Source: Janthinobacterium sp. PC23-8 (GTDB lineage Bacteria > Pseudomonadota > Gammaproteobacteria > Burkholderiales > Burkholderiaceae_D). From it: 64,000 bases of DNA. The notes beneath the pieces are model-generated. The model ran no database searches, had not been told where the DNA came from, and was given only the letters and a program-made list of their open reading frames with translations. Shown piece by piece: positions 1 to 64,000 of the stretch; position 1 is the first letter of the stretch, and every line of letters starts with the position of its first letter. The position numbers were made by a program, and so were the translations under genes. The DNA lies in the NCBI RefSeq assembly GCF_002250505.1, contig NZ_NJGY01000002.1, forward strand, positions 302,839 to 366,838. Direction: 5' to 3'.

Positions 1-2
1 TC

Positions 3-227
3 GACGCGGCCTGCGCCAGCGGCACACTGGGCATGAGCCCGGTGCTGGCCAGCCTGGCCGGCTTGCCCTATCCGCCCGAATTGCAGCGCTACAATGCCTT
101 TGTGCTGGCCGGCACGGCCATCAGCGCCGAAGGCTGGCCACCGGCCTTGCCGGAACCGGCGCCCAGAGTGGAGTTCAGTGGTGCCGAGGTCGTTGTCGAA
201 GCGCGGCCATGGTGGAAATTCTGGTAG
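3..227 (+). CDS. C-terminal end of an unrecognised protein (cut by the window edge)
   Basis: The reading frame is open from the first bases and ends at a TAG at 225-227, so the visible 74 codons are the tail of a longer gene. The piece is Pro/Ala/Val rich, ends in a Trp-rich PWWKFW, and contains no motif that I recognise. An internal ATG at 33 is available, but the upstream codons read equally well and I treat it as internal. It is convergent with the KfrA-like gene that ends at 246. Function unknown. Confidence 0.45.
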   Translation, partial: DAACASGTLGMSPVLASLAGLPYPPELQRYNAFVLAGTAISAEGWPPALPEPAPRVEFSGAEVVVEARPWWKFW

Positions 228-245
228 CGCACGGCGCGCCGCATC

Positions 246-1298
246 TTATTTCTTTTGCGGCTGGCGTTCTTCCAGCAACGCCAGCCGCGCCGCCATGCCC
301 GCGTGTTCGCGCAGCAAAGTATCGCGCTCCTGCTCCAGCTGCCGTGTGCGCTGCACACCCGTTTCGGTCTTGTCGGCCAGCATGGACAACTGCCGATCCT
401 GCGTGGCCAGCGCCACTTTTGACTCGTTAAGGGCCAGCATGGCCGCTTCCAGCTTGGCCAGCAGCGCGTCGGCCGATGCGGCCGCCTGTCCGTACTGATA
501 TTCGAACTGGTCGCGCTCGGGGCGCACGATGGCCAGCGCTGCGCGGTCCGCCGCCGCGCTTTGCTCCAGCCGCTGCTGTTCCACTTGTAGCTGGGCCAGG
601 CGCATGTCCTGCTGCACCACGGTGGCCTGCTGGCCTTGCAGGCGCTGCAGCAACTGGGCGTTGTCCTGTTCCAGGCGGCTCAGTTGCTGCTGCTGGCTTT
701 GCCGCTCCTCGCTGCGCTGCGCCGCTGACGCTTCCTGGTAATGGTCGAACTGCGAGCGTACCTGGGCCAGTTGCCGGTTCAGCGCAGCGATTTCCTCGCC
801 CCGGTCGGCCAGGCGCTGCGTCAATCCCGCATTGTCGCTATGCAAGCTGGCGAGGGTCACGGCGCGAAAATGGTGTTCTTCCTTTAACTGCGCCAGCGCC
901 TGCTGGGTGGCGCGCAATTCCTGCGTCAGCGCCGTGCGCACTTCCGTCAGTTTCAGCCGTTCCGCCTCGGTCTTTTTCAATTTTTCCAATGCCGCCTCGA
1001 GCTCGACGCGGCTTGCCTGCATCGCCAATTCCAGCTGCTGCGCCACGTCGCGCTGCTGCTTGTGATAGACGCCGCGCATCGCTTCCATCAACTCCGCCGG
1101 CAAGCCCGCCTCGGTTTTCACGGCGCCAGCGCCTTGAAACTCTTCCTTCCAGCGCTTGAGCAGGGGCGCGATGGTGCTCTTGCTGCCCGTGCTGCCGAGC
1201 GCCTCGCGCACATTGTCGACCGTGGGATTGCGCCCGTCGGCGGTCACGATCTGGGCTGCTTTCATAACATCGGAGTACAAAATGCCGGCGCGAGCCAT
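246..1298 (-). CDS. kfrA: KfrA-type DNA-binding coiled-coil protein
   Basis: A 350-residue protein with an N-terminal KfrA_N-like DNA-binding domain (about residues 1-70, with the family-typical V.. AL.. GS..TI...L..W pattern) and then a very long Gln/Glu/Leu-rich coiled coil (about 75-340). In plasmid KfrA this design gives operator binding plus filament-like self-association and autorepression, and it aids partitioning. Here it is probably chromosomal and divergent from a tyrosine recombinase. The upstream spacer carries two inverted repeats (1329-1362) suited to autoregulation. The family call is firm. Its cellular role is inferred, because chromosomal KfrA-like proteins are poorly studied. 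Confidence 0.8.
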   Translation of the reverse strand: MARAGILYSDVMKAAQIVTADGRNPTVDNVREALGSTGSKSTIAPLLKRWKEEFQGAGAVKTEAGLPAELMEAMRGVYHKQQRDVAQQLELAMQASRVELEAALEKLKKTEAERLKLTEVRTALTQELRATQQALAQLKEEHHFRAVTLASLHSDNAGLTQRLADRGEEIAALNRQLAQVRSQFDHYQEASAAQRSEERQSQQQQLSRLEQDNAQLLQRLQGQQATVVQQDMRLAQLQVEQQRLEQSAAADRAALAIVRPERDQFEYQYGQAAASADALLAKLEAAMLALNESKVALATQDRQLSMLADKTETGVQRTRQLEQERDTLLREHAGMAARLALLEERQPQKK

Positions 1299-1328
1299 AA
1301 AACCACCTATGAGCGAAATTTAGTAACG

Positions 1329-1362
1329 TATTACATCATACGTAATATGCGATAATATTACG
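1329..1362. promoter_or_regulatory. overlapping inverted repeats, candidate KfrA operator
   Basis: Three half-sites of the same motif lie 30-65 bp upstream of the KfrA-like start: TATTAC at 1329-1334, CGTAATAT at 1341-1348 and ATATTACG at 1355-1362. The last two form a perfect 8-6-8 inverted repeat. The first pairs with GTAATA (1342-1347) as a 6-7-6 repeat. The site sits in an AT-rich stretch that should also hold the kfrA promoter. KfrA proteins are known autorepressors that bind such repeats; assignment to this one is inference. Confidence 0.55.
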
Positions 1363-1399
1363 ATATAAATTTCTAAAAAAATGCAGAAAAATATGTCGT

Positions 1400-1415
1400 G
1401 ATAAGATCGCTTATC
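1400..1415. repeat. short perfect inverted repeat upstream of the recombinase
   Basis: GATAAG and CTTATC flank a 4-bp centre (ATCG), giving a 6-4-6 palindrome about 70 bp before the recombinase start. It could be a recombinase core site or an operator. Nothing else in the sequence decides between these. Confidence 0.35.
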
Positions 1416-1486
1416 GTGGGTTAAAAGGCCGTTTTACGTGCTATCCTGCGTATCGCCCGGTACACATCCCTGATTTCCCGCATTCC

Positions 1487-2497
1487 ATGGCCCAATACCC
1501 CCTGAAACAATCGCCCGCCGCCGCCAACCCTGCCGTGGTGCCGGTACACGGCGCCCTGGTTGACGCCGAACTGGCCGCGCGCCACCAGGCTTTTCTCGCC
1601 GCCGCCACCGCCGACAACACGCGCCGCGCCTACCGTTCGGCGATCCGCCACTTTCAAACCTGGGGCGGAGCGCTGCCGGCCGACGAATCGGCGGTGATCC
1701 GCTATCTGCTAGCCTACGCGGACACCCTGAATGCGCGCACGCTGGCCTTGCGCCTGACGGCGCTGTCGCAATGGCATGTGTACCAGGGCTTTTTTGACGC
1801 CGCCTCGACGCCCACCGTGCGCAAGACCCTGGCCGGTATCGCCCGCCTGCACGGCAAGCCGAAAACGAAGGCCAAGGCGCTGCCTTTGGCCGACCTGGAG
1901 CGCATCGTCGCGCGCCTGCATGAGCAGAGCAATGAGCAAGGCACCCTCAAGGCGCTGCGCGACAGCGCCTTGCTGCAACTGGGTTTTTTCGGCGGTTTTC
2001 GCCGCAGCGAACTGGTGGCCTTGCACGTGGAGGATGTCAGCTGGGAGCCGCAAGGCATGCTGATCACCTTGCCGCGCTCGAAAACGGATCAGTCGGGTGA
2101 GGGTATCGTCAAGGCGGTGCCATATGGGGAAGGATTATGTTGTCCGGCCAGCGCGCTGAGAAGTTGGCTGGCGGCGGCCGGCATCGCCGCCGGGCCGCTG
2201 CTGCGCACCGTCAATCAGTGGGGCCATGTCGCCAGCAAGCCGCTGCATGCGGGCAGCATCAATACCATACTGGAAAGTTGCGCCACGCTGGCCGGCCTCG
2301 ACTATGTGCCCGAACTGTCGAGCCACAGCCTGCGGCGCGGCATGGCCACCAGCGCGCACCGCGCCGGCGCCGATTTCCAGGCCATCAAGCGCCAGGGCGG
2401 CTGGCGCCATGACGGCACCGTGCACGGCTATATCGAAGAGGCGGGCCGTTTCGACAGCAATGCGGCCGGCAGCCTGCTGCGCAAGAAAACGGCGTGA
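1487..2497 (+). CDS. tyrosine-type site-specific recombinase/integrase
   Basis: A 336-residue protein with an N-terminal SAM-like core-binding domain (about 35-125) and a C-terminal catalytic domain (about 140-330). The catalytic set is visible: Arg in GFRRSEL, Lys in RSKTDQ, the HxxR box in SHSLRRG, a Trp/His in GGWRH, and the nucleophile Tyr in GYIEE. It cuts and rejoins DNA through a 3'-phosphotyrosine. It is divergent from the KfrA-like gene, and I see no other phage or ICE genes beside it, so it may be a stand-alone recombinase rather than a prophage integrase. Its stop codon overlaps the acyltransferase relic that follows. Confidence 0.85.
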   Translation: MAQYPLKQSPAAANPAVVPVHGALVDAELAARHQAFLAAATADNTRRAYRSAIRHFQTWGGALPADESAVIRYLLAYADTLNARTLALRLTALSQWHVYQGFFDAASTPTVRKTLAGIARLHGKPKTKAKALPLADLERIVARLHEQSNEQGTLKALRDSALLQLGFFGGFRRSELVALHVEDVSWEPQGMLITLPRSKTDQSGEGIVKAVPYGEGLCCPASALRSWLAAAGIAAGPLLRTVNQWGHVASKPLHAGSINTILESCATLAGLDYVPELSSHSLRRGMATSAHRAGADFQAIKRQGGWRHDGTVHGYIEEAGRFDSNAAGSLLRKKTA

Positions 2498-2739
2498 CGA
2501 TCTTTTTTGTGATTTCCGGCTACATGATTACCAGCGTTATTCTCCAGCGCTGGGGCAGCTTGTGCAATATCGACATGCGCAGTTTTTATGTGATGCCGTG
2601 GCTGGCCTTGTTCGTGGCGGTGTCGGCATTGATCGCCATGCTGGTCAGCCGCCAAGTGTCGGAACCGGCCAACCGGGTCCTGCGCGCATGGTACAGCCGG
2701 CGCGCCGGTGCGGCGGTCGCACTCAGGACGGGCGGATAA
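2494..2739 (+). pseudogene. relic of an acyltransferase-3 (OafA-like) membrane protein
   Basis: The frame opens with the FFVISGYMIT motif found near the N-terminus of acyltransferase-3 membrane proteins, then jumps within about 15 residues to a sequence like the family's C-terminal segment (a transmembrane stretch, then SRQVSEPANRVLRAW). The several hundred residues normally between them are absent, so I read it as a large internal deletion. It overlaps the recombinase stop and runs 17 bp into the convergent thioesterase gene. It is unlikely to be functional. Confidence 0.5.
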
Positions 2740-3160
2740 TCATGCAGGTGGCGGTGGCATGTGCATAGATCTTGCCGGCCTCGTCACGGATGGTGCCTTC
2801 AGAAATGACCAGGTTGCGTCCCGCATTGATGACTTTCCCTTCGGCAAATAAAACCTGGTCGAACGGCAGCGGCCGGCACATTTTGATATTCAGGTCGGTC
2901 GTGCCATAGCTCTCGCCGGCCGGCAACACCGTATGCGTGGCGCACCCGGTGACGGTGTCGAGCACGGTGGCGGCAAAGCCGCCATGCACGCCGCCCATGG
3001 GGTTGGTATGGGTCTGGTTGGCAGTGGCAGTAAACATCACGCGGCCATGCTCGATGGATTCCGCCTCCATCGGCATCACGTTGGAAATACCGGGCCGCGG
3101 AAACTGGCCCTGGGCGAAAGCCTGCATCAGTTCCAGGCCTGTCATTTCATGTACTTGCAT
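2723..3160 (-). CDS. PaaI-family hotdog-fold thioesterase
   Basis: A 145-residue single hotdog domain with the family signature HTNPMGGVHGGFAATVLD (about residues 48-65), so it probably hydrolyses acyl- or aryl-CoA thioesters in the cytoplasm. The start at 3160 is chosen because AGGAG lies 8 bases upstream on the coding strand; the frame extends further upstream without that support. It begins inside the 3' end of the MarR gene (14-bp overlap), so the two are probably translationally coupled and the regulator likely controls it. The substrate is unknown. Confidence 0.8.
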   Translation of the reverse strand: MQVHEMTGLELMQAFAQGQFPRPGISNVMPMEAESIEHGRVMFTATANQTHTNPMGGVHGGFAATVLDTVTGCATHTVLPAGESYGTTDLNIKMCRPLPFDQVLFAEGKVINAGRNLVISEGTIRDEAGKIYAHATATCMIIRPS

Positions 3161-3668
3161 GGTCTTGCTCCTGTGGGGTGGTCGATGGTGGATGATCTTG
3201 GTGAAAACGCAGCCCGGCCGCATGAATCAGGAAGCGCGCGACAACGGCCAGCTCTTCTTCGCTGAAACCGTGTTTCAGCTGCGCATTGAGGCTGTCGAGC
3301 ACGGGCAGGGCGGCCGCCAGCACCTGCTGCCCCCTGGGCGACAGTTGTAACGATCCCGCGCGCGCATCGAGCGCCGACTGGCCACGCACGATCAGGCCGT
3401 TCTCTTCCATGCGCGACACCAGGCCCGTGACGGCTGAATTTTTCAGTTGCAACAGCCGCCCCAGGTCCTTCAACTGGCAGCCTTCCTCGCTTTTCAGCAC
3501 AAACAGCGCGACCACCTGCGTGCCGGAATAGCCAAGTTCGCTGGTAAATACGGCATCGGCCGAACGAAACAGATTCTGGCGCGCCTGACTCAGCAGGTTG
3601 AACAGGCGGGGGGAGTGCTTGCCGGTGGGGCCGGTAGAAGCGGCATCAGGGGAAGAGTTGTTACGCAT
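3147..3668 (-). CDS. MarR-family transcriptional regulator
   Basis: A protein of about 173 residues with a winged helix (roughly 45-125) typical of MarR: LKDLGRLLQLKNSAVTGLVSRM is the recognition region, followed by the wing around DARAGSLQLSPRG. It is first in an overlapping operon with a PaaI-type thioesterase, which suggests regulation by an aromatic or acyl-CoA-related ligand. Two starts are possible, 3689 and 3668. A near-perfect palindrome fills the space between them and contains a TATACT -10-like box four bases before the 3668 ATG, so I favour 3668 with a very short or absent leader. Confidence 0.78.
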   Translation of the reverse strand: MRNNSSPDAASTGPTGKHSPRLFNLLSQARQNLFRSADAVFTSELGYSGTQVVALFVLKSEEGCQLKDLGRLLQLKNSAVTGLVSRMEENGLIVRGQSALDARAGSLQLSPRGQQVLAAALPVLDSLNAQLKHGFSEEELAVVARFLIHAAGLRFHQDHPPSTTPQEQDHAST

Positions 3669-3689
3669 GCGGAGTATACTACTACGCAT
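3667..3689. promoter_or_regulatory. 10-3-10 palindrome, candidate MarR operator
   Basis: ATGCGGAGTA (3667-3676) and TACTACGCAT (3680-3689) form an inverted repeat with 9 of 10 pairs matching around a 3-bp centre. The size and position are right for a MarR dimer site. It covers a TATACT box on the minus strand (3673-3678), so binding would block transcription of the regulator-thioesterase operon. Autoregulation is inferred. Confidence 0.55.
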
Positions 3690-3999
3690 GTGGAATAAAT
3701 CAAGTTATATGGAAGTTCAAAAACGACGAAGATACGTACCGAAAATAGTTCTGGGGACAATCAAGGACTGTATCAGAGACGATTTACTGATCTCTTACAG
3801 GATGCCAAAACTGGCCGCTGAAGAGATGATGCGGATGGTGCACGAGAAAACTCGGCAGTAATCAGCGACCTGCCGATGATAAATTGTCTTGCCAACACGA
3901 GCGCCTGCCTGGTTTCGTACCTGCCGGCATCGGGCTAAAACACCTCTTACACAGTCACAGGCGTAAAACAGCCTTGGAAATTTGGCTATCAGCGCCATA
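3690..3999. other. intergenic stretch without a recognised gene
   Basis: About 310 bases between the MarR gene and the antitoxin operator. A plus-strand frame stays open to 3861, but it has no recognisable domain or convincing start and its codon use differs from the neighbouring genes. Apart from the outward-facing promoters that should lie at both ends, I see nothing definite. Confidence 0.4.
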
Positions 4000-4019
4000 A
4001 TGTTAAAAATATTTAACAT
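4000..4019. promoter_or_regulatory. perfect 8-4-8 palindrome, candidate antitoxin operator
   Basis: ATGTTAAA (4000-4007) and TTTAACAT (4012-4019) are perfect reverse complements around AATA, ending 14 bases before the antitoxin ATG. This placement is typical of operators autoregulated by XRE-type antitoxins. Confidence 0.6.
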
Positions 4020-4033
4020 AAATTAGAAAATCC

Positions 4034-4510
4034 ATGAACCTTGCCCAGATCGGTGGTGAAATCCATAGCAAGCGTGTTGAAGCGGGCCTGCTGCAGGAGC
4101 ACGTGGCCAGGTTTGCAGGGCTCTCCCGTGTGACCATCAATCAGTTGGAAAACGGAACACTGAAGGACCTGGGCTATACGAAACTGAAGGCGGTAATGGA
4201 TGTGCTGGGCCTCGACATGGAAACCGTGCAGCATTCCGGTCTGAAGAGCGCGCTGGCGATAGCCGCACGCAGTATCAGCACCAGCTATCGGGACGTGATG
4301 ACGCCCGAGACGTTGTCGATGATACTGCGTTCGGGCATGGCGCCAGAGCAGTTCCAGCCGCACCTGATGGCCTTGCTCGATGAGACGCCGCTGCCGGTGG
4401 TCGTCAAAGCGGTCACCGAGGCAGCCACGTCAGAAGTGCCAGCGAAGAAAATCATGAAGCACCTCAGCCTGTGGGCCAAGCAATGGAAAGTATGCAGAAC
4501 AGTTTGGTGA
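4034..4510 (+). CDS. XRE-family HTH protein, probable antitoxin
   Basis: A 158-residue protein with an N-terminal Cro/C1 helix-turn-helix (about 8-62; LLQEHVARFAGLSRVTINQLENG is the HTH core). The C-terminal region (about 75-150) is of unknown fold and may contact the toxin. It sits directly upstream of a nucleotidyltransferase gene whose original start (ATG at 4483) lies inside its 3' end, an arrangement expected for a coupled toxin-antitoxin pair. The palindrome at 4000-4019 suggests autorepression. The partner assignment rests on gene order and family knowledge. Confidence 0.72.
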   Translation: MNLAQIGGEIHSKRVEAGLLQEHVARFAGLSRVTINQLENGTLKDLGYTKLKAVMDVLGLDMETVQHSGLKSALAIAARSISTSYRDVMTPETLSMILRSGMAPEQFQPHLMALLDETPLPVVVKAVTEAATSEVPAKKIMKHLSLWAKQWKVCRTVW

Positions 4511-4566
4511 TGGCCGGTGCGGCGGGGATTCCCCGAAATTGAGAAACGCTGTTCTCCCAGGCGTTA

Positions 4567-5211
4567 GTGGTTATCGGCGAGATAGCCAGGTATGGCCGCG
4601 ACGATCCTTTCTGGACCTTTGGCGGTGGGACTGTTCTCATGCTGCGCTACGGTCACCGTTTCAGCAAGGACATTGATATCTTCGTTCCCGATCTTCAGTC
4701 TCTCGGTTTTGTCACGCCTCGCCTGAGCGACGTTGCCGAGTCGATCACCACGGATTACGTGGAGGCGGCCGGCTACGTCAAGCTGTATCTGCCGGAAGGC
4801 GAGATCGATTTCGTGGCCGCGCCGAATCTGACCACACCAGGATTTGAGTTCGAGACGATCCTGGGGCATCCAGTGCGGGTAGAGACGTCGGTTGAAATCA
4901 TCGCGAAAAAGATGTGGCACCGTGGTGATCGCATCACGGGGCGTGACATTTTCGACTTCGCCCTGATCGCCGAGCGCGAACCTGAAGTGCTTGTGCCGGC
5001 GCGTGAATTCATGACCAGGCACGCTGTAGCGGTATTGCAGCAACTTGAGGACCGATACGTCCAGCTGAAGCAACAGTTCGACGCGGTCGATGCACTCAAT
5101 TTCCATCCGACCTTCCACCAGGCCTGTGACACGCTAAAGAATGCGCTCCTTGCGATGCTCGCATCGCCCGATATGGGGTCCCATGGCGCCGGTTCCAAGC
5201 AGACAGTTTGA
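4567..5211 (+). CDS. AbiEii/AbiGii-type nucleotidyltransferase toxin with interrupted 5' end
   Basis: A nucleotidyltransferase of the AbiEii toxin family. The active-site motif GGGTVL...HRFSKDIDIF is intact early in the protein, and the conserved VETSVEIIAKKMWHRG stretch is present, so the catalytic core (about residues 15-165) looks sound. The reading frame actually begins upstream at ATG 4483, overlapping the antitoxin gene, but is broken by TGA at 4540-4542; the codons just after it (4543-4566) read like family sequence. The listed start is the first GTG after the stop. The gene may be inactive, or expressed by reinitiation without about 28 N-terminal residues. Confidence 0.65.
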   Translation: MVIGEIARYGRDDPFWTFGGGTVLMLRYGHRFSKDIDIFVPDLQSLGFVTPRLSDVAESITTDYVEAAGYVKLYLPEGEIDFVAAPNLTTPGFEFETILGHPVRVETSVEIIAKKMWHRGDRITGRDIFDFALIAEREPEVLVPAREFMTRHAVAVLQQLEDRYVQLKQQFDAVDALNFHPTFHQACDTLKNALLAMLASPDMGSHGAGSKQTV

Positions 5212-5305
5212 CGCTGGCCTGGATCGCCTGATTGCCCGCCATGAAAAATTGCCCAACGGCATAGCTTGATGATAATCGGTGAGAACTTTCCACTATAATG
5301 GCAGG

Positions 5306-5695
5306 ATGATCAGAAAGGCAAAGCGACAAACACTACACATCTGGATCGCCATGCTGGCCATCCTGTTCAGTGCGCTTGCCCCGACGGTTTCGCATGCTTT
5401 GAGCGCGATCAACGTCCCATCGGCAACGTTGGAAATCTGTAGTGTCAACAGTTACAAGGCAGTCAAAGCGCCTGACGGCGATAGCAGCAAATCCCCAGCG
5501 ACGATCAAGCACCGGATGGAGCACTGTGCGTTTTGCGCCACTCACGGCGGCTCTTTCGCACTGCCAGGTTCCCACCCGCTCAGTCTGGTAATGGTTGCCG
5601 GCCGCGATATTTATCCGCCACTATTTTATGCTGCGCCGCAATCGCTCCATGCCTGGTCTGCGGCGAACCCGCGCGCGCCCCCCTTGCTCGCCTGA
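5306..5695 (+). CDS. DUF2946 family exported protein
   Basis: A 129-residue protein with an N-terminal hydrophobic segment (about 10-32, ending SHALS), so secreted or membrane-anchored. It has a HCAFCATHGG motif (about 74-83) and a C-terminal PRAPPLLA. DUF2946 has no proven function; it often lies near TonB receptors and PepSY membrane proteins, and the CxxC suggests metal or redox chemistry. A second copy lies at 50893-51291 in the iron locus. A TATAAT at 5294-5299 is only 7 bases before the ATG, implying a very short leader, and a partial Fur-box-like match precedes it. The next gene is also PepSY, consistent with an envelope metal role. Confidence 0.75.
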   Translation: MIRKAKRQTLHIWIAMLAILFSALAPTVSHALSAINVPSATLEICSVNSYKAVKAPDGDSSKSPATIKHRMEHCAFCATHGGSFALPGSHPLSLVMVAGRDIYPPLFYAAPQSLHAWSAANPRAPPLLA

Positions 5696-5835
5696 GCTAA
5701 CCGTCAGCCGCTTGCGCTGACGTGTCCAACTATCCAGTTCCAGTGTGAGTCCGGCGCGCTAATGCCCGCTGCCGCCCCGATCGCTCAAACTTGTTCTCCT
5801 TGCCCAGTTACAACATAGACTTTGAAGGTACACCT

Positions 5836-7263
5836 ATGAGTACGGAAAACGTACCCAACACCCTGGCCACATCATCTGGCTTGTATCGGCGCATCTGGCG
5901 CTGGCACTTCTTTGCCGGCGTGCTGTGTGTTCCGTTTATTTTTTCGCTTGCCGTTACCGGTGCAATGTACCTGTTTCACCAGCAGATCGACGACCTGGTC
6001 TACTCGTCAGAAATGCTGAGGCCGTCGCCGGCAGCGCAGCGGCAAGCGCTGCCGCCGACGGCCTTGATTGCCCAAGCGCTGCTTGCTTATCCTGGACAAG
6101 CCAAGGCATACAACGTGCCGCAGGACAGTCGGCGTAATGCCCAGGTCGACGTGATCCGGCCTGACAGCGCCACGCTGCAGGTGTTTGTCGACCCAGTTAG
6201 CGGACGAGTAGCTGGCGCGATTGGCGAAAGCGACCGCATCATGACCATCGTCAAGCACGTTCATTCGCTGGCAATCGCCGGTGACGCCGGCAAGGTGCTC
6301 ATTGAGATCGTCGCCGGCTGGATTATTGTCCTGATGGCCACAGGCGTCTACCTGTGGTGGCCAAGAGGACGAGGCGTGGGCGTGCTGTCGATCCGTCCCA
6401 AAGCGGCGGGACGGCTCTGGTGGCGTGACCTGCACGCAGTGACGGGCGCGTTTGCCGGCATCATCATTTTGTTCCTGGCGCTGACCGGGATGCCGTGGTC
6501 TGTGTTCTGGGGCAAGAACGTGAACGCCTGGCTGAGCGCACACGATCTCGGCGTGCCCAAGGGCATGTGGAGCGGAGTGCCGAAGTCCACGCTGCCAGCC
6601 GCCGAGCTGGGTGAACTGCCCTGGGCCCAGCATCAGGAAGCCGTCCCCGCATCGGATGACCCGCATGCCGAACATCAGGCCATGGCGCGTCGCCACCATG
6701 GCCCCGCCAGCTATTCGGTGCTCAACAGTCCAGTGATCGCCAGTCCTGACATGGTGGTGGCCAAGCTTGCCCGCATAGGCATGGTGGGCGGCTACCGCCT
6801 GGCACTGCCGCGCGATGCCGGCGGCGTGTACAGCGCGATCCGCATGCCAGGTCAACTGGCTGGCCAGCGCGTGGTGCACATCGACCAGTACAGCGGCAAG
6901 GTGCTCATGGATATCGGCGCCGACCGCATCGGCGCCATCGGCCGCATCACCGAATGGGGCGTCAGCGTGCATCAAGGTGGCGAATACGGAACCCCCAACT
7001 TGATCGTCATGCTGGCCGGCTGCCTGGCGCTGATTATTCTTTGCTTCAGCGGCATCATCACCTGGTGGAAGAGACGGCCGGCCGGCAGGCTGGCCGCGCC
7101 GGCACGCAAAGGCGGCGACCGGCTGGCCAAAGGCGTTCTGGCGATCGCCATGGTGTTGGGCTGTTGCTTCCCGCTGCTGGGCGCGTCGATGCTTGCCGTC
7201 TTGCTGTTCGACAGCCTCCTGCAGATGAGGCGCCATTCTTCTGCCCGAGTGAAGTCGCCGTGA
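5836..7263 (+). CDS. PepSY-associated transmembrane protein
   Basis: A 475-residue inner-membrane protein with the PepSY_TM layout: a first helix after RIWRWHFFAG (about 25-50), helices near 165-185 and 205-230, a periplasmic PepSY-like section, a conserved late segment (EWGVSVHQGGEYG, about 375-390), and two final helices (about 395-415 and 435-460). Conserved histidines in the early helix and the KHVHSL segment suggest heme binding; homologues are proposed ferric-siderophore reductases. The start at 5836 follows GAAGG by 8 bases; an upstream frame to 5791 is less likely. It lies 140 bp after DUF2946, the same pairing seen in the iron locus at 51 kb. Confidence 0.78.
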   Translation: MSTENVPNTLATSSGLYRRIWRWHFFAGVLCVPFIFSLAVTGAMYLFHQQIDDLVYSSEMLRPSPAAQRQALPPTALIAQALLAYPGQAKAYNVPQDSRRNAQVDVIRPDSATLQVFVDPVSGRVAGAIGESDRIMTIVKHVHSLAIAGDAGKVLIEIVAGWIIVLMATGVYLWWPRGRGVGVLSIRPKAAGRLWWRDLHAVTGAFAGIIILFLALTGMPWSVFWGKNVNAWLSAHDLGVPKGMWSGVPKSTLPAAELGELPWAQHQEAVPASDDPHAEHQAMARRHHGPASYSVLNSPVIASPDMVVAKLARIGMVGGYRLALPRDAGGVYSAIRMPGQLAGQRVVHIDQYSGKVLMDIGADRIGAIGRITEWGVSVHQGGEYGTPNLIVMLAGCLALIILCFSGIITWWKRRPAGRLAAPARKGGDRLAKGVLAIAMVLGCCFPLLGASMLAVLLFDSLLQMRRHSSARVKSP

Positions 7264-7683
7264 TGCCTGGCTTGGCCTTGAGCCATCAGCAGCCGATCGG
7301 CCTTGCCTCGCAACAGCTTGACCAAGTTGGCAGGCAAATCACACCTCATCTACGGGAATGTTCAATGAAATCCGCATGCAACGGCACCAAAAAAGGCTTG
7401 CTTGTGCGGCTTGCTTGCAATGGAAGATTTTCTGTCGACTGTTCAGCTCAGGCGCGCGGACCGTCGCGCAGCAATTCGGCCAGCCGCGTGGTGAGCCACT
7501 GGCAAGTGGCGCTCAGTTTCTTGCCGTGCAGGGCCAGCCGCCGCACGGGCAGGCGCGCCAGGGCCAGGGTGGGGCAGGGCACTTCCTGCAGAATTACAGA
7601 TGGATTTTAACTTGAATGCCTTTCCAGGGCGACATAAACTCGATGCCCTCAATCCATTCGAATAGTTACTTCTGAGCTACAAC
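7264..7683. other. intergenic region holding a gene remnant
   Basis: About 420 bases between the PepSY gene and the efflux pump. The left half shows nothing definite. The right half contains the minus-strand coding remnant described separately. The promoter for the efflux pump should lie in the AT-richer last 90 bases, but I could not pick convincing boxes. Confidence 0.4.
7448..7588 (-). pseudogene. 3' remnant of an unidentified gene
   Basis: Minus-strand frame of 46 codons plus TGA with strong G/C third-position bias, unlike the surrounding non-coding DNA. It reads as an Arg/Leu-rich amphipathic C-terminus (LALHGKKLSATCQWLTTRLAELL). This resembles the tail of a LysR-type regulator that would have been divergent from the efflux pump at 7684, but the evidence is only the general look and the position. 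Upstream the frame closes with a TAA, so nothing functional remains. Confidence 0.3.
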
Positions 7684-9189
7684 ATGCATCCAGTTAAAAA
7701 ATGGCTGACCCTGGCCATCGTCTCCAGCGCCCTGTTCCTGATCGTGGTCGACATGACCGTGCTCTATACTGCCTTGCCCTCGCTGACGCGCGAATTGCAG
7801 GCATCATCCTCGCAAAAGCTGTGGATCATCAACGTCTATTCCCTGGTGGTCTGCGCCTTGCTGCCTGGCCTCGGTACTCTTGGCGACCGCCTGGGCCACA
7901 AATCCGTGTTCCTGGCTGGCCTGGCGGTGTTCGGCATCGCCTCGCTGTGCGCCGCGTTTTCACCCGCGCCGGTGTGGCTGATTTGCGCGCGCATCGTGCT
8001 GGCCCTGGGCGCGGCCATGATGATGCCGGCCACCTTGTCACTGATACGCCTGACCTTTGACGATGCGCGCGAACGCTCGTTTGCGATCGGCGTGTGGGCC
8101 GCCATTGCCTCGGGCGGCGCCGCCTTCGGCCCCGTGCTGGGCGGCCTGTTGCTGGAACAGTACTGGTGGGGTTCCGTGTTCCTGATCAATGTTCCAGTGG
8201 TGCTGCTGACGCTGGTGATGGCGGCCGCCATCCTGCCCCGGCGCGAGGGCAATACGGATAAGCCCTGGGATGTGCTCGGCTCGCTGCAAATCATGCTGGG
8301 CCTGTTGGGCGGCGTGTATGCAATCAAGGAAGTGGGCAAGGCCGCGCCGTCGTATGCGGCCGCGCTGCTGGCCCTGCTGGTCGGCGCCGTCTTCATGACG
8401 GTGTTTGTGCGCAGCCAGAACCGGCAGGCGCAGCCGCTGATCGATTTCAGGCTGTTTCGCGCCTTGCCGTTTTCCAGCGCGGTGGCCGCCGCCATGGTCG
8501 CTTCGGCCTCCCTGATCGGCATGGAACTGGCGCTGAGCCAGCATTTGCAGCTGGTGCGCGCGCTGTCGCCGCTCGATGCGGGGCTGTTGCTGCTGCCCTT
8601 GCCGCTGGCCTCCGTGATTGCCGGGCCGCTGACGGGTTTCATGTTGCCGCGCGCCGACAAGGCCCAAGTGCTGTGGGGCTCGTTATTGCTGTCTGGCATC
8701 GGCATGGCCAGCTATCTGCTGCTGTATGACGCTGGGCTAGCATGGCAGGTGGCCAGCCTGGTGCTGCCGGGACTGGGCCTGGGCGCCGTGATGACGGCCG
8801 CCTCGAGCGCGGTGATGCTGAACGTGCCGCCGCAGCAGGCCGGCATGGCCGCCTCGATCGAGGAAGTGTCATTCGAGCTGGGCGGCGTGCTCGGCGTGAC
8901 GATATTGGGCACCATCCTGTCGGCCGTCTACAGCGCCACCCTGGTGCTACCAAGCAGCGCCGGAGCCTTGTCCAACGCCCACGACACCCTGGACGCCGCG
9001 CTGCAGGCGGCCGGGCAACTGCCGGGCGCGCTGGGGCTGCAGGTGGCGCAACTGGCGCGCGATGCCTTTGACCGGGCATTTGCCACCGTGCTGGCCACTG
9101 CTGCCGGCATCTTGCTGGTGGCCGCGCTCGCGATCCGCCAGTTGCACCAGCGCGAGCGCAAGCGTCATGCAGCCAGGGTGATTTTTTGA
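7684..9189 (+). CDS. MFS drug efflux pump, 14-helix DHA2 (SmvA/QacA-like) type
   Basis: A 501-residue integral membrane protein. The LIVVDMTVLYTALPSL motif in helix 1 is the DHA2 motif D1 (VDxTxxxxALP), and motif A appears as GTLGDRLGHK (about residues 60-70). The number of hydrophobic segments fits 14 helices. Its closest general type is SmvA/QacA, proton-driven export of quaternary ammonium compounds, dyes or methyl viologen; the substrate here is not shown. It is followed convergently by the Zn/Cd ATPase. A relic just upstream may be a lost divergent regulator. Confidence 0.82.
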   Translation: MHPVKKWLTLAIVSSALFLIVVDMTVLYTALPSLTRELQASSSQKLWIINVYSLVVCALLPGLGTLGDRLGHKSVFLAGLAVFGIASLCAAFSPAPVWLICARIVLALGAAMMMPATLSLIRLTFDDARERSFAIGVWAAIASGGAAFGPVLGGLLLEQYWWGSVFLINVPVVLLTLVMAAAILPRREGNTDKPWDVLGSLQIMLGLLGGVYAIKEVGKAAPSYAAALLALLVGAVFMTVFVRSQNRQAQPLIDFRLFRALPFSSAVAAAMVASASLIGMELALSQHLQLVRALSPLDAGLLLLPLPLASVIAGPLTGFMLPRADKAQVLWGSLLLSGIGMASYLLLYDAGLAWQVASLVLPGLGLGAVMTAASSAVMLNVPPQQAGMAASIEEVSFELGGVLGVTILGTILSAVYSATLVLPSSAGALSNAHDTLDAALQAAGQLPGALGLQVAQLARDAFDRAFATVLATAAGILLVAALAIRQLHQRERKRHAARVIF

Positions 9190-9202
9190 ATTTGCGGCAT
9201 GC

Positions 9203-11539
9203 TCAAGCCTTGCTGGCGCGCAACAGCCGCAAGCCATTGGCCACCACCAGCAGGCTGGCCCCCACGTCGGCAAACACGGCCATCCACAAGGTGGCCAGTC
9301 CGCCCAGCGCCAGGCCGAAGAAGATGAGCTTGATGCCGAGGGCAAAGCTGATATTTTGTACCAGGATGCGGCGCGTACGACGGCTGAGGCTGATAAATTC
9401 CGGCAGCTTGCCCAGTTCATCGTCCATCAGCGCCACGTCGGCCGTTTCAATTGCCGTGTCGCTGCCGGCCGCGCCCATGGCAAAGCCGATCTCGGCTTGC
9501 GCCAGGGCTGGCGCATCGTTGACGCCGTCGCCCAGCATGGCCACCACGCCGAACTGCCGCTGCAAAGCAACAATTTCATCGAGCTTGTTTTCAGGCAGCA
9601 GTTCCGCCTTGACCATCGTCACGCCCACTTCATCGGCAATGCGCTGCGCCGTCAGGGCGTTGTCGCCGGTCAGCATCACGGTGGTCACGCCCATGGCACT
9701 CAAGCGGGCGATGGCGGCGGCCGCTTGTGGGCGCAGCACATCGGCCACCGCAATCACGCCCAGCGCTTCGGTACCGCTTGCCAGCACCATCGCCGTATAC
9801 GCCTGCTGTTCCAGCCGGGCAATGACCGCTTGCAGTTGCGGCGTCAGCAGCGACAACTCCCGCATCAGCCGCGTATTGCCCAGGTAATAGGTCTGGCCGG
9901 CCAGCACGCCTTGCACGCCACGGCCATGCAGCGCGGAAAATTGCGTCACAAGCTGCAACTGGCTGGCCGCCGGCCCGGCCTTGACGATGGCTGCGGCCAG
10001 CGGATGGCCGGAGCCGGCCTCCAGGCTGGCGGCCAGCAGCAAGATATCGTCGCGGCTGTAGCCATCGAACGCCAGCACGTCCGTGACGGCAGGTTTACCC
10101 ATGGTTAAGGTGCCCGTCTTGTCGACAGCGATCGCCTTGATACGGTGGCCGGTTTCCAGGAATTGGCCGCCTTTGACCAGAATGCCGCGCCGCGCCGCCG
10201 CCGTCAGGCCGCTGACCACCGTCACGGGCGTGGAAATGACAAGGGCACAAGGGCAGGCGATCACCAGCATCACCAGCGCTTTATAGACCCAGTCCATCAG
10301 CGGTTGGCCCAGCAGCAAGGGCGGCAGCACCGCCACCAGGATGGCGCAAACCACCACCGCCGGCGTGTAGTAGCGTGCAAACTGGTCGACGAAGCGCTGG
10401 GTCGGCGCCTGCTTGCCCTGGGTTTCCTCGATCACCCTGACGATTTTCGCCAGGGTGCTGTTGCCGCTGTTGGCCGTCACGCGAATGTCGAGCAAACCCA
10501 GTTCGTTGATGGTGCCCGCATAGACGACGTCGCCAATGGCCTTGTCCACCGGCATGCTTTCACCCGTGATCGGCGCCTGGTTGACGGCGGACTCGCCGCT
10601 GTGAACGATGCCGTCCAGGGCGATACGTTCACCGGGCTTGACGCGCACCAGGCTGCCCACGGCCACTTGCGCCACGGGCTTGCTCAGCCAGTCATTGCCG
10701 ACCTGCACGGTGGCCACGTCCGGCGCCAGCCGCATCAGGCTGTGTACGGCGTTGCGCGCGCGGTTCAGCGACATGCCTTCGATCAGTTCGGCAATGGCGA
10801 ACAGGAAGATCACCATCGCCGCTTCCGGCCACTGGCCGATGGCCACCGCGCCGATCACCGCCAGGCTCATCAGGAAATTGATATTCAGTGTAAAACTTTT
10901 CAGGGCGATCCAGCCCTTCTTCAGGGTTGGCCAGCCGCCGGTGGCGATCGACAGCAGGGCCAGTGCGATCACCAGAGGGGAATTGTCCTGGTGCGAAGTC
11001 CAGGCCAGCGCTTCGGCCGCCACCGCCGCCACGCCGGAGACCAGCAGCAAGCTTTTTTGCATGCCGGACAGCTTGCCTTCATTGGGGTCCGTCACCATGG
11101 CCACGCCAGCTTCGACCGGCACGGCTTGCATGCCGATGCCGTGCAGCGCCGCCTCCACCGTCGCCAGCGAGGGCAGGGTATGGTGCACGTCCAGCACCCG
11201 GTTCATCAGGTTGAAATCGAGGCCGACCACGCCGTCCATGCCGGAAAGCTTGTTGCGAATCAGCCGTTCTTCCACCGGGCAATCCATATTGGCGATGCGG
11301 TATTTGGCAGTCTGCGCGCCGTCTTGCGGCGAACTGGGCAATTCGAATGCTGACGCCGGCGCGGCCACCTCGGCATGGCTGTGGGAACAGCAGCCGCCAT
11401 GGCCGTGCTCGTGTGCAGGCGCGTGTGGCTGTTTTTCTCCGTGATCCTGGCCGTGATCATGCGAGTGCGAGTGCGAGTGCGCGTTCGACGGCGCGGGCGC
11501 GGGCGAGGGCGTAGGGGAGTGGTGGTGATCGTGCGGCAT
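9203..11539 (-). CDS. Zn/Cd/Pb-type P1B ATPase with His-rich N-terminus
   Basis: A 778-residue heavy-metal exporter. Order: a His-rich tail (about residues 1-60, with HSHSHSHDHGQDHG and CCSHSHAE), a heavy-metal-associated domain with NMDCPVEE (about 82-145), transmembrane helices, the actuator TGES loop, the metal-binding CPC in helix 6 (VIACPCALVIS), the phosphorylation site DKTGTLT, the SGHPL box, and the hinge GDGVNDAPAL. CPC plus the His-rich tail point to Zn2+/Cd2+/Pb2+ rather than Cu+. The start at 11539 has AAGGA upstream. It is transcribed from a MerR-type promoter at 11573-11603, divergent from the CadR-like activator. Confidence 0.9.
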   Translation of the reverse strand: MPHDHHHSPTPSPAPAPSNAHSHSHSHDHGQDHGEKQPHAPAHEHGHGGCCSHSHAEVAAPASAFELPSSPQDGAQTAKYRIANMDCPVEERLIRNKLSGMDGVVGLDFNLMNRVLDVHHTLPSLATVEAALHGIGMQAVPVEAGVAMVTDPNEGKLSGMQKSLLLVSGVAAVAAEALAWTSHQDNSPLVIALALLSIATGGWPTLKKGWIALKSFTLNINFLMSLAVIGAVAIGQWPEAAMVIFLFAIAELIEGMSLNRARNAVHSLMRLAPDVATVQVGNDWLSKPVAQVAVGSLVRVKPGERIALDGIVHSGESAVNQAPITGESMPVDKAIGDVVYAGTINELGLLDIRVTANSGNSTLAKIVRVIEETQGKQAPTQRFVDQFARYYTPAVVVCAILVAVLPPLLLGQPLMDWVYKALVMLVIACPCALVISTPVTVVSGLTAAARRGILVKGGQFLETGHRIKAIAVDKTGTLTMGKPAVTDVLAFDGYSRDDILLLAASLEAGSGHPLAAAIVKAGPAASQLQLVTQFSALHGRGVQGVLAGQTYYLGNTRLMRELSLLTPQLQAVIARLEQQAYTAMVLASGTEALGVIAVADVLRPQAAAAIARLSAMGVTTVMLTGDNALTAQRIADEVGVTMVKAELLPENKLDEIVALQRQFGVVAMLGDGVNDAPALAQAEIGFAMGAAGSDTAIETADVALMDDELGKLPEFISLSRRTRRILVQNISFALGIKLIFFGLALGGLATLWMAVFADVGASLLVVANGLRLLRASKA

Positions 11540-11572
11540 CGCATCATCCTTCAGGGATTGGTGTATGCTTCC

Positions 11573-11603
11573 ATTAGAAACCCTGTAGCCACTACAGGGT
11601 CAA
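11573..11603 (-). promoter_or_regulatory. MerR-family metal-responsive promoter and operator
   Basis: On the minus strand, TTGACC (-35, 11598-11603) and TCTAAT (-10, 11573-11578) are separated by 19 bp. The spacer is filled by a perfect 9-3-9 dyad (ACCCTGTAG and CTACAGGGT, 11580-11600). The over-long spacer with a dyad between the boxes is the hallmark of promoters that MerR/CadR/PbrR/ZntR proteins untwist on metal binding. Confidence 0.88.
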
Positions 11604-11637
11604 GTGGAATTTACACGATTCAATAAAAAGGACTGCC

Positions 11638-12069
11638 ATGCGTATCGGAGAACTGGCCAGGCGTACCCATTGCGATGTCGAAACGGTGCGCTATTACGAG
11701 AAAGCGGGTTTGCTGCAGGAGCCGGGCCGCAGCAGCGCCGGTTACCGTGAATACCAGATGGAACACCAGGAACGGCTGCAATTTATCCGCCACTGCCGTT
11801 CCTTGCAGATCGGCCTGACCGATATCCGCGCCTTGCTGGAATTTAAGAACAACCCGGCCGAAGGCTGCCAGAGCGTCAATCAGCTGCTCGATCACCATAT
11901 CGAGCGCATCGCCGAACAGATGGCCACCTTGCAAACCCTGCAGCAGCAACTGGTGAGCCTGCGCCACCAGTGCGACCAGCCCAAGCCGTCACAAGATTGC
12001 GCGATTTTGCAGAACCTGTCGGAAGCGGCCAGCGGCAACGATTGCGCCTGCCATACCGAATTGCACTAA
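11638..12069 (+). CDS. cadR: CadR/PbrR-like MerR-family metal regulator
   Basis: A 143-residue MerR protein: N-terminal winged HTH (MRIGELARRTHCDVETVRYYEKAGLL begins the domain), then a dimerisation helix (about 80-115). Metal ligands expected in CadR/PbrR are visible: Cys in the EGCQSVN loop (about 79) and C-terminal cysteines and histidines (HQCDQ, QDCAIL, DCACHTELH). It activates the divergent P1B ATPase through the 9-3-9 dyad. AAGGA lies 8 bases before the ATG. Cd, Pb or Zn preference cannot be settled from sequence alone. Confidence 0.88.
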   Translation: MRIGELARRTHCDVETVRYYEKAGLLQEPGRSSAGYREYQMEHQERLQFIRHCRSLQIGLTDIRALLEFKNNPAEGCQSVNQLLDHHIERIAEQMATLQTLQQQLVSLRHQCDQPKPSQDCAILQNLSEAASGNDCACHTELH

Positions 12070-12103
12070 GAGAGAGCCATCAAGCAGCCATCAAGCTGTC
12101 CAC

Positions 12104-12487
12104 TCACGCGCATTGCGGCAGGGACCAGCCCTCGTAGCCCATGTCGGTGGGATAAATCACGCGCTCCTTGCCCCAGCGGGCATAGTCCTGCAAACCATCT
12201 TCATGCAAGTCCAGCACCCATTCGGTGCTTTTCAGCATCTCTCCCTGCTTGTCATAGACGCGGAAAAACGATTGCGTGCTCAGTGAGCGCACGATATTGG
12301 AGACCGTTCCGCTGCCGTAGGCAGGCGCGTAGGTGTTGATCACGCATTTGCCGCTGGGACTCCAGGCTTGGGCGTACAGTTTGGCATGCTCGGCGGCATT
12401 GATCTTGACCGACAGCCAGACGGCGATCAGCATGGACAGCAGCAGGCCGGCGGCGATCAGCAGGCCTTTCTTGAGGATGGAAGACAT
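12104..12487 (-). CDS. hypothetical membrane-anchored protein
   Basis: About 127 residues with one N-terminal hydrophobic helix (residues 5-27) and a soluble part with two cysteines (GKCVINTY and the final PQCA). I do not recognise the family. The layout suggests a periplasmic domain held by a signal anchor. Starts at 12496 and 12526 are also open and no site has a clear Shine-Dalgarno; I chose the one that places the helix at the very N-terminus. The gene stands alone between the CadR gene and the DUF4142 gene. Confidence 0.55.
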   Translation of the reverse strand: MSSILKKGLLIAAGLLLSMLIAVWLSVKINAAEHAKLYAQAWSPSGKCVINTYAPAYGSGTVSNIVRSLSTQSFFRVYDKQGEMLKSTEWVLDLHEDGLQDYARWGKERVIYPTDMGYEGWSLPQCA

Positions 12488-12580
12488 GAAAGACATTGAG
12501 AACGAGATGGCCACATTGTAAGCCATGCGGGCACCGACCGCGCGCTCGCCGGCACAGCGCCCCCATCTCTTTACCGTCTT

Positions 12581-13132
12581 TTACTTGCCGAGGCTGGAAT
12601 GCAGGGCGTTGGCCATGTCCAGGTGATGTTGCAGCGCTGGCAAGATCTTGGCGGCAAAGGCTTTGATATCGGGGTCGGTCGCCTTCTGGCTGGCATCGGT
12701 AAACAGCTTGACGGCATCCTTGTGGGCGGCCACGCCGATCCTGGCGGCGTATTCCAGGTCGAACTCCTTGCCTTCCAGGCGATTGAGCTTGGCGATGTCG
12801 GCCTTGTGGCGCGCACTGGGCTCGTCGCTGACCGTGATCTGCTTGCTGGCCGCCAGTTGCTTGAGTTCATCGGCGACCTTGGTGTGATCGGTCACCATGG
12901 AATCGGCGAATTGCTTCACTTGCGCGTTGGTGCTCCTGGTTTGCGCCACTTTGCTGGCCGCGATCTCGGTGCTGCCGGCATCGGCCGCCTTGGTGATGAA
13001 GGTTTTATCGTAGGCGCCAGGAGCATTGGCGGCGATGCTGTTGATCGCCATGCCGCTCAACAGGGCGACGGCGGCGCCGATGGCGATGTTTTTCAGGGCA
13101 GGCGTGCGGGAGCTGGTGGTGGTCAGGCGCAT
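12581..13132 (-). CDS. DUF4142 exported protein
   Basis: A 183-residue protein with a signal peptide (Arg/Lys, then a hydrophobic stretch, about 15-38) and a DUF4142 four-helix domain (about 45-180; FITKAADAGSTEIAASKVA and the QHHLDMANAL end are typical). DUF4142 belongs to the ferritin-like/DUF305-like helical-bundle group, often tied to envelope stress; no activity is established. The start at 13132 follows AAAGGA by 8 bases; the longer frame to 13210 lacks this. Confidence 0.78.
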   Translation of the reverse strand: MRLTTTSSRTPALKNIAIGAAVALLSGMAINSIAANAPGAYDKTFITKAADAGSTEIAASKVAQTRSTNAQVKQFADSMVTDHTKVADELKQLAASKQITVSDEPSARHKADIAKLNRLEGKEFDLEYAARIGVAAHKDAVKLFTDASQKATDPDIKAFAAKILPALQHHLDMANALHSSLGK

Positions 13133-13228
13133 AAGAATTCCTTTCGATATGGTTTGTGCAAACTGGCTAAAATAATAAGCCAGTCGCAGAGCCGCACCCA
13201 TAGGACACACGCGTTACTCCAGGTAGGA

Positions 13229-14146
13229 CTAGTCCTGTACGCTACCGCACAACAGGGCATCCATGATCTGTCCGCGCAGCCAGCGGTGGCCGGGGTCACG
13301 GTGCATGCGCTCGTGCCAGACCATTGCCATGTCGTAATCGGGCAGCACCAACGGCGCTTCCCAGGTGCGCAATGCCGTCAGGGCATTTTTCAGCAAGCGC
13401 GACGGCAGCAGCGCCACCATGTCGGACTGCGCCAGCAACGGCGGTACAAACAAAAAGTGCGGCACCGACAACACCACACGGCGCTGGCGTCCCTGCAGTG
13501 CCAGCGCCGTGTCGACGGCCGTGCGGTAGCCACCGCCATTGGGCGAGACCACCACGAATTCGAGGCTGCAGAAACGGTCGAGATCGGGCTTTGTCTGCAA
13601 CAGCGGATGGTCGCGCCGGCAAGCGAGCACATAGTGTTCGGTAAACAACACGCGGTGGCGCAAGCCCGGCGGCGCTTCTTCTTGCGCCAAAAATCCCAGG
13701 TCGACCTCACCATTTTCCAGCTGGTTGGCCATGCGCGCCGGCACCGCCTCCAGCACGGCCATGCGTGAACGTGGCGCCGATGATCGCAGGCCAGGAAGCA
13801 GCGGCAGCAGGATCGCATATTCGGTGGCATCGGCGGCCGCCAGCTTCCAATCCACTTCCGCTGTCAACGGTTCGAATGCGTCTTCCGGCTGCAGCACCTG
13901 CTCCAGCTGGGCCAGCGCCGCCTGCAAGGGCGCCAGCAAGGCCAGCGCGCGGGCCGTCGGCAACATGCCGCGCGGGCCGGGCAACAGCAGCGGATCGTCA
14001 AATGCAGCACGCAGCTTGCCCAGCTGCACGCTGACCGACGGCTGGCTCAGATGCAGGCGTTCGGCCGCCCGCGTGACATTGCGCTCCACCAGCAAGGCGT
14101 CCAGGGTCAACAGCAGATTCAAATCGTGCTTGCGCAAATTGTGCAT
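13229..14146 (-). CDS. LysR-family transcriptional regulator
   Basis: 305 residues: N-terminal HTH (about 5-65; TRAAERLHLSQPSVSVQLGKLR) and a substrate-binding domain (about 92-300). It is divergent from the amidase gene with 102 bp between them, the usual layout for a LysR regulator and its target. The spacer carries a 7-9-7 inverted repeat at 14165-14187 containing a T-N11-A element. The effector is unknown. Confidence 0.85.
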   Translation of the reverse strand: MHNLRKHDLNLLLTLDALLVERNVTRAAERLHLSQPSVSVQLGKLRAAFDDPLLLPGPRGMLPTARALALLAPLQAALAQLEQVLQPEDAFEPLTAEVDWKLAAADATEYAILLPLLPGLRSSAPRSRMAVLEAVPARMANQLENGEVDLGFLAQEEAPPGLRHRVLFTEHYVLACRRDHPLLQTKPDLDRFCSLEFVVVSPNGGGYRTAVDTALALQGRQRRVVLSVPHFLFVPPLLAQSDMVALLPSRLLKNALTALRTWEAPLVLPDYDMAMVWHERMHRDPGHRWLRGQIMDALLCGSVQD

Positions 14147-14164
14147 GACTATACCTGCTATCTT

Positions 14165-14187
14165 TATTATTCATTTCTACAATAATA
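14165..14187. promoter_or_regulatory. candidate LysR operator between regulator and amidase
   Basis: TATTATT (14165-14171) and AATAATA (14181-14187) form a perfect 7-bp inverted repeat with a 9-bp centre. Its size and its place in the divergent spacer suit a LysR dimer site. It lies in a local AT-rich patch, so chance is possible. Confidence 0.45.
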
Positions 14188-14248
14188 CCGCAAGCCCTAG
14201 AGTAGCTCCTGTGCCTTTGCACGTCTCATCCACTAAAGGAGCAATCTG

Positions 14249-15685
14249 ATGCAACTCCATGACTATGTTCAATATGACGGCCTGGGTTTGGCCGCGCTGG
14301 TGCGCCAGGGCCAGGTCAGCGCCGTGCACCTGCAGGCCTGCGCGCTGCAGGCCATCGACGCCGTCAATCCGCGCATCAATGCCGTGATCGAACACTGGCC
14401 GGCCGAGCCCGGGCCGTTTGACGCGGCCGCGCCCTTTGCCGGCGTGCCTTTCCTGATCAAGGATATCGCCGTGGCCATGGCCGGCAAGAAAATGGAAATG
14501 GGCAGCCGCCTGGCGGCCGGTCATGCAGCCGCCCAGGATACTTTCCTGATGCGCCAGTTCTGCCACGCCGGCCTGGTGACCATCGGCCGCACGACCACGC
14601 CCGAAATGGCGTTTGCCACCACCACCGAGGCGGTGCTGTATGGCGCTACGCGCAATCCGTGGAATTTGTCATTCAGCACTGGCGGCTCCAGCGGCGGTGC
14701 AGCCGCCGCCGTGGCGGCCGGCATCGTGCCCTTGGCCCATGCGACGGATGCGGCCGGTTCCATCCGCGTGCCGGCCGCGTCCACCGGCCTGTTCGGGTTG
14801 AAACCGAGCCGCGGCCGCGTCTCGAACGGCCCGGCCATGGATGAAATTTTCAGCGGCCTGGGCGTGCAACTGGGCCTCAGTCGCAGCGTGCGCGACAGCG
14901 CCGCCTTGCTCGATGCCGTGCAAGGGGGCATGCCGGGCGAACCGTATATTACTGCCGCACCCGGCCATAATTGGCTGTCGCAGGTCGACGTGCCGCCTGG
15001 CCGGCTGCGCATCGGCGTGATGCGCGCTGCCAGCGACGGCCAGCGTCCCGATGCCGAAACAAGCCAGGCGCTGGACGATTGCGTGCGCCTGCTGGAAAGC
15101 CTTGGCCACCATGTGGAAGAGGCTGCACCGAGCCTCGGCGTCTCATGGGAAGCATTTGTTCTGGCCAATGCCCGCATCTGGTGCGCCAACCTGGTCGGCT
15201 GGATTGATGGCATGGCGCAAGAGTCAGGCCGCGTCATTTCGCGCGCCACACTGGAACCGGCGACGTTGGCTTGCTACCATTATGGCCAGACAGTCTCGGC
15301 GGTCGAGTTCGTTGCTGCGCTGGACGTGCGCAATACCGTCACGCGCCAGGCCGGCGCCTTCTTTGCGCACTACGATGTGCTGCTCTCGCCGACCTTGCCA
15401 TCGCTGCCATGGCAACTGGGGCGCTATGGAGAAGGCGAGGAATCGATGGACGGTTTTGCCTGGACGGCGCGCCTGTTCCAGCATTCGCCTTACACGCCGC
15501 TGGCCAATGTGGCCGGGTTGCCCGCGATGTCGTTACCGCTGGCGATGTCCGGCGATGGTTTGCCGATCGGCATGCAATTCATGGCGGGACTGGGCCGGGA
15601 AGGGTGCTTGTTGCAGCTGGCAGGCCAGCTGGAACGGGCCGCGCCTTGGGCGCAGCGCCGTCCGGCCGTATGGGCAGGAAACTAG
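14249..15685 (+). CDS. amidase (amidase-signature family)
   Basis: A 478-residue hydrolase. The amidase signature region is clear: catalytic Lys in PFLIKDIAV (about residue 72), the Ser-rich STGGSSGGAAAAVAAG (about 147-162) holding the cis-Ser, and the nucleophile Ser in TDAAGSIRVPA (about 170-180). These enzymes hydrolyse carboxamides; the substrate cannot be told. The start is preceded by AAAGGAG. It is divergent from and probably controlled by the LysR gene. Its 3' end overlaps the convergent DUF2061 gene by 4 bp. Confidence 0.87.
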   Translation: MQLHDYVQYDGLGLAALVRQGQVSAVHLQACALQAIDAVNPRINAVIEHWPAEPGPFDAAAPFAGVPFLIKDIAVAMAGKKMEMGSRLAAGHAAAQDTFLMRQFCHAGLVTIGRTTTPEMAFATTTEAVLYGATRNPWNLSFSTGGSSGGAAAAVAAGIVPLAHATDAAGSIRVPAASTGLFGLKPSRGRVSNGPAMDEIFSGLGVQLGLSRSVRDSAALLDAVQGGMPGEPYITAAPGHNWLSQVDVPPGRLRIGVMRAASDGQRPDAETSQALDDCVRLLESLGHHVEEAAPSLGVSWEAFVLANARIWCANLVGWIDGMAQESGRVISRATLEPATLACYHYGQTVSAVEFVAALDVRNTVTRQAGAFFAHYDVLLSPTLPSLPWQLGRYGEGEESMDGFAWTARLFQHSPYTPLANVAGLPAMSLPLAMSGDGLPIGMQFMAGLGREGCLLQLAGQLERAAPWAQRRPAVWAGN

Positions 15686-16107
15686 TTGACTTGCAGCGCG
15701 GCGAGACGGATCGCGTCGCGCCGTTCCAGCTTGATGCGCAGGCGCTCCCATACGCCGTCATGGAAAGGCAGCACGATCACATTGCAGATCGGCTCGATCA
15801 CCGCCAGCACACCGCCAAATGCCGCCGAACCCGTGGCCCAGTACATCAGGGAAAAGGCCACGCCCATGTGCATCAGGGTCTGGCTCAGCTTTTCGCCGGC
15901 CAGCGCGGCCACGCCCAGGTGTGCATGACGTTGGCGGATCGCATGCCACAGCTTTTCGTGCAAGGGCAGCAAGGCCACGTTGAGGACCGGCTCGATGATG
16001 GCGGCCAGGCCACCAAGGGCGAGCGAGCCTGTCAGCAAGTAAGCGAGGCCAAAGGCGATCGACATGTGGGTGACGACCTGGCTGAATGTTTTGATGGCGG
16101 TGAGCAA
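15682..16107 (-). CDS. tandem DUF2061 small membrane protein
   Basis: About 141 residues containing two copies of the DUF2061 unit (about 2-58 and 66-122), each with the hallmark THMSIAFGLAYLLTG / MHMGVAFSLMYWATG and an IEPVLNV or IEPICNV helix ending near HEKLW or HDGVWERL. Function unknown; predicted inner membrane. I chose TTG at 16107 because AAAGGAG lies 7 bases before it and the next residues begin the domain; the frame runs open to 16320 without support. A Fur-like box lies about 40 bp upstream. Confidence 0.72.
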   Translation of the reverse strand: MLTAIKTFSQVVTHMSIAFGLAYLLTGSLALGGLAAIIEPVLNVALLPLHEKLWHAIRQRHAHLGVAALAGEKLSQTLMHMGVAFSLMYWATGSAAFGGVLAVIEPICNVIVLPFHDGVWERLRIKLERRDAIRLAALQVN

Positions 16108-16147
16108 GGGAGGCTCCTTTCTGAGCTGGCTGATCCTTGACTCATAT

Positions 16148-16166
16148 AGTAATGATTCGCATTTAC
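16148..16166. promoter_or_regulatory. Fur-box-like sequence upstream of the DUF2061 gene
   Basis: The 19-bp stretch matches the GATAATGATAATCATTATC consensus at 12 positions by hand alignment (AATGAT and CATT kept). On the minus strand it reads AAATGCGAATCATTAC, a form common before iron-regulated genes. It is well placed to repress the DUF2061 promoter. Confidence 0.42.
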
Positions 16167-16283
16167 AATTGGAAGTAAATTCTTTCAACCGGTGCAGTAG
16201 CGTGTGGCTATGACTGTTTTTGCGCAATGGGGAGGGGCAGGGAAGCATGCTTGAGACTGCCCCGCCGGCGGGGATGACAAAGC

Positions 16284-16308
16284 CCGCAATTGCCTTGCGC
16301 AATTGCGG
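16284..16308 (-). terminator. hairpin terminator after the SMP-30 gene
   Basis: CCGCAATTGC and GCAATTGCGG form a perfect 10-bp stem with a 5-base loop, 12 bases beyond the SMP-30 stop on its strand. The following bases (GGCTTTGTC) are only moderately T-rich, so termination may be partial. Confidence 0.6.
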
Positions 16309-16320
16309 CGGATCCGGCAA

Positions 16321-17262
16321 TCAAACGGCGCCGCGGGTGTTCACGTACAGCGAGTACAGCGATGAGCTGGCGGCCATGAAAAGGCGGTTCTTGTGACGGC
16401 CACCAAAACATAAATTTGCGCAACGTTCGGGCAAACTGATGTGGCCGATCGCCGTGCCGTCGGGTGCGAAAATACGTACACCGTCCAGTTCGGCGCTACC
16501 GGTTCCCCATCCGCACCACAGGTTGCCGTCGATGTCGACACGGAAGCCATCAGTCGTTCCGTCGGCGGCGTCGATCAGCACTCTGCCGTTCTTCAGGGAG
16601 TTGCCATTGACCACGTTGTAAGCGACGATGGTGCGGGGCCGAGCCCGGGAGGCGACGACGTACATTATTTTTTCGTCAGGAGAAAACGCGAGCCCGTTAG
16701 GGCCGGCGACATCATCGGCGACACAATTGAGAATGCCACTGGCCGGGTCAATGCGGTAGATGCTCGCAGGAAGCTGAGGCGCCGCAATTTGGCCCATGTA
16801 ATCGCTGACCAGGCCGAACGGCGGACTGGTAAACCAGACCGCACCGTCTGCGGTGACGACGACATCGTTCGGCGAGTTCAGTGGCTTTCCCTGATAACTA
16901 TCTGCGAGAACGGTAATGCTGCCGTCGTATTCCGTGCGGGTCACGCGGCGGCCGCCATGTTCGCAGGCAATGAGTCGGCCTTGCCGGTCACAGGTCAGGC
17001 CGTTGGCTTTGTCGGCAGAGGTGCGGTACGGTGCTACAGAGCCGGTTTCTTCGTCCCATCGCAGAATGTGGCCGTTAGGTAAATCGGTCCACAACAAGGT
17101 GCGGCGGTCGCCAAACCATACTGGCCCCTCCCCCCAACGTGAGCCGGTCCACAAGCGTTCGACGGTGGCGTGCGGGAGCCGGTAATGTTCGAACCGTTTG
17201 TCCAGGATGCGAATGGCAGGATCGGGTGTGCGCAGGCTGGGCTGCCAGAGTGACGTGGACAT
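16321..17262 (-). CDS. SMP-30/gluconolactonase-like hydrolase
   Basis: A 313-residue six-bladed beta-propeller of the SMP-30/gluconolaconase/LRE type: GEGPVWFGDRRTLLWTD (about residues 43-60) carries the metal-binding Glu, SPNDVV (about 129-134) the central Asn/Asp, and GPNGLAFSPDEKIMY the later propeller motif. It likely hydrolyses a sugar-acid lactone using a divalent metal. It starts 3 bp after the end of the MFS gene at 17266 on the same strand, so uptake and lactone hydrolysis of one sugar acid were probably one operon, now with a broken transporter. Confidence 0.83.
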   Translation of the reverse strand: MSTSLWQPSLRTPDPAIRILDKRFEHYRLPHATVERLWTGSRWGEGPVWFGDRRTLLWTDLPNGHILRWDEETGSVAPYRTSADKANGLTCDRQGRLIACEHGGRRVTRTEYDGSITVLADSYQGKPLNSPNDVVVTADGAVWFTSPPFGLVSDYMGQIAAPQLPASIYRIDPASGILNCVADDVAGPNGLAFSPDEKIMYVVASRARPRTIVAYNVVNGNSLKNGRVLIDAADGTTDGFRVDIDGNLWCGWGTGSAELDGVRIFAPDGTAIGHISLPERCANLCFGGRHKNRLFMAASSSLYSLYVNTRGAV

Positions 17263-17265
17263 GGA

Positions 17266-18300
17266 TTATTCTTCCTTGATGATGGTTTTCAGGATTAGCG
17301 TCAGGACGGTGGCGAGTACCAGCATGCTGCCCATACCGATCAGCCCGGCTTTGAAAGAGCCGGTCACATCTTTGAGCCAGCCGACCATATAAGGGCCAAA
17401 CAGACCGCCAAGACTACCTACTGCATTAATGAACGCCAGTCCGCCTGCTGCTGCCTCTCGGCTCAGAAAGGTGGCGGGGATGCTGTAAAAACACGTTCTT
17501 ACCGACGATAGTCCGATCAAGGCGACGGTCAGTCCGAGCATCGCCGGCACCAGTGATTCCGACATGACGGAACCGAAGAAACCGATCGCCGCCAGCCCGC
17601 AGGTCAGGGCCAGATGTTTCACGTAACGTTGCGATTTGGCAAGAATGCGCGCCCACAACAACATGGCAACGCTGCCAATGATGTAGGGAAGCGCCGTGGC
17701 AAAACCGACTTGCGTATCGGAGAGGCGGTAGGTTTTCAGAATGGTAGGCAGCCATACGCCGATGCCAAGAATACCAATGATGTAGCTGAACAGAATGGCG
17801 GCCAATAACCAGACGCGAATATCTTTTAGCGATTGCGCGAAGCTGTGCTGCGATCGACCTTGCCGCTCTTTATCGGGCGCATCTTGCAGCGCCAGACGCT
17901 CTTGAGGTGTTAAGTAAGTGCCAAGAAATTATTGTGAAATTATGACGAACAGAACCGGATGCGCTGCAAGGCGCCCGATGCGACGCAGTGCGAGCACTGC
18001 TAGCAGCGGGCAACGCCGCAGAGCGCCGGTTATGGAAGTCAGAATCCACAAGAATTTATGCGTACTTGCTTAGCCATGCGGCTTTGTCGGGCGTGTCGGT
18101 CAGCAATTTCAGGCAAAGCAAGCCCAGAACACAAGCCGGTAATCCCTGAAGAATAAACAGCCATTGCCAGCCATGCAGACCCAGCCAGCCATCCATTTTC
18201 AGCATCGATACCGAGAGCGGGCCGCTGACGACGGACGATAAGGGAATCGCCGCCAGGAACCAGGCCATCATGCGGGTCCGGTAATGGGAGGGAAACCTAT
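17266..18300 (-). pseudogene. MFS sugar-acid transporter, split by a MITE and cut 5' by an IS3 remnant
   Basis: Two pieces of one MFS transporter of the anion:cation symporter (galactonate/tartrate) type. The 5' piece (18070-18300) covers helices 3-5 (YRTRMMAWFLAAIPLS onward) and ends in TDTPDKAAWL; the 3' piece (17266-17913) resumes at TPQERLALQ and runs to the C-terminus with six helices. A 156-bp insertion lies between them; removing it with one 4-bp repeat restores the frame exactly. The first roughly 110 residues are missing because an IS3-type sequence abuts at 18300. The 3' piece may still be transcribed toward the SMP-30 gene. Confidence 0.8.
17914..18069. mobile_element. 156-bp MITE-like element with about 42-bp imperfect terminal inverted repeats
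   Basis: The left end (plus strand, GTAAGTGCCAAGAAATTATT...) and the right end (minus strand, GCAAGTACGCATAAATTCTT...) match at most positions over about 42 bases, both reaching AACCGG. The middle (17953-18031) folds into a long GC-rich imperfect hairpin with a small perfect stem, GCAGTGC/GCACTGC. TTAA (17910-17913) and TTAG (18070-18073) flank it as a probable 4-bp target duplication. It has no coding capacity, so it would be mobilised in trans. Excision restores the MFS reading frame (W-L-T-P-Q-E-R). Confidence 0.72.
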
Positions 18301-18613
18301 AGTGGACCCACGGTTTGAGACAGCGGTTTAAGCCATGGTCCTCACGAGAGGATGGCGGCAAATGGCGGAAATAAAGAAGCGAAAAGTGCACAGCGCGGAG
18401 TTCAAGGGGAAGGTCGGCCTCGAGGCGGTACGCGGGGTTAAGACGGTGAACGAGATCGCTCAGCAGCATGGCGTTCATCCGGTGATGGTGGCGCAGTGGA
18501 AAAAAGAAATTACTTCGCGCGCTGGCACCTTGTTTGAAGGGAAGCGCGGCCCGAAGGCCGAAGCGGAGCACGAAGGCGAGGACCGGCTGTACGGTGAAAT
18601 TGGGCGCCTCAAG
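18301..18613 (+). mobile_element. IS3-family remnant with truncated OrfA
   Basis: From ATG 18362 the frame encodes 84 residues typical of IS3-group OrfA: KRKVHSAEFKGKVGLEAVRG, then the HTH EIAQQHGVHPVMVAQWKKEI, TLFEGKRGP and DRLYGEIGRLK. After that the homology stops and unrelated codons run to 18718, so the leucine-zipper end of OrfA, all of OrfB and the right end are gone. The left end (around 18301, TGGACCCACGG) abuts the truncated MFS gene. Not capable of moving by itself. Confidence 0.75.
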
Positions 18614-18742
18614 CCGTGCGGCGTCGGAATCAAAGCAGGGGCAGCCATGCGAGTCAAAAAGTACGCGTGGCCAGCAAGTGGCAAAATCGCATTTGCGATT
18701 GAGGAAACCGTGAAATAGCAAGTTTTCTCTTTCGATTACTTA

Positions 18743-18770
18743 ACTTCGCATAATTTATATTATGTAAAAT
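18743..18770 (+). other. 28-bp dif-like XerCD recombination site
   Basis: The layout is that of a dif site: XerC arm ACTTCGCATAA (18743-18753), 6-bp centre TTTATA (18754-18759), XerD arm TTATGTAAAAT (18760-18770). Against E. coli dif 23 of 28 positions agree, including the whole CGCATAA core, the palindromic TTATG and the spacing. It could be the chromosome's own dif or a copy left by a Xer-exploiting element. The gene fragments on each side stop near it. Confidence 0.68.
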
Positions 18771-18826
18771 AGAGTGTGGGTCAGGTCAGGGGAAACATAT
18801 TCGATATTGCCGACGTTCGCGTCCAT
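18755..18826 (-). pseudogene. 5' fragment of a gene cut at the dif-like site
   Basis: On the minus strand GGAG lies 7 bases before an ATG at 18826, followed by 18 normal-looking codons (MDANVGNIEYVSPDLTHT). The frame then runs into the dif-like site and stops at a TAA inside it. It looks like the start of a real gene severed by recombination at the site. The product is not recognised. Confidence 0.4.
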
Positions 18827-18993
18827 GGTCTTGCTCCTCAATGGTTAATGGCCGCGATGACAACAAGAGACGTACGCCCTCGCTCTTGGTACGCGTCATG
18901 CTTTATCTGTGCATGCTGGTATCGATGTCAGGCGTCGTCGCCAGTACCGCCGCCGGTTTTCCGCAGTGGCTGCGCTGGCGCTGTTTGTCAAGG

Positions 18994-19932
18994 CTATCTG
19001 ATGGCCTTGTGTTCAGCCGCTACAGCCGGCATGGTCAATTGCTCCAGGTGAGCGACGCCCACAGGATCCTCCGCCAGCAATGGCACTACCGCGTAGCGAT
19101 GCGCGAGCTGCCGGGCCACTGTCGCGATGTACCCCTGTTCGTTCTGCGCGCGCTGACGCAGCAGAGGCGAGCGCGAGCTGGCCGCGCACAGGCTGTTGTT
19201 GATGACCCAGGCCCACGGTTCGATGCCTGCCCTGCGCAGGTCGGCCTGCAGGCCTGTCGCCTCCAGCACCGGGGTCGTCTCGGCCAGTGTGACGATCAAT
19301 ACCTTGGCCTGGTCCTGCAACTGCATCTTGGGCGTTGTGAAGTGCATCTGAGTGTCGGCCATCTGGCGTATCACTTCCCGGTGGTAAGCGCCCGTTGCGT
19401 CCAGCAGCAACAGCGTGTGGCCCGTGGGGGCGGTATCCATCACGACAAACTTTCTGCCAGCCTCGCGTATCGCGCGCGAGAACGCCTGAAAGACGGCGAT
19501 TTCTTCGGTACAGGGCGAGCGCAAGTCCTCCTCCAGCAATGCGCGTCCGGCCGCATCGAGTTTCTTGCCTTTTGTCTCCATCACCTCCCGGCGGTAACGC
19601 TCTGTTTCCGCATGCGGATCGATACGGCTCACGCTCAGATGCTCTATTGATCCGCGGAGCGTTTCGGACAGGTTCCCGGCCGGATCCGAGGTCGTCAGAT
19701 GCACCGCATGGCCGCGCCTGGCCAGCGCCACCGCCACGGCAGCGGCAATGGTGGTCTTGCCGACACCGCCCTTCCCCATCAGCATGATCAGACCGTGGCC
19801 GTTCTGGGCAATCTCATCAACAAGGCTGGCAAGCGCAGGCGTGGCGATCGCTGGCAGCGCCGCGACGGCGGGAGAAGCGCTGCCGTTCACGGCCAGCAGC
19901 AGGCGGCGCAAGGCATCGAGGCCGACCAGGTA
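18994..19932 (-). pseudogene. arsA: C-terminal half of ArsA arsenite-pump ATPase (relic)
   Basis: About 310 residues match the second (A2) half of ArsA: P-loop MGKGGVGKTT (about residues 46-55 from the TTG at 19911), the DTAP signal-transduction motif (DTAPTGHTLLLLD), and the LAETTPVLEA stretch. The whole A1 half is missing. Upstream it is joined out of frame to codon 67 or so of arsD near 19932, a deletion scar. ArsA needs both nucleotide sites to drive ArsB, so this piece should not function as a pump ATPase. No arsB, arsC or arsR is seen nearby. Confidence 0.82.
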
Positions 19933-20138
19933 CCGGAGCGCTCCAGGAAGCGCTTCACTTGCACGTTATCGGCAAAGGCCGTCGGTTGCTGGGCCAGGTT
20001 GTAGCGCTCCAGCTGCACACCGTTGAGCCGCGCCCAATCCGCATCGGCCGAAAACTGGAGCAACTGCGGTTCAATGTCCACTCCGCATACGCCACTGCTG
20101 CAGCACATGGCGGGTTCGAATACCTGAATGATTGTCAT
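19887..20138 (-). pseudogene. arsD: ArsD metallochaperone, 3' end lost
   Basis: The first 67-68 residues are clear ArsD: start with MTIIQVFEPAMCCSSGVCG, containing Cys12, Cys13 and Cys18 that bind As(III), followed by LQFSADADWARLNGV and VKRFLERSG. At about 19935 homology stops, and a short unrelated tail follows because the gene is fused out of frame to mid-arsA. About 50 C-terminal residues are lost. AGGAG precedes the ATG by 8 bases, so the truncated protein may still be made. Confidence 0.8.
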
Positions 20139-20353
20139 TGTAAGCTCTCCTGTCTCCCCTGTTACCAGACAATAGGCCCGATATGGCCCGGAAACAAGCG
20201 CGGCGGAACAGTGTGCCGCATGTTTTTACAAAAAATTGACCTCACGATGGTTGGCACGCAAATACCCGGATTTTTCATCGTGCGATGCGGATCGGGTAAG
20301 TATGATGTCAGCATGAACTGCCATACTCAGGTGGTTATAAAGGAGAGCGAGCG

Positions 20354-20716
20354 ATGTTCTTAGCGCGCACATGCATGGTGCTGTCTGCACTGGCTATCAG
20401 CGGCGCGGCCTGTGCTGAGGTCAACTGCACCGATCCGATTGCCGACTGGAAACCTCGCGAGCAATTGCAGCGGGAAGCCGAACAGCGTGGCTGGACTGTC
20501 CAGCGCATCAAGATCGATGACGGCTGCTACGAGCTCAGAGCCATTGATCGTAACGGCAACAAAATCAAGGCCAAATACTCCCCGGCGTCGCTGCGCATGC
20601 GCAGCCTGGCGGTGGACTTCGGCAACAACGGCGACACCGCCGACTACCTCGGCCCTGTACCGCAGGCTCCCGTCAGGCGGCCTGCAGGTCCGACATCCCA
20701 AGGGGAAAAGCAATGA
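20354..20716 (+). CDS. small secreted PepSY-domain protein
   Basis: 120 residues: a signal peptide (about 1-21, ending GAACA), then a single PepSY-like domain (about 24-95; WKPREQLQREAEQRGWTVQRIKIDDGCYELRAIDRNG). Two cysteines (VNC and DGC) could pair. It is the first gene of the four-gene flavin electron-transfer operon, overlaps the DUF2271 gene by 4 bp, and is preceded by AAGGAG. In this setting small PepSY proteins are thought to be periplasmic partners of the membrane reductase. Confidence 0.8.
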   Translation: MFLARTCMVLSALAISGAACAEVNCTDPIADWKPREQLQREAEQRGWTVQRIKIDDGCYELRAIDRNGNKIKAKYSPASLRMRSLAVDFGNNGDTADYLGPVPQAPVRRPAGPTSQGEKQ

Positions 20717-21183
20717 AAAACATCACAGCCTGCGCCTGCCTTGCAGGCGCATTGGCGTTGCCCGGTATCGTCCAGGCGCGCCCGGTCACACTCACCGCGC
20801 AACTGAAGAACTACGCCGGCAACGGCGCGTACCTGGCCGTATATGTCACGGATGCCGCCGGCAAGTACAAGAAAACGTTATGGGTAGCTGGAAAGAAGAC
20901 CAAGTATTACAAGCACCTGAGCGACTGGGCACGCGGTAGCGGCATGAAGGCGAGCGAATTTGACGGCGTCAGCGGAGCGAGCGTCGGCAGCGGCAAAACC
21001 CTCAAGGTGACGGTCGAGCTGGCCGACACACTGATTGATGCCGGTTACGAGATCCGGGTTGACAGCGCGGCAGAGGACGGGCGCGATCATCCGGCCGACG
21101 TGCACACGCCACTGACCAAACAGGGTGCCGGCAAAGCCGTCGGTGGACGCGGCTACGTCAAGTCCTTCATTTACGACATGTAG
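20713..21183 (+). CDS. DUF2271 secreted protein with a flavinylation motif
   Basis: 156 residues with a signal peptide (about 1-22, ending VQA) and a DUF2271 domain (about 25-150). The sequence DGVSGAS (residues 84-90, codons 20962-20982) fits the D-x-x-[ST]-G-A-[ST] motif to which ApbE attaches FMN, so Ser90 is the predicted flavin site. Since apbE and a PepSY-flavoreductase follow in the same operon, this is probably the periplasmic flavoprotein that receives electrons from the membrane reductase. It overlaps the upstream gene by 4 bp. The final acceptor is unknown. Confidence 0.8.
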   Translation: MKNITACACLAGALALPGIVQARPVTLTAQLKNYAGNGAYLAVYVTDAAGKYKKTLWVAGKKTKYYKHLSDWARGSGMKASEFDGVSGASVGSGKTLKVTVELADTLIDAGYEIRVDSAAEDGRDHPADVHTPLTKQGAGKAVGGRGYVKSFIYDM

Positions 21184-21193
21184 CAACCGACGC

Positions 21194-23413
21194 ATGTTAC
21201 GACAGATACATTCGCTCGCTGGCCTGATCAGCGCACTGCTGGTCATGCTCATCGGTTTGACGGGCGCCGTGCTGTCGATCAACCCCGCGCTCGAGCGGCT
21301 TGCGACCAGCGTGCCGGCGGGCGTCAGCGTTGCCGAACTGGCGGGCCGGGTGGCGCTCCACTATCCGGGAGCCGAGCAGATCCAGCGCACGGCCTCCGGA
21401 ACCATCATCGTCTATTACAGCGCTGGCGACATCTCGGGCGTGGACCGGGTCGACCCGTCCAGCGGCAAGGCGATCGCGCCCTATGCGCCGCCGGCATACG
21501 CGCGCTGGTTCAAGGAGTTGCACAGGTCATTATTCCTCGACACGCCCGGCAGCGCCGCTGTCGGCATCGCTGCCCTGCTGATGCTGCTGGTATCAGTCTC
21601 AGGGCTACTCCTGCTGGCCAAGCGGGTGGGCGGTTGGCGCCAGCTGGCACGTCCACTGCATGGCAATCGCAGCCAGCGCTGGCACGCTGCGGTGGCCCGT
21701 TTTGCTGTCGCCGGCCTGCTGTTGTCCGCAGTGACCGGCAGCTACATGTCGGCGGCGACCTTCACCCTCATTGCCGATGGCAGCCAGGACGAACCCGATA
21801 TCCCCGCCACCACCTCCGGCGGCACCCCGCTGCCCGCTGCCCGCTTGCCAGCCTTGCTGGCAACCAGTCTGGTCGATCTGCGCGAACTTTCCTTTCCGCT
21901 TGCCGGTGACAGCAGCGCCGTCTACACCTTGCGCACCCGGCAAGGCGACGCCTATGTCGACCAGTCCAGCGGCGCGCTGCTGGCCTACCGCGCACACAGC
22001 AATGTCCGAGCAGCCTTTGAACTGATCTACCAGTTGCATACGGGCGAAGGCTTGTGGTGGCTGGGCCTGGTACTCGGCCTGAGTGCGCTCGGCGCGCCCT
22101 GGCTGGCGGTGACGGGCATTGCCGTATGGTGGCAGCGGCAGCGGGCCAAACCGCGCATCGCCAACAACTCGGCTCCGGCTTCGGCCGACACCGTGATCCT
22201 GGTGGGGAGCGAAAACAACAGTACCTGGGGCTTTGCTCGCGCGCTGCACGATGCCTTGCGACAGGCCGGACAACGCGTGCACACGGCGCCGATGAACCAG
22301 TTCTCGTCCCGCCACGGCGCCGCGCGACAGGTGTTCATCCTGACGGCGACGTATGGCGATGGCGACGCTCCCGCCTCCGCCCGGCACTTTCTGGCCAATT
22401 TGGCCGGTATTTCCCCCAACCAGGCGGCAAGTTACGCCGTGCTCGGTTTCGGCGACCGCCAGTTCCCCACTTTCTGCCAGTTCGCACAGAAGGTCGATGC
22501 GGCGATGGCGGCACGCGGATGGCGCCAGTTGCTTGAACTGGCCCTGATCGACCGTCAGTCGCCGCAGGAATTCGCGCGCTGGGGGAGCCAGGTCGGCCCG
22601 TTGCTGGGCCACGAGTTCGTACTCGACTATGCGCCGGCACATCCGCACACGCATGCGCTGCAATTGCGCGAGCGCATCGCCTACGGCGAGGAGGAGCACG
22701 ATCCCACCGTGGTGCTGCGCTTTATAGCCGCCCCACCGCCGGCCAGCGCCGGTTGGCTGAAAAGCCGGCTTGCCTCCCACCGACTGCCCCGCTTTGAGGC
22801 CGGCGACCTCGCTGGTGTCATGGCGCCCGGCAGTTCCATGCCGCGCTTTTATTCGCTGGCGAGCGGATCGGGTGACGGCGTGCTGGAAATTTGCGTGCGC
22901 AAGCAGCCTGGGGGCGTGTGTTCAAGCTACCTGCACAACTTGCTGCCGGGGGACCGCATCGAAGCCTTTATCCAGCCCAATCCGCAATTTCGTCCGGCCC
23001 TGGGCAAGGCGCCCGTCATCCTGATCGGTGCCGGTACCGGGATCGGGCCACTGGCCGGTTTCATCCGCAACAATACGGGCCAACATCCGATGTACTTGTA
23101 CTGGGGCGGGCGCCATCCCGACTCCGATTTTCTGTATGAGCCCGAACTGCGCAACTATCTGGCGGACCGTCGGCTGACGCAGCTGCACACGGCCTTCTCC
23201 AGAGTCAAAAATGGCGTCCACGTGCAGACCCGGTTGATGGACGATGCCGACAATATGCGCCGCCTGATCGCCGACGATGGCCAGGTGCTCGTCTGCGGCA
23301 GCCGCGCCATGGCCGCCAGCGTGAGGCAGGCCATGGACCAGATACTCGCACCACTCAAGCTCGATGTAGCGGCGCTGCGGGAAAAAGGAAGGTATCGTGA
23401 AGACGTCTTCTGA
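21194..23413 (+). CDS. PepSY - flavodoxin - FNR fusion flavoreductase
   Basis: A 739-residue multidomain protein. Residues 1-330 are a PepSY_TM membrane part (first helix after QIHSLAGL, further helices near 120-145, 165-190 and 285-310). Residues about 335-480 are a flavodoxin domain (ILVGSENNSTWGFA; TATYGDGDAP). Residues about 500-739 are an NADPH-sulfite-reductase-like FAD/NADP domain (RFYSLASG for FAD; GAGTGIGPLAGF and YWGGRHPDSDFLYEPEL for NADP; C-terminal YREDVF). It should move electrons from cytoplasmic NADPH via FAD and FMN across the membrane. ATG 21194 is taken as start; the longer frame overlaps the DUF2271 gene. Confidence 0.87.
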   Translation: MLRQIHSLAGLISALLVMLIGLTGAVLSINPALERLATSVPAGVSVAELAGRVALHYPGAEQIQRTASGTIIVYYSAGDISGVDRVDPSSGKAIAPYAPPAYARWFKELHRSLFLDTPGSAAVGIAALLMLLVSVSGLLLLAKRVGGWRQLARPLHGNRSQRWHAAVARFAVAGLLLSAVTGSYMSAATFTLIADGSQDEPDIPATTSGGTPLPAARLPALLATSLVDLRELSFPLAGDSSAVYTLRTRQGDAYVDQSSGALLAYRAHSNVRAAFELIYQLHTGEGLWWLGLVLGLSALGAPWLAVTGIAVWWQRQRAKPRIANNSAPASADTVILVGSENNSTWGFARALHDALRQAGQRVHTAPMNQFSSRHGAARQVFILTATYGDGDAPASARHFLANLAGISPNQAASYAVLGFGDRQFPTFCQFAQKVDAAMAARGWRQLLELALIDRQSPQEFARWGSQVGPLLGHEFVLDYAPAHPHTHALQLRERIAYGEEEHDPTVVLRFIAAPPPASAGWLKSRLASHRLPRFEAGDLAGVMAPGSSMPRFYSLASGSGDGVLEICVRKQPGGVCSSYLHNLLPGDRIEAFIQPNPQFRPALGKAPVILIGAGTGIGPLAGFIRNNTGQHPMYLYWGGRHPDSDFLYEPELRNYLADRRLTQLHTAFSRVKNGVHVQTRLMDDADNMRRLIADDGQVLVCGSRAMAASVRQAMDQILAPLKLDVAALREKGRYREDVF

Positions 23414-24353
23414 ACCAGCGCTGCGGCGCTACAGCCTGAATGGCGAAACCATGGGCAGCCGCTATACGGCCGTATTCTATGCGGCCGGACAAGCGGACCT
23501 GGCCGCCATCGGCGCCAGCCTGTTTGCCGCCGTCGACAGGGTCGACCGGCAGATGTCGACCTGGAATGCCGCCTCGGACCTGTGCCGCCTGAACGCGGCG
23601 CCGGAAAACACCTGGCTTGCTGTGCCGCAGGAGCTGGCGCAGGTGCTCGCTGCGGGGCTGCTGGTCAGCCGCGAATCGGGCGGCGCCTTCGACATGGCGG
23701 TTGGCCAGCTGGTGGAGGACTGGGGATTCGGGCCGTCGCAACGCACGTCATCGGCGCAGATCGCGGCACAGCACGGCATGACTTACTGCCCGGCCGCCGA
23801 GGCACTGGAGCTGAATCTGGCGGCTCTGCAGGTATGCAAGCGCGCGCCGCTGATGCTCGACCTGTCGGGGATCGCCAAGGGTTTTGGCGTCGACCAGCTG
23901 GCGCATTGCCTCGATGGCTGGTCCATCGCCAGCTACCTGGTCGGTATCGATGGAGAAATGCGCGCGCGCTCGCTCAGGCCGGATGGCCAGGCATGGACCG
24001 TGGCGATAGAAAAGCCGACACCTGGCATCCGTGAAATCGGTGGCGTGATGGAACTGCACGACGTGGCCATTGCCACCTCGGGTGACTATCGCCGCTGGGT
24101 CGAGATCGACGGAACGCGCCATGCGCACACCATGCATCCGGCCTTGCGTCATCCGGTATCGAATCGTCTCGCGGCCGTTACCGTGCTGGCCCCCAGCTGC
24201 ATGCTGGCCGATGCCTGGGCCACGGCGTTCATGGTGCTGGGCGAGGACGACGGTGTCGCGCTGGCCAGAAAACGGGGCATGGACGTGCTGTTCGTCCTGC
24301 GTCACGGCGCCTTGCTCGAGGAAATTCTGATCATCGACGGCAAGATGGTCTGA
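23397..24353 (+). CDS. apbE: FAD:protein FMN transferase ApbE
   Basis: 318 residues, GTG start, overlapping the reductase gene by 17 bp. ApbE landmarks: NGETMGSRYTAVF near the N-terminus, DRVDRQMSTW, GGAFDMAVG, LDLSGIAKGFGVD (about 155-170), and the late RHAHTMHP segment where most homologues have HT(I/M)DP. It has no clear signal peptide, so it may act in the cytoplasm or be anchored through a partner. Its predicted target is the DGVSGAS site in the DUF2271 protein of the same operon. Confidence 0.87.
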   Translation: MKTSSEPALRRYSLNGETMGSRYTAVFYAAGQADLAAIGASLFAAVDRVDRQMSTWNAASDLCRLNAAPENTWLAVPQELAQVLAAGLLVSRESGGAFDMAVGQLVEDWGFGPSQRTSSAQIAAQHGMTYCPAAEALELNLAALQVCKRAPLMLDLSGIAKGFGVDQLAHCLDGWSIASYLVGIDGEMRARSLRPDGQAWTVAIEKPTPGIREIGGVMELHDVAIATSGDYRRWVEIDGTRHAHTMHPALRHPVSNRLAAVTVLAPSCMLADAWATAFMVLGEDDGVALARKRGMDVLFVLRHGALLEEILIIDGKMV

Positions 24354-24369
24354 TCTGAATGGCCGTGCA

Positions 24370-26919
24370 TCAATGCGCCGGTGCCGCAGCGCGCAGCCAG
24401 CACCATTTTGACAAGCCCCACTTGACGCACTCAAACCAGATGATGCCGAGCACGGCGACGAATGTGCACTGCATCAGCAGTGCCATGTCCGGCAGCGCGA
24501 AGGCAAACAGCTTGCGGATGGCCTCCACGCCCAGCACCAACAACAGCAACAGCGAGGCCGCCATGCTGATCCAGGCGAACGCCCGGTTCGACTTCAGCCC
24601 CCTCCTCCATGACGGCTGGGTCCATTGGCGATTGACATAGATCAATCCCAGGTTCGACGCCACGAGGCTGATGAAGGTCGTCGTGCGCGCCACTTCATCG
24701 GAATTGCCCGTCCACAGCACCAGCACGTGGAAGCCGACCAGCATCGCCAACAGCCCTACCCCCTGCAGCAGGCCGCGCAGCAGTATTTCACGGTCGAACA
24801 AATGCATGTCCGGCCTTCTGGGTTTGCTCACCATGGCGTCCGCCTCGATCGGCTCGGCCTCGAACACGATCGAGCAGGCGGGGTCGATCACCATTTGCAA
24901 AAACAGTATGTGCACGGGCATCAGGAGCATGGGCCAGCCCAGCAGCACCGGCAGGATGGACAGGCCAACGATGGGCACATGCACCGCGACGATGAAGACG
25001 ATGGCCTTGCGCAGGTTGGCAAACAGGCGCCGGCCATGTTGCACCGCCAGCAGCAGGGAAGAAAAATCATCCTTGAGCAATACCAGCGCTGCCGCCTCGC
25101 GCGCGACGTCGGTGCCACGGGCGCCCATGGCCACGCCAATGTTGGCCGCCTTCAATGCGGGCGCATCGTTGACGCCATCGCCGGTCATGGCGACGATATC
25201 GCCACGGCTGCGGAAAGCTTGCACCAGGCGCAATTTCTGCTCCGGCGCAATGCGGCAAAAGATGTCGGTATCCCCCAGGCGCGCTTTTAGTGCCGAATCG
25301 TCCAGCGCGGCCAGGTCCATGCCGGACATGACTCTGGCCGCCATGCCGGCGATACCGGCCTGCTGCGCGATCGCCAGCGCCGTGGCGGGATGGTCGCCCG
25401 TGATCATCACCACGCGCATCCCGGCCGCGTGACATTGCGCCACCGCATCGGGCACTTCCGGGCGTACCGGGTCGTGCAAGCCAAGCAGGCCCAGGAATTC
25501 AAAATCGAAGACATGCTGGTTGTCAGGCAAGGGTGGCGCGGCAAAGGTGGCGCTGGCGACGCCAATCACACGCAAACCGCCGTTCGCCATGGCCTGTACC
25601 TGCGCCGCGATGGCGGCGGCGCGCGCCGGTGCCAGATGGCACAGATCGATGATGGCCTCGGGCGCACCCTTCGCCGCCACCAGGAACTCGGAATGGTCCG
25701 GCGATTGCCATACCCGCGACATGGCCAGCATTTTCCGCGACAGCGGATAATCGTCGATCAGTCGCCAGTCGGCATGCAGGTGCTCGGTATTGGCCAGCAA
25801 GCGGGCACCGGTCTGGCTGATGGCCGACTCCATCGGATCGAACGCCCGCCGATGGCTTGCCAGGACGGCATATTCGAGCAAGCGGTGCAGCTCTTCCTGC
25901 AAGGCCCTGGCGTGACTGCTGCGCCAATCATGGGCGCAGGTCTCCGACCACAGCCGGGCCACATCCATGCGGTTGACCGTCAGCGTACCGGTCTTGTCAA
26001 CGCACAGTACCGTCGTCGCGCCCAACAATTCGATCGCGGGTATGCTGCGCGCCAGGATGCTTTCCCGCCCCAGGCGCCAGGCGCCCAAGCCCAGGAAAAG
26101 CGTCAATATCACCGGCAATTCTTCAGGCAGGATCGCCATGGCCAGCGTGAGACCTGCCAGCAGGCCTTGCAGGGCATCGCCGCGCAGCCACCAATAGACC
26201 AATGCCAGGCCTGCGGCGAGACACAAGCCGCCGATGGCGACATTCCTGACGACGCGGCGTGTTTCCAGTTGAATCGGTGTCAGCTCGCTCCCCATGGTGG
26301 CAAGCGAGGCGCCGATGCGACCGAGTGCACTATGGGGGCCGGTGGCGACTACCAGGCCGCTGGCAGTGCCTTGCGTGATCAGGGTGCCGGAATACACGAG
26401 GCTGTCCGGACTGCCGCCAGTCTCGCCGCAGCCATGCTTGACTACCGGCACGGACTCGCCCGTGAGCATGGACTCGTCGACCGTCAAATTCGATGCACTG
26501 AGCAGTTCCATATCGGCGGGCACGCGGTCGCCCTCGGCCAGCAGCACCAGGTCGCCCAGCACCAAGTCCCTGCCAGCGATGCGCTGCTGTTTTCCGTCGC
26601 GTATCACCAGGGCGCGCGGACAGGAAAGGTCGCTTAGGGCGTTCAGCGAGCGTTCCGTGCGCCTGCGCTGAAAGAAAGTGATGCCCATGACGATGCAAAC
26701 AAAGCCCAGCAGCATCAGCGCTTCATTGCGGTCGCCAAGCAGCAGATAAATGACGCCGCAGGCGACCAGCAGCAGGAACATCGGTTCGGAAACAACATCA
26801 AGCAGCAGGCGTCCGGCACTCAAGGGACGCGAGGCGGGCAAGGCATTCGGCCCGTTTTCCAGTAACCGCTGCGCGGCCTGCGTGGCTGTCAGCCCGTACC
26901 CCCTAAGATGCTGTGACAT
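24370..26919 (-). CDS. cation-transporting P-type ATPase (P2-like)
   Basis: 849 residues: N-terminal cation-ATPase domain, actuator with LTGES, helix-4 segment AILPEELPVILTLFLG, phosphorylation DKTGTLT, the hinge GDGVNDAPALKAA, and four to six C-terminal helices. The overall layout fits Ca2+/Mg2+-like P2 ATPases, but helix 4 has PEEL where Ca pumps have PEGL, and no metal-binding tail is present. Substrate unknown. It begins 1 bp after the stop of the CDF relic, so both were probably one cation operon before an IS5 insertion. Confidence 0.82.
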   Translation of the reverse strand: MSQHLRGYGLTATQAAQRLLENGPNALPASRPLSAGRLLLDVVSEPMFLLLVACGVIYLLLGDRNEALMLLGFVCIVMGITFFQRRRTERSLNALSDLSCPRALVIRDGKQQRIAGRDLVLGDLVLLAEGDRVPADMELLSASNLTVDESMLTGESVPVVKHGCGETGGSPDSLVYSGTLITQGTASGLVVATGPHSALGRIGASLATMGSELTPIQLETRRVVRNVAIGGLCLAAGLALVYWWLRGDALQGLLAGLTLAMAILPEELPVILTLFLGLGAWRLGRESILARSIPAIELLGATTVLCVDKTGTLTVNRMDVARLWSETCAHDWRSSHARALQEELHRLLEYAVLASHRRAFDPMESAISQTGARLLANTEHLHADWRLIDDYPLSRKMLAMSRVWQSPDHSEFLVAAKGAPEAIIDLCHLAPARAAAIAAQVQAMANGGLRVIGVASATFAAPPLPDNQHVFDFEFLGLLGLHDPVRPEVPDAVAQCHAAGMRVVMITGDHPATALAIAQQAGIAGMAARVMSGMDLAALDDSALKARLGDTDIFCRIAPEQKLRLVQAFRSRGDIVAMTGDGVNDAPALKAANIGVAMGARGTDVAREAAALVLLKDDFSSLLLAVQHGRRLFANLRKAIVFIVAVHVPIVGLSILPVLLGWPMLLMPVHILFLQMVIDPACSIVFEAEPIEADAMVSKPRRPDMHLFDREILLRGLLQGVGLLAMLVGFHVLVLWTGNSDEVARTTTFISLVASNLGLIYVNRQWTQPSWRRGLKSNRAFAWISMAASLLLLLVLGVEAIRKLFAFALPDMALLMQCTFVAVLGIIWFECVKWGLSKWCWLRAAAPAH

Positions 26920-26920
26920 A

Positions 26921-27279
26921 TCATCCAGCCCTTTCTAGACTACATGGGCGCAGCTCACTTTCGTGATCCAGATCCGGTCGCCTCCATAGATCGATGTGCG
27001 CCATCAGATTGAAAACCGGATGACGCTCGAGCACACGTCGGCGGGCATCGACAGCAATATCATGCCCAGCTTCGACCGTCAAGGATGCCTCGACCTCGAG
27101 GTGGACGTCCGCGATATTCATGTCCTCCATTTTACGTGTGCGCAAATCATGCATGCCATTGACTCCGTGAGTCTTTAATAGGGTCTCGAGAATTGCACTG
27201 AATTCAATCTCACCGATCCTGGCATCGATTTGGTCCAGCAACGGCGTCACTTGAAAAGCATCTCCCATATCTATGGTCG
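26921..27279 (-). pseudogene. C-terminal remnant of a CDF cation efflux protein
   Basis: About 119 residues, fused in frame to an IS5 transposase start. The part GVNGMHDLRTRKMEDMNIADVHLEVEAS matches the cytoplasmic ZT-dimer domain of CDF transporters (Zn/Fe/Co/Cd efflux), with the typical GHDIAVDARRRV helix and HIDLW strand. All six transmembrane helices are missing. The chimeric ORF may still be translated from the IS5 start at 27366, giving a soluble dimerisation domain, but transport is impossible. Confidence 0.72.
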
Positions 27280-27410
27280 GACCGGCATCGTACTCGGCCC
27301 AGTTCGTTACCTTGAATTTCATCTTCGGTATGTGGTGGCGGCGCTTTTCGTTGTGTTTGTTGGGCATGAGTCGGTACGCATTGTCAGTGGACAACACTTT
27401 ACCTGATTGC
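27280..27410 (-). mobile_element. 5' end of an IS5-family transposase gene
   Basis: From ATG 27366 the first 29 codons (MPNKHNEKRRHHIPK, then KVTNWAEYDAG) match the N-terminus of IS5-group DDE transposases. Homology stops at 27280, where CDF sequence begins in frame. The stretch 27367 to about 27410 is likely the IS end, abutting the acyl-CoA ligase relic. The remainder of the element is deleted. Confidence 0.65.
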
Positions 27411-27424
27411 TCTGGCCGGCCTCC

Positions 27425-27991
27425 GAATCGGCGCGTACCTTCGCCCTGTCGAAGGGGTGCATGATGCTCGGCTACCTGGTGGCCGGCAGCAGCGCCGGGA
27501 TCGACCCGGCTGACGCGCCGTTCCTGACCAAGGACTTGTTCGTGCCCAGCGGCGCCGGCTATCGCTTCCTGTCGCGCGACAGCGAGCGCGTCAAGGTCAC
27601 TGGTCAGTGGGTCAGCCCGCAACAGCTGGAAGAATGCCTGCTGGCCGACCGCCGCGTCGAGCGCGCCGCCGCCGTCCCCATTGCCACGCCGGAAGGCCTG
27701 GTGCGTCTACGCGCCTACATCGTACTGGGCAGTTGCGCGGAATCGGGCGACGAGGTGGCCTCATCGCTGATGCGGCGCATCCAGCTTGAGCTCAAGCCGC
27801 GCGCCCTGCGTCCGGACCGGATCGACGTGGTGCAGCACATCCCCAGTACGTCCAGCGGCAAGCTCAAGCGGCATGACTTGCTCGAACACATTCCTGCCCT
27901 GAAATCACCCAAGATCAGATATACTTGGAATTATTTGCAAATAAAAAACATTGCGCAAATAAACATTAAAAACAAGGGGGCCCGGCGGTAG
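27425..27991 (+). pseudogene. C-terminal remnant of an AMP-forming acyl-CoA ligase
   Basis: About 185 residues: the end of the adenylation domain and the AMP-binding C-terminal domain. Landmarks: LTKDLFVPSGAGYRFLSRDSERVKVTGQWV (hinge with Arg-Asp/Ser-Glu), QLEECLLADRRVERAAAV, and the catalytic Lys region STSSGKLKRHDL. It most resembles benzoate-CoA-ligase-like enzymes or loading ligases of polyketide pathways. Roughly 300 N-terminal residues with the ATP-binding motifs are absent, cut where the IS5 fragment begins. Confidence 0.72.
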
Positions 27992-28054
27992 TTACCGCTC
28001 TCGGTGCCGCATGGAGGGGCAGTGCAACACAGGGAAAATCGAGCGCACTCATGA

Positions 28055-28672
28055 ATGTCTATGTCAAGCCGTAAGTTCCACCGCCTGTCGGCCTGTTTTC
28101 TGGCGATGTATATAGTGCTGCATCTGGGTAACCACCTGGTGGCGGTTGCCGGCGTCCACGCGCACCTCGCCTTCATGCAGGCGATCCGGCCACTGTACCG
28201 GAATGCCGTGGTCGAGCCGCTACTGCTGGCGTGCGTGCTGTTTCAATGTGGCAGCGGCATATGGATGGTGCTGCGGGGATGGAAAAAACGCTCCGGGCTG
28301 GTAGCCTGGCTGCAGGCGGGTTCAGGGCTCTACCTGGCCCTGTTCCTGCTTGTTCATGTGGGCGCGGTCCTGTTCGGCCGCGCCGCGCTCAGGCTCGATA
28401 CCAATTTTTACTATGCCGCAGCCGGTTTTGTCCTGATGCCATATGTATTATTTTTTGCGCCATATTATTTCCTTGCCGTCTGCGCCCTGTTCACCCACCT
28501 GGGCTGTGCTGCATATTGGCAAGTCGAAGCGCGTTCGCCGATGGTGCGCAGGCTCGCCATCGGCGTACCGGCGGCAGTCGGCCTGGTGCTGGCCGTGCTG
28601 ATCGATCTGGCTTTGTCAGGCGTGCTGCACCCGCTCGCCATCCCCGCGAAATACCTGATGATTTACCAGTAG
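28055..28672 (+). CDS. succinate-dehydrogenase cytochrome-b-like membrane protein
   Basis: 205 residues with five hydrophobic segments. The spacing of histidines (VLHLGNHL near 25, H36, LLVHVG near 100, THLG near 147) resembles the di-heme fumarate reductase/SdhC-type cytochrome b fold. No SdhA or SdhB lies nearby, so it is not part of a normal complex II. It sits among relics of a biosynthetic cluster and may have been an accessory gene there. The start is uncertain (28055 or 28061). Confidence 0.5.
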   Translation: MSMSSRKFHRLSACFLAMYIVLHLGNHLVAVAGVHAHLAFMQAIRPLYRNAVVEPLLLACVLFQCGSGIWMVLRGWKKRSGLVAWLQAGSGLYLALFLLVHVGAVLFGRAALRLDTNFYYAAAGFVLMPYVLFFAPYYFLAVCALFTHLGCAAYWQVEARSPMVRRLAIGVPAAVGLVLAVLIDLALSGVLHPLAIPAKYLMIYQ

Positions 28673-28775
28673 GCCGGACGCGAGCCAGCCGGTGGGCAAG
28701 GACGGCGAAGTGTCATTGCCGGGCTTATCGAGCATGTCTGTGTTCCCGACAAATTCTTACTAGTCGAGGCAATCA

Positions 28776-29324
28776 ATGGTGAGCGAGCAGCGTAGTTTGC
28801 AGGTCGGATTCGATACCCATGTGGAATTAAAAAAATTTCAAGATTTGCGGCAGTGTGAAAATGAAGAGCAGATCAAGATCAAGATCATGATCGAGCGCGT
28901 GAGCAATCGGCTCGGTTTTGATTATTATTTTTACCGTGCCCGCTTCGTTCTCGACCATACCCGGCGTATCGACCGGATATTGAGCAATTATCCTGCTGCA
29001 TGGCTGCAGCAATACAAGCATGATGACCTGGCCCGGATCGACCCTGCGGTGCAGCACGCCCACTCGACATTGACGCCGTTGGTCTGGGATCCCTACGGGC
29101 ATATCGACGCGGAGCAAGCGCGTTTTGTCGGCGAGGCCCAACGGCATGGACTCGCCACGGGGGTGAGCTTTCCTGTTCATAATAAGGATGGCGACATCGG
29201 CGTGTTCAGCCTCGCACTGGGCACACAGGATGTCTATGCGCATGGCCTGATCCAGGAAAACTTGTATTTTGGCGCGTTCATTGCCAATTGCATCCATGAC
29301 CGGATGCGCTCGCTGGTTTGGTAA
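28776..29324 (+). pseudogene. LuxR-family protein truncated to its acyl-homoserine-lactone domain
   Basis: 182 residues cover only the autoinducer-binding domain (about 25-170). The residues that line the AHL pocket in LuxR/TraR are in place: Trp in AAWLQQY, Tyr of the same motif, the Asp-Pro pair in ARIDPAVQH, Trp in PLVWDP, and Gly in LATGVSFPV. The GerE-type HTH (about 65 residues) that should follow is missing: the frame stops inside DNA belonging to the opposing acyltransferase gene. It could still bind ligand, but it cannot bind DNA as LuxR does. Confidence 0.8.
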
Positions 29325-30153
29325 GCACCCGCCCGGGCCCCATCTCGGCGAATTCCGACTGCCCCGCCCGGATCAGCCAGGAAACCGATTCGCTCCACAG
29401 CACCGGACGGGTGATCTGCGCAGCCAGGAATGCCGGGATCACCTTGGACGGATCACCTGCCGGATAAGGCAGCGCGGTGACGTTGGCTACGACCGGCACG
29501 CGCAATGGCTGAAAGACGAAATCCGCCAAAAACCGTGCAAATTGCTGCGCCGCGTCGGCCATGTAGCGGGAATGGAAAGCGGCACTGACCTGCAGCGGCA
29601 CGTATAGCCTCGCTCCCGCATCGGTGAAATGGGCGCCCGCCCGCTTGATGTCCGCACTCGGGCCCGAAATGACGACCTGGGTCGGGGAGTTGAAATTGGC
29701 GACGTCGATCGACGCCAGGCCATGCTCGCTCAGCACGCGCGCGACCCCGGCTGCCGATAACCCAAGCACGGCCGCCATTGCGCCCTGGCGCGCCTGCGCC
29801 ATCAATTCCCCGCGCCGCTTGACCAGGCGCAGCCCATCGACCAGGCCGAAAGCGCCTGCGGCCGACAGTGCGGAGTATTCGCCGAGACTATGCCCCGCAA
29901 AATAGGCCGGGCCCCGTCCGGCAGCGATTGCCTGGAGGTAGTGGAGGCAATTGACGACATACAGTCAAGGCTGCGTGTACTGCGTCTGCTGCAGCAGGTT
30001 GTCGCGGTTATCCAGGCAAAGTTCGCGCAGCGAATAGCCCAGGATGTCGTTGATGTCGTTTTCCGCGTCCATGAACTGCTGCACGCTGTCAAACAACTCC
30101 CGCCCCATTCCCTTGATCTGGGAGCCTTGACCTGGAAACACAAAGACCGACAT
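29278..30153 (-). pseudogene. malonyl-CoA:ACP transacylase (trans-AT type) with in-frame TGA
   Basis: A FabD/PKS-type acyltransferase: start with MSVFVFPGQGSQIKGMG, active-site GHSLGEYSAL, catalytic His in AFHSRYM, and MGPGRVLTK near the end. Codon 63 is TGA (29965-29967) between QTQYTQP and LYVVNC, where homologues usually have Cys, so one base change broke it. The normal C-terminus is also lost: after RVLTK the frame enters sequence shared with the truncated luxR. The arrangement suggests a trans-AT polyketide cluster that has been deleted. Confidence 0.8.
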
Positions 30154-30414
30154 TACGAATCCTCGAGTACGGCGCGCACGCGCAAGTGTTGATCTAGTTA
30201 CCACAAAGGGGAGAGGGTGCAGCAGCGTTACACCACAGGCGGACACAGGCAAGCTGCTATTAGTTCCCACAAGGAATTTAGCGTGGCATCATAATGCACA
30301 AAAAGCTAAATTCTTGAAAGAATTATATTGATATATTCACCATGTTGACTAAATGTCGTGTGCGCATTTTGCAACGGGCAGGACACGTGGCGGCCCTCCA
30401 AAATTTCCCGACCG
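30154..30414. other. intergenic region between the acyltransferase relic and the OMP operon
   Basis: About 260 bases. The acyltransferase promoter should lie here (AT-rich around 30280-30350, including the inverted repeat). The part next to 30414 is the 3' flank of the outer-membrane protein gene; I see no strong T-tailed hairpin there. Confidence 0.4.
30274..30313. repeat. perfect 9-bp inverted repeat upstream of the acyltransferase relic
   Basis: GAATTTAGC (30274-30282) and GCTAAATTC (30305-30313) are separated by 22 bases, and the pairing extends outward by CAAG/CTTG with one bulged G. It is about 120 bp upstream of the transacylase start, in an AT-rich patch with a CATAAT. It could be an operator or an mRNA structure. 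Confidence 0.35.
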
Positions 30415-31674
30415 TCAATAGAAATGCCGGTAGGAAACTTGCCAGGCCTTGCGCAGAGGTGAAGCGCCGTAATCGCTGAGCAAGCTGCCGCTGTTGCCCT
30501 GCCATTGCAACGCGACTTCGTCGCGCGTCCAGCGGTAGCGCAGTTCAACCCAGGCAACGCGGCTATGATCATCGCTATTGCGGCGCATCATTGCCGCCAG
30601 GTCGAGATGGCTGATCAACAGGTCTTGCCAGGTGGCGTAGAAAAACACCGCATGGCGGGTCGGCATTTCCTGCGCCGCCTGCGCGAACTGCCGATAACGG
30701 GCGTAGGCCGGCAGCGACACGCGCGACAATGCATCCCACTGCGTTTTGTCGAGTCCGGTGCCGTTGTACTGATATTCAAGGTTCAGCGAGAGCTTGTTGC
30801 TGGTGGTATAGGTAACACCGGTCGCAACCCGGTTGCGGAACGCCTCGCCGCCCTCTTGCCCCAGGGCTTGTGCCAGCAGCGACGGGCTGCGCCCGCCAGA
30901 CCACTCGACATAGGCCACCGTCGCATCATTGACCAGCTTGGTCAGGTTCATGCCGAACTGCGGCGCTGCGCCCCGGTCCTTGTACAACAGCCACTGCGGG
31001 TTCAAGTCTTCGCTCAGGCGCTTGCTGAAGATCAGCAAGGCGCGGTCGCGCGCATTGGTCGCGCCCCAGTCGGGATTGAAGGCCGATGCATTGGGCGCTT
31101 CGCTCAGCGCCGGGGAATACAGCGCCGTCAGCGAGGCGCCGTCCCACAGCGCCTGTCCGCGCAACATCACGCTGCCCTGGCGGTCTTTCTTGATGCTGGC
31201 CGGATCGAGCGACACCGGGGAACGCAATGCGCCATCGCGCAAGAAGTCGGTCGGGTTATAGCCGTTGGCGACGCCCGAATACTGATTCACGCGGCCAAAG
31301 TCGAGAATGATGTCGTGGCGCGGCTGCCAGCTGAGATAGGCTTCCTTGAGCGTGTTGACCTCTTTGCGCTGTTCAAAGCGGTGCAGCCAATCGACATCGA
31401 GCCGGTTGGCCAGGATGCCGCGCAGGCCGGGCGCCAGCGTGGCGTCGACCTGCAGGTCGATCGAGACGCGTTCGGTGGCGCCCGTCTCTTCGGAGAACGC
31501 CGCATTGCGTATCTGCGCACGGCCGGCCGCCCCCTCGACGAACAATTGCCAGGCACGCGCGCTTTGCGCCGCCTGCGGCGCCGAGCCGGGCAGCGACAAG
31601 GCCGCCGCATCCTGGTCTTGCGCGCAGGCCGCGCCGGCCAGCAGCGTTGTCACCAACGCGACGGTGGCCCGCAC
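30415..31674 (-). CDS. predicted outer-membrane beta-barrel protein
   Basis: About 419 residues with a signal peptide (VRATVALVTTLLAGAACAQ) and alternating strands ending in an aromatic C-terminus (SYRHFY), the usual signal for outer-membrane insertion. The GTG at 31674 begins 2 bp after the preceding gene's stop. It is the last gene of an ABC ATPase/permease/LolA-like operon. The family is not certain; it resembles DUF1302-like barrels in style. Its likely role is to receive or export what the ABC system extracts. Confidence 0.68.
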   Translation of the reverse strand: MRATVALVTTLLAGAACAQDQDAAALSLPGSAPQAAQSARAWQLFVEGAAGRAQIRNAAFSEETGATERVSIDLQVDATLAPGLRGILANRLDVDWLHRFEQRKEVNTLKEAYLSWQPRHDIILDFGRVNQYSGVANGYNPTDFLRDGALRSPVSLDPASIKKDRQGSVMLRGQALWDGASLTALYSPALSEAPNASAFNPDWGATNARDRALLIFSKRLSEDLNPQWLLYKDRGAAPQFGMNLTKLVNDATVAYVEWSGGRSPSLLAQALGQEGGEAFRNRVATGVTYTTSNKLSLNLEYQYNGTGLDKTQWDALSRVSLPAYARYRQFAQAAQEMPTRHAVFFYATWQDLLISHLDLAAMMRRNSDDHSRVAWVELRYRWTRDEVALQWQGNSGSLLSDYGASPLRKAWQVSYRHFY

Positions 31675-31676
31675 GG

Positions 31677-32459
31677 TTATTGCGGCTTGAAGCGCGGCAG
31701 ATAGTCGCGCTGCAGCCAGGCTTCCGGCACATCCCTCACTGCCCAGTTGGTGAAACGCAGCACCGTCACCCATTTCGGATCGAGGCCGTCGATGATCACC
31801 GTTTCGGTGGGGCGCTCGGCGCCCAGCTGGTTTTCGTACTGGCGGTAATAGGCCGTTTTCAGCAGGCGATTGCTTTCGCTGTAAAAGCGGGCCTTGACCG
31901 GGCGATTGTTGGCGCTGTCGATCCACGCTTCGATGTGGTGGTAGGTGACGTCCGGCTTGGTCGCTGCGAGCGTCAGCTTGTAGCTGTTGCGCTTCTGGCG
32001 GTCGGCGTCGAGCACTTCTTCCTCGCCAGACAGGGTGGCGTGGTAGTCCTTGGCCAGATTGAAGGTCACCACGTCGCCGTTGGCGGCCTGGCCGAGCAGG
32101 CGCTGCTGCGGCGAAATCCGGATGCTGGCCTTGTTGGACGGATCGTAGAACCACAGGTCGTTGCCCGTCTTGAGCATCAGCTTGTTGGCGTCGCGCGCCG
32201 GCGCGATGAAGCGGATCAGGCTGCTGAACTGCCCACTCTCCTTGTCCGCCCTCGAATACACGGCCAGCGTGCTGACATCGGTCTGCTTGCCGTCGCGGTA
32301 CTCGGTCAGCGTGGTCGTTAAACCGAATGGATGATCGGGATTGCGGATGGCATCGCTAGCGGCAAGAATTTCCTGCGCACTGGGTTTGGCAACAGCAGCA
32401 GATGCACTGCATCCAAGCACCACAGACAAGACTGCGGTGATAAATTGTCGCTTTTTCAT
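31677..32459 (-). CDS. LolA-like outer-membrane lipoprotein-sorting protein
   Basis: 260 residues: signal peptide (about 1-24; the GCSASAAVA region) and a LolA-like half-barrel fold (LIRFIAPARDANKLMLKTGNDLWFYDPSNKASIRIS is the typical middle). Such proteins bind lipids or lipoproteins in the periplasm. It sits between an FtsX-type permease and an outer-membrane barrel, so it should carry a hydrophobic cargo between the two membranes. Cargo unknown. Confidence 0.78.
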   Translation of the reverse strand: MKKRQFITAVLSVVLGCSASAAVAKPSAQEILAASDAIRNPDHPFGLTTTLTEYRDGKQTDVSTLAVYSRADKESGQFSSLIRFIAPARDANKLMLKTGNDLWFYDPSNKASIRISPQQRLLGQAANGDVVTFNLAKDYHATLSGEEEVLDADRQKRNSYKLTLAATKPDVTYHHIEAWIDSANNRPVKARFYSESNRLLKTAYYRQYENQLGAERPTETVIIDGLDPKWVTVLRFTNWAVRDVPEAWLQRDYLPRFKPQ

Positions 32460-32505
32460 ATCAAGTTATTTCCCGAGTAATGAAACAAGAGTACTGACTG
32501 GTTCA

Positions 32506-33909
32506 CTATACATGGCGCAAGGCGTCGACGATGTTGAGCTTCGCGGCGCGGTTGGCCGGCCACCAGGCCGAGACGACGGTCAGGAAGGCCAGGCTGAGCG
32601 CGCTGCCGAACATCAGCTTGTTGTCGCCCCACACCCGCACCATAACCGGGTATTCGTACGAATAGCCGGGCGGCGCCCAAGTCATGCCGCTGTGATTGAT
32701 CACATAGGAGATCGGCAAGGCGATCGCGATGCCCAATCCCGCACCGATCAGGCCCAGCAACAAACCTTCGCTGACAAACAGGCTGCGAATGCCGGCGCGC
32801 CGCTGGCCGATGGCCCGCAGGGTGCCGATTTCCGTGGTGCGCTCGACCACCGCCGTGCTCATCGTGTTACCGACCGTAAACAGCACGATCATGTAAATCA
32901 GGATCGAGATGAAGCCGAACATCGAGTCGAAGAATTGGATCACCTGTTTGTAGATCGGCGATAAGGTTTCGTAATCCAGTACTTCGAGCTTCAGAGTCTT
33001 GAATTCGGCTGCCAGCAATTGGTCGAGCCGCGCCCTGGCCGCCGGCATCTGTGCCGTATGCGCCAGCTGAATCTGGATCGCCGTCACCTGCGGCGCGGCG
33101 CCGCCGAACACCAGGCGCTGCGCCTGGTCCAGATGCATGACGATCAGCGAGTCGTCGATTTCCTTGACGCCCCAGTTATCGGCCCGCACCACGTTCAGGC
33201 CGGTGACGTTGGGCGCACCGCGCACACTGGCCGCCAGCAGTTCGATATGCGTGTCGCCCGCATCGGGCGCGCCGGCCTGCTCGAGCGCCGACAAGGCCGC
33301 AATGTGGTCCGGCGCGGCCGGCCCACTTTCGCCCGCGCTGGCCGAAGCGCCCATATCTTCCGCCGTCGGGCAGTCCTTGAGCTTGAGCGGCGCGCACATT
33401 TGCAGCAGCCGGGCGACACCGGTACCCATGACGACCGAATCGGCAGGCGTGCCGGCCAGCGCAATCGGGGGGGCATAACTGAGGCTGCCGTAATCATCCC
33501 ATTTACGCATCTTGTTTTGCTCGTCCACCACCACGCCGGCGGCGACCACGCCCTTCGAGACGCCATTTGAAAAGTTACCCGCGATGCCGTTGAGCCGCAA
33601 ACTTGGCGTGACGACCGCCAGCATCGGCTGCAATACCGGATCTTTTTTTACCGCATCGATAATGCGCTGATAATCGGTAATGCCGTAGGCGACGGGATTG
33701 CCGCTGCCGTACAGGAAATAGCCTTTGTGCTGGATCTGCAGGTGGCCGTGGTATTGCACGTACCCGGTCTGGGTGGCGAGAATGGCATTGCGTGCATAGC
33801 CGCCGAATATCAGCATCGACACCAGCCCGACCACCATCGCGGCCAGGGTCGTCATCGAACGCCGCCGATTGCGCAACAAATTGCGCAGTGCGAGTGAAAA
33901 CACCATCAT
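32506..33909 (-). CDS. ABC transporter permease (FtsX/MacB/LolC type)
   Basis: 467 residues: an N-terminal helix (about 20-40), a large periplasmic domain (about 45-335), and three C-terminal helices in the FtsX domain (about 340-460; MSTAVVERTTEIGTLRAIGQRR is the coupling segment). This is the mechanotransmission type that drives periplasmic events rather than pumping through a channel. It overlaps the ATPase gene by 4 bp. Confidence 0.85.
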   Translation of the reverse strand: MMVFSLALRNLLRNRRRSMTTLAAMVVGLVSMLIFGGYARNAILATQTGYVQYHGHLQIQHKGYFLYGSGNPVAYGITDYQRIIDAVKKDPVLQPMLAVVTPSLRLNGIAGNFSNGVSKGVVAAGVVVDEQNKMRKWDDYGSLSYAPPIALAGTPADSVVMGTGVARLLQMCAPLKLKDCPTAEDMGASASAGESGPAAPDHIAALSALEQAGAPDAGDTHIELLAASVRGAPNVTGLNVVRADNWGVKEIDDSLIVMHLDQAQRLVFGGAAPQVTAIQIQLAHTAQMPAARARLDQLLAAEFKTLKLEVLDYETLSPIYKQVIQFFDSMFGFISILIYMIVLFTVGNTMSTAVVERTTEIGTLRAIGQRRAGIRSLFVSEGLLLGLIGAGLGIAIALPISYVINHSGMTWAPPGYSYEYPVMVRVWGDNKLMFGSALSLAFLTVVSAWWPANRAAKLNIVDALRHV

Positions 33910-34613
33910 GAAGACCTTTCCAACACCGTTTCGCGCCGCTCGATACCGGTAATGCGGCCGTCGCGAATGAATACCGCATCGTCGGCCTCGGCCAACACCT
34001 TGGGATCGTGGGAAGAAAAAACGAACGAGACCTTGTGCTCGTGCTGCATCTTGCGCATCAAGACAATGATGGCCGCACCGGTCTCGCTGTCGAGATTGGC
34101 GGTCGGCTCGTCGGCCAGCACCAGCTGCGGCGACATCACCAGCGCGCGGGCAATGGCCACGCGCTGGCGCTGGCCGCCGGACAGCTGCCCGGGCTGGTTG
34201 CCGGCCTTGTCCGCGAGACCCACCGCGTCGAGCAGGGACATCACGCGCTGCTTGCGCTCGCGCGCCGGAATCTTGGCCAGCAACAGTGGATATTCGACGT
34301 TTTCATACGCCGTTAATACCGGCATCAGATTGAAGCTCTGGAAAACGAAACCAAGGTGGCGCACCCGGAAATCGGACAATTCATTGTCCGACATGGTGTT
34401 GACGGCACGCCCAGCCAGGATAATTTCGCCGGCATCCGGGCGATCGATACAGCCGATCATATTCAACAAGGTCGTCTTGCCGCTACCGGACGCGCCGGAT
34501 ATGACGGTGAAACAATTGGGACGAATTTCGAGATTTATATTCGCCAAAGCCGGCACAGTAACCGCGCCCAGGCGATAGGTCTTATCGACCTGTTTGAGAA
34601 TGATCGAACTCAC
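33906..34613 (-). CDS. ABC transporter ATP-binding protein (LolD/MacB type)
   Basis: About 235 residues with Walker A GASGSGKTT, Q-loop FQSFNLMP, signature LSGGQRQRVAIARAL, Walker B LVLADEPT and the H-loop SHD. It energises the FtsX-type permease. GTG 34613 is chosen because AGGAG lies 4-5 bases upstream; the frame is open to 34718 but lacks a site. First gene of the four-gene export operon. Confidence 0.86.
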   Translation of the reverse strand: MSSIILKQVDKTYRLGAVTVPALANINLEIRPNCFTVISGASGSGKTTLLNMIGCIDRPDAGEIILAGRAVNTMSDNELSDFRVRHLGFVFQSFNLMPVLTAYENVEYPLLLAKIPARERKQRVMSLLDAVGLADKAGNQPGQLSGGQRQRVAIARALVMSPQLVLADEPTANLDSETGAAIIVLMRKMQHEHKVSFVFSSHDPKVLAEADDAVFIRDGRITGIERRETVLERSS

Positions 34614-34829
34614 GAGACTCCTATAGAAATTCCACGCAGCCGACAAGCGACTTGTTTCATAATGCGCCTTGCGCAGGCGGCAATTGTATCGACTTAACAA
34701 TTTTACATTGGACCACAAGAAGATACACGCGTCAATGCCATCGGCACTGGAGCAAATCGCCGTGCGTTAGAATGTCGGCGCAATATGAAAATCACATGAC
34801 AAACGACAGGACAAAAGGATGATGACAAG

Positions 34830-35189
34830 ATGATGGCGTCCAAGCTGCTGCAGCATCATTCCCTCACGGCCAAATACGGCTTTGGCCTTTTCCCTTTGCC
34901 GGCCTACCGCCCGGTCAGCCAGGGAGAATGGCGCATCACGACCCATCTGCCCACCATGGCCGACGGCTACCTTGCCACTACCTCCTTTGAAGCGAATGCC
35001 GTCCTCAAGAAAGGACGCGCGGTCTGGATGTCGACCTGTCTGCTGGAACAGGAAAGCCACAGCTGGCACGTCCATTGCGCGCAAGGGGTGGTGGTGGTCG
35101 CGGGCCTTGGCATGGGCATGTACGCCTATGCCATCGCAATGAAACCGTCCGTTGATCTGGTCATCGTGGATCGAAACATGGCTCTCTGA
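34830..35189 (+). pseudogene. N-terminal fragment of a methyltransferase-like protein
   Basis: 119 residues ending in a glycine-rich Rossmann start (VVVVAGLGMGMYAYAIAM, then VDLVIVDRN). That looks like motif I and the acidic loop of SAM-dependent methyltransferases or spermidine-synthase-like proteins. The frame stops just after, so the rest of the fold is missing. It is isolated between the ABC operon and the diguanylate cyclase. Most likely a relic. Confidence 0.45.
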
Positions 35190-35285
35190 AATACTTGGGG
35201 ATGGGGGCGCCGCGATCAGACCAATATCCGTGCAACAACGCCCTAGTGGACAATAAATTGCGGAGGCAAATCAGACCACAATAAT

Positions 35286-36851
35286 TTATGCCTGCGGCAA
35301 GACCGCTGCGGTGCCAGTAGCCGATTTTTTACGACGCGATTTCTGTTCATACATAGCCTGATCAGCCATATCGAGCAGCCTCTCAGGGCTCGACCCACAC
35401 TCAGGGTACGAAGCGTGCCCCACACTCGCCGCAGCGACAAGTGAAACACCATTTATGTCGTACGGCAGCTTCATCATGGCTTCGATGATTGCTATTACTT
35501 TTAAAGTATCGCTTGGGTTGCTATTAACCAGCACAATCGCAAACTCATCCCCTCCCATACGAGCTGCGAGGTCAGATTTGCGAAGTCGAGAAATCAAGCG
35601 CTCAGCAGCTTGCTTTAATAATTCGTCTCCGACAGCATGACCGTGAATGTCATTGACGAGTTTGAAGCCGTCCAGGTCCAGATAAAGCACCGCAAGCGGC
35701 GTACCCATGCGAGAACATAGAGATAGTTGCTGCACGAGGAATGAGTGAAGCATGACGCGATTGGCCAAACCGGTTAGTGCATCGTGATTGGCCTGGTGTG
35801 TGGCTGCCAGCAGCATAGCCGAAGCCTTGCTCAGTGCCAGGCCCACCTCGTTAGCTTCGCGCAGCCCATGGTTGATCGAACTTACCTCTTGCCCGGAACC
35901 CAATGCCAATGCCGGAGCAATCAACCCTTGCATGGCATCGCGAATTCGCGTACCGATCTTCCAGGCTAAAAATAATCCCGCCCCTAAAGTGACAATCGTA
36001 AGGGATACAAGCAACCTGAGTCTGTTTACAGTTTCGTTGTTTAAAACCTGCAGCGGAATACCTATGGCGACAGTCCAGCCAGAATTCTGTGCACGTGCCA
36101 GTACCGTGAGCATTGGTTTGCCGTCCAGTGTGCGGGTCTCAAAGGTACCTTCGGGCTGCTCGCGCAGGCGTTTCAACACTTCAGGCATAGCTAACGTGCC
36201 TGTATGGCGCTCCATATCTGCGGAGCGAGCAACAATCTCTCCAGTTCTATCCAAAATACTGGCAATCCAATATTCAGGGTAGTTTTGATGCCGCAGAATT
36301 TCGCCGAATCGGGTAGCTGGCACTGTTCCTGATAATATGTTTTCCTTGCCCGCGCGATTGACCAAAAGAACCCCGACAGATACCAACTGACGCTTTGATA
36401 ACGGTCCGGTAAATAAATTAGAAATGTGCATTGTCCGATGTTGATGAATGGCTTTCAACGCTTGGTCATCGCGCTCCAACGGCAGCGGGTGACCTGATGG
36501 TATGACCGTGTTCATTAACTGTTGTCCGCGATTGTCTTCCAGGACGATATTGAAGATGTTTTGCCTCACTAACAGATCGGCTGCCTGAGCATGGAATGCC
36601 TCCAAATTGTCGGCAGCAAAGCTTGGAGAAGTGGACAGGGCCGATAGTGCTGCAGCAACCGTCGCGAACTCTTTGTCTACCTCCATCGTATTCGCACGCG
36701 CTATTGCCATGGCGCTGCGGATGAAATTTGTACGGGCAAGATGCAAATCGTAGGCGATCAAGATTCCGGCCAACAGAAATGCAGGAACAATGCAAGCTGA
36801 GACGAGCAGCATGAGCAGAGATCGGATTGAAGGCGCATAGGTTGACTTCAT
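35286..36851 (-). CDS. membrane diguanylate cyclase with Cache-type sensor
   Basis: 521 residues: first helix (about 12-33), a periplasmic dCache-like sensor (about 40-270), second helix (about 280-300), a short HAMP-like linker, and a GGDEF domain (about 355-505). The active site is intact (MGGDEFAIVL), and the RxxD product-inhibition site is present five residues upstream (RKSDLAARM). It should make cyclic-di-GMP in response to a periplasmic ligand and be feedback-inhibited. Base composition is a little less GC-rich than its neighbours. Confidence 0.87.
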   Translation of the reverse strand: MKSTYAPSIRSLLMLLVSACIVPAFLLAGILIAYDLHLARTNFIRSAMAIARANTMEVDKEFATVAAALSALSTSPSFAADNLEAFHAQAADLLVRQNIFNIVLEDNRGQQLMNTVIPSGHPLPLERDDQALKAIHQHRTMHISNLFTGPLSKRQLVSVGVLLVNRAGKENILSGTVPATRFGEILRHQNYPEYWIASILDRTGEIVARSADMERHTGTLAMPEVLKRLREQPEGTFETRTLDGKPMLTVLARAQNSGWTVAIGIPLQVLNNETVNRLRLLVSLTIVTLGAGLFLAWKIGTRIRDAMQGLIAPALALGSGQEVSSINHGLREANEVGLALSKASAMLLAATHQANHDALTGLANRVMLHSFLVQQLSLCSRMGTPLAVLYLDLDGFKLVNDIHGHAVGDELLKQAAERLISRLRKSDLAARMGGDEFAIVLVNSNPSDTLKVIAIIEAMMKLPYDINGVSLVAAASVGHASYPECGSSPERLLDMADQAMYEQKSRRKKSATGTAAVLPQA

Positions 36852-36985
36852 TGAGAACCTGCAAAAAAATTATTTATAAGTATTGCCATACTACAATTCT
36901 TTATTGCCACTTTCAATTTTTATAGTTCGGCATTTCCGAAAAAATCGCAATCTTGATACACGGCTGCATGCACCTCATTACATGG

Positions 36986-37621
36986 TCAAGCACCGCCCGC
37001 TTCCGCGCTCCCCACCCTCGCCCGCAATTCCCGCAACTCCTGTTCCAGTTCCGCCAAGCGCTCGCGCAATGGCGCCACCGCCGTGCTGACTTCCTGCTCG
37101 GTAAAACGCGGCGTAATGTGTTGCGGGCAGTTCCAGTCAAACGCTTGCAGGCGCAGGCGGTAGATGCGTTCTATTTTTGCGCCATAGGCGGCATCGGTCA
37201 CCAGCGCCGTCAATGCCGGGTCGGCGCCGGGCGCCAGGATCTCGACCTGCAGGTAGATTTTCAGGCGCGCGCGTCGGGTGTAGTCCATCAGGAACAGGCA
37301 GGCGCGGTCGTTGGTGGCCAGGTTGCCGGTGCTGATGTACTGGCGGTTACCCCGGTAGTCGGCAAAGGCCAGCGTTTGATCGTCGATCAATTTGAGGAAG
37401 CCGCGCGGGCCGCCGCGGTGCTGGACGTAGGGCCAGCCTGTCTCCGACACCGTCGCCATATAGAAGCTGTCACGTTCGGCAAGAAAGACCGCTTCGTTGT
37501 CGGTGAAGCGGTCGAACTCGCGGTGGCCCTTGAAGTCCTGCCAGGCGCGATCGGCGCCCATGGCCGCTTGCGCGGCGCGCACGCCGGGGGTGATGGCGAT
37601 ATCGAGAAAACCATAGGACAT
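36986..37621 (-). CDS. pyridoxamine-5'-phosphate-oxidase-like flavin protein
   Basis: 211 residues with a split-barrel fold (about 40-150): FLAERDSFYMATVSETGWPYVQHRGGPRGFLKL is the PNPOx-like strand pattern and DYRGNRQYISTGNL the flavin-contact part. A predicted coiled coil with many Glu/Arg ends the protein (about 175-205). ATG 37621 follows GGAGG by 5 bases. It may bind FMN or F420; the substrate is unknown. Confidence 0.78.
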   Translation of the reverse strand: MSYGFLDIAITPGVRAAQAAMGADRAWQDFKGHREFDRFTDNEAVFLAERDSFYMATVSETGWPYVQHRGGPRGFLKLIDDQTLAFADYRGNRQYISTGNLATNDRACLFLMDYTRRARLKIYLQVEILAPGADPALTALVTDAAYGAKIERIYRLRLQAFDWNCPQHITPRFTEQEVSTAVAPLRERLAELEQELRELRARVGSAEAGGA

Positions 37622-37765
37622 GACAGCCTCCGCAAGGATGGGCGCCGGGTTTGGCGCCACTGCATGCATTATCCGTCTTTTCAACAGGCATGATCATCCC
37701 GCAAAAGCGGAATGGACCTTGCCAATCAATGCAAGAATCGGCCGGCCGCCTGGATCACCTGCCCT

Positions 37766-39568
37766 TTACGCCTCCATCTTGAAGCCGCCCACAATCACCG
37801 CCAGGTTGGTCGCCTGGTCCTGCAGCGATTGCGCGGCCGCAGCGGCCTCTTCGACCAGGGCCGCGTTTTGCTGGGTGGCCTGGTCCATATGGGCGATGGC
37901 GCGGTTGATTTCTTCGATGCCGGTGTTCTGCTCGGCGCTGGCGCCGGCGATTTCGCTGACGATGGTGCTGACGTTCTTGACGCTGCCGACGATTTCCAGC
38001 ATGGTCTGGCCGGCTTTTTCGACCAGCACGCCGCCATCGGTGATTTTCGATACCGACGAGTCGATCAGCACCTTGATCTCTTTTGCCGCCTGGGCGCTGC
38101 GTTGCGCCAGGCTGCGCACTTCGCTGGCGACCACCGCAAAACCGCGACCCTGCTCGCCCGCGCGCGCCGCCTCCACGGCCGCGTTCAGGGCCAGGATATT
38201 GGTCTGGAAGGCGATGCCGTCGATGACGCCGATAATGTCGACGATCTGGCGCGACGACTGGTTGATCGCCTCCATGGTGCTGACCACATTACCGACCACT
38301 GCACCGCCCTCTTCGGCGATGGTCGACGCATCGAGGGCCAGGCGGTTGGCCTTGCGCGCATTGTCGGCATTCTGCTTGACGGTCGAGGTCAGCTGTTCCA
38401 TGGCCGAGGCGGTTTCTTCCAGTGCACCCGCCTGTTGCTCGGTGCGGCCGGACAGGTCGAGGTTGCCGCTGGCGATCTCCGACGACGACACCTTGACGGC
38501 ATCGCTGGTGCGGCGGATTTCCAGCAGGATGGCGGTGATCTTTTGCACGAATACATTGAACGAGCGCGCGATCTGGCTCACTTCATCCTGGCCGTCCTCG
38601 GGCAGGCGCATGGTCAGGTCGCCGTTGCCCGAACCGATGCTGTCCATGGCATTGCGCACTTGCGACAGGCGGCGGAAAGCGGCGGCGGTAATCATGCCGA
38701 GGATCAAGGCGGCCAGCGCCGCCACCAGCACGATGGTGACCAGCGCCGATTGCGTGGCGTGGCGCATGCCGGCGTTGACGTCGGCCTTGTCCATCGCCAG
38801 CATCAGGGTCCATTCCGTGCCCTTGATCGGCACGCCTTGCACCAGCTTGGCCGCGCCGTTCAGCTGCAGCTCGGTCTTGCCCTCGCTGCCGCCCAGTGCA
38901 ACAAGACGCTCGGCCGTCAGTTCGGCATTCCACTCCTTGGCCGGCTTGTTGATCCATTGCGCATCGGGGTGGGCCAGCATCAGGCCGTCGCGGTCGACCA
39001 GGAAGGCGAAGCTGGCCGGCGTCGGCCGCACGGCCTTGACCACGCTGCTGACGCCATCGAGGAACATGGCCGCCGCCACCACGCCCTGCAAGGCGCCGTC
39101 CTGCTTGACCTGGGCCGTGAACGACACCATCGGCTTCTTGGTCAGCACGTCGGTATAGGGTTTGGTCACCACGGCCGTGCCGGCCTTGACCGATTGCTGG
39201 TACCACGAGCGGCCGGTCGGATCGTAGCCGGGCGGCAGTCCTTCGGGGTTCGAGGTAAAGGCGGTCTTGTCCTGCTTGCCGAGGGTGGTGACGTAGAAGC
39301 CGCCGCCTTTTTGCAACTGACGGATGACGAACACCGGGTCCGCTTGCAGCACGCCTTCGGCCGCAGCGGCGGTCATGCTGGCGCGGGAGGCCACCCATTC
39401 ATTGATGGCGGAGGCATAGCCGTCGGCGATGGAACGGGAATTCTGGTCGATGGCGCGGTCGTTCGAGTTCTTGACGATGACATATGACACGGCACCCACC
39501 AGGCCAAGGCTCAGCAGGAGCAAGGAAATACTGAAAAATAAAATGCGCGTTCTGATCGAAGAAAACAT
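37766..39568 (-). CDS. methyl-accepting chemotaxis protein, dCache sensor
   Basis: 600 residues: helix 1 (about 10-30), a double-Cache ligand domain (about 40-270; [14 protein letters not shown] and [13 protein letters not shown] are typical), helix 2 (about 280-300), HAMP (about 305-355), and the MCP signalling hairpin (about 360-590) with the tip sequence centred on [17 protein letters not shown]. dCache receptors of this kind often bind amino acids or other small amines. No CheW-binding pentapeptide is seen at the C-terminus. Confidence 0.9.
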
Positions 39569-39820
39569 GAAAATATGTCCTGTTATTGTGTGTCATTACT
39601 TCTCGGCCGCAGCCGCGGAAAAAAGCGCCATCCCAACCATTTACAGCGGGAAATTTATCGTACCGGATTTTTTTCGCCAACCGAAAGGACGGCTCAAAAT
39701 ATTCAGCCTGCCAGCCACAGTCCTTGTTTGCCCCCGCCCTTGGACTGAGTGCGAGCTCTCCTATCCGTAGCCAAACTGCTACACTGTAGGTAACTATGGT
39801 CTTTTTACTCTCTATCGCAC

Positions 39821-41389
39821 ATGAATAACGTGGAATCGCTGGTCAGGACCGGTATCGCCGGGCTCGATGAAATCCTTTTCGGCGGCATTCCGCGCCATAA
39901 CAACATCATCGTCGAAGGCGCGCCCGGCGCCGGCAAGACGACCCTGGGGCTGGGCTTTATCCATGCCGGCGCGGCGCAATACAACGAGCCTGGCGTGATT
40001 GTGTCGTTCGAACTCGACGAGACCAAGCTGCTGCGCGACGCGGCCGGCTTTGGCTGGAACCTGCAGGAACAGATCGACGGCGGCCTGATCAAGATCGTCC
40101 AGACCAGCCCCGCCGTGCTGCTGTCGGAGTTCCGCAATACCGATGGCGCTTTTTCCACCGCGCTGCGCACCATGGGCGCCAAGCGCCTGCTGATCGATGG
40201 CCTGACCCCCATGCGGCTGTACGCCGAGGCACACGACCTGGCGTTTCGCGAAGACGTGCATGTGCTGATCGAGGGCCTGAACCGCCTGGGCGTGACCACC
40301 ATGGTGACGGCCGAGCGCGACGAATCGATCGCCACGCCGGCGCATGAGCGCTTCGTCTTCGACACCATTATCGAATTGTCGCGCGCCGAGCACCGGCGCC
40401 GCGTCGAGCGGCGCCTGACGGTGTCGAAGTCGCGCGGCCAGGACTTTATCGCCGGCAGCCACACCATGCGCATCGAAGCGCACCAGGGCATCCATGTGTA
40501 TCGCCGCGCGCAGTCGCGCCCGGTGGTGCTGAACGACCAGCCAACGTCCGACAAGCGCATCTCGGTCGGCGCGCCGGCCATCGACATCCTGATGGACGGC
40601 GGCCTGTACGAGGGTTCGGTGACCATGGTCAGCGGCATTTCCGGCACCGGCAAGACGGTGCTGTCGGTGCAGTTCCTGACGGCCGCCGTCAAGGCCGGCC
40701 ACAAGACCTTGCTCGTCACGCTCGATGAACATCCGCGCCAACTGGCCCGCAACGCCGCCTCGCTGGGCTTTGACCTGGACGGCATGCAGCAGCGCGGCGA
40801 ATTGTTCCTGCTGTACGAGTCGCCGCTGGAACTGGAGCTGGACGTGCACTTCGACCGCGTGATCAAGCTGATCGAGCAGGAAGGCATCACTTGCATCGTC
40901 TTCGATTCGATCGCCGTGTACGAAATGGCCAGCCGCGCGGAGGTGGCCGACTATCTGTATGCGCTGGCGACCCACTGCAAGAACCGCCTGGCCACCGTGT
41001 TTTTCAACTACGAAAGCCCGGAACTGCTGGGTTTGTCGCAGATCAGCGAAGAACTCAAGGGCTCGCATCTGGTCGACAATATCATCCTGCTCAACTACGT
41101 CGAGATCTCGACCGTGCTGCGCCGCGCCATCGCCATTCCGAAAGTGCGCGGCAGCCGCAACCGCCAGGTCACGCGCGAATATGTGATCGCTAGCGGCGGC
41201 CTGGCGCTGCTCGACGAAGACTGCACCGAAGTGGCGCGCGCCAATGCGGTGCCGCAACTGCCGTTCTCGGCCTATTCTAGCCTGCTGTCGCGCTCGCCCA
41301 CGCGCCAGAGTCCGGCCATCGAATCGGCCGTCGTCAATGGCGAAGAGCTGCCCGATTCGGTAGTGCTGCCGCAACAAGAGACTTCGTGA
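39821..41389 (+). CDS. two-domain KaiC-like ATPase
   Basis: 522 residues with two RecA/KaiC domains (about 5-240 and 245-490). Walker A motifs GAPGAGKTT and GISGTGKTV, and catalytic Glu pairs in the first (FELDE) and second (TLDEH) halves. This is the KaiC/RadA-like layout found outside cyanobacteria. No kaiA or kaiB is present; the partner is the histidine kinase that overlaps it by 4 bp. It is more likely a stress or signalling switch than a clock. Confidence 0.85.
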   Translation: MNNVESLVRTGIAGLDEILFGGIPRHNNIIVEGAPGAGKTTLGLGFIHAGAAQYNEPGVIVSFELDETKLLRDAAGFGWNLQEQIDGGLIKIVQTSPAVLLSEFRNTDGAFSTALRTMGAKRLLIDGLTPMRLYAEAHDLAFREDVHVLIEGLNRLGVTTMVTAERDESIATPAHERFVFDTIIELSRAEHRRRVERRLTVSKSRGQDFIAGSHTMRIEAHQGIHVYRRAQSRPVVLNDQPTSDKRISVGAPAIDILMDGGLYEGSVTMVSGISGTGKTVLSVQFLTAAVKAGHKTLLVTLDEHPRQLARNAASLGFDLDGMQQRGELFLLYESPLELELDVHFDRVIKLIEQEGITCIVFDSIAVYEMASRAEVADYLYALATHCKNRLATVFFNYESPELLGLSQISEELKGSHLVDNIILLNYVEISTVLRRAIAIPKVRGSRNRQVTREYVIASGGLALLDEDCTEVARANAVPQLPFSAYSSLLSRSPTRQSPAIESAVVNGEELPDSVVLPQQETS

Positions 41390-42630
41390 TCCGCATCGCC
41401 GAACCCGATTTTGCCCAGGTCGACTGGGACGAATGGCGCACGCCACTGCTGCAGTTCAGCCAGGCAAGCGGCCTGGTCGTTTCTGCCTATGATATCGCCG
41501 GCGCGCGCCAGCTGGGCCCTTTGCTGTCGACGCGCACGGCGCGCTTTCTCGGCACGTCAAGCCTGTGGCAGGACGACGGCCCCGGCACGGCCGTCGAGCG
41601 CCGGATCGTGGCCGGCATGGCGGCCGGCCAGGCGAATACTGAAGAATTGTTCCACGGCATGCGCATCTGCTCGCTGCCCCTGACGCGCGCCGGCGAGCGT
41701 TATGGCGCACTGGTGTTTGGCTGGTGCATGCGCGACTTCAGTTCGCCCATGGCCTGCGAACAGCTGGCTGCCCTGACAGGCGTGGCGGGCCACGCGCTAT
41801 GGAACGCAGTGCGGCTGGAGTCGCCGCTGACCGACGCGCGCCTGGCTACCTACCGCGAATTGTTGCGCACCCTGGCCGGCTCGCTGGACCGCCAGCGCGA
41901 CACCATCGATGAATTGAACCGGGTGAGCCGCACCCGCGACCTGTTCCTGGCTACCGTCTCGCACGAAATGCGCACCCCCTTGTCGGCCCTGTCGATGCGG
42001 GTCGACCTGCTGCTGCACACCCTGCAGGACATGGCGCCGGCGCTGCAGGCATCCTTGCTGGCGATGCGCGTGCATGTGCGCCAGGAAGCGGCCATGGTGG
42101 AAGACCTGATCGACGCGGCGCGCACCCTGACCGGCACCATGTCGATCGAGCGCTTGCCCGTCTCGCTGGGGCGCATCGTGCGCGACGCCGTGTCGACCGT
42201 CGAAACCAGCGCCATTGAAAAACGCATCGTCTTTTCCATCACGCCGGCCAACTACGGCGACCATATCCAGATTGACGCCGATCCACGCCGTCTGCAGCAG
42301 GTGTTGTGGAACCTGATACTGAACGCCATCAAATTCACGCCGCCGGGCGGCAGCGTCGGCTTGAACATCGCCAGCGACTTTGATGGCGTGCGTATCCGCG
42401 TGCACGACAGCGGCCAGGGCATTGCGCCGCAAGACCTGCCACATGTGTTTGGCGCCTTCACCCTGCAAAGCCACGCCAATGCCAGCGGCCTGGGCCTGGG
42501 GCTGTATATCGCGCGCCGCATCGTTGAGCTGCACGGCGGCGCGATTACCGTGGCCAGCGCCGGCAAGGACCTGGGCAGCAGTTTTACCATTTACCTGCCC
42601 GGCGCCGCCCCTCCCTCCTTACTTGACTGA
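41386..42630 (+). CDS. sensor histidine kinase paired with KaiC-like ATPase
   Basis: 414 residues, GTG start overlapping the KaiC-like gene by 4 bp. The N-terminal about 160 residues look like a GAF-type sensor with no membrane helix, so it is cytoplasmic. Then HisKA with the phospho-acceptor in TVSHEMRTPLS (about 195), and a HATPase domain with N-box NLILNAIKFT, G1 HDSGQGI and G2 GLGLGLYI. No response regulator is adjacent. The KaiC-like protein may control its activity. Confidence 0.87.
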   Translation: MIRIAEPDFAQVDWDEWRTPLLQFSQASGLVVSAYDIAGARQLGPLLSTRTARFLGTSSLWQDDGPGTAVERRIVAGMAAGQANTEELFHGMRICSLPLTRAGERYGALVFGWCMRDFSSPMACEQLAALTGVAGHALWNAVRLESPLTDARLATYRELLRTLAGSLDRQRDTIDELNRVSRTRDLFLATVSHEMRTPLSALSMRVDLLLHTLQDMAPALQASLLAMRVHVRQEAAMVEDLIDAARTLTGTMSIERLPVSLGRIVRDAVSTVETSAIEKRIVFSITPANYGDHIQIDADPRRLQQVLWNLILNAIKFTPPGGSVGLNIASDFDGVRIRVHDSGQGIAPQDLPHVFGAFTLQSHANASGLGLGLYIARRIVELHGGAITVASAGKDLGSSFTIYLPGAAPPSLLD

Positions 42631-42634
42631 AGCA

Positions 42635-43537
42635 ATGCGTTTGAAACCCGTTTCCCTGCTGCTGGCACTGTGCTGCCTGTTCAACCATGCCCAGGCAGCC
42701 ACCGCGCCTGCCCCCTACGCTTTGCCCAATACGGAAGTACGCGACATCCGCGCGCAAGCCCTGCAGCGCGATTACCAGCTGTTTGTCGCCCTGCCCGACT
42801 CCTACCGCGAAGGCGGCAAGCGCTACCCGGTGGTGTTCGTGACCGACGCCGACTATGCGTTTGGCGTGGTGCGCAATATTGCCCAGCGCCTTGCCAGGCA
42901 TGCGGGCATGGAAGAAGTCATCGTGGTCGGCCTGTCGTACGCGAAGGGCGATGGCGCCGTCTACAGCCGCCGGCGCGACTACACTCCAACCACGCCGCGC
43001 AAGCACGATTACCGCTCGGACATGCCGGGCCGCCAGCCGGCCTTTGGCGAAGCGGCCGGCTATGCCAGGTTCATTGCGGGAGAAGTATTTCCCATGATCG
43101 CCAGCCGGTACCGCGCCAACATGGGCCGCAAGATCTTCGTCGGCCATTCCTATGGCAGCCTGCTGGGTTTGCAGATCATGCTGACCGAGCCGCGCACCTT
43201 CGAGCATTACATCCTCGGCAGCCCTTCGCTGTGGTACGACGCCGGCCTGATGTTCGACCGCGAGCAGGCCTATGCCGGCACGCACAAGGACCTGCCCGCG
43301 TCCGTGTTTTTCGGCATCGGCGGCCTGGAGCGCCTGCCGGCCGGCAAGAAGCGTTCTCGGTCGGAAGAGGATGCCGACATGGTGGCCGATCTGCAAGAAT
43401 TCAACCAGAAGCTGACTTCCCACAAGTTTGCCGGCTTGACCACGCGATTGCGCGTGTTCGATGATGAAGACCATGCCAGCGTGTTTCCGATGGTGCTCAC
43501 GCACGGCTTGCGCGCGTACCTGAAGTCATCAAAATAA
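42635..43537 (+). CDS. exported alpha/beta hydrolase (IroE/esterase-D-like)
   Basis: 300 residues with a signal peptide (about 1-21, ending AQA) and a putative-esterase fold: nucleophile in FVGHSYGSLLG (about 170), GSPSLWYDAG after it, and a final His in DDEDHASVFP. It resembles ferri-enterobactin or IroE-type periplasmic esterases. The start at 42635 is 5 bp after the kinase stop; the longer frame is antisense-like overlap. Confidence 0.8.
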   Translation: MRLKPVSLLLALCCLFNHAQAATAPAPYALPNTEVRDIRAQALQRDYQLFVALPDSYREGGKRYPVVFVTDADYAFGVVRNIAQRLARHAGMEEVIVVGLSYAKGDGAVYSRRRDYTPTTPRKHDYRSDMPGRQPAFGEAAGYARFIAGEVFPMIASRYRANMGRKIFVGHSYGSLLGLQIMLTEPRTFEHYILGSPSLWYDAGLMFDREQAYAGTHKDLPASVFFGIGGLERLPAGKKRSRSEEDADMVADLQEFNQKLTSHKFAGLTTRLRVFDDEDHASVFPMVLTHGLRAYLKSSK

Positions 43538-43539
43538 CG

Positions 43540-44010
43540 TCAACGTACATGCGCCAGGTGTTGATCGATCAGGCCCGCCACTGCTGCAGCGTGCGTGTAT
43601 GCCAGATCGTGATCAGCCCCCTTGATAATGTGAAGGTCGGCACACGGCAGGAGTCGCAGCAGCCGTTCGCCAACATTTACCGGACTGATGGGATCGGCAT
43701 CGCCCCACAGCAATAACATCGGCATGCGCAGGTCTGACAACTGCCCGCTCAGATCTTCGTGATAGTTGAGGAACCAGTCGGGCAGCGTGGGAAAGTCCTT
43801 GCGCACCAGCTCCCGCCAGTCTTGCGCGCCGAGTCCGGCAATATCGAGGCCACCGGAGGTTGCGGCCAAAACCAGATGCGTCACGTGTTCAGGCCGGGCC
43901 AGCGCCGCCCGGATGGCGACCACGCCGCCCATCGATTGGGCGATCAGTGCACAGGGGCCGTCAATCTGATTGACGACCATGGCGACCAGGTCGTCGATGC
44001 CGTCGACGCT
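43540..44010 (-). pseudogene. C-terminal part of an alpha/beta hydrolase
   Basis: About 150 residues holding the nucleophile elbow (IAQSMGGVVA), the acid in LLWGDADPISP, and the final His (KGADHDLAY). The N-terminal part with the oxyanion-hole loop is missing. Upstream, at about 44010, it runs into the photolyase-related gene read in another frame on the same strand. A single deletion best explains both truncations. The remaining core might fold but would lack about 80 residues. Confidence 0.68.
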
Positions 44011-44458
44011 TGCGGCCCTGGAAGATGTCCGCCGCTTCGTGACGGCTGGTATGGAAATGGTCGGTATCGACCATCAGCCACGGCACCGTGGCGGCTCGAC
44101 CATGCAGGTACAGCTGCCGGTCGAGCCGCCACTCGTCGGGCGCCTGGTATTGCACCGAGGCGGCGCCATATTCAGCCACCAGCGCGTCGAGATTGTCGGT
44201 GATCGCCTGCGCGCTTGCGGGCTGGCCGATGGCGATATAGTGGACACGATGGCCGGCTTCGCGCAGCTGGCGCGCAAAGTCGCGCATGGCCGCAAAGATG
44301 GCGAGGATCTTTTGCGCATGGTGCAGTACGTAATCGGTTTCCTGGCGCACTTCCATCAACACATGGACGATGGTGTCGTCGACCTCGGCAAACCAGCGGT
44401 GCAGCGTGTTGAGCTGGTCGCCGAGTACCAGGCGCAAGGTGGTGGTGGCGCCGTTCAT
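43961..44458 (-). pseudogene. N-terminal part of a cryptochrome/photolyase-related protein
   Basis: 165 residues that match the start of the photolyase-related (PhrB/DPRP-like) family: TLRLVLGDQLN, HVLMEVRQETDYVLHHAQKI, VQYQAPDEWRLDRQL and TDHFHTSRHEA. Full members are about 500 residues and bind FAD and an Fe-S cluster in the missing C-terminal part. After ADIFQGRK homology is lost at the deletion scar near 44015. It starts within the stop codon of the GNAT gene, an intact operon junction. Confidence 0.72.
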
Positions 44459-44901
44459 TACACAGTCAGCAGATAGTAATTATCGAATTGCTCTTGCCCG
44501 ACCAGCTTGAAACCATGGCGCAGATAAAAACGGTTCGAATCGCTGTCGCGCAGCGCGCCCACCTTCAGCGGCAGGCCCTGCACCCTGGCCTCGTCGATCA
44601 CGCGCATCAGGACGATGGCGCCGATACCCTTGCCCTGGCTGTCGGGGTGGATGTACAGATGGTCAAGCAGCAAGGCGGCCGGCTCCGGCTTGACGACGAC
44701 AAAGCCGATGCGCTGGCCGGCCAGCGCGACATGGCGCGTGTGTGCGGGCGCATAGCCGGACAGAAAACGTTGGCGCGCACGCTGCGGGTCGAAGCGGCCG
44801 ATGCGCGTCAGGCTGTCGCGCATGGCGGCGATGCGCAGGGCGACCAGTTGCTCGGCATCATCCTGATGCGCCGGCGCCAGCATGATCGTCGTCTTGTCCA
44901 T
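44458..44901 (-). CDS. GNAT-family N-acetyltransferase
   Basis: 147 residues with a full GNAT fold: the acetyl-CoA loop HPDSQGKGIGAIVL (about 85-98; Q/R-x-x-G-x-G/A), then LKVGALRDSDSNRFYLRHGFKLVG, typical of the last strands. Substrate not identified. Its stop overlaps the start of the photolyase remnant by 1 base. Confidence 0.83.
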   Translation of the reverse strand: MDKTTIMLAPAHQDDAEQLVALRIAAMRDSLTRIGRFDPQRARQRFLSGYAPAHTRHVALAGQRIGFVVVKPEPAALLLDHLYIHPDSQGKGIGAIVLMRVIDEARVQGLPLKVGALRDSDSNRFYLRHGFKLVGQEQFDNYYLLTV

Positions 44902-44910
44902 GTTTGACGC

Positions 44911-45969
44911 CTACTCCGTATGAAATTCGCTGGCCGTGGCAAACAGATCCCAGGCCGCAATAAACATGGCCGCGACGATGGGGCCGATGACGAAACCATG
45001 CAGGCCGAACAGGGCCATGCCGCCGACGGTGGACAGCAGCACCACATAGTCGGGCATCCTGGTGTCCTTGCCGACCAGTACCGGGCGCAGCAGGTTGTCG
45101 ACCAGGCCGATCACCATGATGCCGAAGGCGATCAGGGTCACGCCCTGCCAGATCGAACCGGTGGCCAGGAAATAGATGGCCACCGGCGCCCACACCAGCG
45201 CGGCGCCGATGGCTGGCAGCAGCGACAGGAAGGCCATCAGCACGCCCCACAGCAGCGGCGCGCGCACGTCGAGGAACCAGAAGATCAGGCCGCCCAGGGC
45301 GCCTTGCGCGATGGCGATCAGGATATTGCCCTTGACGGTGGCGCGGATCACGGTGGTGAAATTATTGAACAGGCGCTGCTTGTATTTGCGGCTCAGCGGG
45401 ATGGCGCCGCGGATGCGCGCCGTCAGCGCCGCGCCGTCGCGCAGCAGGAAGAACAGCAAGTACATCAAAATGCCCAGGCTGGTCAGGAAGTCGAACGTGT
45501 ACAGGCCTATATTGATGGCTTTGACGGCCACCGCCTGGCTGACCTGCGAGGCGCCGGCCGTCAGCTTGTCCTGCAGGCTGGCGAGGTTGGCGAGGTTGAA
45601 GCGGTCCAGCAGGCTGACCACCCAGGCCGGCAGCACGTCCATCACCTTGCCGAAAAAACCGGCCACGGTAATGTCGCCAGCGCGCACCATGTCCACCACC
45701 GACGCCATCTGGTTGACCAGGGCGCCGGAAATGAGCGACAGCGGCAGGATCACGATCACCAGGATCAGCAGCAACACCAGCATCGAGGCCAGGGTCGCCC
45801 TGCCCCTGGTTTTCAGCAGGACCCAGCGATACACGGGGGCGAACACGATCGCCAGGATCACGCCCCAGAAAATCGCGCCCGCGTAGGGCAGCAAGATCCA
45901 GCCAAAGGCGATGGTGACGATGGAGAGCAGGAGCAGGAACACCTTTTGTTGGAGTGTGAGCTGGTGCAT
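44911..45969 (-). CDS. AI-2E/PerM-family transporter
   Basis: 352 residues with seven to eight helices: a pair near 10-55, one near 62-85, and a cluster in 200-340. The WAPVAIYFLATGSIWQGV and PVLVGKDTRMPDYVVLLSTVGG segments are the family hallmarks. The family includes the AI-2 exporter TqsA and Na+(Li+)/H+ antiporters, so the substrate is open. ATG 45969 (MHQLTLQQ) is chosen; a GTG at 46014 is also in frame. Confidence 0.8.
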   Translation of the reverse strand: MHQLTLQQKVFLLLLSIVTIAFGWILLPYAGAIFWGVILAIVFAPVYRWVLLKTRGRATLASMLVLLLILVIVILPLSLISGALVNQMASVVDMVRAGDITVAGFFGKVMDVLPAWVVSLLDRFNLANLASLQDKLTAGASQVSQAVAVKAINIGLYTFDFLTSLGILMYLLFFLLRDGAALTARIRGAIPLSRKYKQRLFNNFTTVIRATVKGNILIAIAQGALGGLIFWFLDVRAPLLWGVLMAFLSLLPAIGAALVWAPVAIYFLATGSIWQGVTLIAFGIMVIGLVDNLLRPVLVGKDTRMPDYVVLLSTVGGMALFGLHGFVIGPIVAAMFIAAWDLFATASEFHTE

Positions 45970-46051
45970 GGAAGGTGGCTGATTGATAAGTGAAGTTGCA
46001 CCATGATAAGCCACTCACGAGATATTGCCTCACACAACTGTCACCAGTGCT

Positions 46052-47815
46052 TCAATATCCCAAAGCCGAGCCCGCCGGACGCCGGCCGTCGTTGGCGCCG
46101 TAGATATAGCCGGGCAGCACTTTGCCCGATACACCGGCGTCATTGCCCGCGCTGGCCGGCCCGACGCCGGCCGCATTCGGCAGGCCCATCATGATCAGCT
46201 CGGTCGCACCCCAGGTGGATTGTTCCTTCATCGTGTAGCCCATGCCGGTGAGAATGTTGAGCGTGTCCGGCGACAGGCCGCGCCGCTCGTAATACACCTG
46301 GTCGGGCAGCCACTGGTGATGGATGCGCGGCGCGTCCACCGCTTCCTGCGGCTCCATGCCGTAGTCGATAATGTTCAGCGCCGACTGCAAGGTGATGGTG
46401 ATAATGCGCGAGCCGCCCGGCGAGCCGGTGACCAGGAATACCTTGCCGTCCCTGGTAACCAGGGTCGGCGCCATCGACGACAGCGGCCGCTTGCCCGGCG
46501 CAATCGCATTGCGCTCGCCCTGCACCAGGCCGTACATATTCTTCGCGCCGATCTTGGTCGTGAAGTCGTCCATCTCGTCGTTCAGGAAAAAGCCGGTGCC
46601 CGGCGCGATCACCACCGCGCCGAAGCGCCCGTTCACCGTATAGGTGGTCGAGACGGCGTTGCCTTCCCGGTCGACCACCGAGTAATGCGTGGTTTCCGGC
46701 TTTTCGCCTTGCGCATTGGGCTGCACCTGGGCCGACGGCGTGGCCTTGTCGGGCAGGATCTGGCTGCGGATCTGCGCCGCATACGACTTGCTCAGCAGAT
46801 GGTCGAGCGGGTTTTTCACAAAGTCCGGGTCACCCAGATAGGTATTGCGGTCCTTGTAGGCGTGGCGCATGGCTTCGGCCATATAGTGCACAGAGGCGGC
46901 CGAGTTGTAGCCCAGCTTTTTCATGTCGTAGCCTTCCAGGATATGCAGAATCTGGCACAGGGTGACGCCGCCCGAACTCGGCGGCGGCGCCGAGACGAAC
47001 TGGTAGCCGCGATAGCCGCACGTCAATGGCGCCATTTCCGTCGTCGTGTAGGCCGCAAAATCGGCCGCCGTGATCACGCCGCCACCCTGCTTCGCCGCTT
47101 TTTCCACGGCAGCCGGAATCGCGCCTTTATAAAAGGCGTCAGGCCCGCGCCGGGCGATTGCTTCCAGGGTATTGGCCAGGTCCTTCTGCACCAGCCGGTC
47201 GCCCGGCTGCAAGGGGCTGCCGTCCTTGCGCAGGAAGATGCGCGCCGCTTCCGGATCTTTCCTGAAATACGTCACGGTGGTGTCGAGGATGTCGGTGTCG
47301 CCGCGGTTCAATATATACCCCTCGCGCGCCAGTTGGATGGCCGGGGCCAGCACCTGGGCGCGCGTCAGCTTGCCGTACTTGCGCTGCGCGTAGTCGAAGC
47401 CCGCCACCGTGCCGGGCACGCCGACGGCCAGGTAGCCATGCAGGCTGGCGCCCGGCTTCAGATTGCCGTCGGCGTCCTGGTACATGGTGGCGCTGGCGGC
47501 GGCCGGCGCCTTTTCGCGAAAGTTGATGAAGGTATCCTGGCCATTGGCCAGGTGGATGGTCATGAAGCCGCCGCCGCCGATATTGCCGCAGCAGGCATTG
47601 ACCACGGCTTGCGCATAGCCGACGGCCACGGCGGCATCGATGGCGTTGCCGCCTTGTTTCAAAATATCGACGCCGACCTGGCTGGCCAGGTGCTGGGAAG
47701 AGACCACCATGCCATTTTTGGCTTCCACGGCGGGCAGAGAGGCGGCCTGTACGGCGGAGGAAATGGCCAGGGCCATGATGGTGAGAGCGGCTGGAGCCAG
47801 GTGGCGGAGAGACAT
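46052..47815 (-). CDS. ggt: gamma-glutamyltransferase
   Basis: 587 residues with a signal peptide (about 1-24, ending VQA). It is a self-processing periplasmic enzyme that splits glutathione and transfers the glutamyl group. Landmarks: GGNAIDAAVAVGYAQAVVN and NIGGGGFM in the large subunit; the cleavage/catalytic Thr in ETTHYSVVDREGNAVS (about 385); and SSMAPTLV and TGSPGGSRII in the small subunit. All key residues appear intact. Confidence 0.9.
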   Translation of the reverse strand: MSLRHLAPAALTIMALAISSAVQAASLPAVEAKNGMVVSSQHLASQVGVDILKQGGNAIDAAVAVGYAQAVVNACCGNIGGGGFMTIHLANGQDTFINFREKAPAAASATMYQDADGNLKPGASLHGYLAVGVPGTVAGFDYAQRKYGKLTRAQVLAPAIQLAREGYILNRGDTDILDTTVTYFRKDPEAARIFLRKDGSPLQPGDRLVQKDLANTLEAIARRGPDAFYKGAIPAAVEKAAKQGGGVITAADFAAYTTTEMAPLTCGYRGYQFVSAPPPSSGGVTLCQILHILEGYDMKKLGYNSAASVHYMAEAMRHAYKDRNTYLGDPDFVKNPLDHLLSKSYAAQIRSQILPDKATPSAQVQPNAQGEKPETTHYSVVDREGNAVSTTYTVNGRFGAVVIAPGTGFFLNDEMDDFTTKIGAKNMYGLVQGERNAIAPGKRPLSSMAPTLVTRDGKVFLVTGSPGGSRIITITLQSALNIIDYGMEPQEAVDAPRIHHQWLPDQVYYERRGLSPDTLNILTGMGYTMKEQSTWGATELIMMGLPNAAGVGPASAGNDAGVSGKVLPGYIYGANDGRRPAGSALGY

Positions 47816-47917
47816 CGCGGTATCCTTGGTGCTTGAAGAAAGGATAATGGTACAGCAGCGCCGTGTTTATGCCCACGCCGCCCCGGCGGGCGCACGATCA
47901 TGTCGATCAGGTCGGCT

Positions 47918-48760
47918 TCAGTGTCCGCCGCCGGCCCATCTTGCGATTCCGGCACGCCATTTCGTGCGCAGCCGCTGCCAGCCGATCACAATGCCGGTGG
48001 CGCTCAAGGCCAGGCCGCCCAGACCATTGCTCGCGCACCAGCAACTGGCCGTCTTGCCGCATCAGCAGCCGGGTGCGCGCCGCCCCATCGCGCGCCAGCA
48101 GGTAAGGCTGGCCATCGAGCACCCGCCATTCCAGTTCCACCGCGTGAAAGCCCTGGGCCGCCAGCACGCTCAAGGCTTGTTGCGGCGTCACATCGAGCTG
48201 GCGTGTCGCCGGCGTGCCGCCCTGCCAGGCGGCAAGATCCGGCCGCTGGCCTTGCGGCTCGAAGATGCGCAGCGGATTCATCGCCATCAGGCCGCTGAAG
48301 ATCCAGGCGCATACGAAGCCGGCAAACAGCAGCCCCGTCACATGATGCCAGCGCATCGACGATGCGCGGTGGCGGCGCTGGCCGGTGGCAACAACTGGCC
48401 ATTGGCAGCATCGAACAGCCGCAAGCGGGCGCCGCCATCGCGCACACGGTAGACAGGCGCGCCGGCCACCGTGGTCAGCGCGATCTCGCGCGCATCAGCC
48501 GGCATCGCCACCTGTGCCACCTGTGCCAGCGGCAGGCGACAGCAGGCCGGCGACAAGGCTGACGCCAGGGCTGGCAAGGCCCCCAGCCGCTCCCAGGGCG
48601 TGAGCTTCGGATAGCCGACAAACAGCATCACCATGCCGCTGATAAACCACAGCAGCATCAGCACGCAGGCGGCCACGCCGGTCCAGCGGTGCAACTGGTA
48701 TAACAAACGATTGATGCGCAGACGATCGATGCGCAGGCGTTTCAGTGTCAAGCCCATCAT
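47918..48760 (-). pseudogene. PepSY_TM membrane protein, disrupted
   Basis: Three pieces of one PepSY-associated membrane protein are visible in different frames. The N-terminal helix region (YQLHRWTGVAACVLMLLWFISGMVMLF) is at 48760-48360; the middle (RWHHVTGLLFAGFVCAWIFSGLMAMNP) at 48356-48000; and the last helix (LALSATGIVIGWQRL) in a shifted frame down to a TGA at 47918. About 200 residues between the first two are missing. It follows the TonB receptor by 12 bp, matching the receptor-PepSY pairing of the upstream set. Confidence 0.75.
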
Positions 48761-48772
48761 ATGGGTGGGCGA

Positions 48773-50827
48773 TCAGAAGCGCAGGCTGGCCGAGGCGGTC
48801 AGCGCGCGGCCGTCGCCCGGCGCATGGCGGGTCACATCGTTGATCCACACGTACTCGACATAGCGGTCGGCCAGGTTGCTCAATTGCAGGTCGAATGACA
48901 GTGTCGGCGACACCCGGTAGCTGGCGCCCAGATTCAGCAACACATAGGCGCCGTACTTGCGGCCCGTATTGGCGCTGGTCAGAAAGTAACTGCCCTGGCC
49001 ATTGGCCCAGGCCGACAATTTGACGGCAGAAGTCATGTTCCAGTCGTAGCCGGCGGAAAATACGTGGTTCGGCACATGGTCGATCTGCTTGCCCAGGGTG
49101 GCAGGCGCAGCCGGGTCCGGTTCGACGATGCGCGAGCGCTGGCGCGCATACGCGATCCAGGCCGCATGGTTGCCGCCATGGGCATTGAGTTGCAGGTCGA
49201 TGCCTACACGGCGCGTCTTGCCGACATTTTCCGAGTCGCCGGCAGGATCGTTGAGCTTGCGCTTGACTTCATCGCTGGCGTCCTGGCGCCAGGCGGCCAG
49301 GCGGCCGTCCAGCCAGGACGTTGGCATCCATTTCAGGCCCGTTTCCCAGCCCTCGTTGATCGAGGGGCGCAACTGGTTGGCATTGCTGCGGTAGGCCGCC
49401 GCGCCCGCGCCCACCTGGAAGGTGCGGCCCCAGTTGGCGTAGACGGTGGCGCTGCGCCACGGGCTGTAGGCGGCGCTGAACTTGGGCTGCCGGATCAGGC
49501 CATAGTCCTGGATCGGGAAGTGAGTGTTTTTCGACGCGTCCGAAAAGCTGCCCAGCACCTTGTCGACGCGGTAACCGGGCATCAGCTTCAGGCCCTCCAG
49601 GGGCGTGAGCACGGCCTGCAGATAGCCGCCATAGGTGTCGAAGTCAAAATACTGGTCGCGCGTGGTGGCCGTGCGCACCTTGTCGATCGTGCTGTAGCGC
49701 GGGCTGCGGTCGTTCTGGTGTTCGGCGTTGACGCCCGTTTCGAGCGACATGGTGCGCAGCCATTGCGGGCGATAGCTGAGGCTGGCCAGCACGCCGACAT
49801 GGGTTTCGTCGATGATGCGCTCCTGCTGGCTGGTGCGCTGCGAATAGCGCAGCCAGCGCTGGTCGCGCACGGCGTTGGCCCAGGCTTTGGCGGACAGCGA
49901 CAATGTCGGCGACAAGGTGGTGTCGAGCGCCAGGCCCAGCTGGCTCATGTCGCGATTGCCGCCGGTGCTGCGCGCATACGGATAGGACCAGCTCGGCGCA
50001 CGGTGGGCATCGGCCTCTTCCAGATAGCCCGCCTCGTCGCCATCGCCTTGCGTGTGGCGCGCGCTGGCCACCAGGCGCGTGCCGCCGTCGTCGGTGGTAT
50101 AGCCCCATTTGCCGGCCAGCGAGACTTTCTGGAAAGCCGCATTCTGGCGGTAGCCGGCCGAACGCAGATAGCCGGCCGAGTAGTTCTGCGTCCAGTTGCC
50201 GCCCTCCACGCCCTTGACGAACTGCGCCTGGCGCGTATTGAAGCTGCCGTAGCTGAGCCGGGCCTCGTCATAATTGCCGCCGGTGCGCGTGTTGACGGTG
50301 GCGTTGCCGGCGATATTGTGCAGGCCGTAGCGCGGGTCGTTGGTGCCGCGCACCACCTCGATATTGCTGATCTCCAGCGGAAACAGCATATCAAGAAAAG
50401 GCATGCCGCCGGCATTGTCGTTGGCCGGCATGCCGTCGATCAGCAACTTGACGGCGTTGACCTCGCCTTCGCCATTAAAGCCGCGAAACGACAGCTTGCC
50501 TGACTCATTGCCTTGCCGAAATTGCGTGAGCGTCACGCCAGGCGCGCGGGCAAACAGCTGCCAGCCGTGGCTCACTTGCTGCTGTTGAATCTGCTCTGGC
50601 GCGACGATATCGACCGAAGTGAGCATATCGCGCGCGGACAGCGGACCGCTGCGCCGGGCGGACACATCGACACTGCCGATCTGCAAGGCTGGTGCCGGTT
50701 CGATATCGGCATTTGCCTCTGGCAAGGCTTGCGCAAACGCGGGAGCGCAGCACAGCAAGGCGGAAAACAGGCACAGCGGCGCGACGCCGCCTGCCCCGGT
50801 CGGAACATGGAATGACTTGGATAACAT
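48773..50827 (-). CDS. TonB-dependent outer-membrane receptor
   Basis: 684 residues: signal peptide (residues about 12-35), plug domain (about 50-190; SVDVSARRSGPL then LLIDGMPANDNAGGMPF and IEVVRGTNDPRYGLHNIAGNATVNTRTGG), and a 22-strand barrel ending in ASLRF with the C-terminal aromatic. It lacks the N-terminal STN signalling domain, unlike the receptor at 52528. The ATG 50827 is selected; upstream codons are not signal-like. Likely imports a ferric chelate or another metal complex. Confidence 0.87.
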   Translation of the reverse strand: MLSKSFHVPTGAGGVAPLCLFSALLCCAPAFAQALPEANADIEPAPALQIGSVDVSARRSGPLSARDMLTSVDIVAPEQIQQQQVSHGWQLFARAPGVTLTQFRQGNESGKLSFRGFNGEGEVNAVKLLIDGMPANDNAGGMPFLDMLFPLEISNIEVVRGTNDPRYGLHNIAGNATVNTRTGGNYDEARLSYGSFNTRQAQFVKGVEGGNWTQNYSAGYLRSAGYRQNAAFQKVSLAGKWGYTTDDGGTRLVASARHTQGDGDEAGYLEEADAHRAPSWSYPYARSTGGNRDMSQLGLALDTTLSPTLSLSAKAWANAVRDQRWLRYSQRTSQQERIIDETHVGVLASLSYRPQWLRTMSLETGVNAEHQNDRSPRYSTIDKVRTATTRDQYFDFDTYGGYLQAVLTPLEGLKLMPGYRVDKVLGSFSDASKNTHFPIQDYGLIRQPKFSAAYSPWRSATVYANWGRTFQVGAGAAAYRSNANQLRPSINEGWETGLKWMPTSWLDGRLAAWRQDASDEVKRKLNDPAGDSENVGKTRRVGIDLQLNAHGGNHAAWIAYARQRSRIVEPDPAAPATLGKQIDHVPNHVFSAGYDWNMTSAVKLSAWANGQGSYFLTSANTGRKYGAYVLLNLGASYRVSPTLSFDLQLSNLADRYVEYVWINDVTRHAPGDGRALTASASLRF

Positions 50828-50892
50828 AAAAAAAACCCGTCTGAACAAGCTGATGATCAGGGCGACGGTCAGGCCGCCCGCAGAGTAAAAAA

Positions 50893-51291
50893 TCAGGACA
50901 GGACGGGCGGCGCGCGGGGATTGCCGCTGGACCACAGGAACAGGGGCGCCGGCGCGCGGTAGTACAAGGGAGGGTAACTATCGTGGCCGCCGCTGACGGC
51001 AAAGTTCGGCGACAGGCCAGGCAGCAAGGCGAACGAGCCGGCATGGGTGCTGCAATACGGGCAATGCTCGAAAGCATGGACGACAGGGTCCACGCCCGGC
51101 TTCTTCTCGCCAACATCAACGCCCACATCCACCATGCCATCGACGGTACAGATCTGCATCAGCAACGACGAGGGCACGGAAACGGCGGGCGCGGCCAGCG
51201 CATGCGAAATCGACGGCGCAATGGCGGCAAACAGCACGGCCAGGATGGCCAGCCAGATCTGCAGCGTTTGTCGTTTCATCAATCTCAACAT
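50893..51291 (-). CDS. DUF2946 family exported protein (second copy)
   Basis: 132 residues, clear paralogue of the gene at 5306: the same MxRxxKRQTLxIWxAxLAxLF start, ISHALAA after the helix, then CxxC in HCPYCSTHAG (about 79-88), a PPLYY segment, and an identical NPRAPP ending. It lies between the TonB receptor and the PepSY gene and is probably in one transcript with them. The strict association with iron-uptake genes supports an envelope metal or redox role. Confidence 0.78.
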   Translation of the reverse strand: MLRLMKRQTLQIWLAILAVLFAAIAPSISHALAAPAVSVPSSLLMQICTVDGMVDVGVDVGEKKPGVDPVVHAFEHCPYCSTHAGSFALLPGLSPNFAVSGGHDSYPPLYYRAPAPLFLWSSGNPRAPPVLS

Positions 51292-51319
51292 GCGGGCATT
51301 ATAGCCAGGAAGATATCTT

Positions 51320-52519
51320 TCAGCCAGTGGCCATCCGCCCTGCCCGCCTTTTTGTTCGCCATTTCTTCAGCCACACATGCACACCCGTCACGCTCAGCGC
51401 CGTCACCACCAGCCCCATCAGGCAAACCAGCAGCTGCAGCGGCCAACCCCACATGGCCGCCATATGCAAGGTCGCCATCCAGGTCGACAGCGTATCGCCG
51501 GCCGCCGCCCCGGTCGGCAGCCACAGCCCCACAAATGCCCCCGTATCGGCGTCCATCACCAGCCGGGTATGGCCGCCCTTGTGGCGGATATCGTGGCTGC
51601 TGCGCACGTCATAGCGGTAGATTGCGCGCTGCGGATCGTACAGCAGCGCTTTTTCCGCCACCACGGCAAAACCGCCGGCTTGCGCCTGCTGCGCCATCAG
51701 CCGGCGCACGGCGGGCAAGGCCTGTTCCCAGGGCAACGCAGGTTGCAGCCTGGGCCTGGCCAGTTTCGGTATCGATTCGAGGCCGCGCTGATGGGCAAAG
51801 GTCGCTTTCATGACGGGTTCATACACTTGCGGCAAATTGAAGGCGACGCTGCTCCAGGCCAGCACGAACAGCATGGCCCAGGTCCACAGGCCGCCGGCGC
51901 GGTGCAGATTGAAGCTGATCTTGTAGGCGCTGCCGCGGCGAAACTTCCACGCCTGCCACCAGCGCACCGGCCATCGCCGGGCCGGCTCGCCGCTTGTGCG
52001 CCTGTTCGGCAAGGTCAGCCAGGCGCCGACAAAGCAGTCCAGCGTCCACAGCAAGGCGACGATGCCGAACAGCAGCGTGCCGATAACGTCCAGTGCCAGA
52101 GAGTAATGCAGGCGATAGACAAATGGCATCAGGTTCTTCATGCCCTGCTTGACATCGCCCCAGCGCCGCTCGCCCAGCGTGTGCGCCGTATAAGGATCGA
52201 CAAATACCTGGTCGTTCGCCAACTTCTGGCCCTTGGACAAGGGCCGCAAGGCAAACAGCACCGAGCGGCCTTCCGTGAATTCCAGCGGCAGGCGCGCCAC
52301 CAGCGCGTCGGGGTAGCGCACCTGCACCCGCGCATGCAGCAGCATCGGCTCCAGCCTGGCCGCGCCAGGCGGCGCCGTCACGCGAAACAGCTGCGGGCTG
52401 ATGGCCGCTTCCAGTTCCTCGTTCCAGGCCAGCAAGCTGCCGGTGATGCCGGCAAGCACCAGGAACAGGGCCAGCAGCAAGCCCACATAGCGGTGCACCA
52501 GCAGTATCACGGCGCGCAT
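51320..52519 (-). CDS. PepSY_TM membrane protein (ferric-siderophore reductase-like)
   Basis: 399 residues. First helix MRAVILLVHRYVGLLLALFLVLAG with the family His, a PepSY stretch (about 45-135), the helix pair near 140-175 (RLHYSLALDVIGTLLFGIVALLW), the HRAGGLWTWAMLFVLAWSS helix (about 210-230), and a final helix at 365-390. The start at 52519 has AAGGGG 8 bases upstream. It begins 9 bp after the STN-type receptor's stop, so it probably works with it by reducing imported ferric chelates. Confidence 0.82.
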   Translation of the reverse strand: MRAVILLVHRYVGLLLALFLVLAGITGSLLAWNEELEAAISPQLFRVTAPPGAARLEPMLLHARVQVRYPDALVARLPLEFTEGRSVLFALRPLSKGQKLANDQVFVDPYTAHTLGERRWGDVKQGMKNLMPFVYRLHYSLALDVIGTLLFGIVALLWTLDCFVGAWLTLPNRRTSGEPARRWPVRWWQAWKFRRGSAYKISFNLHRAGGLWTWAMLFVLAWSSVAFNLPQVYEPVMKATFAHQRGLESIPKLARPRLQPALPWEQALPAVRRLMAQQAQAGGFAVVAEKALLYDPQRAIYRYDVRSSHDIRHKGGHTRLVMDADTGAFVGLWLPTGAAAGDTLSTWMATLHMAAMWGWPLQLLVCLMGLVVTALSVTGVHVWLKKWRTKRRAGRMATG

Positions 52520-52527
52520 GGCGCCCC

Positions 52528-54927
52528 TTACCACTGGTAGGACAAGGTGGCAGTGGCATGGCGCTGATCGCCATAGGTGCAGATAGCAAATTCGCAATAG
52601 GTATATTGCTTGTTGCCCAGGTTGCTGACATTGGCCGTCAATTGCCAGTTGCGGCTGAGGCGGTAGCTGAGCATGGCGTCCAGCACGGTATAGGCCGGCA
52701 TGGAACGGCTCATGCCCGACGGTTGCGTGGAACCCTTGTAGCGCGCGCCGGCGCCGGTTTTCAGTTGTGGCAGGCCCAGGCTGGCGAAGCTGTAGTCCAG
52801 CCACAGCGCAGCCTGGTGGAATGGCGTGTCTTCGCTGCGCTGGCCGATTTCGCTGGCAATCGTGCTGCGCGTGGTGCGCGCATCGGTATAGGCATAGGAC
52901 GCGATCAGGCTGGCGCCACGGCTCAGCTCGGCCTTCGCTTCCAGCTCCAGCCCTTTCGAGCGCACCTGACCGGCCTGGCGATACACATCGTTGCCGGCGT
53001 CATATTTGAGCACATTGGTTTGCGTCAGTTCATACACAGCCGCGCTCAGCAGCATATTGCTGTCGGCCGGCTGGTAGCGCACGCCGGCCTCGTATTGCCT
53101 GCCGCCGGTGGGCTTGAAGGACTGGCCGTTGGCGGCCGCCGCCGTCACCGGGAAGAACGATTCGCTGTAGCTGACATAGGGCGCGAGGCCGCTGGCCGTC
53201 TTGTAGACCAGGCCGGCGCGCCAGGTGGTGGCGGAATCATCCTTGTCGAGCCTGGCGCCATTGCGGCGCAGGGTCTGCTCCTGGCTGGCCCAGTCGTGGC
53301 GCGCGCCCAGCAGCACGGTCCAGGTCTCGCCCAGGCTGACCTGGTCCTGCAGGTAGATGCCTTTTTGCAAGATCGCTATGCGCGAACCACGGTCGACGCT
53401 GCGCGCGCGGTTCACCGTCACCGGCTGGCCATAGTTATAGGTCAGCAGGTTCAAGGTGGGCGCGTTGCCGCGAAAATTGCGTGAATCATAAGTGGTCTGG
53501 TAGGCGTCCACGCCAGCGAGCACCGCATGCTCCATGCCCAAAAGCTGCCAGTTGCTGGTGACATTGGTGTCGCTGACGATGCCGCGCACCTGTTCGCGCC
53601 GGTCGCTGTACTGGCGCGCCAGCAAACCGCGCTCGCTGGCGTTGCGCAGCGCCGCCGCCGTGGTCTGCACCTGCAGGTAGTTCCAGGCCACGTCCGCCTC
53701 GAAATAGCGCAGCTTGTGGCTCACTTTGACCTTGTCGCTGAAACGGTGCTCGAACTCATAGCCGATCGCATGCATGTCGCCGTTCATCTTGTCGTAAGCG
53801 GGCTCGCCGATAAACGCCCCGCGCCCTATGCGCACGGGGCCGGTGCCGACGCCTTCGACCAGCTGGTACGGCAGCGGCGCGGAAAAGCGCGTCGCCGTTT
53901 TCTGGTAAAACGACAGAACGGTCAGCGACGTATCAGCGTTCGGGCGCCAGGTCAGCGCGGGCGCGAGATACAGCTTGTCGTCGTTCAGGTAATCCTGGGA
54001 CGTATTGCTTTTGCGGTCCAGCATGGTCAGGCGATAGTCGAGCGTATCGCTGCCGGGCACCCTGCCGCCCACGTCCACGGCCAGTTGCTTGCGGCCGTGG
54101 CTGCCCGTTTGCAATTGGACTTCGCGCACCGGCGCGCTGCCCGGGCGCTTGCTGACGGCATTGATCACGCCGCCCGGCGACAGCTGGCCGTACAGCACCG
54201 ACGCCGCGCCGCGCAGCACTTCCACCCGCTCCAGGCCGAACGGCTCCTGGGTGCCGTCATAGGAATTGTTTTGTAGCCGCATGCCGTCGCGCATCGAGCC
54301 GCTGGTGGCGGATTCCACATCCATGCCGCGGATGCGGAAACGGTCGGCCGTGCGATTGAAGCTGGTGGGCTGGCTGGTAAAGCCCGGCGTGTAATTGAGC
54401 GCCTGCGACAGGGTTTCGGCCTGGCGGTTGCGCAATTCGTCGTTGGTGACAACCGAGATCGACTGCGGCGTGTCGATAATCGCCGTATCGGTCTTGCTGC
54501 CGGCCGCCGAGCGCTTCGCGACATAGCCGGTCACTGGGCCGGTCGGCGTTTCGCGCTCGGCGCTGGCCGTGACGCTGATACCGGCCAAGGTCACGGTCTC
54601 AGCCTTGGGGACGGGCTTGACCACCACCACCCGGCCTTCCTGGGCCGCCTGCAAACCACTGCCGGCCAGCAGGCGTTCGAGCGCCTGCTGGGCGCTCAGG
54701 CTGCCCGACACGGCCGGCGCATGCTTGCCGGCCACCAGGTCCGGGTGCACCATCAACTGGAAACTGGCCTGGCGCGCCAGCTCGTTCAGGGCGCTGCCCA
54801 GCGGCTGGGCCGGCAAGGCGATGGCGAAGGTGGCGGCGTTCTGTGCCTGCAAGGGCGCGGCGGCCAGGGTGGCGGCGATGGCGGCGACGATGGTCAGGGG
54901 AACACAATAAAAACGGGGTTGCGGCAT
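52528..54927 (-). CDS. TonB-dependent siderophore receptor with STN signalling domain
   Basis: 799 residues: signal peptide (about 1-28), STN domain (about 35-110; ALPAQPLGSALNELARQASFQLMV), plug (about 150-260; TPQSISVVTNDEL and RGAASVLYGQLSPGGVIN), and a barrel to the C-terminal ATLSYQW. The STN domain signals to FecR when the receptor is loaded, and the fecI/fecR genes lie directly upstream, so this is a self-inducing ferric-siderophore uptake system. A GGAG lies 9 bases before ATG 54927. Confidence 0.9.
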   Translation of the reverse strand: MPQPRFYCVPLTIVAAIAATLAAAPLQAQNAATFAIALPAQPLGSALNELARQASFQLMVHPDLVAGKHAPAVSGSLSAQQALERLLAGSGLQAAQEGRVVVVKPVPKAETVTLAGISVTASAERETPTGPVTGYVAKRSAAGSKTDTAIIDTPQSISVVTNDELRNRQAETLSQALNYTPGFTSQPTSFNRTADRFRIRGMDVESATSGSMRDGMRLQNNSYDGTQEPFGLERVEVLRGAASVLYGQLSPGGVINAVSKRPGSAPVREVQLQTGSHGRKQLAVDVGGRVPGSDTLDYRLTMLDRKSNTSQDYLNDDKLYLAPALTWRPNADTSLTVLSFYQKTATRFSAPLPYQLVEGVGTGPVRIGRGAFIGEPAYDKMNGDMHAIGYEFEHRFSDKVKVSHKLRYFEADVAWNYLQVQTTAAALRNASERGLLARQYSDRREQVRGIVSDTNVTSNWQLLGMEHAVLAGVDAYQTTYDSRNFRGNAPTLNLLTYNYGQPVTVNRARSVDRGSRIAILQKGIYLQDQVSLGETWTVLLGARHDWASQEQTLRRNGARLDKDDSATTWRAGLVYKTASGLAPYVSYSESFFPVTAAAANGQSFKPTGGRQYEAGVRYQPADSNMLLSAAVYELTQTNVLKYDAGNDVYRQAGQVRSKGLELEAKAELSRGASLIASYAYTDARTTRSTIASEIGQRSEDTPFHQAALWLDYSFASLGLPQLKTGAGARYKGSTQPSGMSRSMPAYTVLDAMLSYRLSRNWQLTANVSNLGNKQYTYCEFAICTYGDQRHATATLSYQW

Positions 54928-54952
54928 GCGGTTAATCTCCAGGGTCAACATG

Positions 54953-54971
54953 GTAAATAAGAATCACTACC
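54953..54971. promoter_or_regulatory. Fur-box-like sequence before the STN receptor
   Basis: By hand this 19-bp stretch matches the GATAATGATAATCATTATC consensus at 13 positions (AAT...AATCA.TA.C kept). It ends 26 bp before the receptor ATG, where a repressor would block transcription. Confidence 0.45.
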
Positions 54972-55027
54972 AATGCAGACGCGCGAGCTGGCCGCTGGTT
55001 GAGGTGCCATTTCAACTTTTTTTGCAT

Positions 55028-56041
55028 TTATTTTGCGTTCTTGCCCGCCGCCACGATTTCCGTCACCGCGCCATACTTGCGCAAGCGCACCGGTAACACG
55101 AGCGGCAAGGTGCTACCGAAATCGGCTGCCAGGCGCGTGTCAAAACTGCCATTGACGCGCATGGCGGCCACCCCGGCATCCTTGATGACCAGTCCGGTAT
55201 CGCCATACCGTTCGAATTCGGCCAGCGCCTGCGCCAGCGGCGTGTTGTCAAAATTGATGCGGCCTTCGCGCCACAGCAAGGCGCCGTGGGCAAGCCGGGT
55301 GTCGATTGTGCCCAGCGCGCCAGCGCGGCTGGCCTGTACCGATTCACCGGCCGTCAGTTCCACCGCGCCGGCGCCGCCGGCCGTGGCGTGCAGGGGCGCC
55401 ACCCTCACCCGGCCGTCTTCCACCGTGACGGCTTCGCCGCCCTGGCCCAGTCCCGCATGGGTATTGCGCACGGCAAATCGGGTGCCGACCACGGTCACGC
55501 GCAGGCTGTCGGTCATCACATCGAAGGGGCGCGCCCTGTCGGCCCGCACATAGAAATTGGCCTGGCCTTCGGGCAGGCGTACCTCGCGCCGCTGGCGGTA
55601 TAGCGTCACTTCCACCCTGGTGGCCGTATCGAGCTTCATCACGCTGCCGTCGGGCAAATGGACATCGAGCAGCTCGCCGCGCGCGCTGGCAAAGCTTTCA
55701 TGGAAGATGGGCTGCTGTTGATAATAATTCCAGCCAAACCAGCCGGCGCCGGCCGCGCTGATGGCCAGAGCAGCCGTGACCAGCGGCAGGCGGAACGCCC
55801 GTTTTTTGTGCTCCGGTATCGCCTTGGCCAGTTGCGCCACGGCCGTCGGATGCAGTTCGCCAAGGCCGCTCCAGACGCCTTCCATGCGCGCATACGCTTG
55901 CCGGTTTTCCATGCCGGCGGCCAGCCAGGCCTGGAACTGCGCTTCTTCCTGCGCGCTGACGCCATCCTGGCGGCGCACCTGCCAGCTGGCTGCGGCCAGG
56001 TCGAGCTCGACGGTTTGTCCTGCGGTATTGTGCTGGTTCAT
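55028..56041 (-). CDS. FecR-family anti-sigma regulator
   Basis: 337 residues: cytoplasmic DUF4880-type N-terminus (about 12-55; AASWQVRRQDGVSAQEEAQFQAWLAAG), one helix (about 88-108), and a periplasmic FecR domain (about 125-225; SVMKLDTATRVEV, GQANFYV, and TVVGTRFAV). It passes the receptor STN signal to the FecI-like sigma factor, which it overlaps by 4 bp. Confidence 0.88.
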   Translation of the reverse strand: MNQHNTAGQTVELDLAAASWQVRRQDGVSAQEEAQFQAWLAAGMENRQAYARMEGVWSGLGELHPTAVAQLAKAIPEHKKRAFRLPLVTAALAISAAGAGWFGWNYYQQQPIFHESFASARGELLDVHLPDGSVMKLDTATRVEVTLYRQRREVRLPEGQANFYVRADRARPFDVMTDSLRVTVVGTRFAVRNTHAGLGQGGEAVTVEDGRVRVAPLHATAGGAGAVELTAGESVQASRAGALGTIDTRLAHGALLWREGRINFDNTPLAQALAEFERYGDTGLVIKDAGVAAMRVNGSFDTRLAADFGSTLPLVLPVRLRKYGAVTEIVAAGKNAK

Positions 56042-56571
56042 GCGGATCGCCCCCGCTGTGCCGACTGCGGCCAGATGGCGGGTACGCCCAGCCTGTCCTC
56101 GCACGCCTTGCAGGCCAGCACCGCGCGGATAATGTGCTGCGCCACCATGTTTTTGGAAATGCCCATATGTTCGGCCACCTGCAGGTGCGACATGCCTTCG
56201 AACCGGTTCAGCACAAAGGCTTCGCGGCAACGCGGTGGCAGCGCCTCGATCACGGCGGCAAAGGCCAGCGCATGTTGTTCGTGGGCGTACACGGACTCCG
56301 GTTCCAGATGCGCGGGCGCGGCCGGCTGCTGCGCCTCGGGCAGACTGTCGAGATCGTCATGCTGGCGGATGGCCGCGCGCCGGTGGCGGTCGATGATCAG
56401 GCGCCGCGCCGTCTGGTGCAGCAAGGCGCGCGGTTCCGGGATCGCCTGGCCGGCATTGCGCACGGCCAGCACGCGGGCATAGCTTTCCTGCACCACGTCG
56501 GCGGCCGCATCGCGGTCGCGCACCATGCGCGCGCAAAAATTCATCAGCTCTCGGTAGTAATGCTCAAGCAC
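56038..56571 (-). CDS. FecI-like ECF sigma factor
   Basis: About 177 residues: sigma-70 region 2 (about 5-65; DAAADVVQESYARVLAVR) and region 4 (about 115-165; LPPRCREAFVLNRFEGMSHLQVAEHMGISKNMV). It should direct RNA polymerase to the receptor promoter when FecR is signalled. GTG 56571 is chosen because the stretch upstream of it (56590-56665) looks like a promoter with a Fur-like site rather than coding DNA; the frame is open to 56670. Confidence 0.83.
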   Translation of the reverse strand: MLEHYYRELMNFCARMVRDRDAAADVVQESYARVLAVRNAGQAIPEPRALLHQTARRLIIDRHRRAAIRQHDDLDSLPEAQQPAAPAHLEPESVYAHEQHALAFAAVIEALPPRCREAFVLNRFEGMSHLQVAEHMGISKNMVAQHIIRAVLACKACEDRLGVPAIWPQSAQRGRSA

Positions 56572-56639
56572 AGGGGTTGCACAGCCGTGAAAAAAGAACC
56601 GTCCAGATATCGCGGCGGCTGATCTGTAGGTATAGTGGT

Positions 56640-56662
56640 AAATAGGAAGTATTCGCATTATG
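56640..56662. promoter_or_regulatory. Fur-like element before the fecI-like gene
   Basis: On the minus strand it reads AATGCGAATACTTCC then TATTTACC, close to the AATGCGAATNATTNTCATTT form common before iron-regulated genes. It lies about 70 bp upstream of the chosen GTG start. Assigned by pattern and context only. Confidence 0.35.
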
Positions 56663-56686
56663 CCGGGCACGGCCTGGGCTGTCGAG

Positions 56687-56828
56687 CTAAATCGGCGCCG
56701 GCGCGGTGCGGTTCAGTATCAGCAATTGCCCGACATTTTCCTCGTCCCCCGGCAGCGGATACAGCACCAGCGCACAGGACCGCTCCGCCGTGCGGTTGAG
56801 GCTGGAAACAAGCAGTTTGTCCTGCAGC
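56687..56828 (-). pseudogene. 3' remnant of an unidentified gene
   Basis: Minus-strand frame of 46 codons ending with TAG at 56687, with high G/C at third positions and a normal protein-like sequence (LLVSSLNRTAERSCALVLY, then QLLILNRTAP). A TGA blocks the frame just upstream. It lies immediately after the LysR stop and before the fecI promoter. I cannot name the family. Probably the tail of a deleted gene. Confidence 0.3.
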
Positions 56829-56833
56829 AGAAT

Positions 56834-57778
56834 TCATCCTCGAAGGTGGTCAAGTTGAGCGAGTGACTGCTGGCGCCGGACAATATCGACCAGGGTTCTC
56901 AACGCCGGGTGATTGTGGCGCCGGCTGCTGTAATACAGATGAAAAGGCTCGCCGCGCGCCGCATGCTCGTCCAGCACCACGCGCAAGCTGCCCTCGTCCA
57001 GTTCCTGGGCAATGCGGCTTTCCAGCAGATAAGCCAGGCCCACGCCGGCTTTGGCGGCGGCGATCGTGGTGGCCGTATCGTTGATGGTGATCAGGCCGGG
57101 CACGCGGATGCCGCGCTTGGCCGGCTTTTGGTCGCCGCTGCCACTGCTGAGCTCCCAGCGATAGCTGGAATTGTCGCCCAGCAGCAATTGCAGACAGCTG
57201 TGCTGCACCAGGTCGTCCAGTTGCAAGGGCACGCCGTGGCGCGCCAGATAGGCGGGCGAACCGGCCACCACCCAGCGCTGCGGGCCGGACAAGGGCACGG
57301 CGATCATGTCTTCCGGCACATAGTCGCCATAGCGGATGCCGGCGTCATAACCGCCGGCAACGATATCGATGGGCCGGTCCTCCACCACCACAGTCAGCTT
57401 CACATGCGGACACAGGCGGGCAAATTCGGGCAGTGCCGGCGCGATCATCAGGTGCGCAGCATCGGCAAACACATTGATGCGCAGCTCGCCAAAGCGGCCG
57501 GCGCCGGGCGCGTCGATCTCGGCCAGGGCGTGGCCGATGGTATCGAAACCTTCTTCCAGGCGCGCCGCCAGGGCCAGGCCGGTGTCGGTCGGCGCCACGG
57601 CGCGACTCGACCGGTTCAGCAGTTTTGCGCCGAGGCGCTCTTCCAGGCGGCGCATGGCGTGGCTGGCCGCCGATGGCGTCAGGCCCAGTTGGATGGCGGC
57701 CGCCTTGAAGCTGCGCGTGCGCATAATGGTCAGAAAAACCCGCAGGTCGGCAAGTTCGATACGGTCAAAGACGGACAT
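56834..57778 (-). CDS. LysR-family transcriptional regulator
   Basis: 314 residues: HTH (about 5-62; RSFKAAAIQLGLTPSAASHAMRRLEERLG) and effector domain (about 90-300) of the CrgA/DsdC-like type with a GDYVPEDMIAVPL segment. It is divergent from an SDR oxidoreductase gene with 138 bp between them and is the likely regulator of the SDR/aldo-keto/Gfo-Idh group. A perfect 7-bp inverted repeat flanks its start (57782-57821). Confidence 0.86.
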   Translation of the reverse strand: MSVFDRIELADLRVFLTIMRTRSFKAAAIQLGLTPSAASHAMRRLEERLGAKLLNRSSRAVAPTDTGLALAARLEEGFDTIGHALAEIDAPGAGRFGELRINVFADAAHLMIAPALPEFARLCPHVKLTVVVEDRPIDIVAGGYDAGIRYGDYVPEDMIAVPLSGPQRWVVAGSPAYLARHGVPLQLDDLVQHSCLQLLLGDNSSYRWELSSGSGDQKPAKRGIRVPGLITINDTATTIAAAKAGVGLAYLLESRIAQELDEGSLRVVLDEHAARGEPFHLYYSSRRHNHPALRTLVDIVRRQQSLAQLDHLRG

Positions 57779-57781
57779 GGG

Positions 57782-57821
57782 TTACGAAAATAAGTGAAAA
57801 GGTATGGATGAAAATTCGTAA
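57782..57821. promoter_or_regulatory. candidate LysR operator (TTACGAA ... TTCGTAA)
   Basis: TTACGAA (57782-57788) and TTCGTAA (57815-57821) are perfect reverse complements with 26 bases between, directly upstream of the LysR start and about 95 bp before the SDR start. They could be two half-sites or a looped pair. Inference from position. Confidence 0.4.
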
Positions 57822-57916
57822 TCATTTCAGTGAATCAGCTTCATCTCAAATCTTATCATGACCGCCTTCATCCAAAGTACGATGGTGCCCACAATAATAT
57901 CGACACCGGAGCGGCA

Positions 57917-58693
57917 ATGAAGCTATCTGCAAACATGACACTGGGCGACCTGGCCGGCAAGCGCGTCCTGATCACGGGCGGCTCGACCGGCATAGGCGCG
58001 GCCGTGGCGCTGGGCTTCGCGGCGCAAGGCGCCCGCCTGGCGCTGCATTACAACGCCAGCGTGGACGCGGCCGAGGCGCTGCGGGTGCAGTATCCCGACC
58101 AGATCACCCTGCTGCAAGGCGACCTGGCCGAGCCTGGCGCGGTGGCGCGCGTGGTTGACGAAGCGGCACGCCTGCTTGGCGGCCTGGACGGGCTGATCAA
58201 CAATGCGGGCAGCATGCTGGGCCGCATTCCCACCACCGAGGCGTCGGACGCGCACTTCGACGAGGTGCTGAACCTGAACGCCAAATCGGTGTGGCAGGCC
58301 AGCGTCGCCGCCCATCCGCACCTGAAAGCGGCCGGCGGCGGCTTTATCATCAACACCACCTCGATCGCGGCCAGGAATGGCGGCGGCAACGGCGCCGTGC
58401 TGTATGCGGCGGCCAAGAGTTTTGTCAGCAACCTCACACGTGGCCAGGCCAAGGAATTCATCGCCGACAAGATCCGCGTCAATGCGGTGGCGCCCGGCCT
58501 GATCCTGACGCCCTTCCATGTGCGCGACACGCCCGAGCACACGATGGCCGCGCAAAGCGCCACCATCCCCATGGGCCGCGCCGGCTTGCCGCAGGAATGC
58601 GTGGGTGCGTTCCTGTTCCTGGCGTCTGAAGCGCTGTCCGGCTATATCACCGGACAGATCATTGAAGTTAACGGCGGCCAGTTGATGCCGTGA
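57917..58693 (+). CDS. SDR-family NAD(P)-dependent oxidoreductase
   Basis: 258 residues, classical SDR: cofactor loop ITGGSTGIG (about 19-27), NNAG (about 95-98), catalytic Ser in NTTSIAAR, and the YAAAK pair (Tyr and Lys, about 170-174). ATG 57917 follows GGAG by 6 bases. First of three sugar-type oxidoreductase genes running to 60672. Substrate unknown; a sugar or sugar acid is likely from its neighbours. Confidence 0.86.
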   Translation: MKLSANMTLGDLAGKRVLITGGSTGIGAAVALGFAAQGARLALHYNASVDAAEALRVQYPDQITLLQGDLAEPGAVARVVDEAARLLGGLDGLINNAGSMLGRIPTTEASDAHFDEVLNLNAKSVWQASVAAHPHLKAAGGGFIINTTSIAARNGGGNGAVLYAAAKSFVSNLTRGQAKEFIADKIRVNAVAPGLILTPFHVRDTPEHTMAAQSATIPMGRAGLPQECVGAFLFLASEALSGYITGQIIEVNGGQLMP

Positions 58694-58721
58694 GTTGATG
58701 TTTTAAATAGAAAGAGACAGC

Positions 58722-59708
58722 ATGAAACAACGCGTATTCGGCCGTACCGGCCACAGCATTTCCGAAATCGGTTTTGGCGCCTGGGCCATTGGCGGCGCCT
58801 GGGGCGACGTGAGCAGCGAGGACGCCAAGGCGGCGCTGCATGCGGCGCTCGACGCCGGCACCAATTTCATCGACACGGCCGACGTCTACGGCGACGGCCG
58901 CTCCGAGCGTTTTATTGCCGAGGTGCTCAGGGAGCGTGGCGGTGCAAAACCGTATGTGGCCACCAAGGCCGGGCGCCGCCTGTCGCCGCATGTGGCCGAC
59001 GGCTACAACGAGCAAAACCTGGTGGCGTTTGTCGAGCGCTCGCTGGTCAACCTCGATACCGACTGCCTGGACCTGGTGCAACTGCACTGCCCGCCGCCGG
59101 ACGTCTATTACCGCCCGGAAGTGTTCGACGCGATGGATCGCATGGTAAAAAGTGGCAAGATTCGCCATTACGGCGTGTCGGTGGAAAAGGTCGAGGAAGC
59201 ATTGAAGGCGATCGAATACCCGAACGTGGCTTCGATCCAGATCATTTACAACATGTTCCGCCAGCGCCCGAACCAGCTGTTTTTCGCGGAGGCGAAAAAG
59301 CGCGATATCGGCGTGATCGTGCGCGTGCCGCTCGCCTCGGGCGTATTGACGGGCAAGATGAACGCCAATACGGCCTTTGCCCTTGATGACCACCGCGCCT
59401 TCAATCGCAATGGCGAGGCCTTCGACAAGGGCGAAACCTTTTCCGGCGTGCCCTATGAGGTGGCGCTGGACGTGGTGGAAGAGATCCGCCGCCTGGTGCC
59501 GGGCAACGCGACGATGGCGCAGTTCGCCTTGCGCTGGATCTTGATGGAAGAGCACGTCAGCACCGTGATTCCCGGCGCGCGCAATGCGCAGCAAGCAAAG
59601 GCCAACAGCGCGGCCAGCGGCTTGCCCGCCTTGAACGCGGAAACCATGGCCGCGCTGCGGGCCATTTACCAGCATCGCATCGCCCCATTTGTCCATCAGC
59701 GCTGGTAA
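58722..59708 (+). CDS. aldo/keto reductase
   Basis: 328 residues with a TIM barrel: catalytic tetrad Asp and Tyr in FIDTADVYGDGRSE (about 48-60), Lys in VATKAGRR, and His in LVQLHCPPP. The C-terminal GARNAQQAKANSAA segment contacts NADPH. It resembles the group that includes D-threo-aldose (L-fucose) dehydrogenases. It starts 28 bp after the SDR gene and is probably in the same operon. Confidence 0.86.
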   Translation: MKQRVFGRTGHSISEIGFGAWAIGGAWGDVSSEDAKAALHAALDAGTNFIDTADVYGDGRSERFIAEVLRERGGAKPYVATKAGRRLSPHVADGYNEQNLVAFVERSLVNLDTDCLDLVQLHCPPPDVYYRPEVFDAMDRMVKSGKIRHYGVSVEKVEEALKAIEYPNVASIQIIYNMFRQRPNQLFFAEAKKRDIGVIVRVPLASGVLTGKMNANTAFALDDHRAFNRNGEAFDKGETFSGVPYEVALDVVEEIRRLVPGNATMAQFALRWILMEEHVSTVIPGARNAQQAKANSAASGLPALNAETMAALRAIYQHRIAPFVHQRW

Positions 59709-59745
59709 GATTGCGGCTCCTGTGTGACCTAGAAGAAAGAGAAAC

Positions 59746-60672
59746 ATGTCAGCCATCAAACTGGGTATTGTCGGCGTCGGCAAGATTGCTACCGACCAGC
59801 ATTTGCCCGCCATCGCCGCCAATGGCGACTTTCAACTGCTGGCCTCGGCCAGCCGCAACGCCACCATTGCCGGCCTGCCAGGCTTTGCGTCGATCAACGA
59901 AATGCTGGCGCAGCAGCCAGAAATTGAAGCCGTGGCCCTGTGCATGCCGCCCCAGCACCGCTACCAGGCCGCGCGCGCCGCGCTGTTGGCAGGCAAGCAT
60001 GTGTTCATGGAAAAGCCGCCCGGCGCGACCTTGTCGGAAGTGGCAGACCTGGACCAGCTGGCCCAGTCCATGGGCGTGACCCTGTTCGCCAGCTGGCACT
60101 CGCGCCACGCGCCGGCGGTGCAGGTGATCAAGGCCTTCCTGGCCAAGCATGCGCCGCGCCAGGTGCACGTGATCTGGAAGGAAGACGTGCGCCACTGGCA
60201 TCCGGGCCAGGAATGGATCTGGGAAGCGGGCGGCCTGGGCGTATTCGATCCGGGCATCAACGCGCTGTCAATCGTCACGGAAATTTTGCCAAACGCCATG
60301 TTCCTGAAATCGGGCGCGCTGGAGTTCCCTGCCAACCGCGACGCGCCGATCGCCGCCGACCTGCGCTTTACCGACGCCAACGGCCTGGACGTGCACGCCG
60401 AATTCGACTGGCGCCAGACCGGCAAGCAAAGCTGGGACATCATCATCAGCACTGACGCCGGCGTGCTGCGCATGGCCGATGGCGGCGCCAAACTGTGGCT
60501 CGATGACGTGGCGCAGGAACTGGGCGACGAAGGCGAATACCCTGCCCTGTACCGCCATTTCGCCGGCCTTGTACAAAACGGCAAGTCCGACGTCGACCTG
60601 TCGCCGCTGCGCCATGTAGCCGATGCCTTTATGCTGGGCAAGCGCAAGGTAGTGGACGCGTTTGAAAGCTGA
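59746..60672 (+). CDS. Gfo/Idh/MocA-family oxidoreductase (D-galactose-dehydrogenase-like)
   Basis: 308 residues: Rossmann start GIVGVGKIATDQHLPAI (about 5-21), the conserved Glu-Lys-Pro in MEKPPGATLSE (about 88-98), and the C-terminal alpha/beta domain with LGVFDPGINALSI. The overall style is that of D-galactose or L-arabinose 1-dehydrogenase. It is the third oxidoreductase in the group and points to sugar oxidation via lactones. Confidence 0.84.
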   Translation: MSAIKLGIVGVGKIATDQHLPAIAANGDFQLLASASRNATIAGLPGFASINEMLAQQPEIEAVALCMPPQHRYQAARAALLAGKHVFMEKPPGATLSEVADLDQLAQSMGVTLFASWHSRHAPAVQVIKAFLAKHAPRQVHVIWKEDVRHWHPGQEWIWEAGGLGVFDPGINALSIVTEILPNAMFLKSGALEFPANRDAPIAADLRFTDANGLDVHAEFDWRQTGKQSWDIIISTDAGVLRMADGGAKLWLDDVAQELGDEGEYPALYRHFAGLVQNGKSDVDLSPLRHVADAFMLGKRKVVDAFES

Positions 60673-60738
60673 TCGCTGCTGACAGGAACTGACAGGCGCG
60701 CGGCTTATCTTATCCATCTGATTTGACAGGAGACTCTT

Positions 60739-61314
60739 ATGCCACGCGCCATCACCATCCTCACCGAGCAATTCGCCGACTGGGAAACCGGTCTGTTCAA
60801 CGCCACCGCCCGGCTGTATTACAGTTTTGATACGCGCTTTGCCACGCCGCAAGGCAAGAGCGTGCTGTCGTCGGGCGGCATGCTGGTCACGCCACAGCTG
60901 GCCATCGAGGAGATCGACCTCGACGGACTCGACGTGCTGCTGCTGTGCGGCGGCCCCGGCTGGCAGAGCGCGGACGCCCCCGATGTCCAGGCCCTGCTGC
61001 GCGAGGCGCAGCGGCGCCAGGTGGTGCTGGCCGGCATCTGCGACGGCACGCGCGTGCTGGCGCAGGCGGGCCTGCTCGACCAGCTGCGCCACACCTCCAA
61101 TTGCGCCGACAACCTGGCCTCGCTTCCCGGCTATGCGGGAGCTCCCCTGTACCAGGACGTGCCGCATGCGGTGGCGGACCAGCGCGTGATCACGGCGCCC
61201 GGCACGGCGCCCGTGACGTTCGCGGCGGCCGTGCTGGCGGCGCTGGGCATCGCCGACGATGGCCTCAAGGGCTATCTGGCCTTGCACGCGGCGGAACACG
61301 GCCAGCAAGCATAA
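60739..61314 (+). CDS. DJ-1/PfpI-family protein
   Basis: 191 residues with a flavodoxin-like DJ-1/PfpI fold: the early acid in LTEQFADWET, LLLCGGPGW (about 70-78), and the nucleophile-elbow Cys in AGICDGTRVLA (about 100-110). Members act as glyoxalases, deglycases or chaperones; the YajL/ThiJ-like form here is not resolved. It is 66 bp after the Gfo/Idh gene with its own AGGAG. Confidence 0.83.
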   Translation: MPRAITILTEQFADWETGLFNATARLYYSFDTRFATPQGKSVLSSGGMLVTPQLAIEEIDLDGLDVLLLCGGPGWQSADAPDVQALLREAQRRQVVLAGICDGTRVLAQAGLLDQLRHTSNCADNLASLPGYAGAPLYQDVPHAVADQRVITAPGTAPVTFAAAVLAALGIADDGLKGYLALHAAEHGQQA

Positions 61315-61378
61315 GCGCCGGCTCAGGCAAGCCAGCGCAGACCATTCGCCCATGAACACTCCTGAAAGCCACGGAAAA

Positions 61379-62422
61379 ATGACTTTATTGCTGAAAGTAT
61401 CCGCGAGTTTATTGGTCCTTTGCATGTTCATAACAGCGCAGGCGCAGACGGATGACTATTCCGGCAGGATCGACGACTTGATAAAGACAACGAGCCCAAG
61501 AAGTTTCAATGGCGTCATTCTCATCACGCAAAACGGCAAAACAAAGTATTCAAGAGCGTACGGCTATGCTGATTTCGAGAAAAGAACAGCATTGAAGCCG
61601 GATGACAATTTCCGGATTATGTCGAACAGCAAGCAAATCACGGCGGTGTTGATCCTCAGAGAAGTGGAAAAAGGCAGAATCGACTTGCAAAGTCCCGTCA
61701 GACGATATTTGCCGTACCTGCCGCAGGCGTGGGCAGACACGGTGACGGTGCATCAATTGCTCAATTTTTCGGCAGGCATCACTGATATCGATCAGCCTTT
61801 GAGCTTTCCGCCTGGCACGGATTTTTTATATGGCGTGACAACGTACAGCATGCTGGGTGCCATCGTTGAGAAAGTGAGCGGGCAGAAATATATACAGGCG
61901 GCAAATGAACTGTTCCACGAACTGGGGATGCACAACAGTTTTTGCTATGAGGAGGATAAACACAATGATGTCATCAGGGGCTATGTCAATTCCAGCAATG
62001 GCTACACATTGAAAGAGCATCCGGTCCAGGGATCAGGCTGGATAGACTTCATCCCTGCTGGCGGCATCGTATCGAATGCAAAAGACTTGAATCTATGGGA
62101 CGAAAAACTTCACAAGGGAAAAATCCTGACGCCAGCATCCTACCAGTTGATGACAAGTTACAACATCTCGAGCCGGCATGTGGCGTTTGGTGATGAAAAA
62201 ATTGGTTACGGCTACGGCGTGTATGTGAACGACAAAATCCCGGCCAGCTATATCGGCCACTCCGGGAAAGGCTTGGGTTTTGCCTCCATCAAAGTCTATT
62301 TTCCTGAAAAAGATGTCGACATGATCGTGCTGGAAAATCAGTTCAGCGAAGACAGCGCCCTTCATTACCACTTCGAAATAAAAATAAGAGAAATAGTGAT
62401 GAACAGCAGTCTTTTAAGGTAA
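61379..62422 (+). CDS. exported serine hydrolase (class C beta-lactamase-like)
   Basis: About 347 residues: signal peptide (MTLLLKVSASLLVLCMFITAQAQ) and a beta-lactamase/DD-peptidase fold with nucleophile SNSK (S-x-x-K), a Tyr in the TTYSMLG segment, and the HSGKG third box in place of KTG. Codons are visibly richer in A/T than in the neighbouring genes, and its Lys/Asn/Ile-rich style is closer to Bacteroidetes proteins. A start at 61352 is also open. Probably an acquired peptidase or esterase; lactam hydrolysis is not implied. Confidence 0.78.
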   Translation: MTLLLKVSASLLVLCMFITAQAQTDDYSGRIDDLIKTTSPRSFNGVILITQNGKTKYSRAYGYADFEKRTALKPDDNFRIMSNSKQITAVLILREVEKGRIDLQSPVRRYLPYLPQAWADTVTVHQLLNFSAGITDIDQPLSFPPGTDFLYGVTTYSMLGAIVEKVSGQKYIQAANELFHELGMHNSFCYEEDKHNDVIRGYVNSSNGYTLKEHPVQGSGWIDFIPAGGIVSNAKDLNLWDEKLHKGKILTPASYQLMTSYNISSRHVAFGDEKIGYGYGVYVNDKIPASYIGHSGKGLGFASIKVYFPEKDVDMIVLENQFSEDSALHYHFEIKIREIVMNSSLLR

Positions 62423-62728
62423 GCAAGACCAGATCACCGGCACGGCGGCCACGGCGCTTGCACGCTGACACCCAGGCTGCGGCAAGTGGCGCCAAAACTG
62501 CCTCAGATCAAGATTTTCGCGCTGTCCACGCCCCCATTTTCGTGCTTTCGCAGCCGGATCTTGTCATCGGCACTATAATGTCGGCACCGCGTGCAGCGAC
62601 ATTGGTGGCGATAGACGGTAACAATTTCGCGTGCGGGCCAGTACAATAGCGGCTCGGCCAACACGGGGTAACACTCTAGCCAGCAGTTGCCAGCACCTAA
62701 CCATTTTTTTGACCAGCAAACCAATACT
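62423..62728. other. intergenic region before the ferredoxin-NADP reductase gene
   Basis: About 306 bases with no supported gene. A TATAAT (62573-62578) and a TACAAT (62640-62645) are candidate -10 boxes for the reductase; neither has a good -35 at 16-18 bp. No terminator for the preceding hydrolase stands out. Confidence 0.4.
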
Positions 62729-63502
62729 ATGAGTTCGATGAATGAAGAGCGCGTCTTAAGCGTGCACCACTGGACGGATACCCTGTTCTCCTTTACCACC
62801 ACGCGCGATCCTTCGTTGCGTTTCTCGAATGGTCATTTCACGATGATCGGCCTGCGCGTGGACGGCAAGCCGCTGCTGCGCGCCTACAGCATCGCCAGCG
62901 CCAATTACGAGGAACACCTGGAGTTTTTCAGCATCAAGGTGCCGGGCGGCCCGCTGACCTCGCGCCTGCAGCACCTGCAAGTGGGCGACACCGTGATCGT
63001 CGGCCGCAAGCCGACCGGTACGCTGGTCTCCGACTACCTGCTGCCAGGCAAGCGCCTGTACATGCTGTCGACCGGCACCGGCCTGGCGCCGTTCCTGTCC
63101 ATCGTGCGCGATCCGGACATCTACGAGCGCTTCGACCAGTTGATCCTCGTGCACGGCGTGCGCCACGTCGATGAACTGGCCTACCACGACCTGCTGGTCG
63201 AGCACCTGCCGAAGGACGAGTTCCTGGGCGAGATGGTGACCGACAAGCTGCGCTACTACCCGACCGTCACCCGCGAAGAATACCGCAACATGGGCCGCAT
63301 CACGTCCCTGATCGAAAGCGGCAAGCTGTTCGAAGACCTGGGCGTGCCCGCGCTGGACCCGGCCGTCGACCGCGTAATGATCTGCGGCAGCTCCGAGATG
63401 CTGCGCGACCTGAAGGACATGCTGGAAGAGCGCGGCTTCAAGGAAGGCAATACCTCCACGCCGGGCGACTTTGTTGTCGAGCGCGCGTTCGCCGAGAAGT
63501 AA
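62729..63502 (+). CDS. fpr: ferredoxin-NADP(+) reductase
   Basis: 257 residues: FAD domain with LRAYSIASANY (R-x-Y-S) and PGGPLTSRLQHL, NADP domain with MLSTGTGLAPFLSIVRD and ICGSSEMLRDLKDML, and a C-terminal VVERAFAEK. The Fpr subfamily typically ends in Glu-Lys, as here. It recycles flavodoxin/ferredoxin with NADPH, often in oxidative-stress responses. A GC-rich hairpin follows its stop. Confidence 0.88.
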   Translation: MSSMNEERVLSVHHWTDTLFSFTTTRDPSLRFSNGHFTMIGLRVDGKPLLRAYSIASANYEEHLEFFSIKVPGGPLTSRLQHLQVGDTVIVGRKPTGTLVSDYLLPGKRLYMLSTGTGLAPFLSIVRDPDIYERFDQLILVHGVRHVDELAYHDLLVEHLPKDEFLGEMVTDKLRYYPTVTREEYRNMGRITSLIESGKLFEDLGVPALDPAVDRVMICGSSEMLRDLKDMLEERGFKEGNTSTPGDFVVERAFAEK

Positions 63503-63514
63503 TCTTTCTCACGC

Positions 63515-63558
63515 TACCAGGGGCCTGGCCTTGCCGCATGCGGTGACGCCGGGCCTCT
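63515..63558 (+). terminator. hairpin terminator after fpr
   Basis: CCAGGGGCCTGGC (63515-63527) pairs with GCCGGGCCTCTGG (63546-63558) at 11 of 13 positions, followed by CGTTTATGG. The stem is strong but the T-tract is short. Confidence 0.6.
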
Positions 63559-63631
63559 GGCGTTTATGGCACTGTATCCAGGCGTGCGCGCCCAGGGCAA
63601 GATTGGTTCTTTGGGAGATCGTTGTTCGGAT

Positions 63632-64000
63632 GTAAGCGCTCCATAAACCACAGCCTTGTGACGTGATCCCGATTTGCGCATGCTTGCCGTTTCAATTTGA
63701 ACGGGAGCAAGTATGGAAGGCGACACCGAATTCTGGACCTCACATATCGAGGCCTGCCGCCGTGAAGGCATGGCGGCGAGCGTATATGCACGGCAGCATG
63801 GCCTGACGCTGGCGTCGCTGTACTACTGGCGGCGCAAGTTGACGCGGGTCGCAGCAATCGGCGCCGATGGCGCGGCGAACCAATTTGTCGCCCTGCGCGT
63901 GGTTGATACGGCAGTTGGCGCCGCAACCGGCACGTGCACCCTGGTGCTGCGTTCCGGTCTGCGCCTGGAGCTGGCCGCGCTGCCGTCGCCAGCCTGGCTG
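63632..64000 (+). mobile_element. IS66-family element, left end (continues past the window)
   Basis: The sequence GTAAGCGCTCC at 63632 resembles the GTAAGCG start of IS66-family inverted repeats, and the first IS66 gene begins 81 bp later. The other genes (TnpB, the IS66 transposase TnpC) and the right end lie outside. The 8 bases before 63632 would be the target duplication. Confidence 0.68.
63713..64000 (+). CDS. IS66-family accessory protein TnpA (partial)
   Basis: 96 residues up to the window edge. The start (GDTEFWTSHIEACRREGMAA) and the HTH SVYARQHGLTLASLYYWRRKL are typical for IS66 TnpA, a small DNA-binding helper of unknown mechanism. GGGAG lies 6 bases before the ATG. Incomplete only because of the window end. 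Confidence 0.82.
   Translation, partial: MEGDTEFWTSHIEACRREGMAASVYARQHGLTLASLYYWRRKLTRVAAIGADGAANQFVALRVVDTAVGAATGTCTLVLRSGLRLELAALPSPAWL

Follow-up and report, generated by a model that had tools for sequence, protein, structure and literature searches.

The four genes at positions 20354-24353 (+) of the window, the whole 64 kb stretch of Janthinobacterium DNA that was analysed, constitute an intact member of an already known kind of operon, the PepSY/DUF2271/ApbE flavinylation clusters. Within that kind, the operon is of type II, one of two types that are separated by a tree of DUF2271 domains and by gene content, and the window's genome holds both, its type I cluster (L013) being located on contig C4. 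On balance, type II is best read as a flavin relay to a periplasmic acceptor that acts alongside divalent-metal transporters in metal or redox stress and employs a signal-less, cytosolic ApbE. If this is true, the PepSY/DUF2271 clusters represent at least two systems that differ in control and purpose rather than one iron-uptake family, both of them present in one genome and one of them found on conjugative plasmids near metal transporters. No description of a type II sub-type with a two-component pair was found in the literature searched, which was mainly open-access text without supplements.

Operon layout and two types of DUF2271 cluster

The initial annotation had described four genes that run in one direction and overlap or abut, and gene calls and Pfam agree with it at the same coordinates (Table 1). 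The PepSY_2 and DUF2271 genes overlap by 4 bases, the ATG of the fused reductase lies 10 bases past the DUF2271 stop, and the reductase and ApbE genes share 17 bases. For the reductase, ATG 21194 is the most likely start, in place of the GTG 21125 given in the mechanical ORF list; the ApbE gene starts at GTG 23397, which is preceded by GGAAGG. Pfam assigns PepSY_TM (5.6e-38), Flavodoxin_1 (2.8e-16) and NAD_binding_1 (1.6e-12) domains to the reductase, with FAD_binding_6 at 20.3 bits, slightly below its cut-off of 21.1. An Rfam search of window positions 15000-30000 gave nothing at gathering score, and no DUF2271 relative was found in the viral contigs searched.

Table 1. Coordinates of the operon and of adjoining features in the window
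Feature	Position	Strand	Remarks
GTAAG-N6-GTCAG direct repeat	20296..20311	+	candidate response-regulator box; 42 bases before PepSY_2 ATG
PepSY_2 gene	20354..20716	+	120 aa; small, secreted; C25 and C58 (DDGCYE); PF13670, 3.5e-25
DUF2271 gene	20713..21183	+	156 aa; predicted flavinylated electron carrier; export-like N-terminus; PF10029, 8e-37
DGVSGAS	20962..20982	+	predicted FMN attachment motif; S90 is its final residue
PepSY_TM-flavodoxin-NAD-binding reductase	21194..23413	+	739 aa; Pfam
ApbE FAD:protein FMN transferase	23397..24353	+	318 aa; without signal peptide; PF02424, 1.4e-72
P-type cation ATPase	24370..26919	-	convergent, possible functional partner; nearest solved: calcium-transporting ATPase 2C1 (8iww, E 1.1e-108)

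The window also holds several remnants. At 18994-20138 (-), a piece of arsD precedes the C-terminal half of arsA, which covers positions 284-564 of the 565 in the ArsA model, and this arsD/arsA copy is a remnant; L015, L017 and L019 have matches to both arsA halves at the same place. Judged by eye, an ORF like an IS3-type transposase OrfA stands beside it at 18335-18718 (+), and an ORF at 27407-27991 (+) looks like a fragment from the C-terminal end of an acyl-CoA ligase.

Of 300 genomes from the order that were searched with PF10029, 36 gave above-cut-off matches. The 128 sources classified (L013-L102, of which 80 are the best of 224 relatives from one scan; L136-L172; and part of the window) gave 125 DUF2271 places, with none from L170-L172, whose matches are below the cut-off. 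Each place takes its type from the better-scoring of two models built for this analysis, and gene content agrees with these labels. In a tree built from 67 of the 125 domains, a single branch (100/100) splits the types. Gene content was counted within 7 kb of DUF2271, in stretches some of which end sooner. Among the 95 type II places, which amount to 91 distinct DUF2271 domains (four identical pairs, three of them double fetches) and lean on related genomes, most Pseudomonas rows being close kin, PepSY_2 is found at 84, a PepSY_TM part of the window's kind at 95, ApbE at 90 and DUF4198 at none; a two-component pair (HK + RR) accompanies 54, VIT1 33 and a P-type ATPase 18, with one or other of the last two at 47. 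The 30 type I/III places all have DUF4198, which is missing from the window cluster; 26 have ApbE and 2 an HK + RR pair, and PepSY_2, VIT1 and P-type ATPase are found at none.

The predicted relay and the compartment of flavinylation

The predicted electron relay is well supported by homology. In the path proposed, electrons would pass from NAD(P)H to FAD and then FMN in the C-terminal portion of the reductase, on the cytosolic side, next to hemes in its PepSY_TM part, with H5, H109, H163 and H281 (numbering from base 21197) as putative ligands, and from there to a covalent FMN on S90 of the periplasmic DUF2271 protein. The final periplasmic acceptor would most likely be a metal ion or complex. 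The four histidines are conserved in 98-100% of the 95 type II rows, and a profile built from the PepSY_TM part finds FoxB (7abw, E 3.8e-9), a 382-residue chain titled siderophore reductase that lacks the flavodoxin/FNR part of the window reductase. Three of the four align with FoxB histidines in the printed alignment and the fourth was matched by eye, beyond it. When an AlphaFold model of the PepSY_TM part (pLDDT 82.7, from 23 rows) was searched with Foldseek, none of the 174 matches had E <= 0.001, and 7abw was not among the best 50 of the 174, which counts against a FoxB-type reading; a PDB sequence search with the single PepSY_TM sequence was unconvincing (best E 2.7). Together, the Pfam domains and the FoxB profile match make it likely that the reductase is the electron donor, as had been annotated initially with the acceptor left open.

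Attachment of FMN to S90 is predicted from motif and homology. DGVSGAS was found in DUF2271 exactly where it had been placed, and the accompanying proposal that this protein is the ApbE substrate gains from a homologue: the DUF2271 protein of Amantichitinum ursilacus is flavinylated by its ApbE at [S/T]GA[S/T], and a Thr-to-Ala change abolished flavinylation (PMC8238504). The window protein likewise carries the [ST]GA[ST] motif of the PepSY-like flavinylation criterion, and a PF03929 protein is also present in its cluster. Conservation of the motif among homologues, suggested earlier as a check, is complete in type II, where [ST]GAS is kept at 95 of 95 places. Since the gene order moreover recurs in Janthinobacterium, Rugamonas, Massilia and Pseudomonas as well as on rhizobial and roseobacter plasmids, the four-gene arrangement is not a product of chance. 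A PDB sequence search with DUF2271 gave no convincing match (best E 0.23).

Type I places are more varied at the motif. The idea that motif loss always goes together with ApbE loss was dropped, the cases being mixed: L151 and L159 have neither the motif nor ApbE, and L153 and L156 keep the motif with no ApbE in the stretch. L142 and L150 have ApbE beside DUF2271 with TSPT / QPT at the motif, and are candidates for a natural loss of flavinylation. In L161-L164, ApbE and DUF2271 are joined in a single open frame, with PepSY_TM and DUF4198 nearby and no [ST]GA[ST] in the DUF2271 part.

The window ApbE is kin of solved FMN transferases, the nearest being 5mgy (E 9.6e-58). An in-frame stop at 23367, 10 codons upstream of its GTG, leaves no room for a signal peptide. 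By one hydrophobicity rule applied alike to all three proteins (12 residues with a mean Kyte-Doolittle value of at least 1.6), an export-like N-terminus is present in 0 of 90 type II ApbEs, 83 of 84 PepSY_2 proteins and, over the first 30 residues, 93 of 95 DUF2271 proteins (2 of 95 by a stricter 14-residue rule on clipped segments); the stricter rule is passed by 2 of 22 type I ApbEs. The DUF2271 protein of the window has a hydrophobic N-terminus that ends at VQA-R. On plasmids, twelve DUF2271 proteins open with similar hydrophobic stretches and seven ApbEs likewise begin directly ahead of the catalytic domain. Thus, the initial emphasis on substrate, transferase and donor being encoded together holds for the genes, which adjoin, but not obviously for the compartments, given a signal-less ApbE and an export-like DUF2271.

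Either flavinylation precedes export, or ApbE enters the periplasm without a recognisable signal. The former is probably the case: ApbE would modify DUF2271 in the cytosol, either ahead of its export or in the course of it. A 2025 review describes ApbE as typically periplasmic and also recounts a cytosolic ApbE with a soluble target (PMC12052999). Not every DUF2271 system has a signal-less ApbE: that of the A. ursilacus pair had a signal peptide, which the authors truncated (PMC8238504). The signal-less enzyme raises the question of where secreted proteins gain covalent FMN, and whether the export channel passes an FMN-bearing protein.

The PepSY_2 protein would be a secreted accessory, perhaps a sensor or a metal ligand. 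Its C25 and C58 are present in 99% of 84 type II rows. It was not seen in 11 of the 95 type II places and is therefore not part of the minimal relay. A fold search with its model (pLDDT 77.2) gave nothing at E <= 0.001, the weak matches including YpmB, YpeB and FoxB, and the best PDB sequence match, to a designed protein (E 0.012), is unconvincing. DbfQ, another small PepSY protein, can bind a kinase (PMC12714742).

Control region, metal-transport neighbours and plasmids

Ancestrally, type II may have been controlled by a two-component system rather than by Fur. Scored against a 19-base Fur consensus, the 410-base regions upstream of type I clusters reach at least 14/19 in 11 of 26 cases, including L013 with 16/19. 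The same score is reached by none of the 25 type II regions scored, which comprise 8 from Janthinobacterium (300 bases) and 17 others with a two-component pair; one further region had no bases left. Among 425 window chunks (300 bases) taken as background, a score of 14 is reached by 2 and a score of 13 by 15. Fur control of the window operon was considered and is not favoured: the best upstream site scores 13/19 and overlaps the arsD start, and the highest scores at L016 and L018 are no more than 11 and 10.

A TTCAG-N6-GTCAG repeat is common to type II loci with a divergent HK/RR pair. A matrix built from 20 loci recovers it, above every background chunk, in 36 of 38 held-out regions, many of which are near-identical, and misses L039 and L177. 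At the window, the strict response-regulator matrix does not find the box, its score of 3.7 being matched by 7% of background chunks. A relaxed pattern, [GT]T[AC]AG-N6-GTCAG, which was chosen after the upstream alignments had been inspected, has its only match in the window at the candidate box (Table 1). With the same spacing it occurs at all 3 Rugamonas loci, at 7 of the 8 from Janthinobacterium, counting the window itself, and at none of 8 others scanned; genome-wide, its 20 occurrences do not exceed the 28 of the reversed control. No two-component pair adjoins the operon in the neighbourhood searched, no clear orthologue of the Pseudomonas-type regulator was found in the window's genome (best RR identity 51%), and the repeat is absent from the four own-genome RR regions checked. 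In the window strain, the operon might still answer to a response regulator through the candidate box.

Contig C6 (L195) of the same genome carries an RR-HK-VIT1 set facing an RND-adaptor-like gene. The C6 RR (78% identity) and HK (59%) are orthologous to the two genes that immediately precede the operon on the Janthinobacterium J1-1 plasmid; the facing gene shares 48% identity with the RND adaptor of J1-1, and VIT1 follows the pair. The RR scores best with the PmrA and QseB models, below cut-off for both, and the VIT1 shares 57-64% identity with four of five VIT proteins from other type II loci and 31% with the fifth.

Downstream, the convergent P-type ATPase has a PMR1-type model as its best NCBIfam match (471.5 bits, below the cut-off of 798.3). 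The ATPase 2C1 pump, its nearest solved relative, moves Ca2+ and Mn2+. Across the genus, the operon occurs in 9 of 37 genomes. The ATPase, at an identity of at least 75% (a limit set afterwards), is present in 9 of 9 genomes with the operon, in 8 of which it is simply the linked neighbour, versus 3 of 28 without (any match, 5 of 28); a VIT1 match is present in 8 of 9 versus 5 of 28. Fisher tests, not corrected for kinship or linkage, give p values of 1.8e-6 for the ATPase (any match, 1.6e-5) and 2.5e-4 for VIT1.

A tblastn search with the window DUF2271 found 97 plasmid records, 71 typed conjugative and 38 named Pseudosulfitobacter (40 of the 97 listed). These matches are probably type II by sequence, because the same query does not find the own-genome type I DUF2271. 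Twelve plasmid stretches were examined, ten after merging the near-identical L173, L175 and L183. In these ten, among which L176, L182 and L184 are kin and for which the type I places are the sole control, with no random or matched plasmid control, an HK/RR pair adjoins the operon in all and a VIT protein and/or P-type cation ATPase is present in nine, L182 having an ATPase fragment only. On the J1-1 plasmid, the RR and HK genes are followed by the operon, which is interrupted in the reductase gene, and the pair faces CzcA-type RND genes.

Some individual loci deserve separate mention. In L021 / L174 (the J1-1 plasmid) and in L049 (titled Undibacterium), which has the same DUF2271 and HK/RR pair as the J1-1 plasmid, the reductase match covers the first 114 residues only and is followed by transposase-like genes. 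L173, a Salmonella Cubana plasmid stretch, has mcr-9.1 annotated at 27591-28468, ~13 kb from the type II DUF2271. The locus of L085 (Pseudotabrizicola MAG) is very like that of L072 (Pseudomonas sp., also a MAG), reflecting either recent transfer or mis-binning.

Possible roles and comparison with known systems

The type II module would serve metal or redox stress together with the adjacent ATPase and with VIT1 elsewhere in the genome. Its associations with HK/RR pairs, with VIT1 or P-type ATPases and with plasmids favour metal stress over Fur-controlled iron assimilation, a metal link that extends within 7 kb to only 47 of the 95 type II places. A more specific version is put forward tentatively: type II may be a mobile, two-component-controlled electron-export module for metal stress, in which DUF2271 is flavinylated in the cytosol and then secreted, reversing the usual periplasmic ApbE route.

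None of the 25 type II regions scored has a good Fur box, while the own-genome type I operon has a 16/19 site, which makes it rather unlikely that type II is an assimilatory ferric reductase whose relay reduces periplasmic Fe3+ or ferric siderophores for Fe2+ import. Such a role, iron reduction and assimilation, has been inferred for PepSY-like clusters from Fur control, TonB receptors and VIT1 (PMC8238504), insertions in the Caulobacter type I cluster lose fitness in EDTA (PMC12004947), and the FoxB profile match points to a siderophore reductase. Should VIT1 act as an importer in this setting, as it may, its association with type II would count for the assimilatory side. However, plasmid type II loci come with their own two-component pair, P-type ATPases and VIT, and on J1-1 with CDF and RND metal efflux genes. 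It is less probable still that the relay supplies periplasmic reductant against oxidative damage in an MsrPQ-like manner, feeding a repair reductase or quenching oxidants. Although ferric-reductase-like, ferredoxin-reductase-family or cytochrome b proteins lie inside several plasmid versions, no such cytochrome gene is among the four window genes, and no MsrP or peroxidase is named in the annotated plasmid stretches, where annotation is incomplete (L177 is unannotated).

The clusters had been described initially as known from comparative genomics and uncharacterised. The first part stands: as counted in the text of Meheust et al. 2021 (PMC8238504), there are 3220 PepSY-like clusters, often with DUF2271 (2833) and DUF4198 (1500), with 1077 PepSY-like genes that have an NAD-binding domain and VIT1 in 167 clusters. 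The second part does not extend to Caulobacter, whose CCNA_03155-03159 cluster responds to iron and Fur and is Fur-controlled (PMC3751524), and whose insertions there have lower fitness in EDTA (PMC12004947). In Alteromonas, DUF4198/DUF2271 pairs are linked to iron-responsive receptors (PMC7190382).

With the clusters of PMC8238504, the window operon shares the PepSY_TM conduit, the DUF2271 substrate and ApbE, the NAD-binding domain occurring there in a subset and VIT1 in some. Compared with those clusters as described in the text, the window has no DUF4198, an added PepSY_2 gene, one fused reductase, a separate DUF2271 branch and a signal-less ApbE, and many of its type II relatives have a two-component pair and no Fur box. 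The cytosolic ApbE of Klebsiella pneumoniae also lacks a signal peptide, but its target is a soluble fumarate reductase (PMC12052999), whereas the DUF2271 target in the window has an export-like N-terminus. The DbfQRS and BqsPQRS modules (PMC12714742, PMC12666569) resemble many type II loci in having a small secreted PepSY protein beside a two-component pair; the portions of these sources consulted mention no flavin relay, and unlike these modules, the window operon has no kinase/regulator pair next to its PepSY gene. Finally, Caulobacter CCNA_03155-03159 (CC3059-3063) encodes a PepSY protein, DUF2271, ApbE and a reductase as in the window. Given its DUF4198 and Fur control, however, its counterpart is L013 in the window's own genome and not the window operon.
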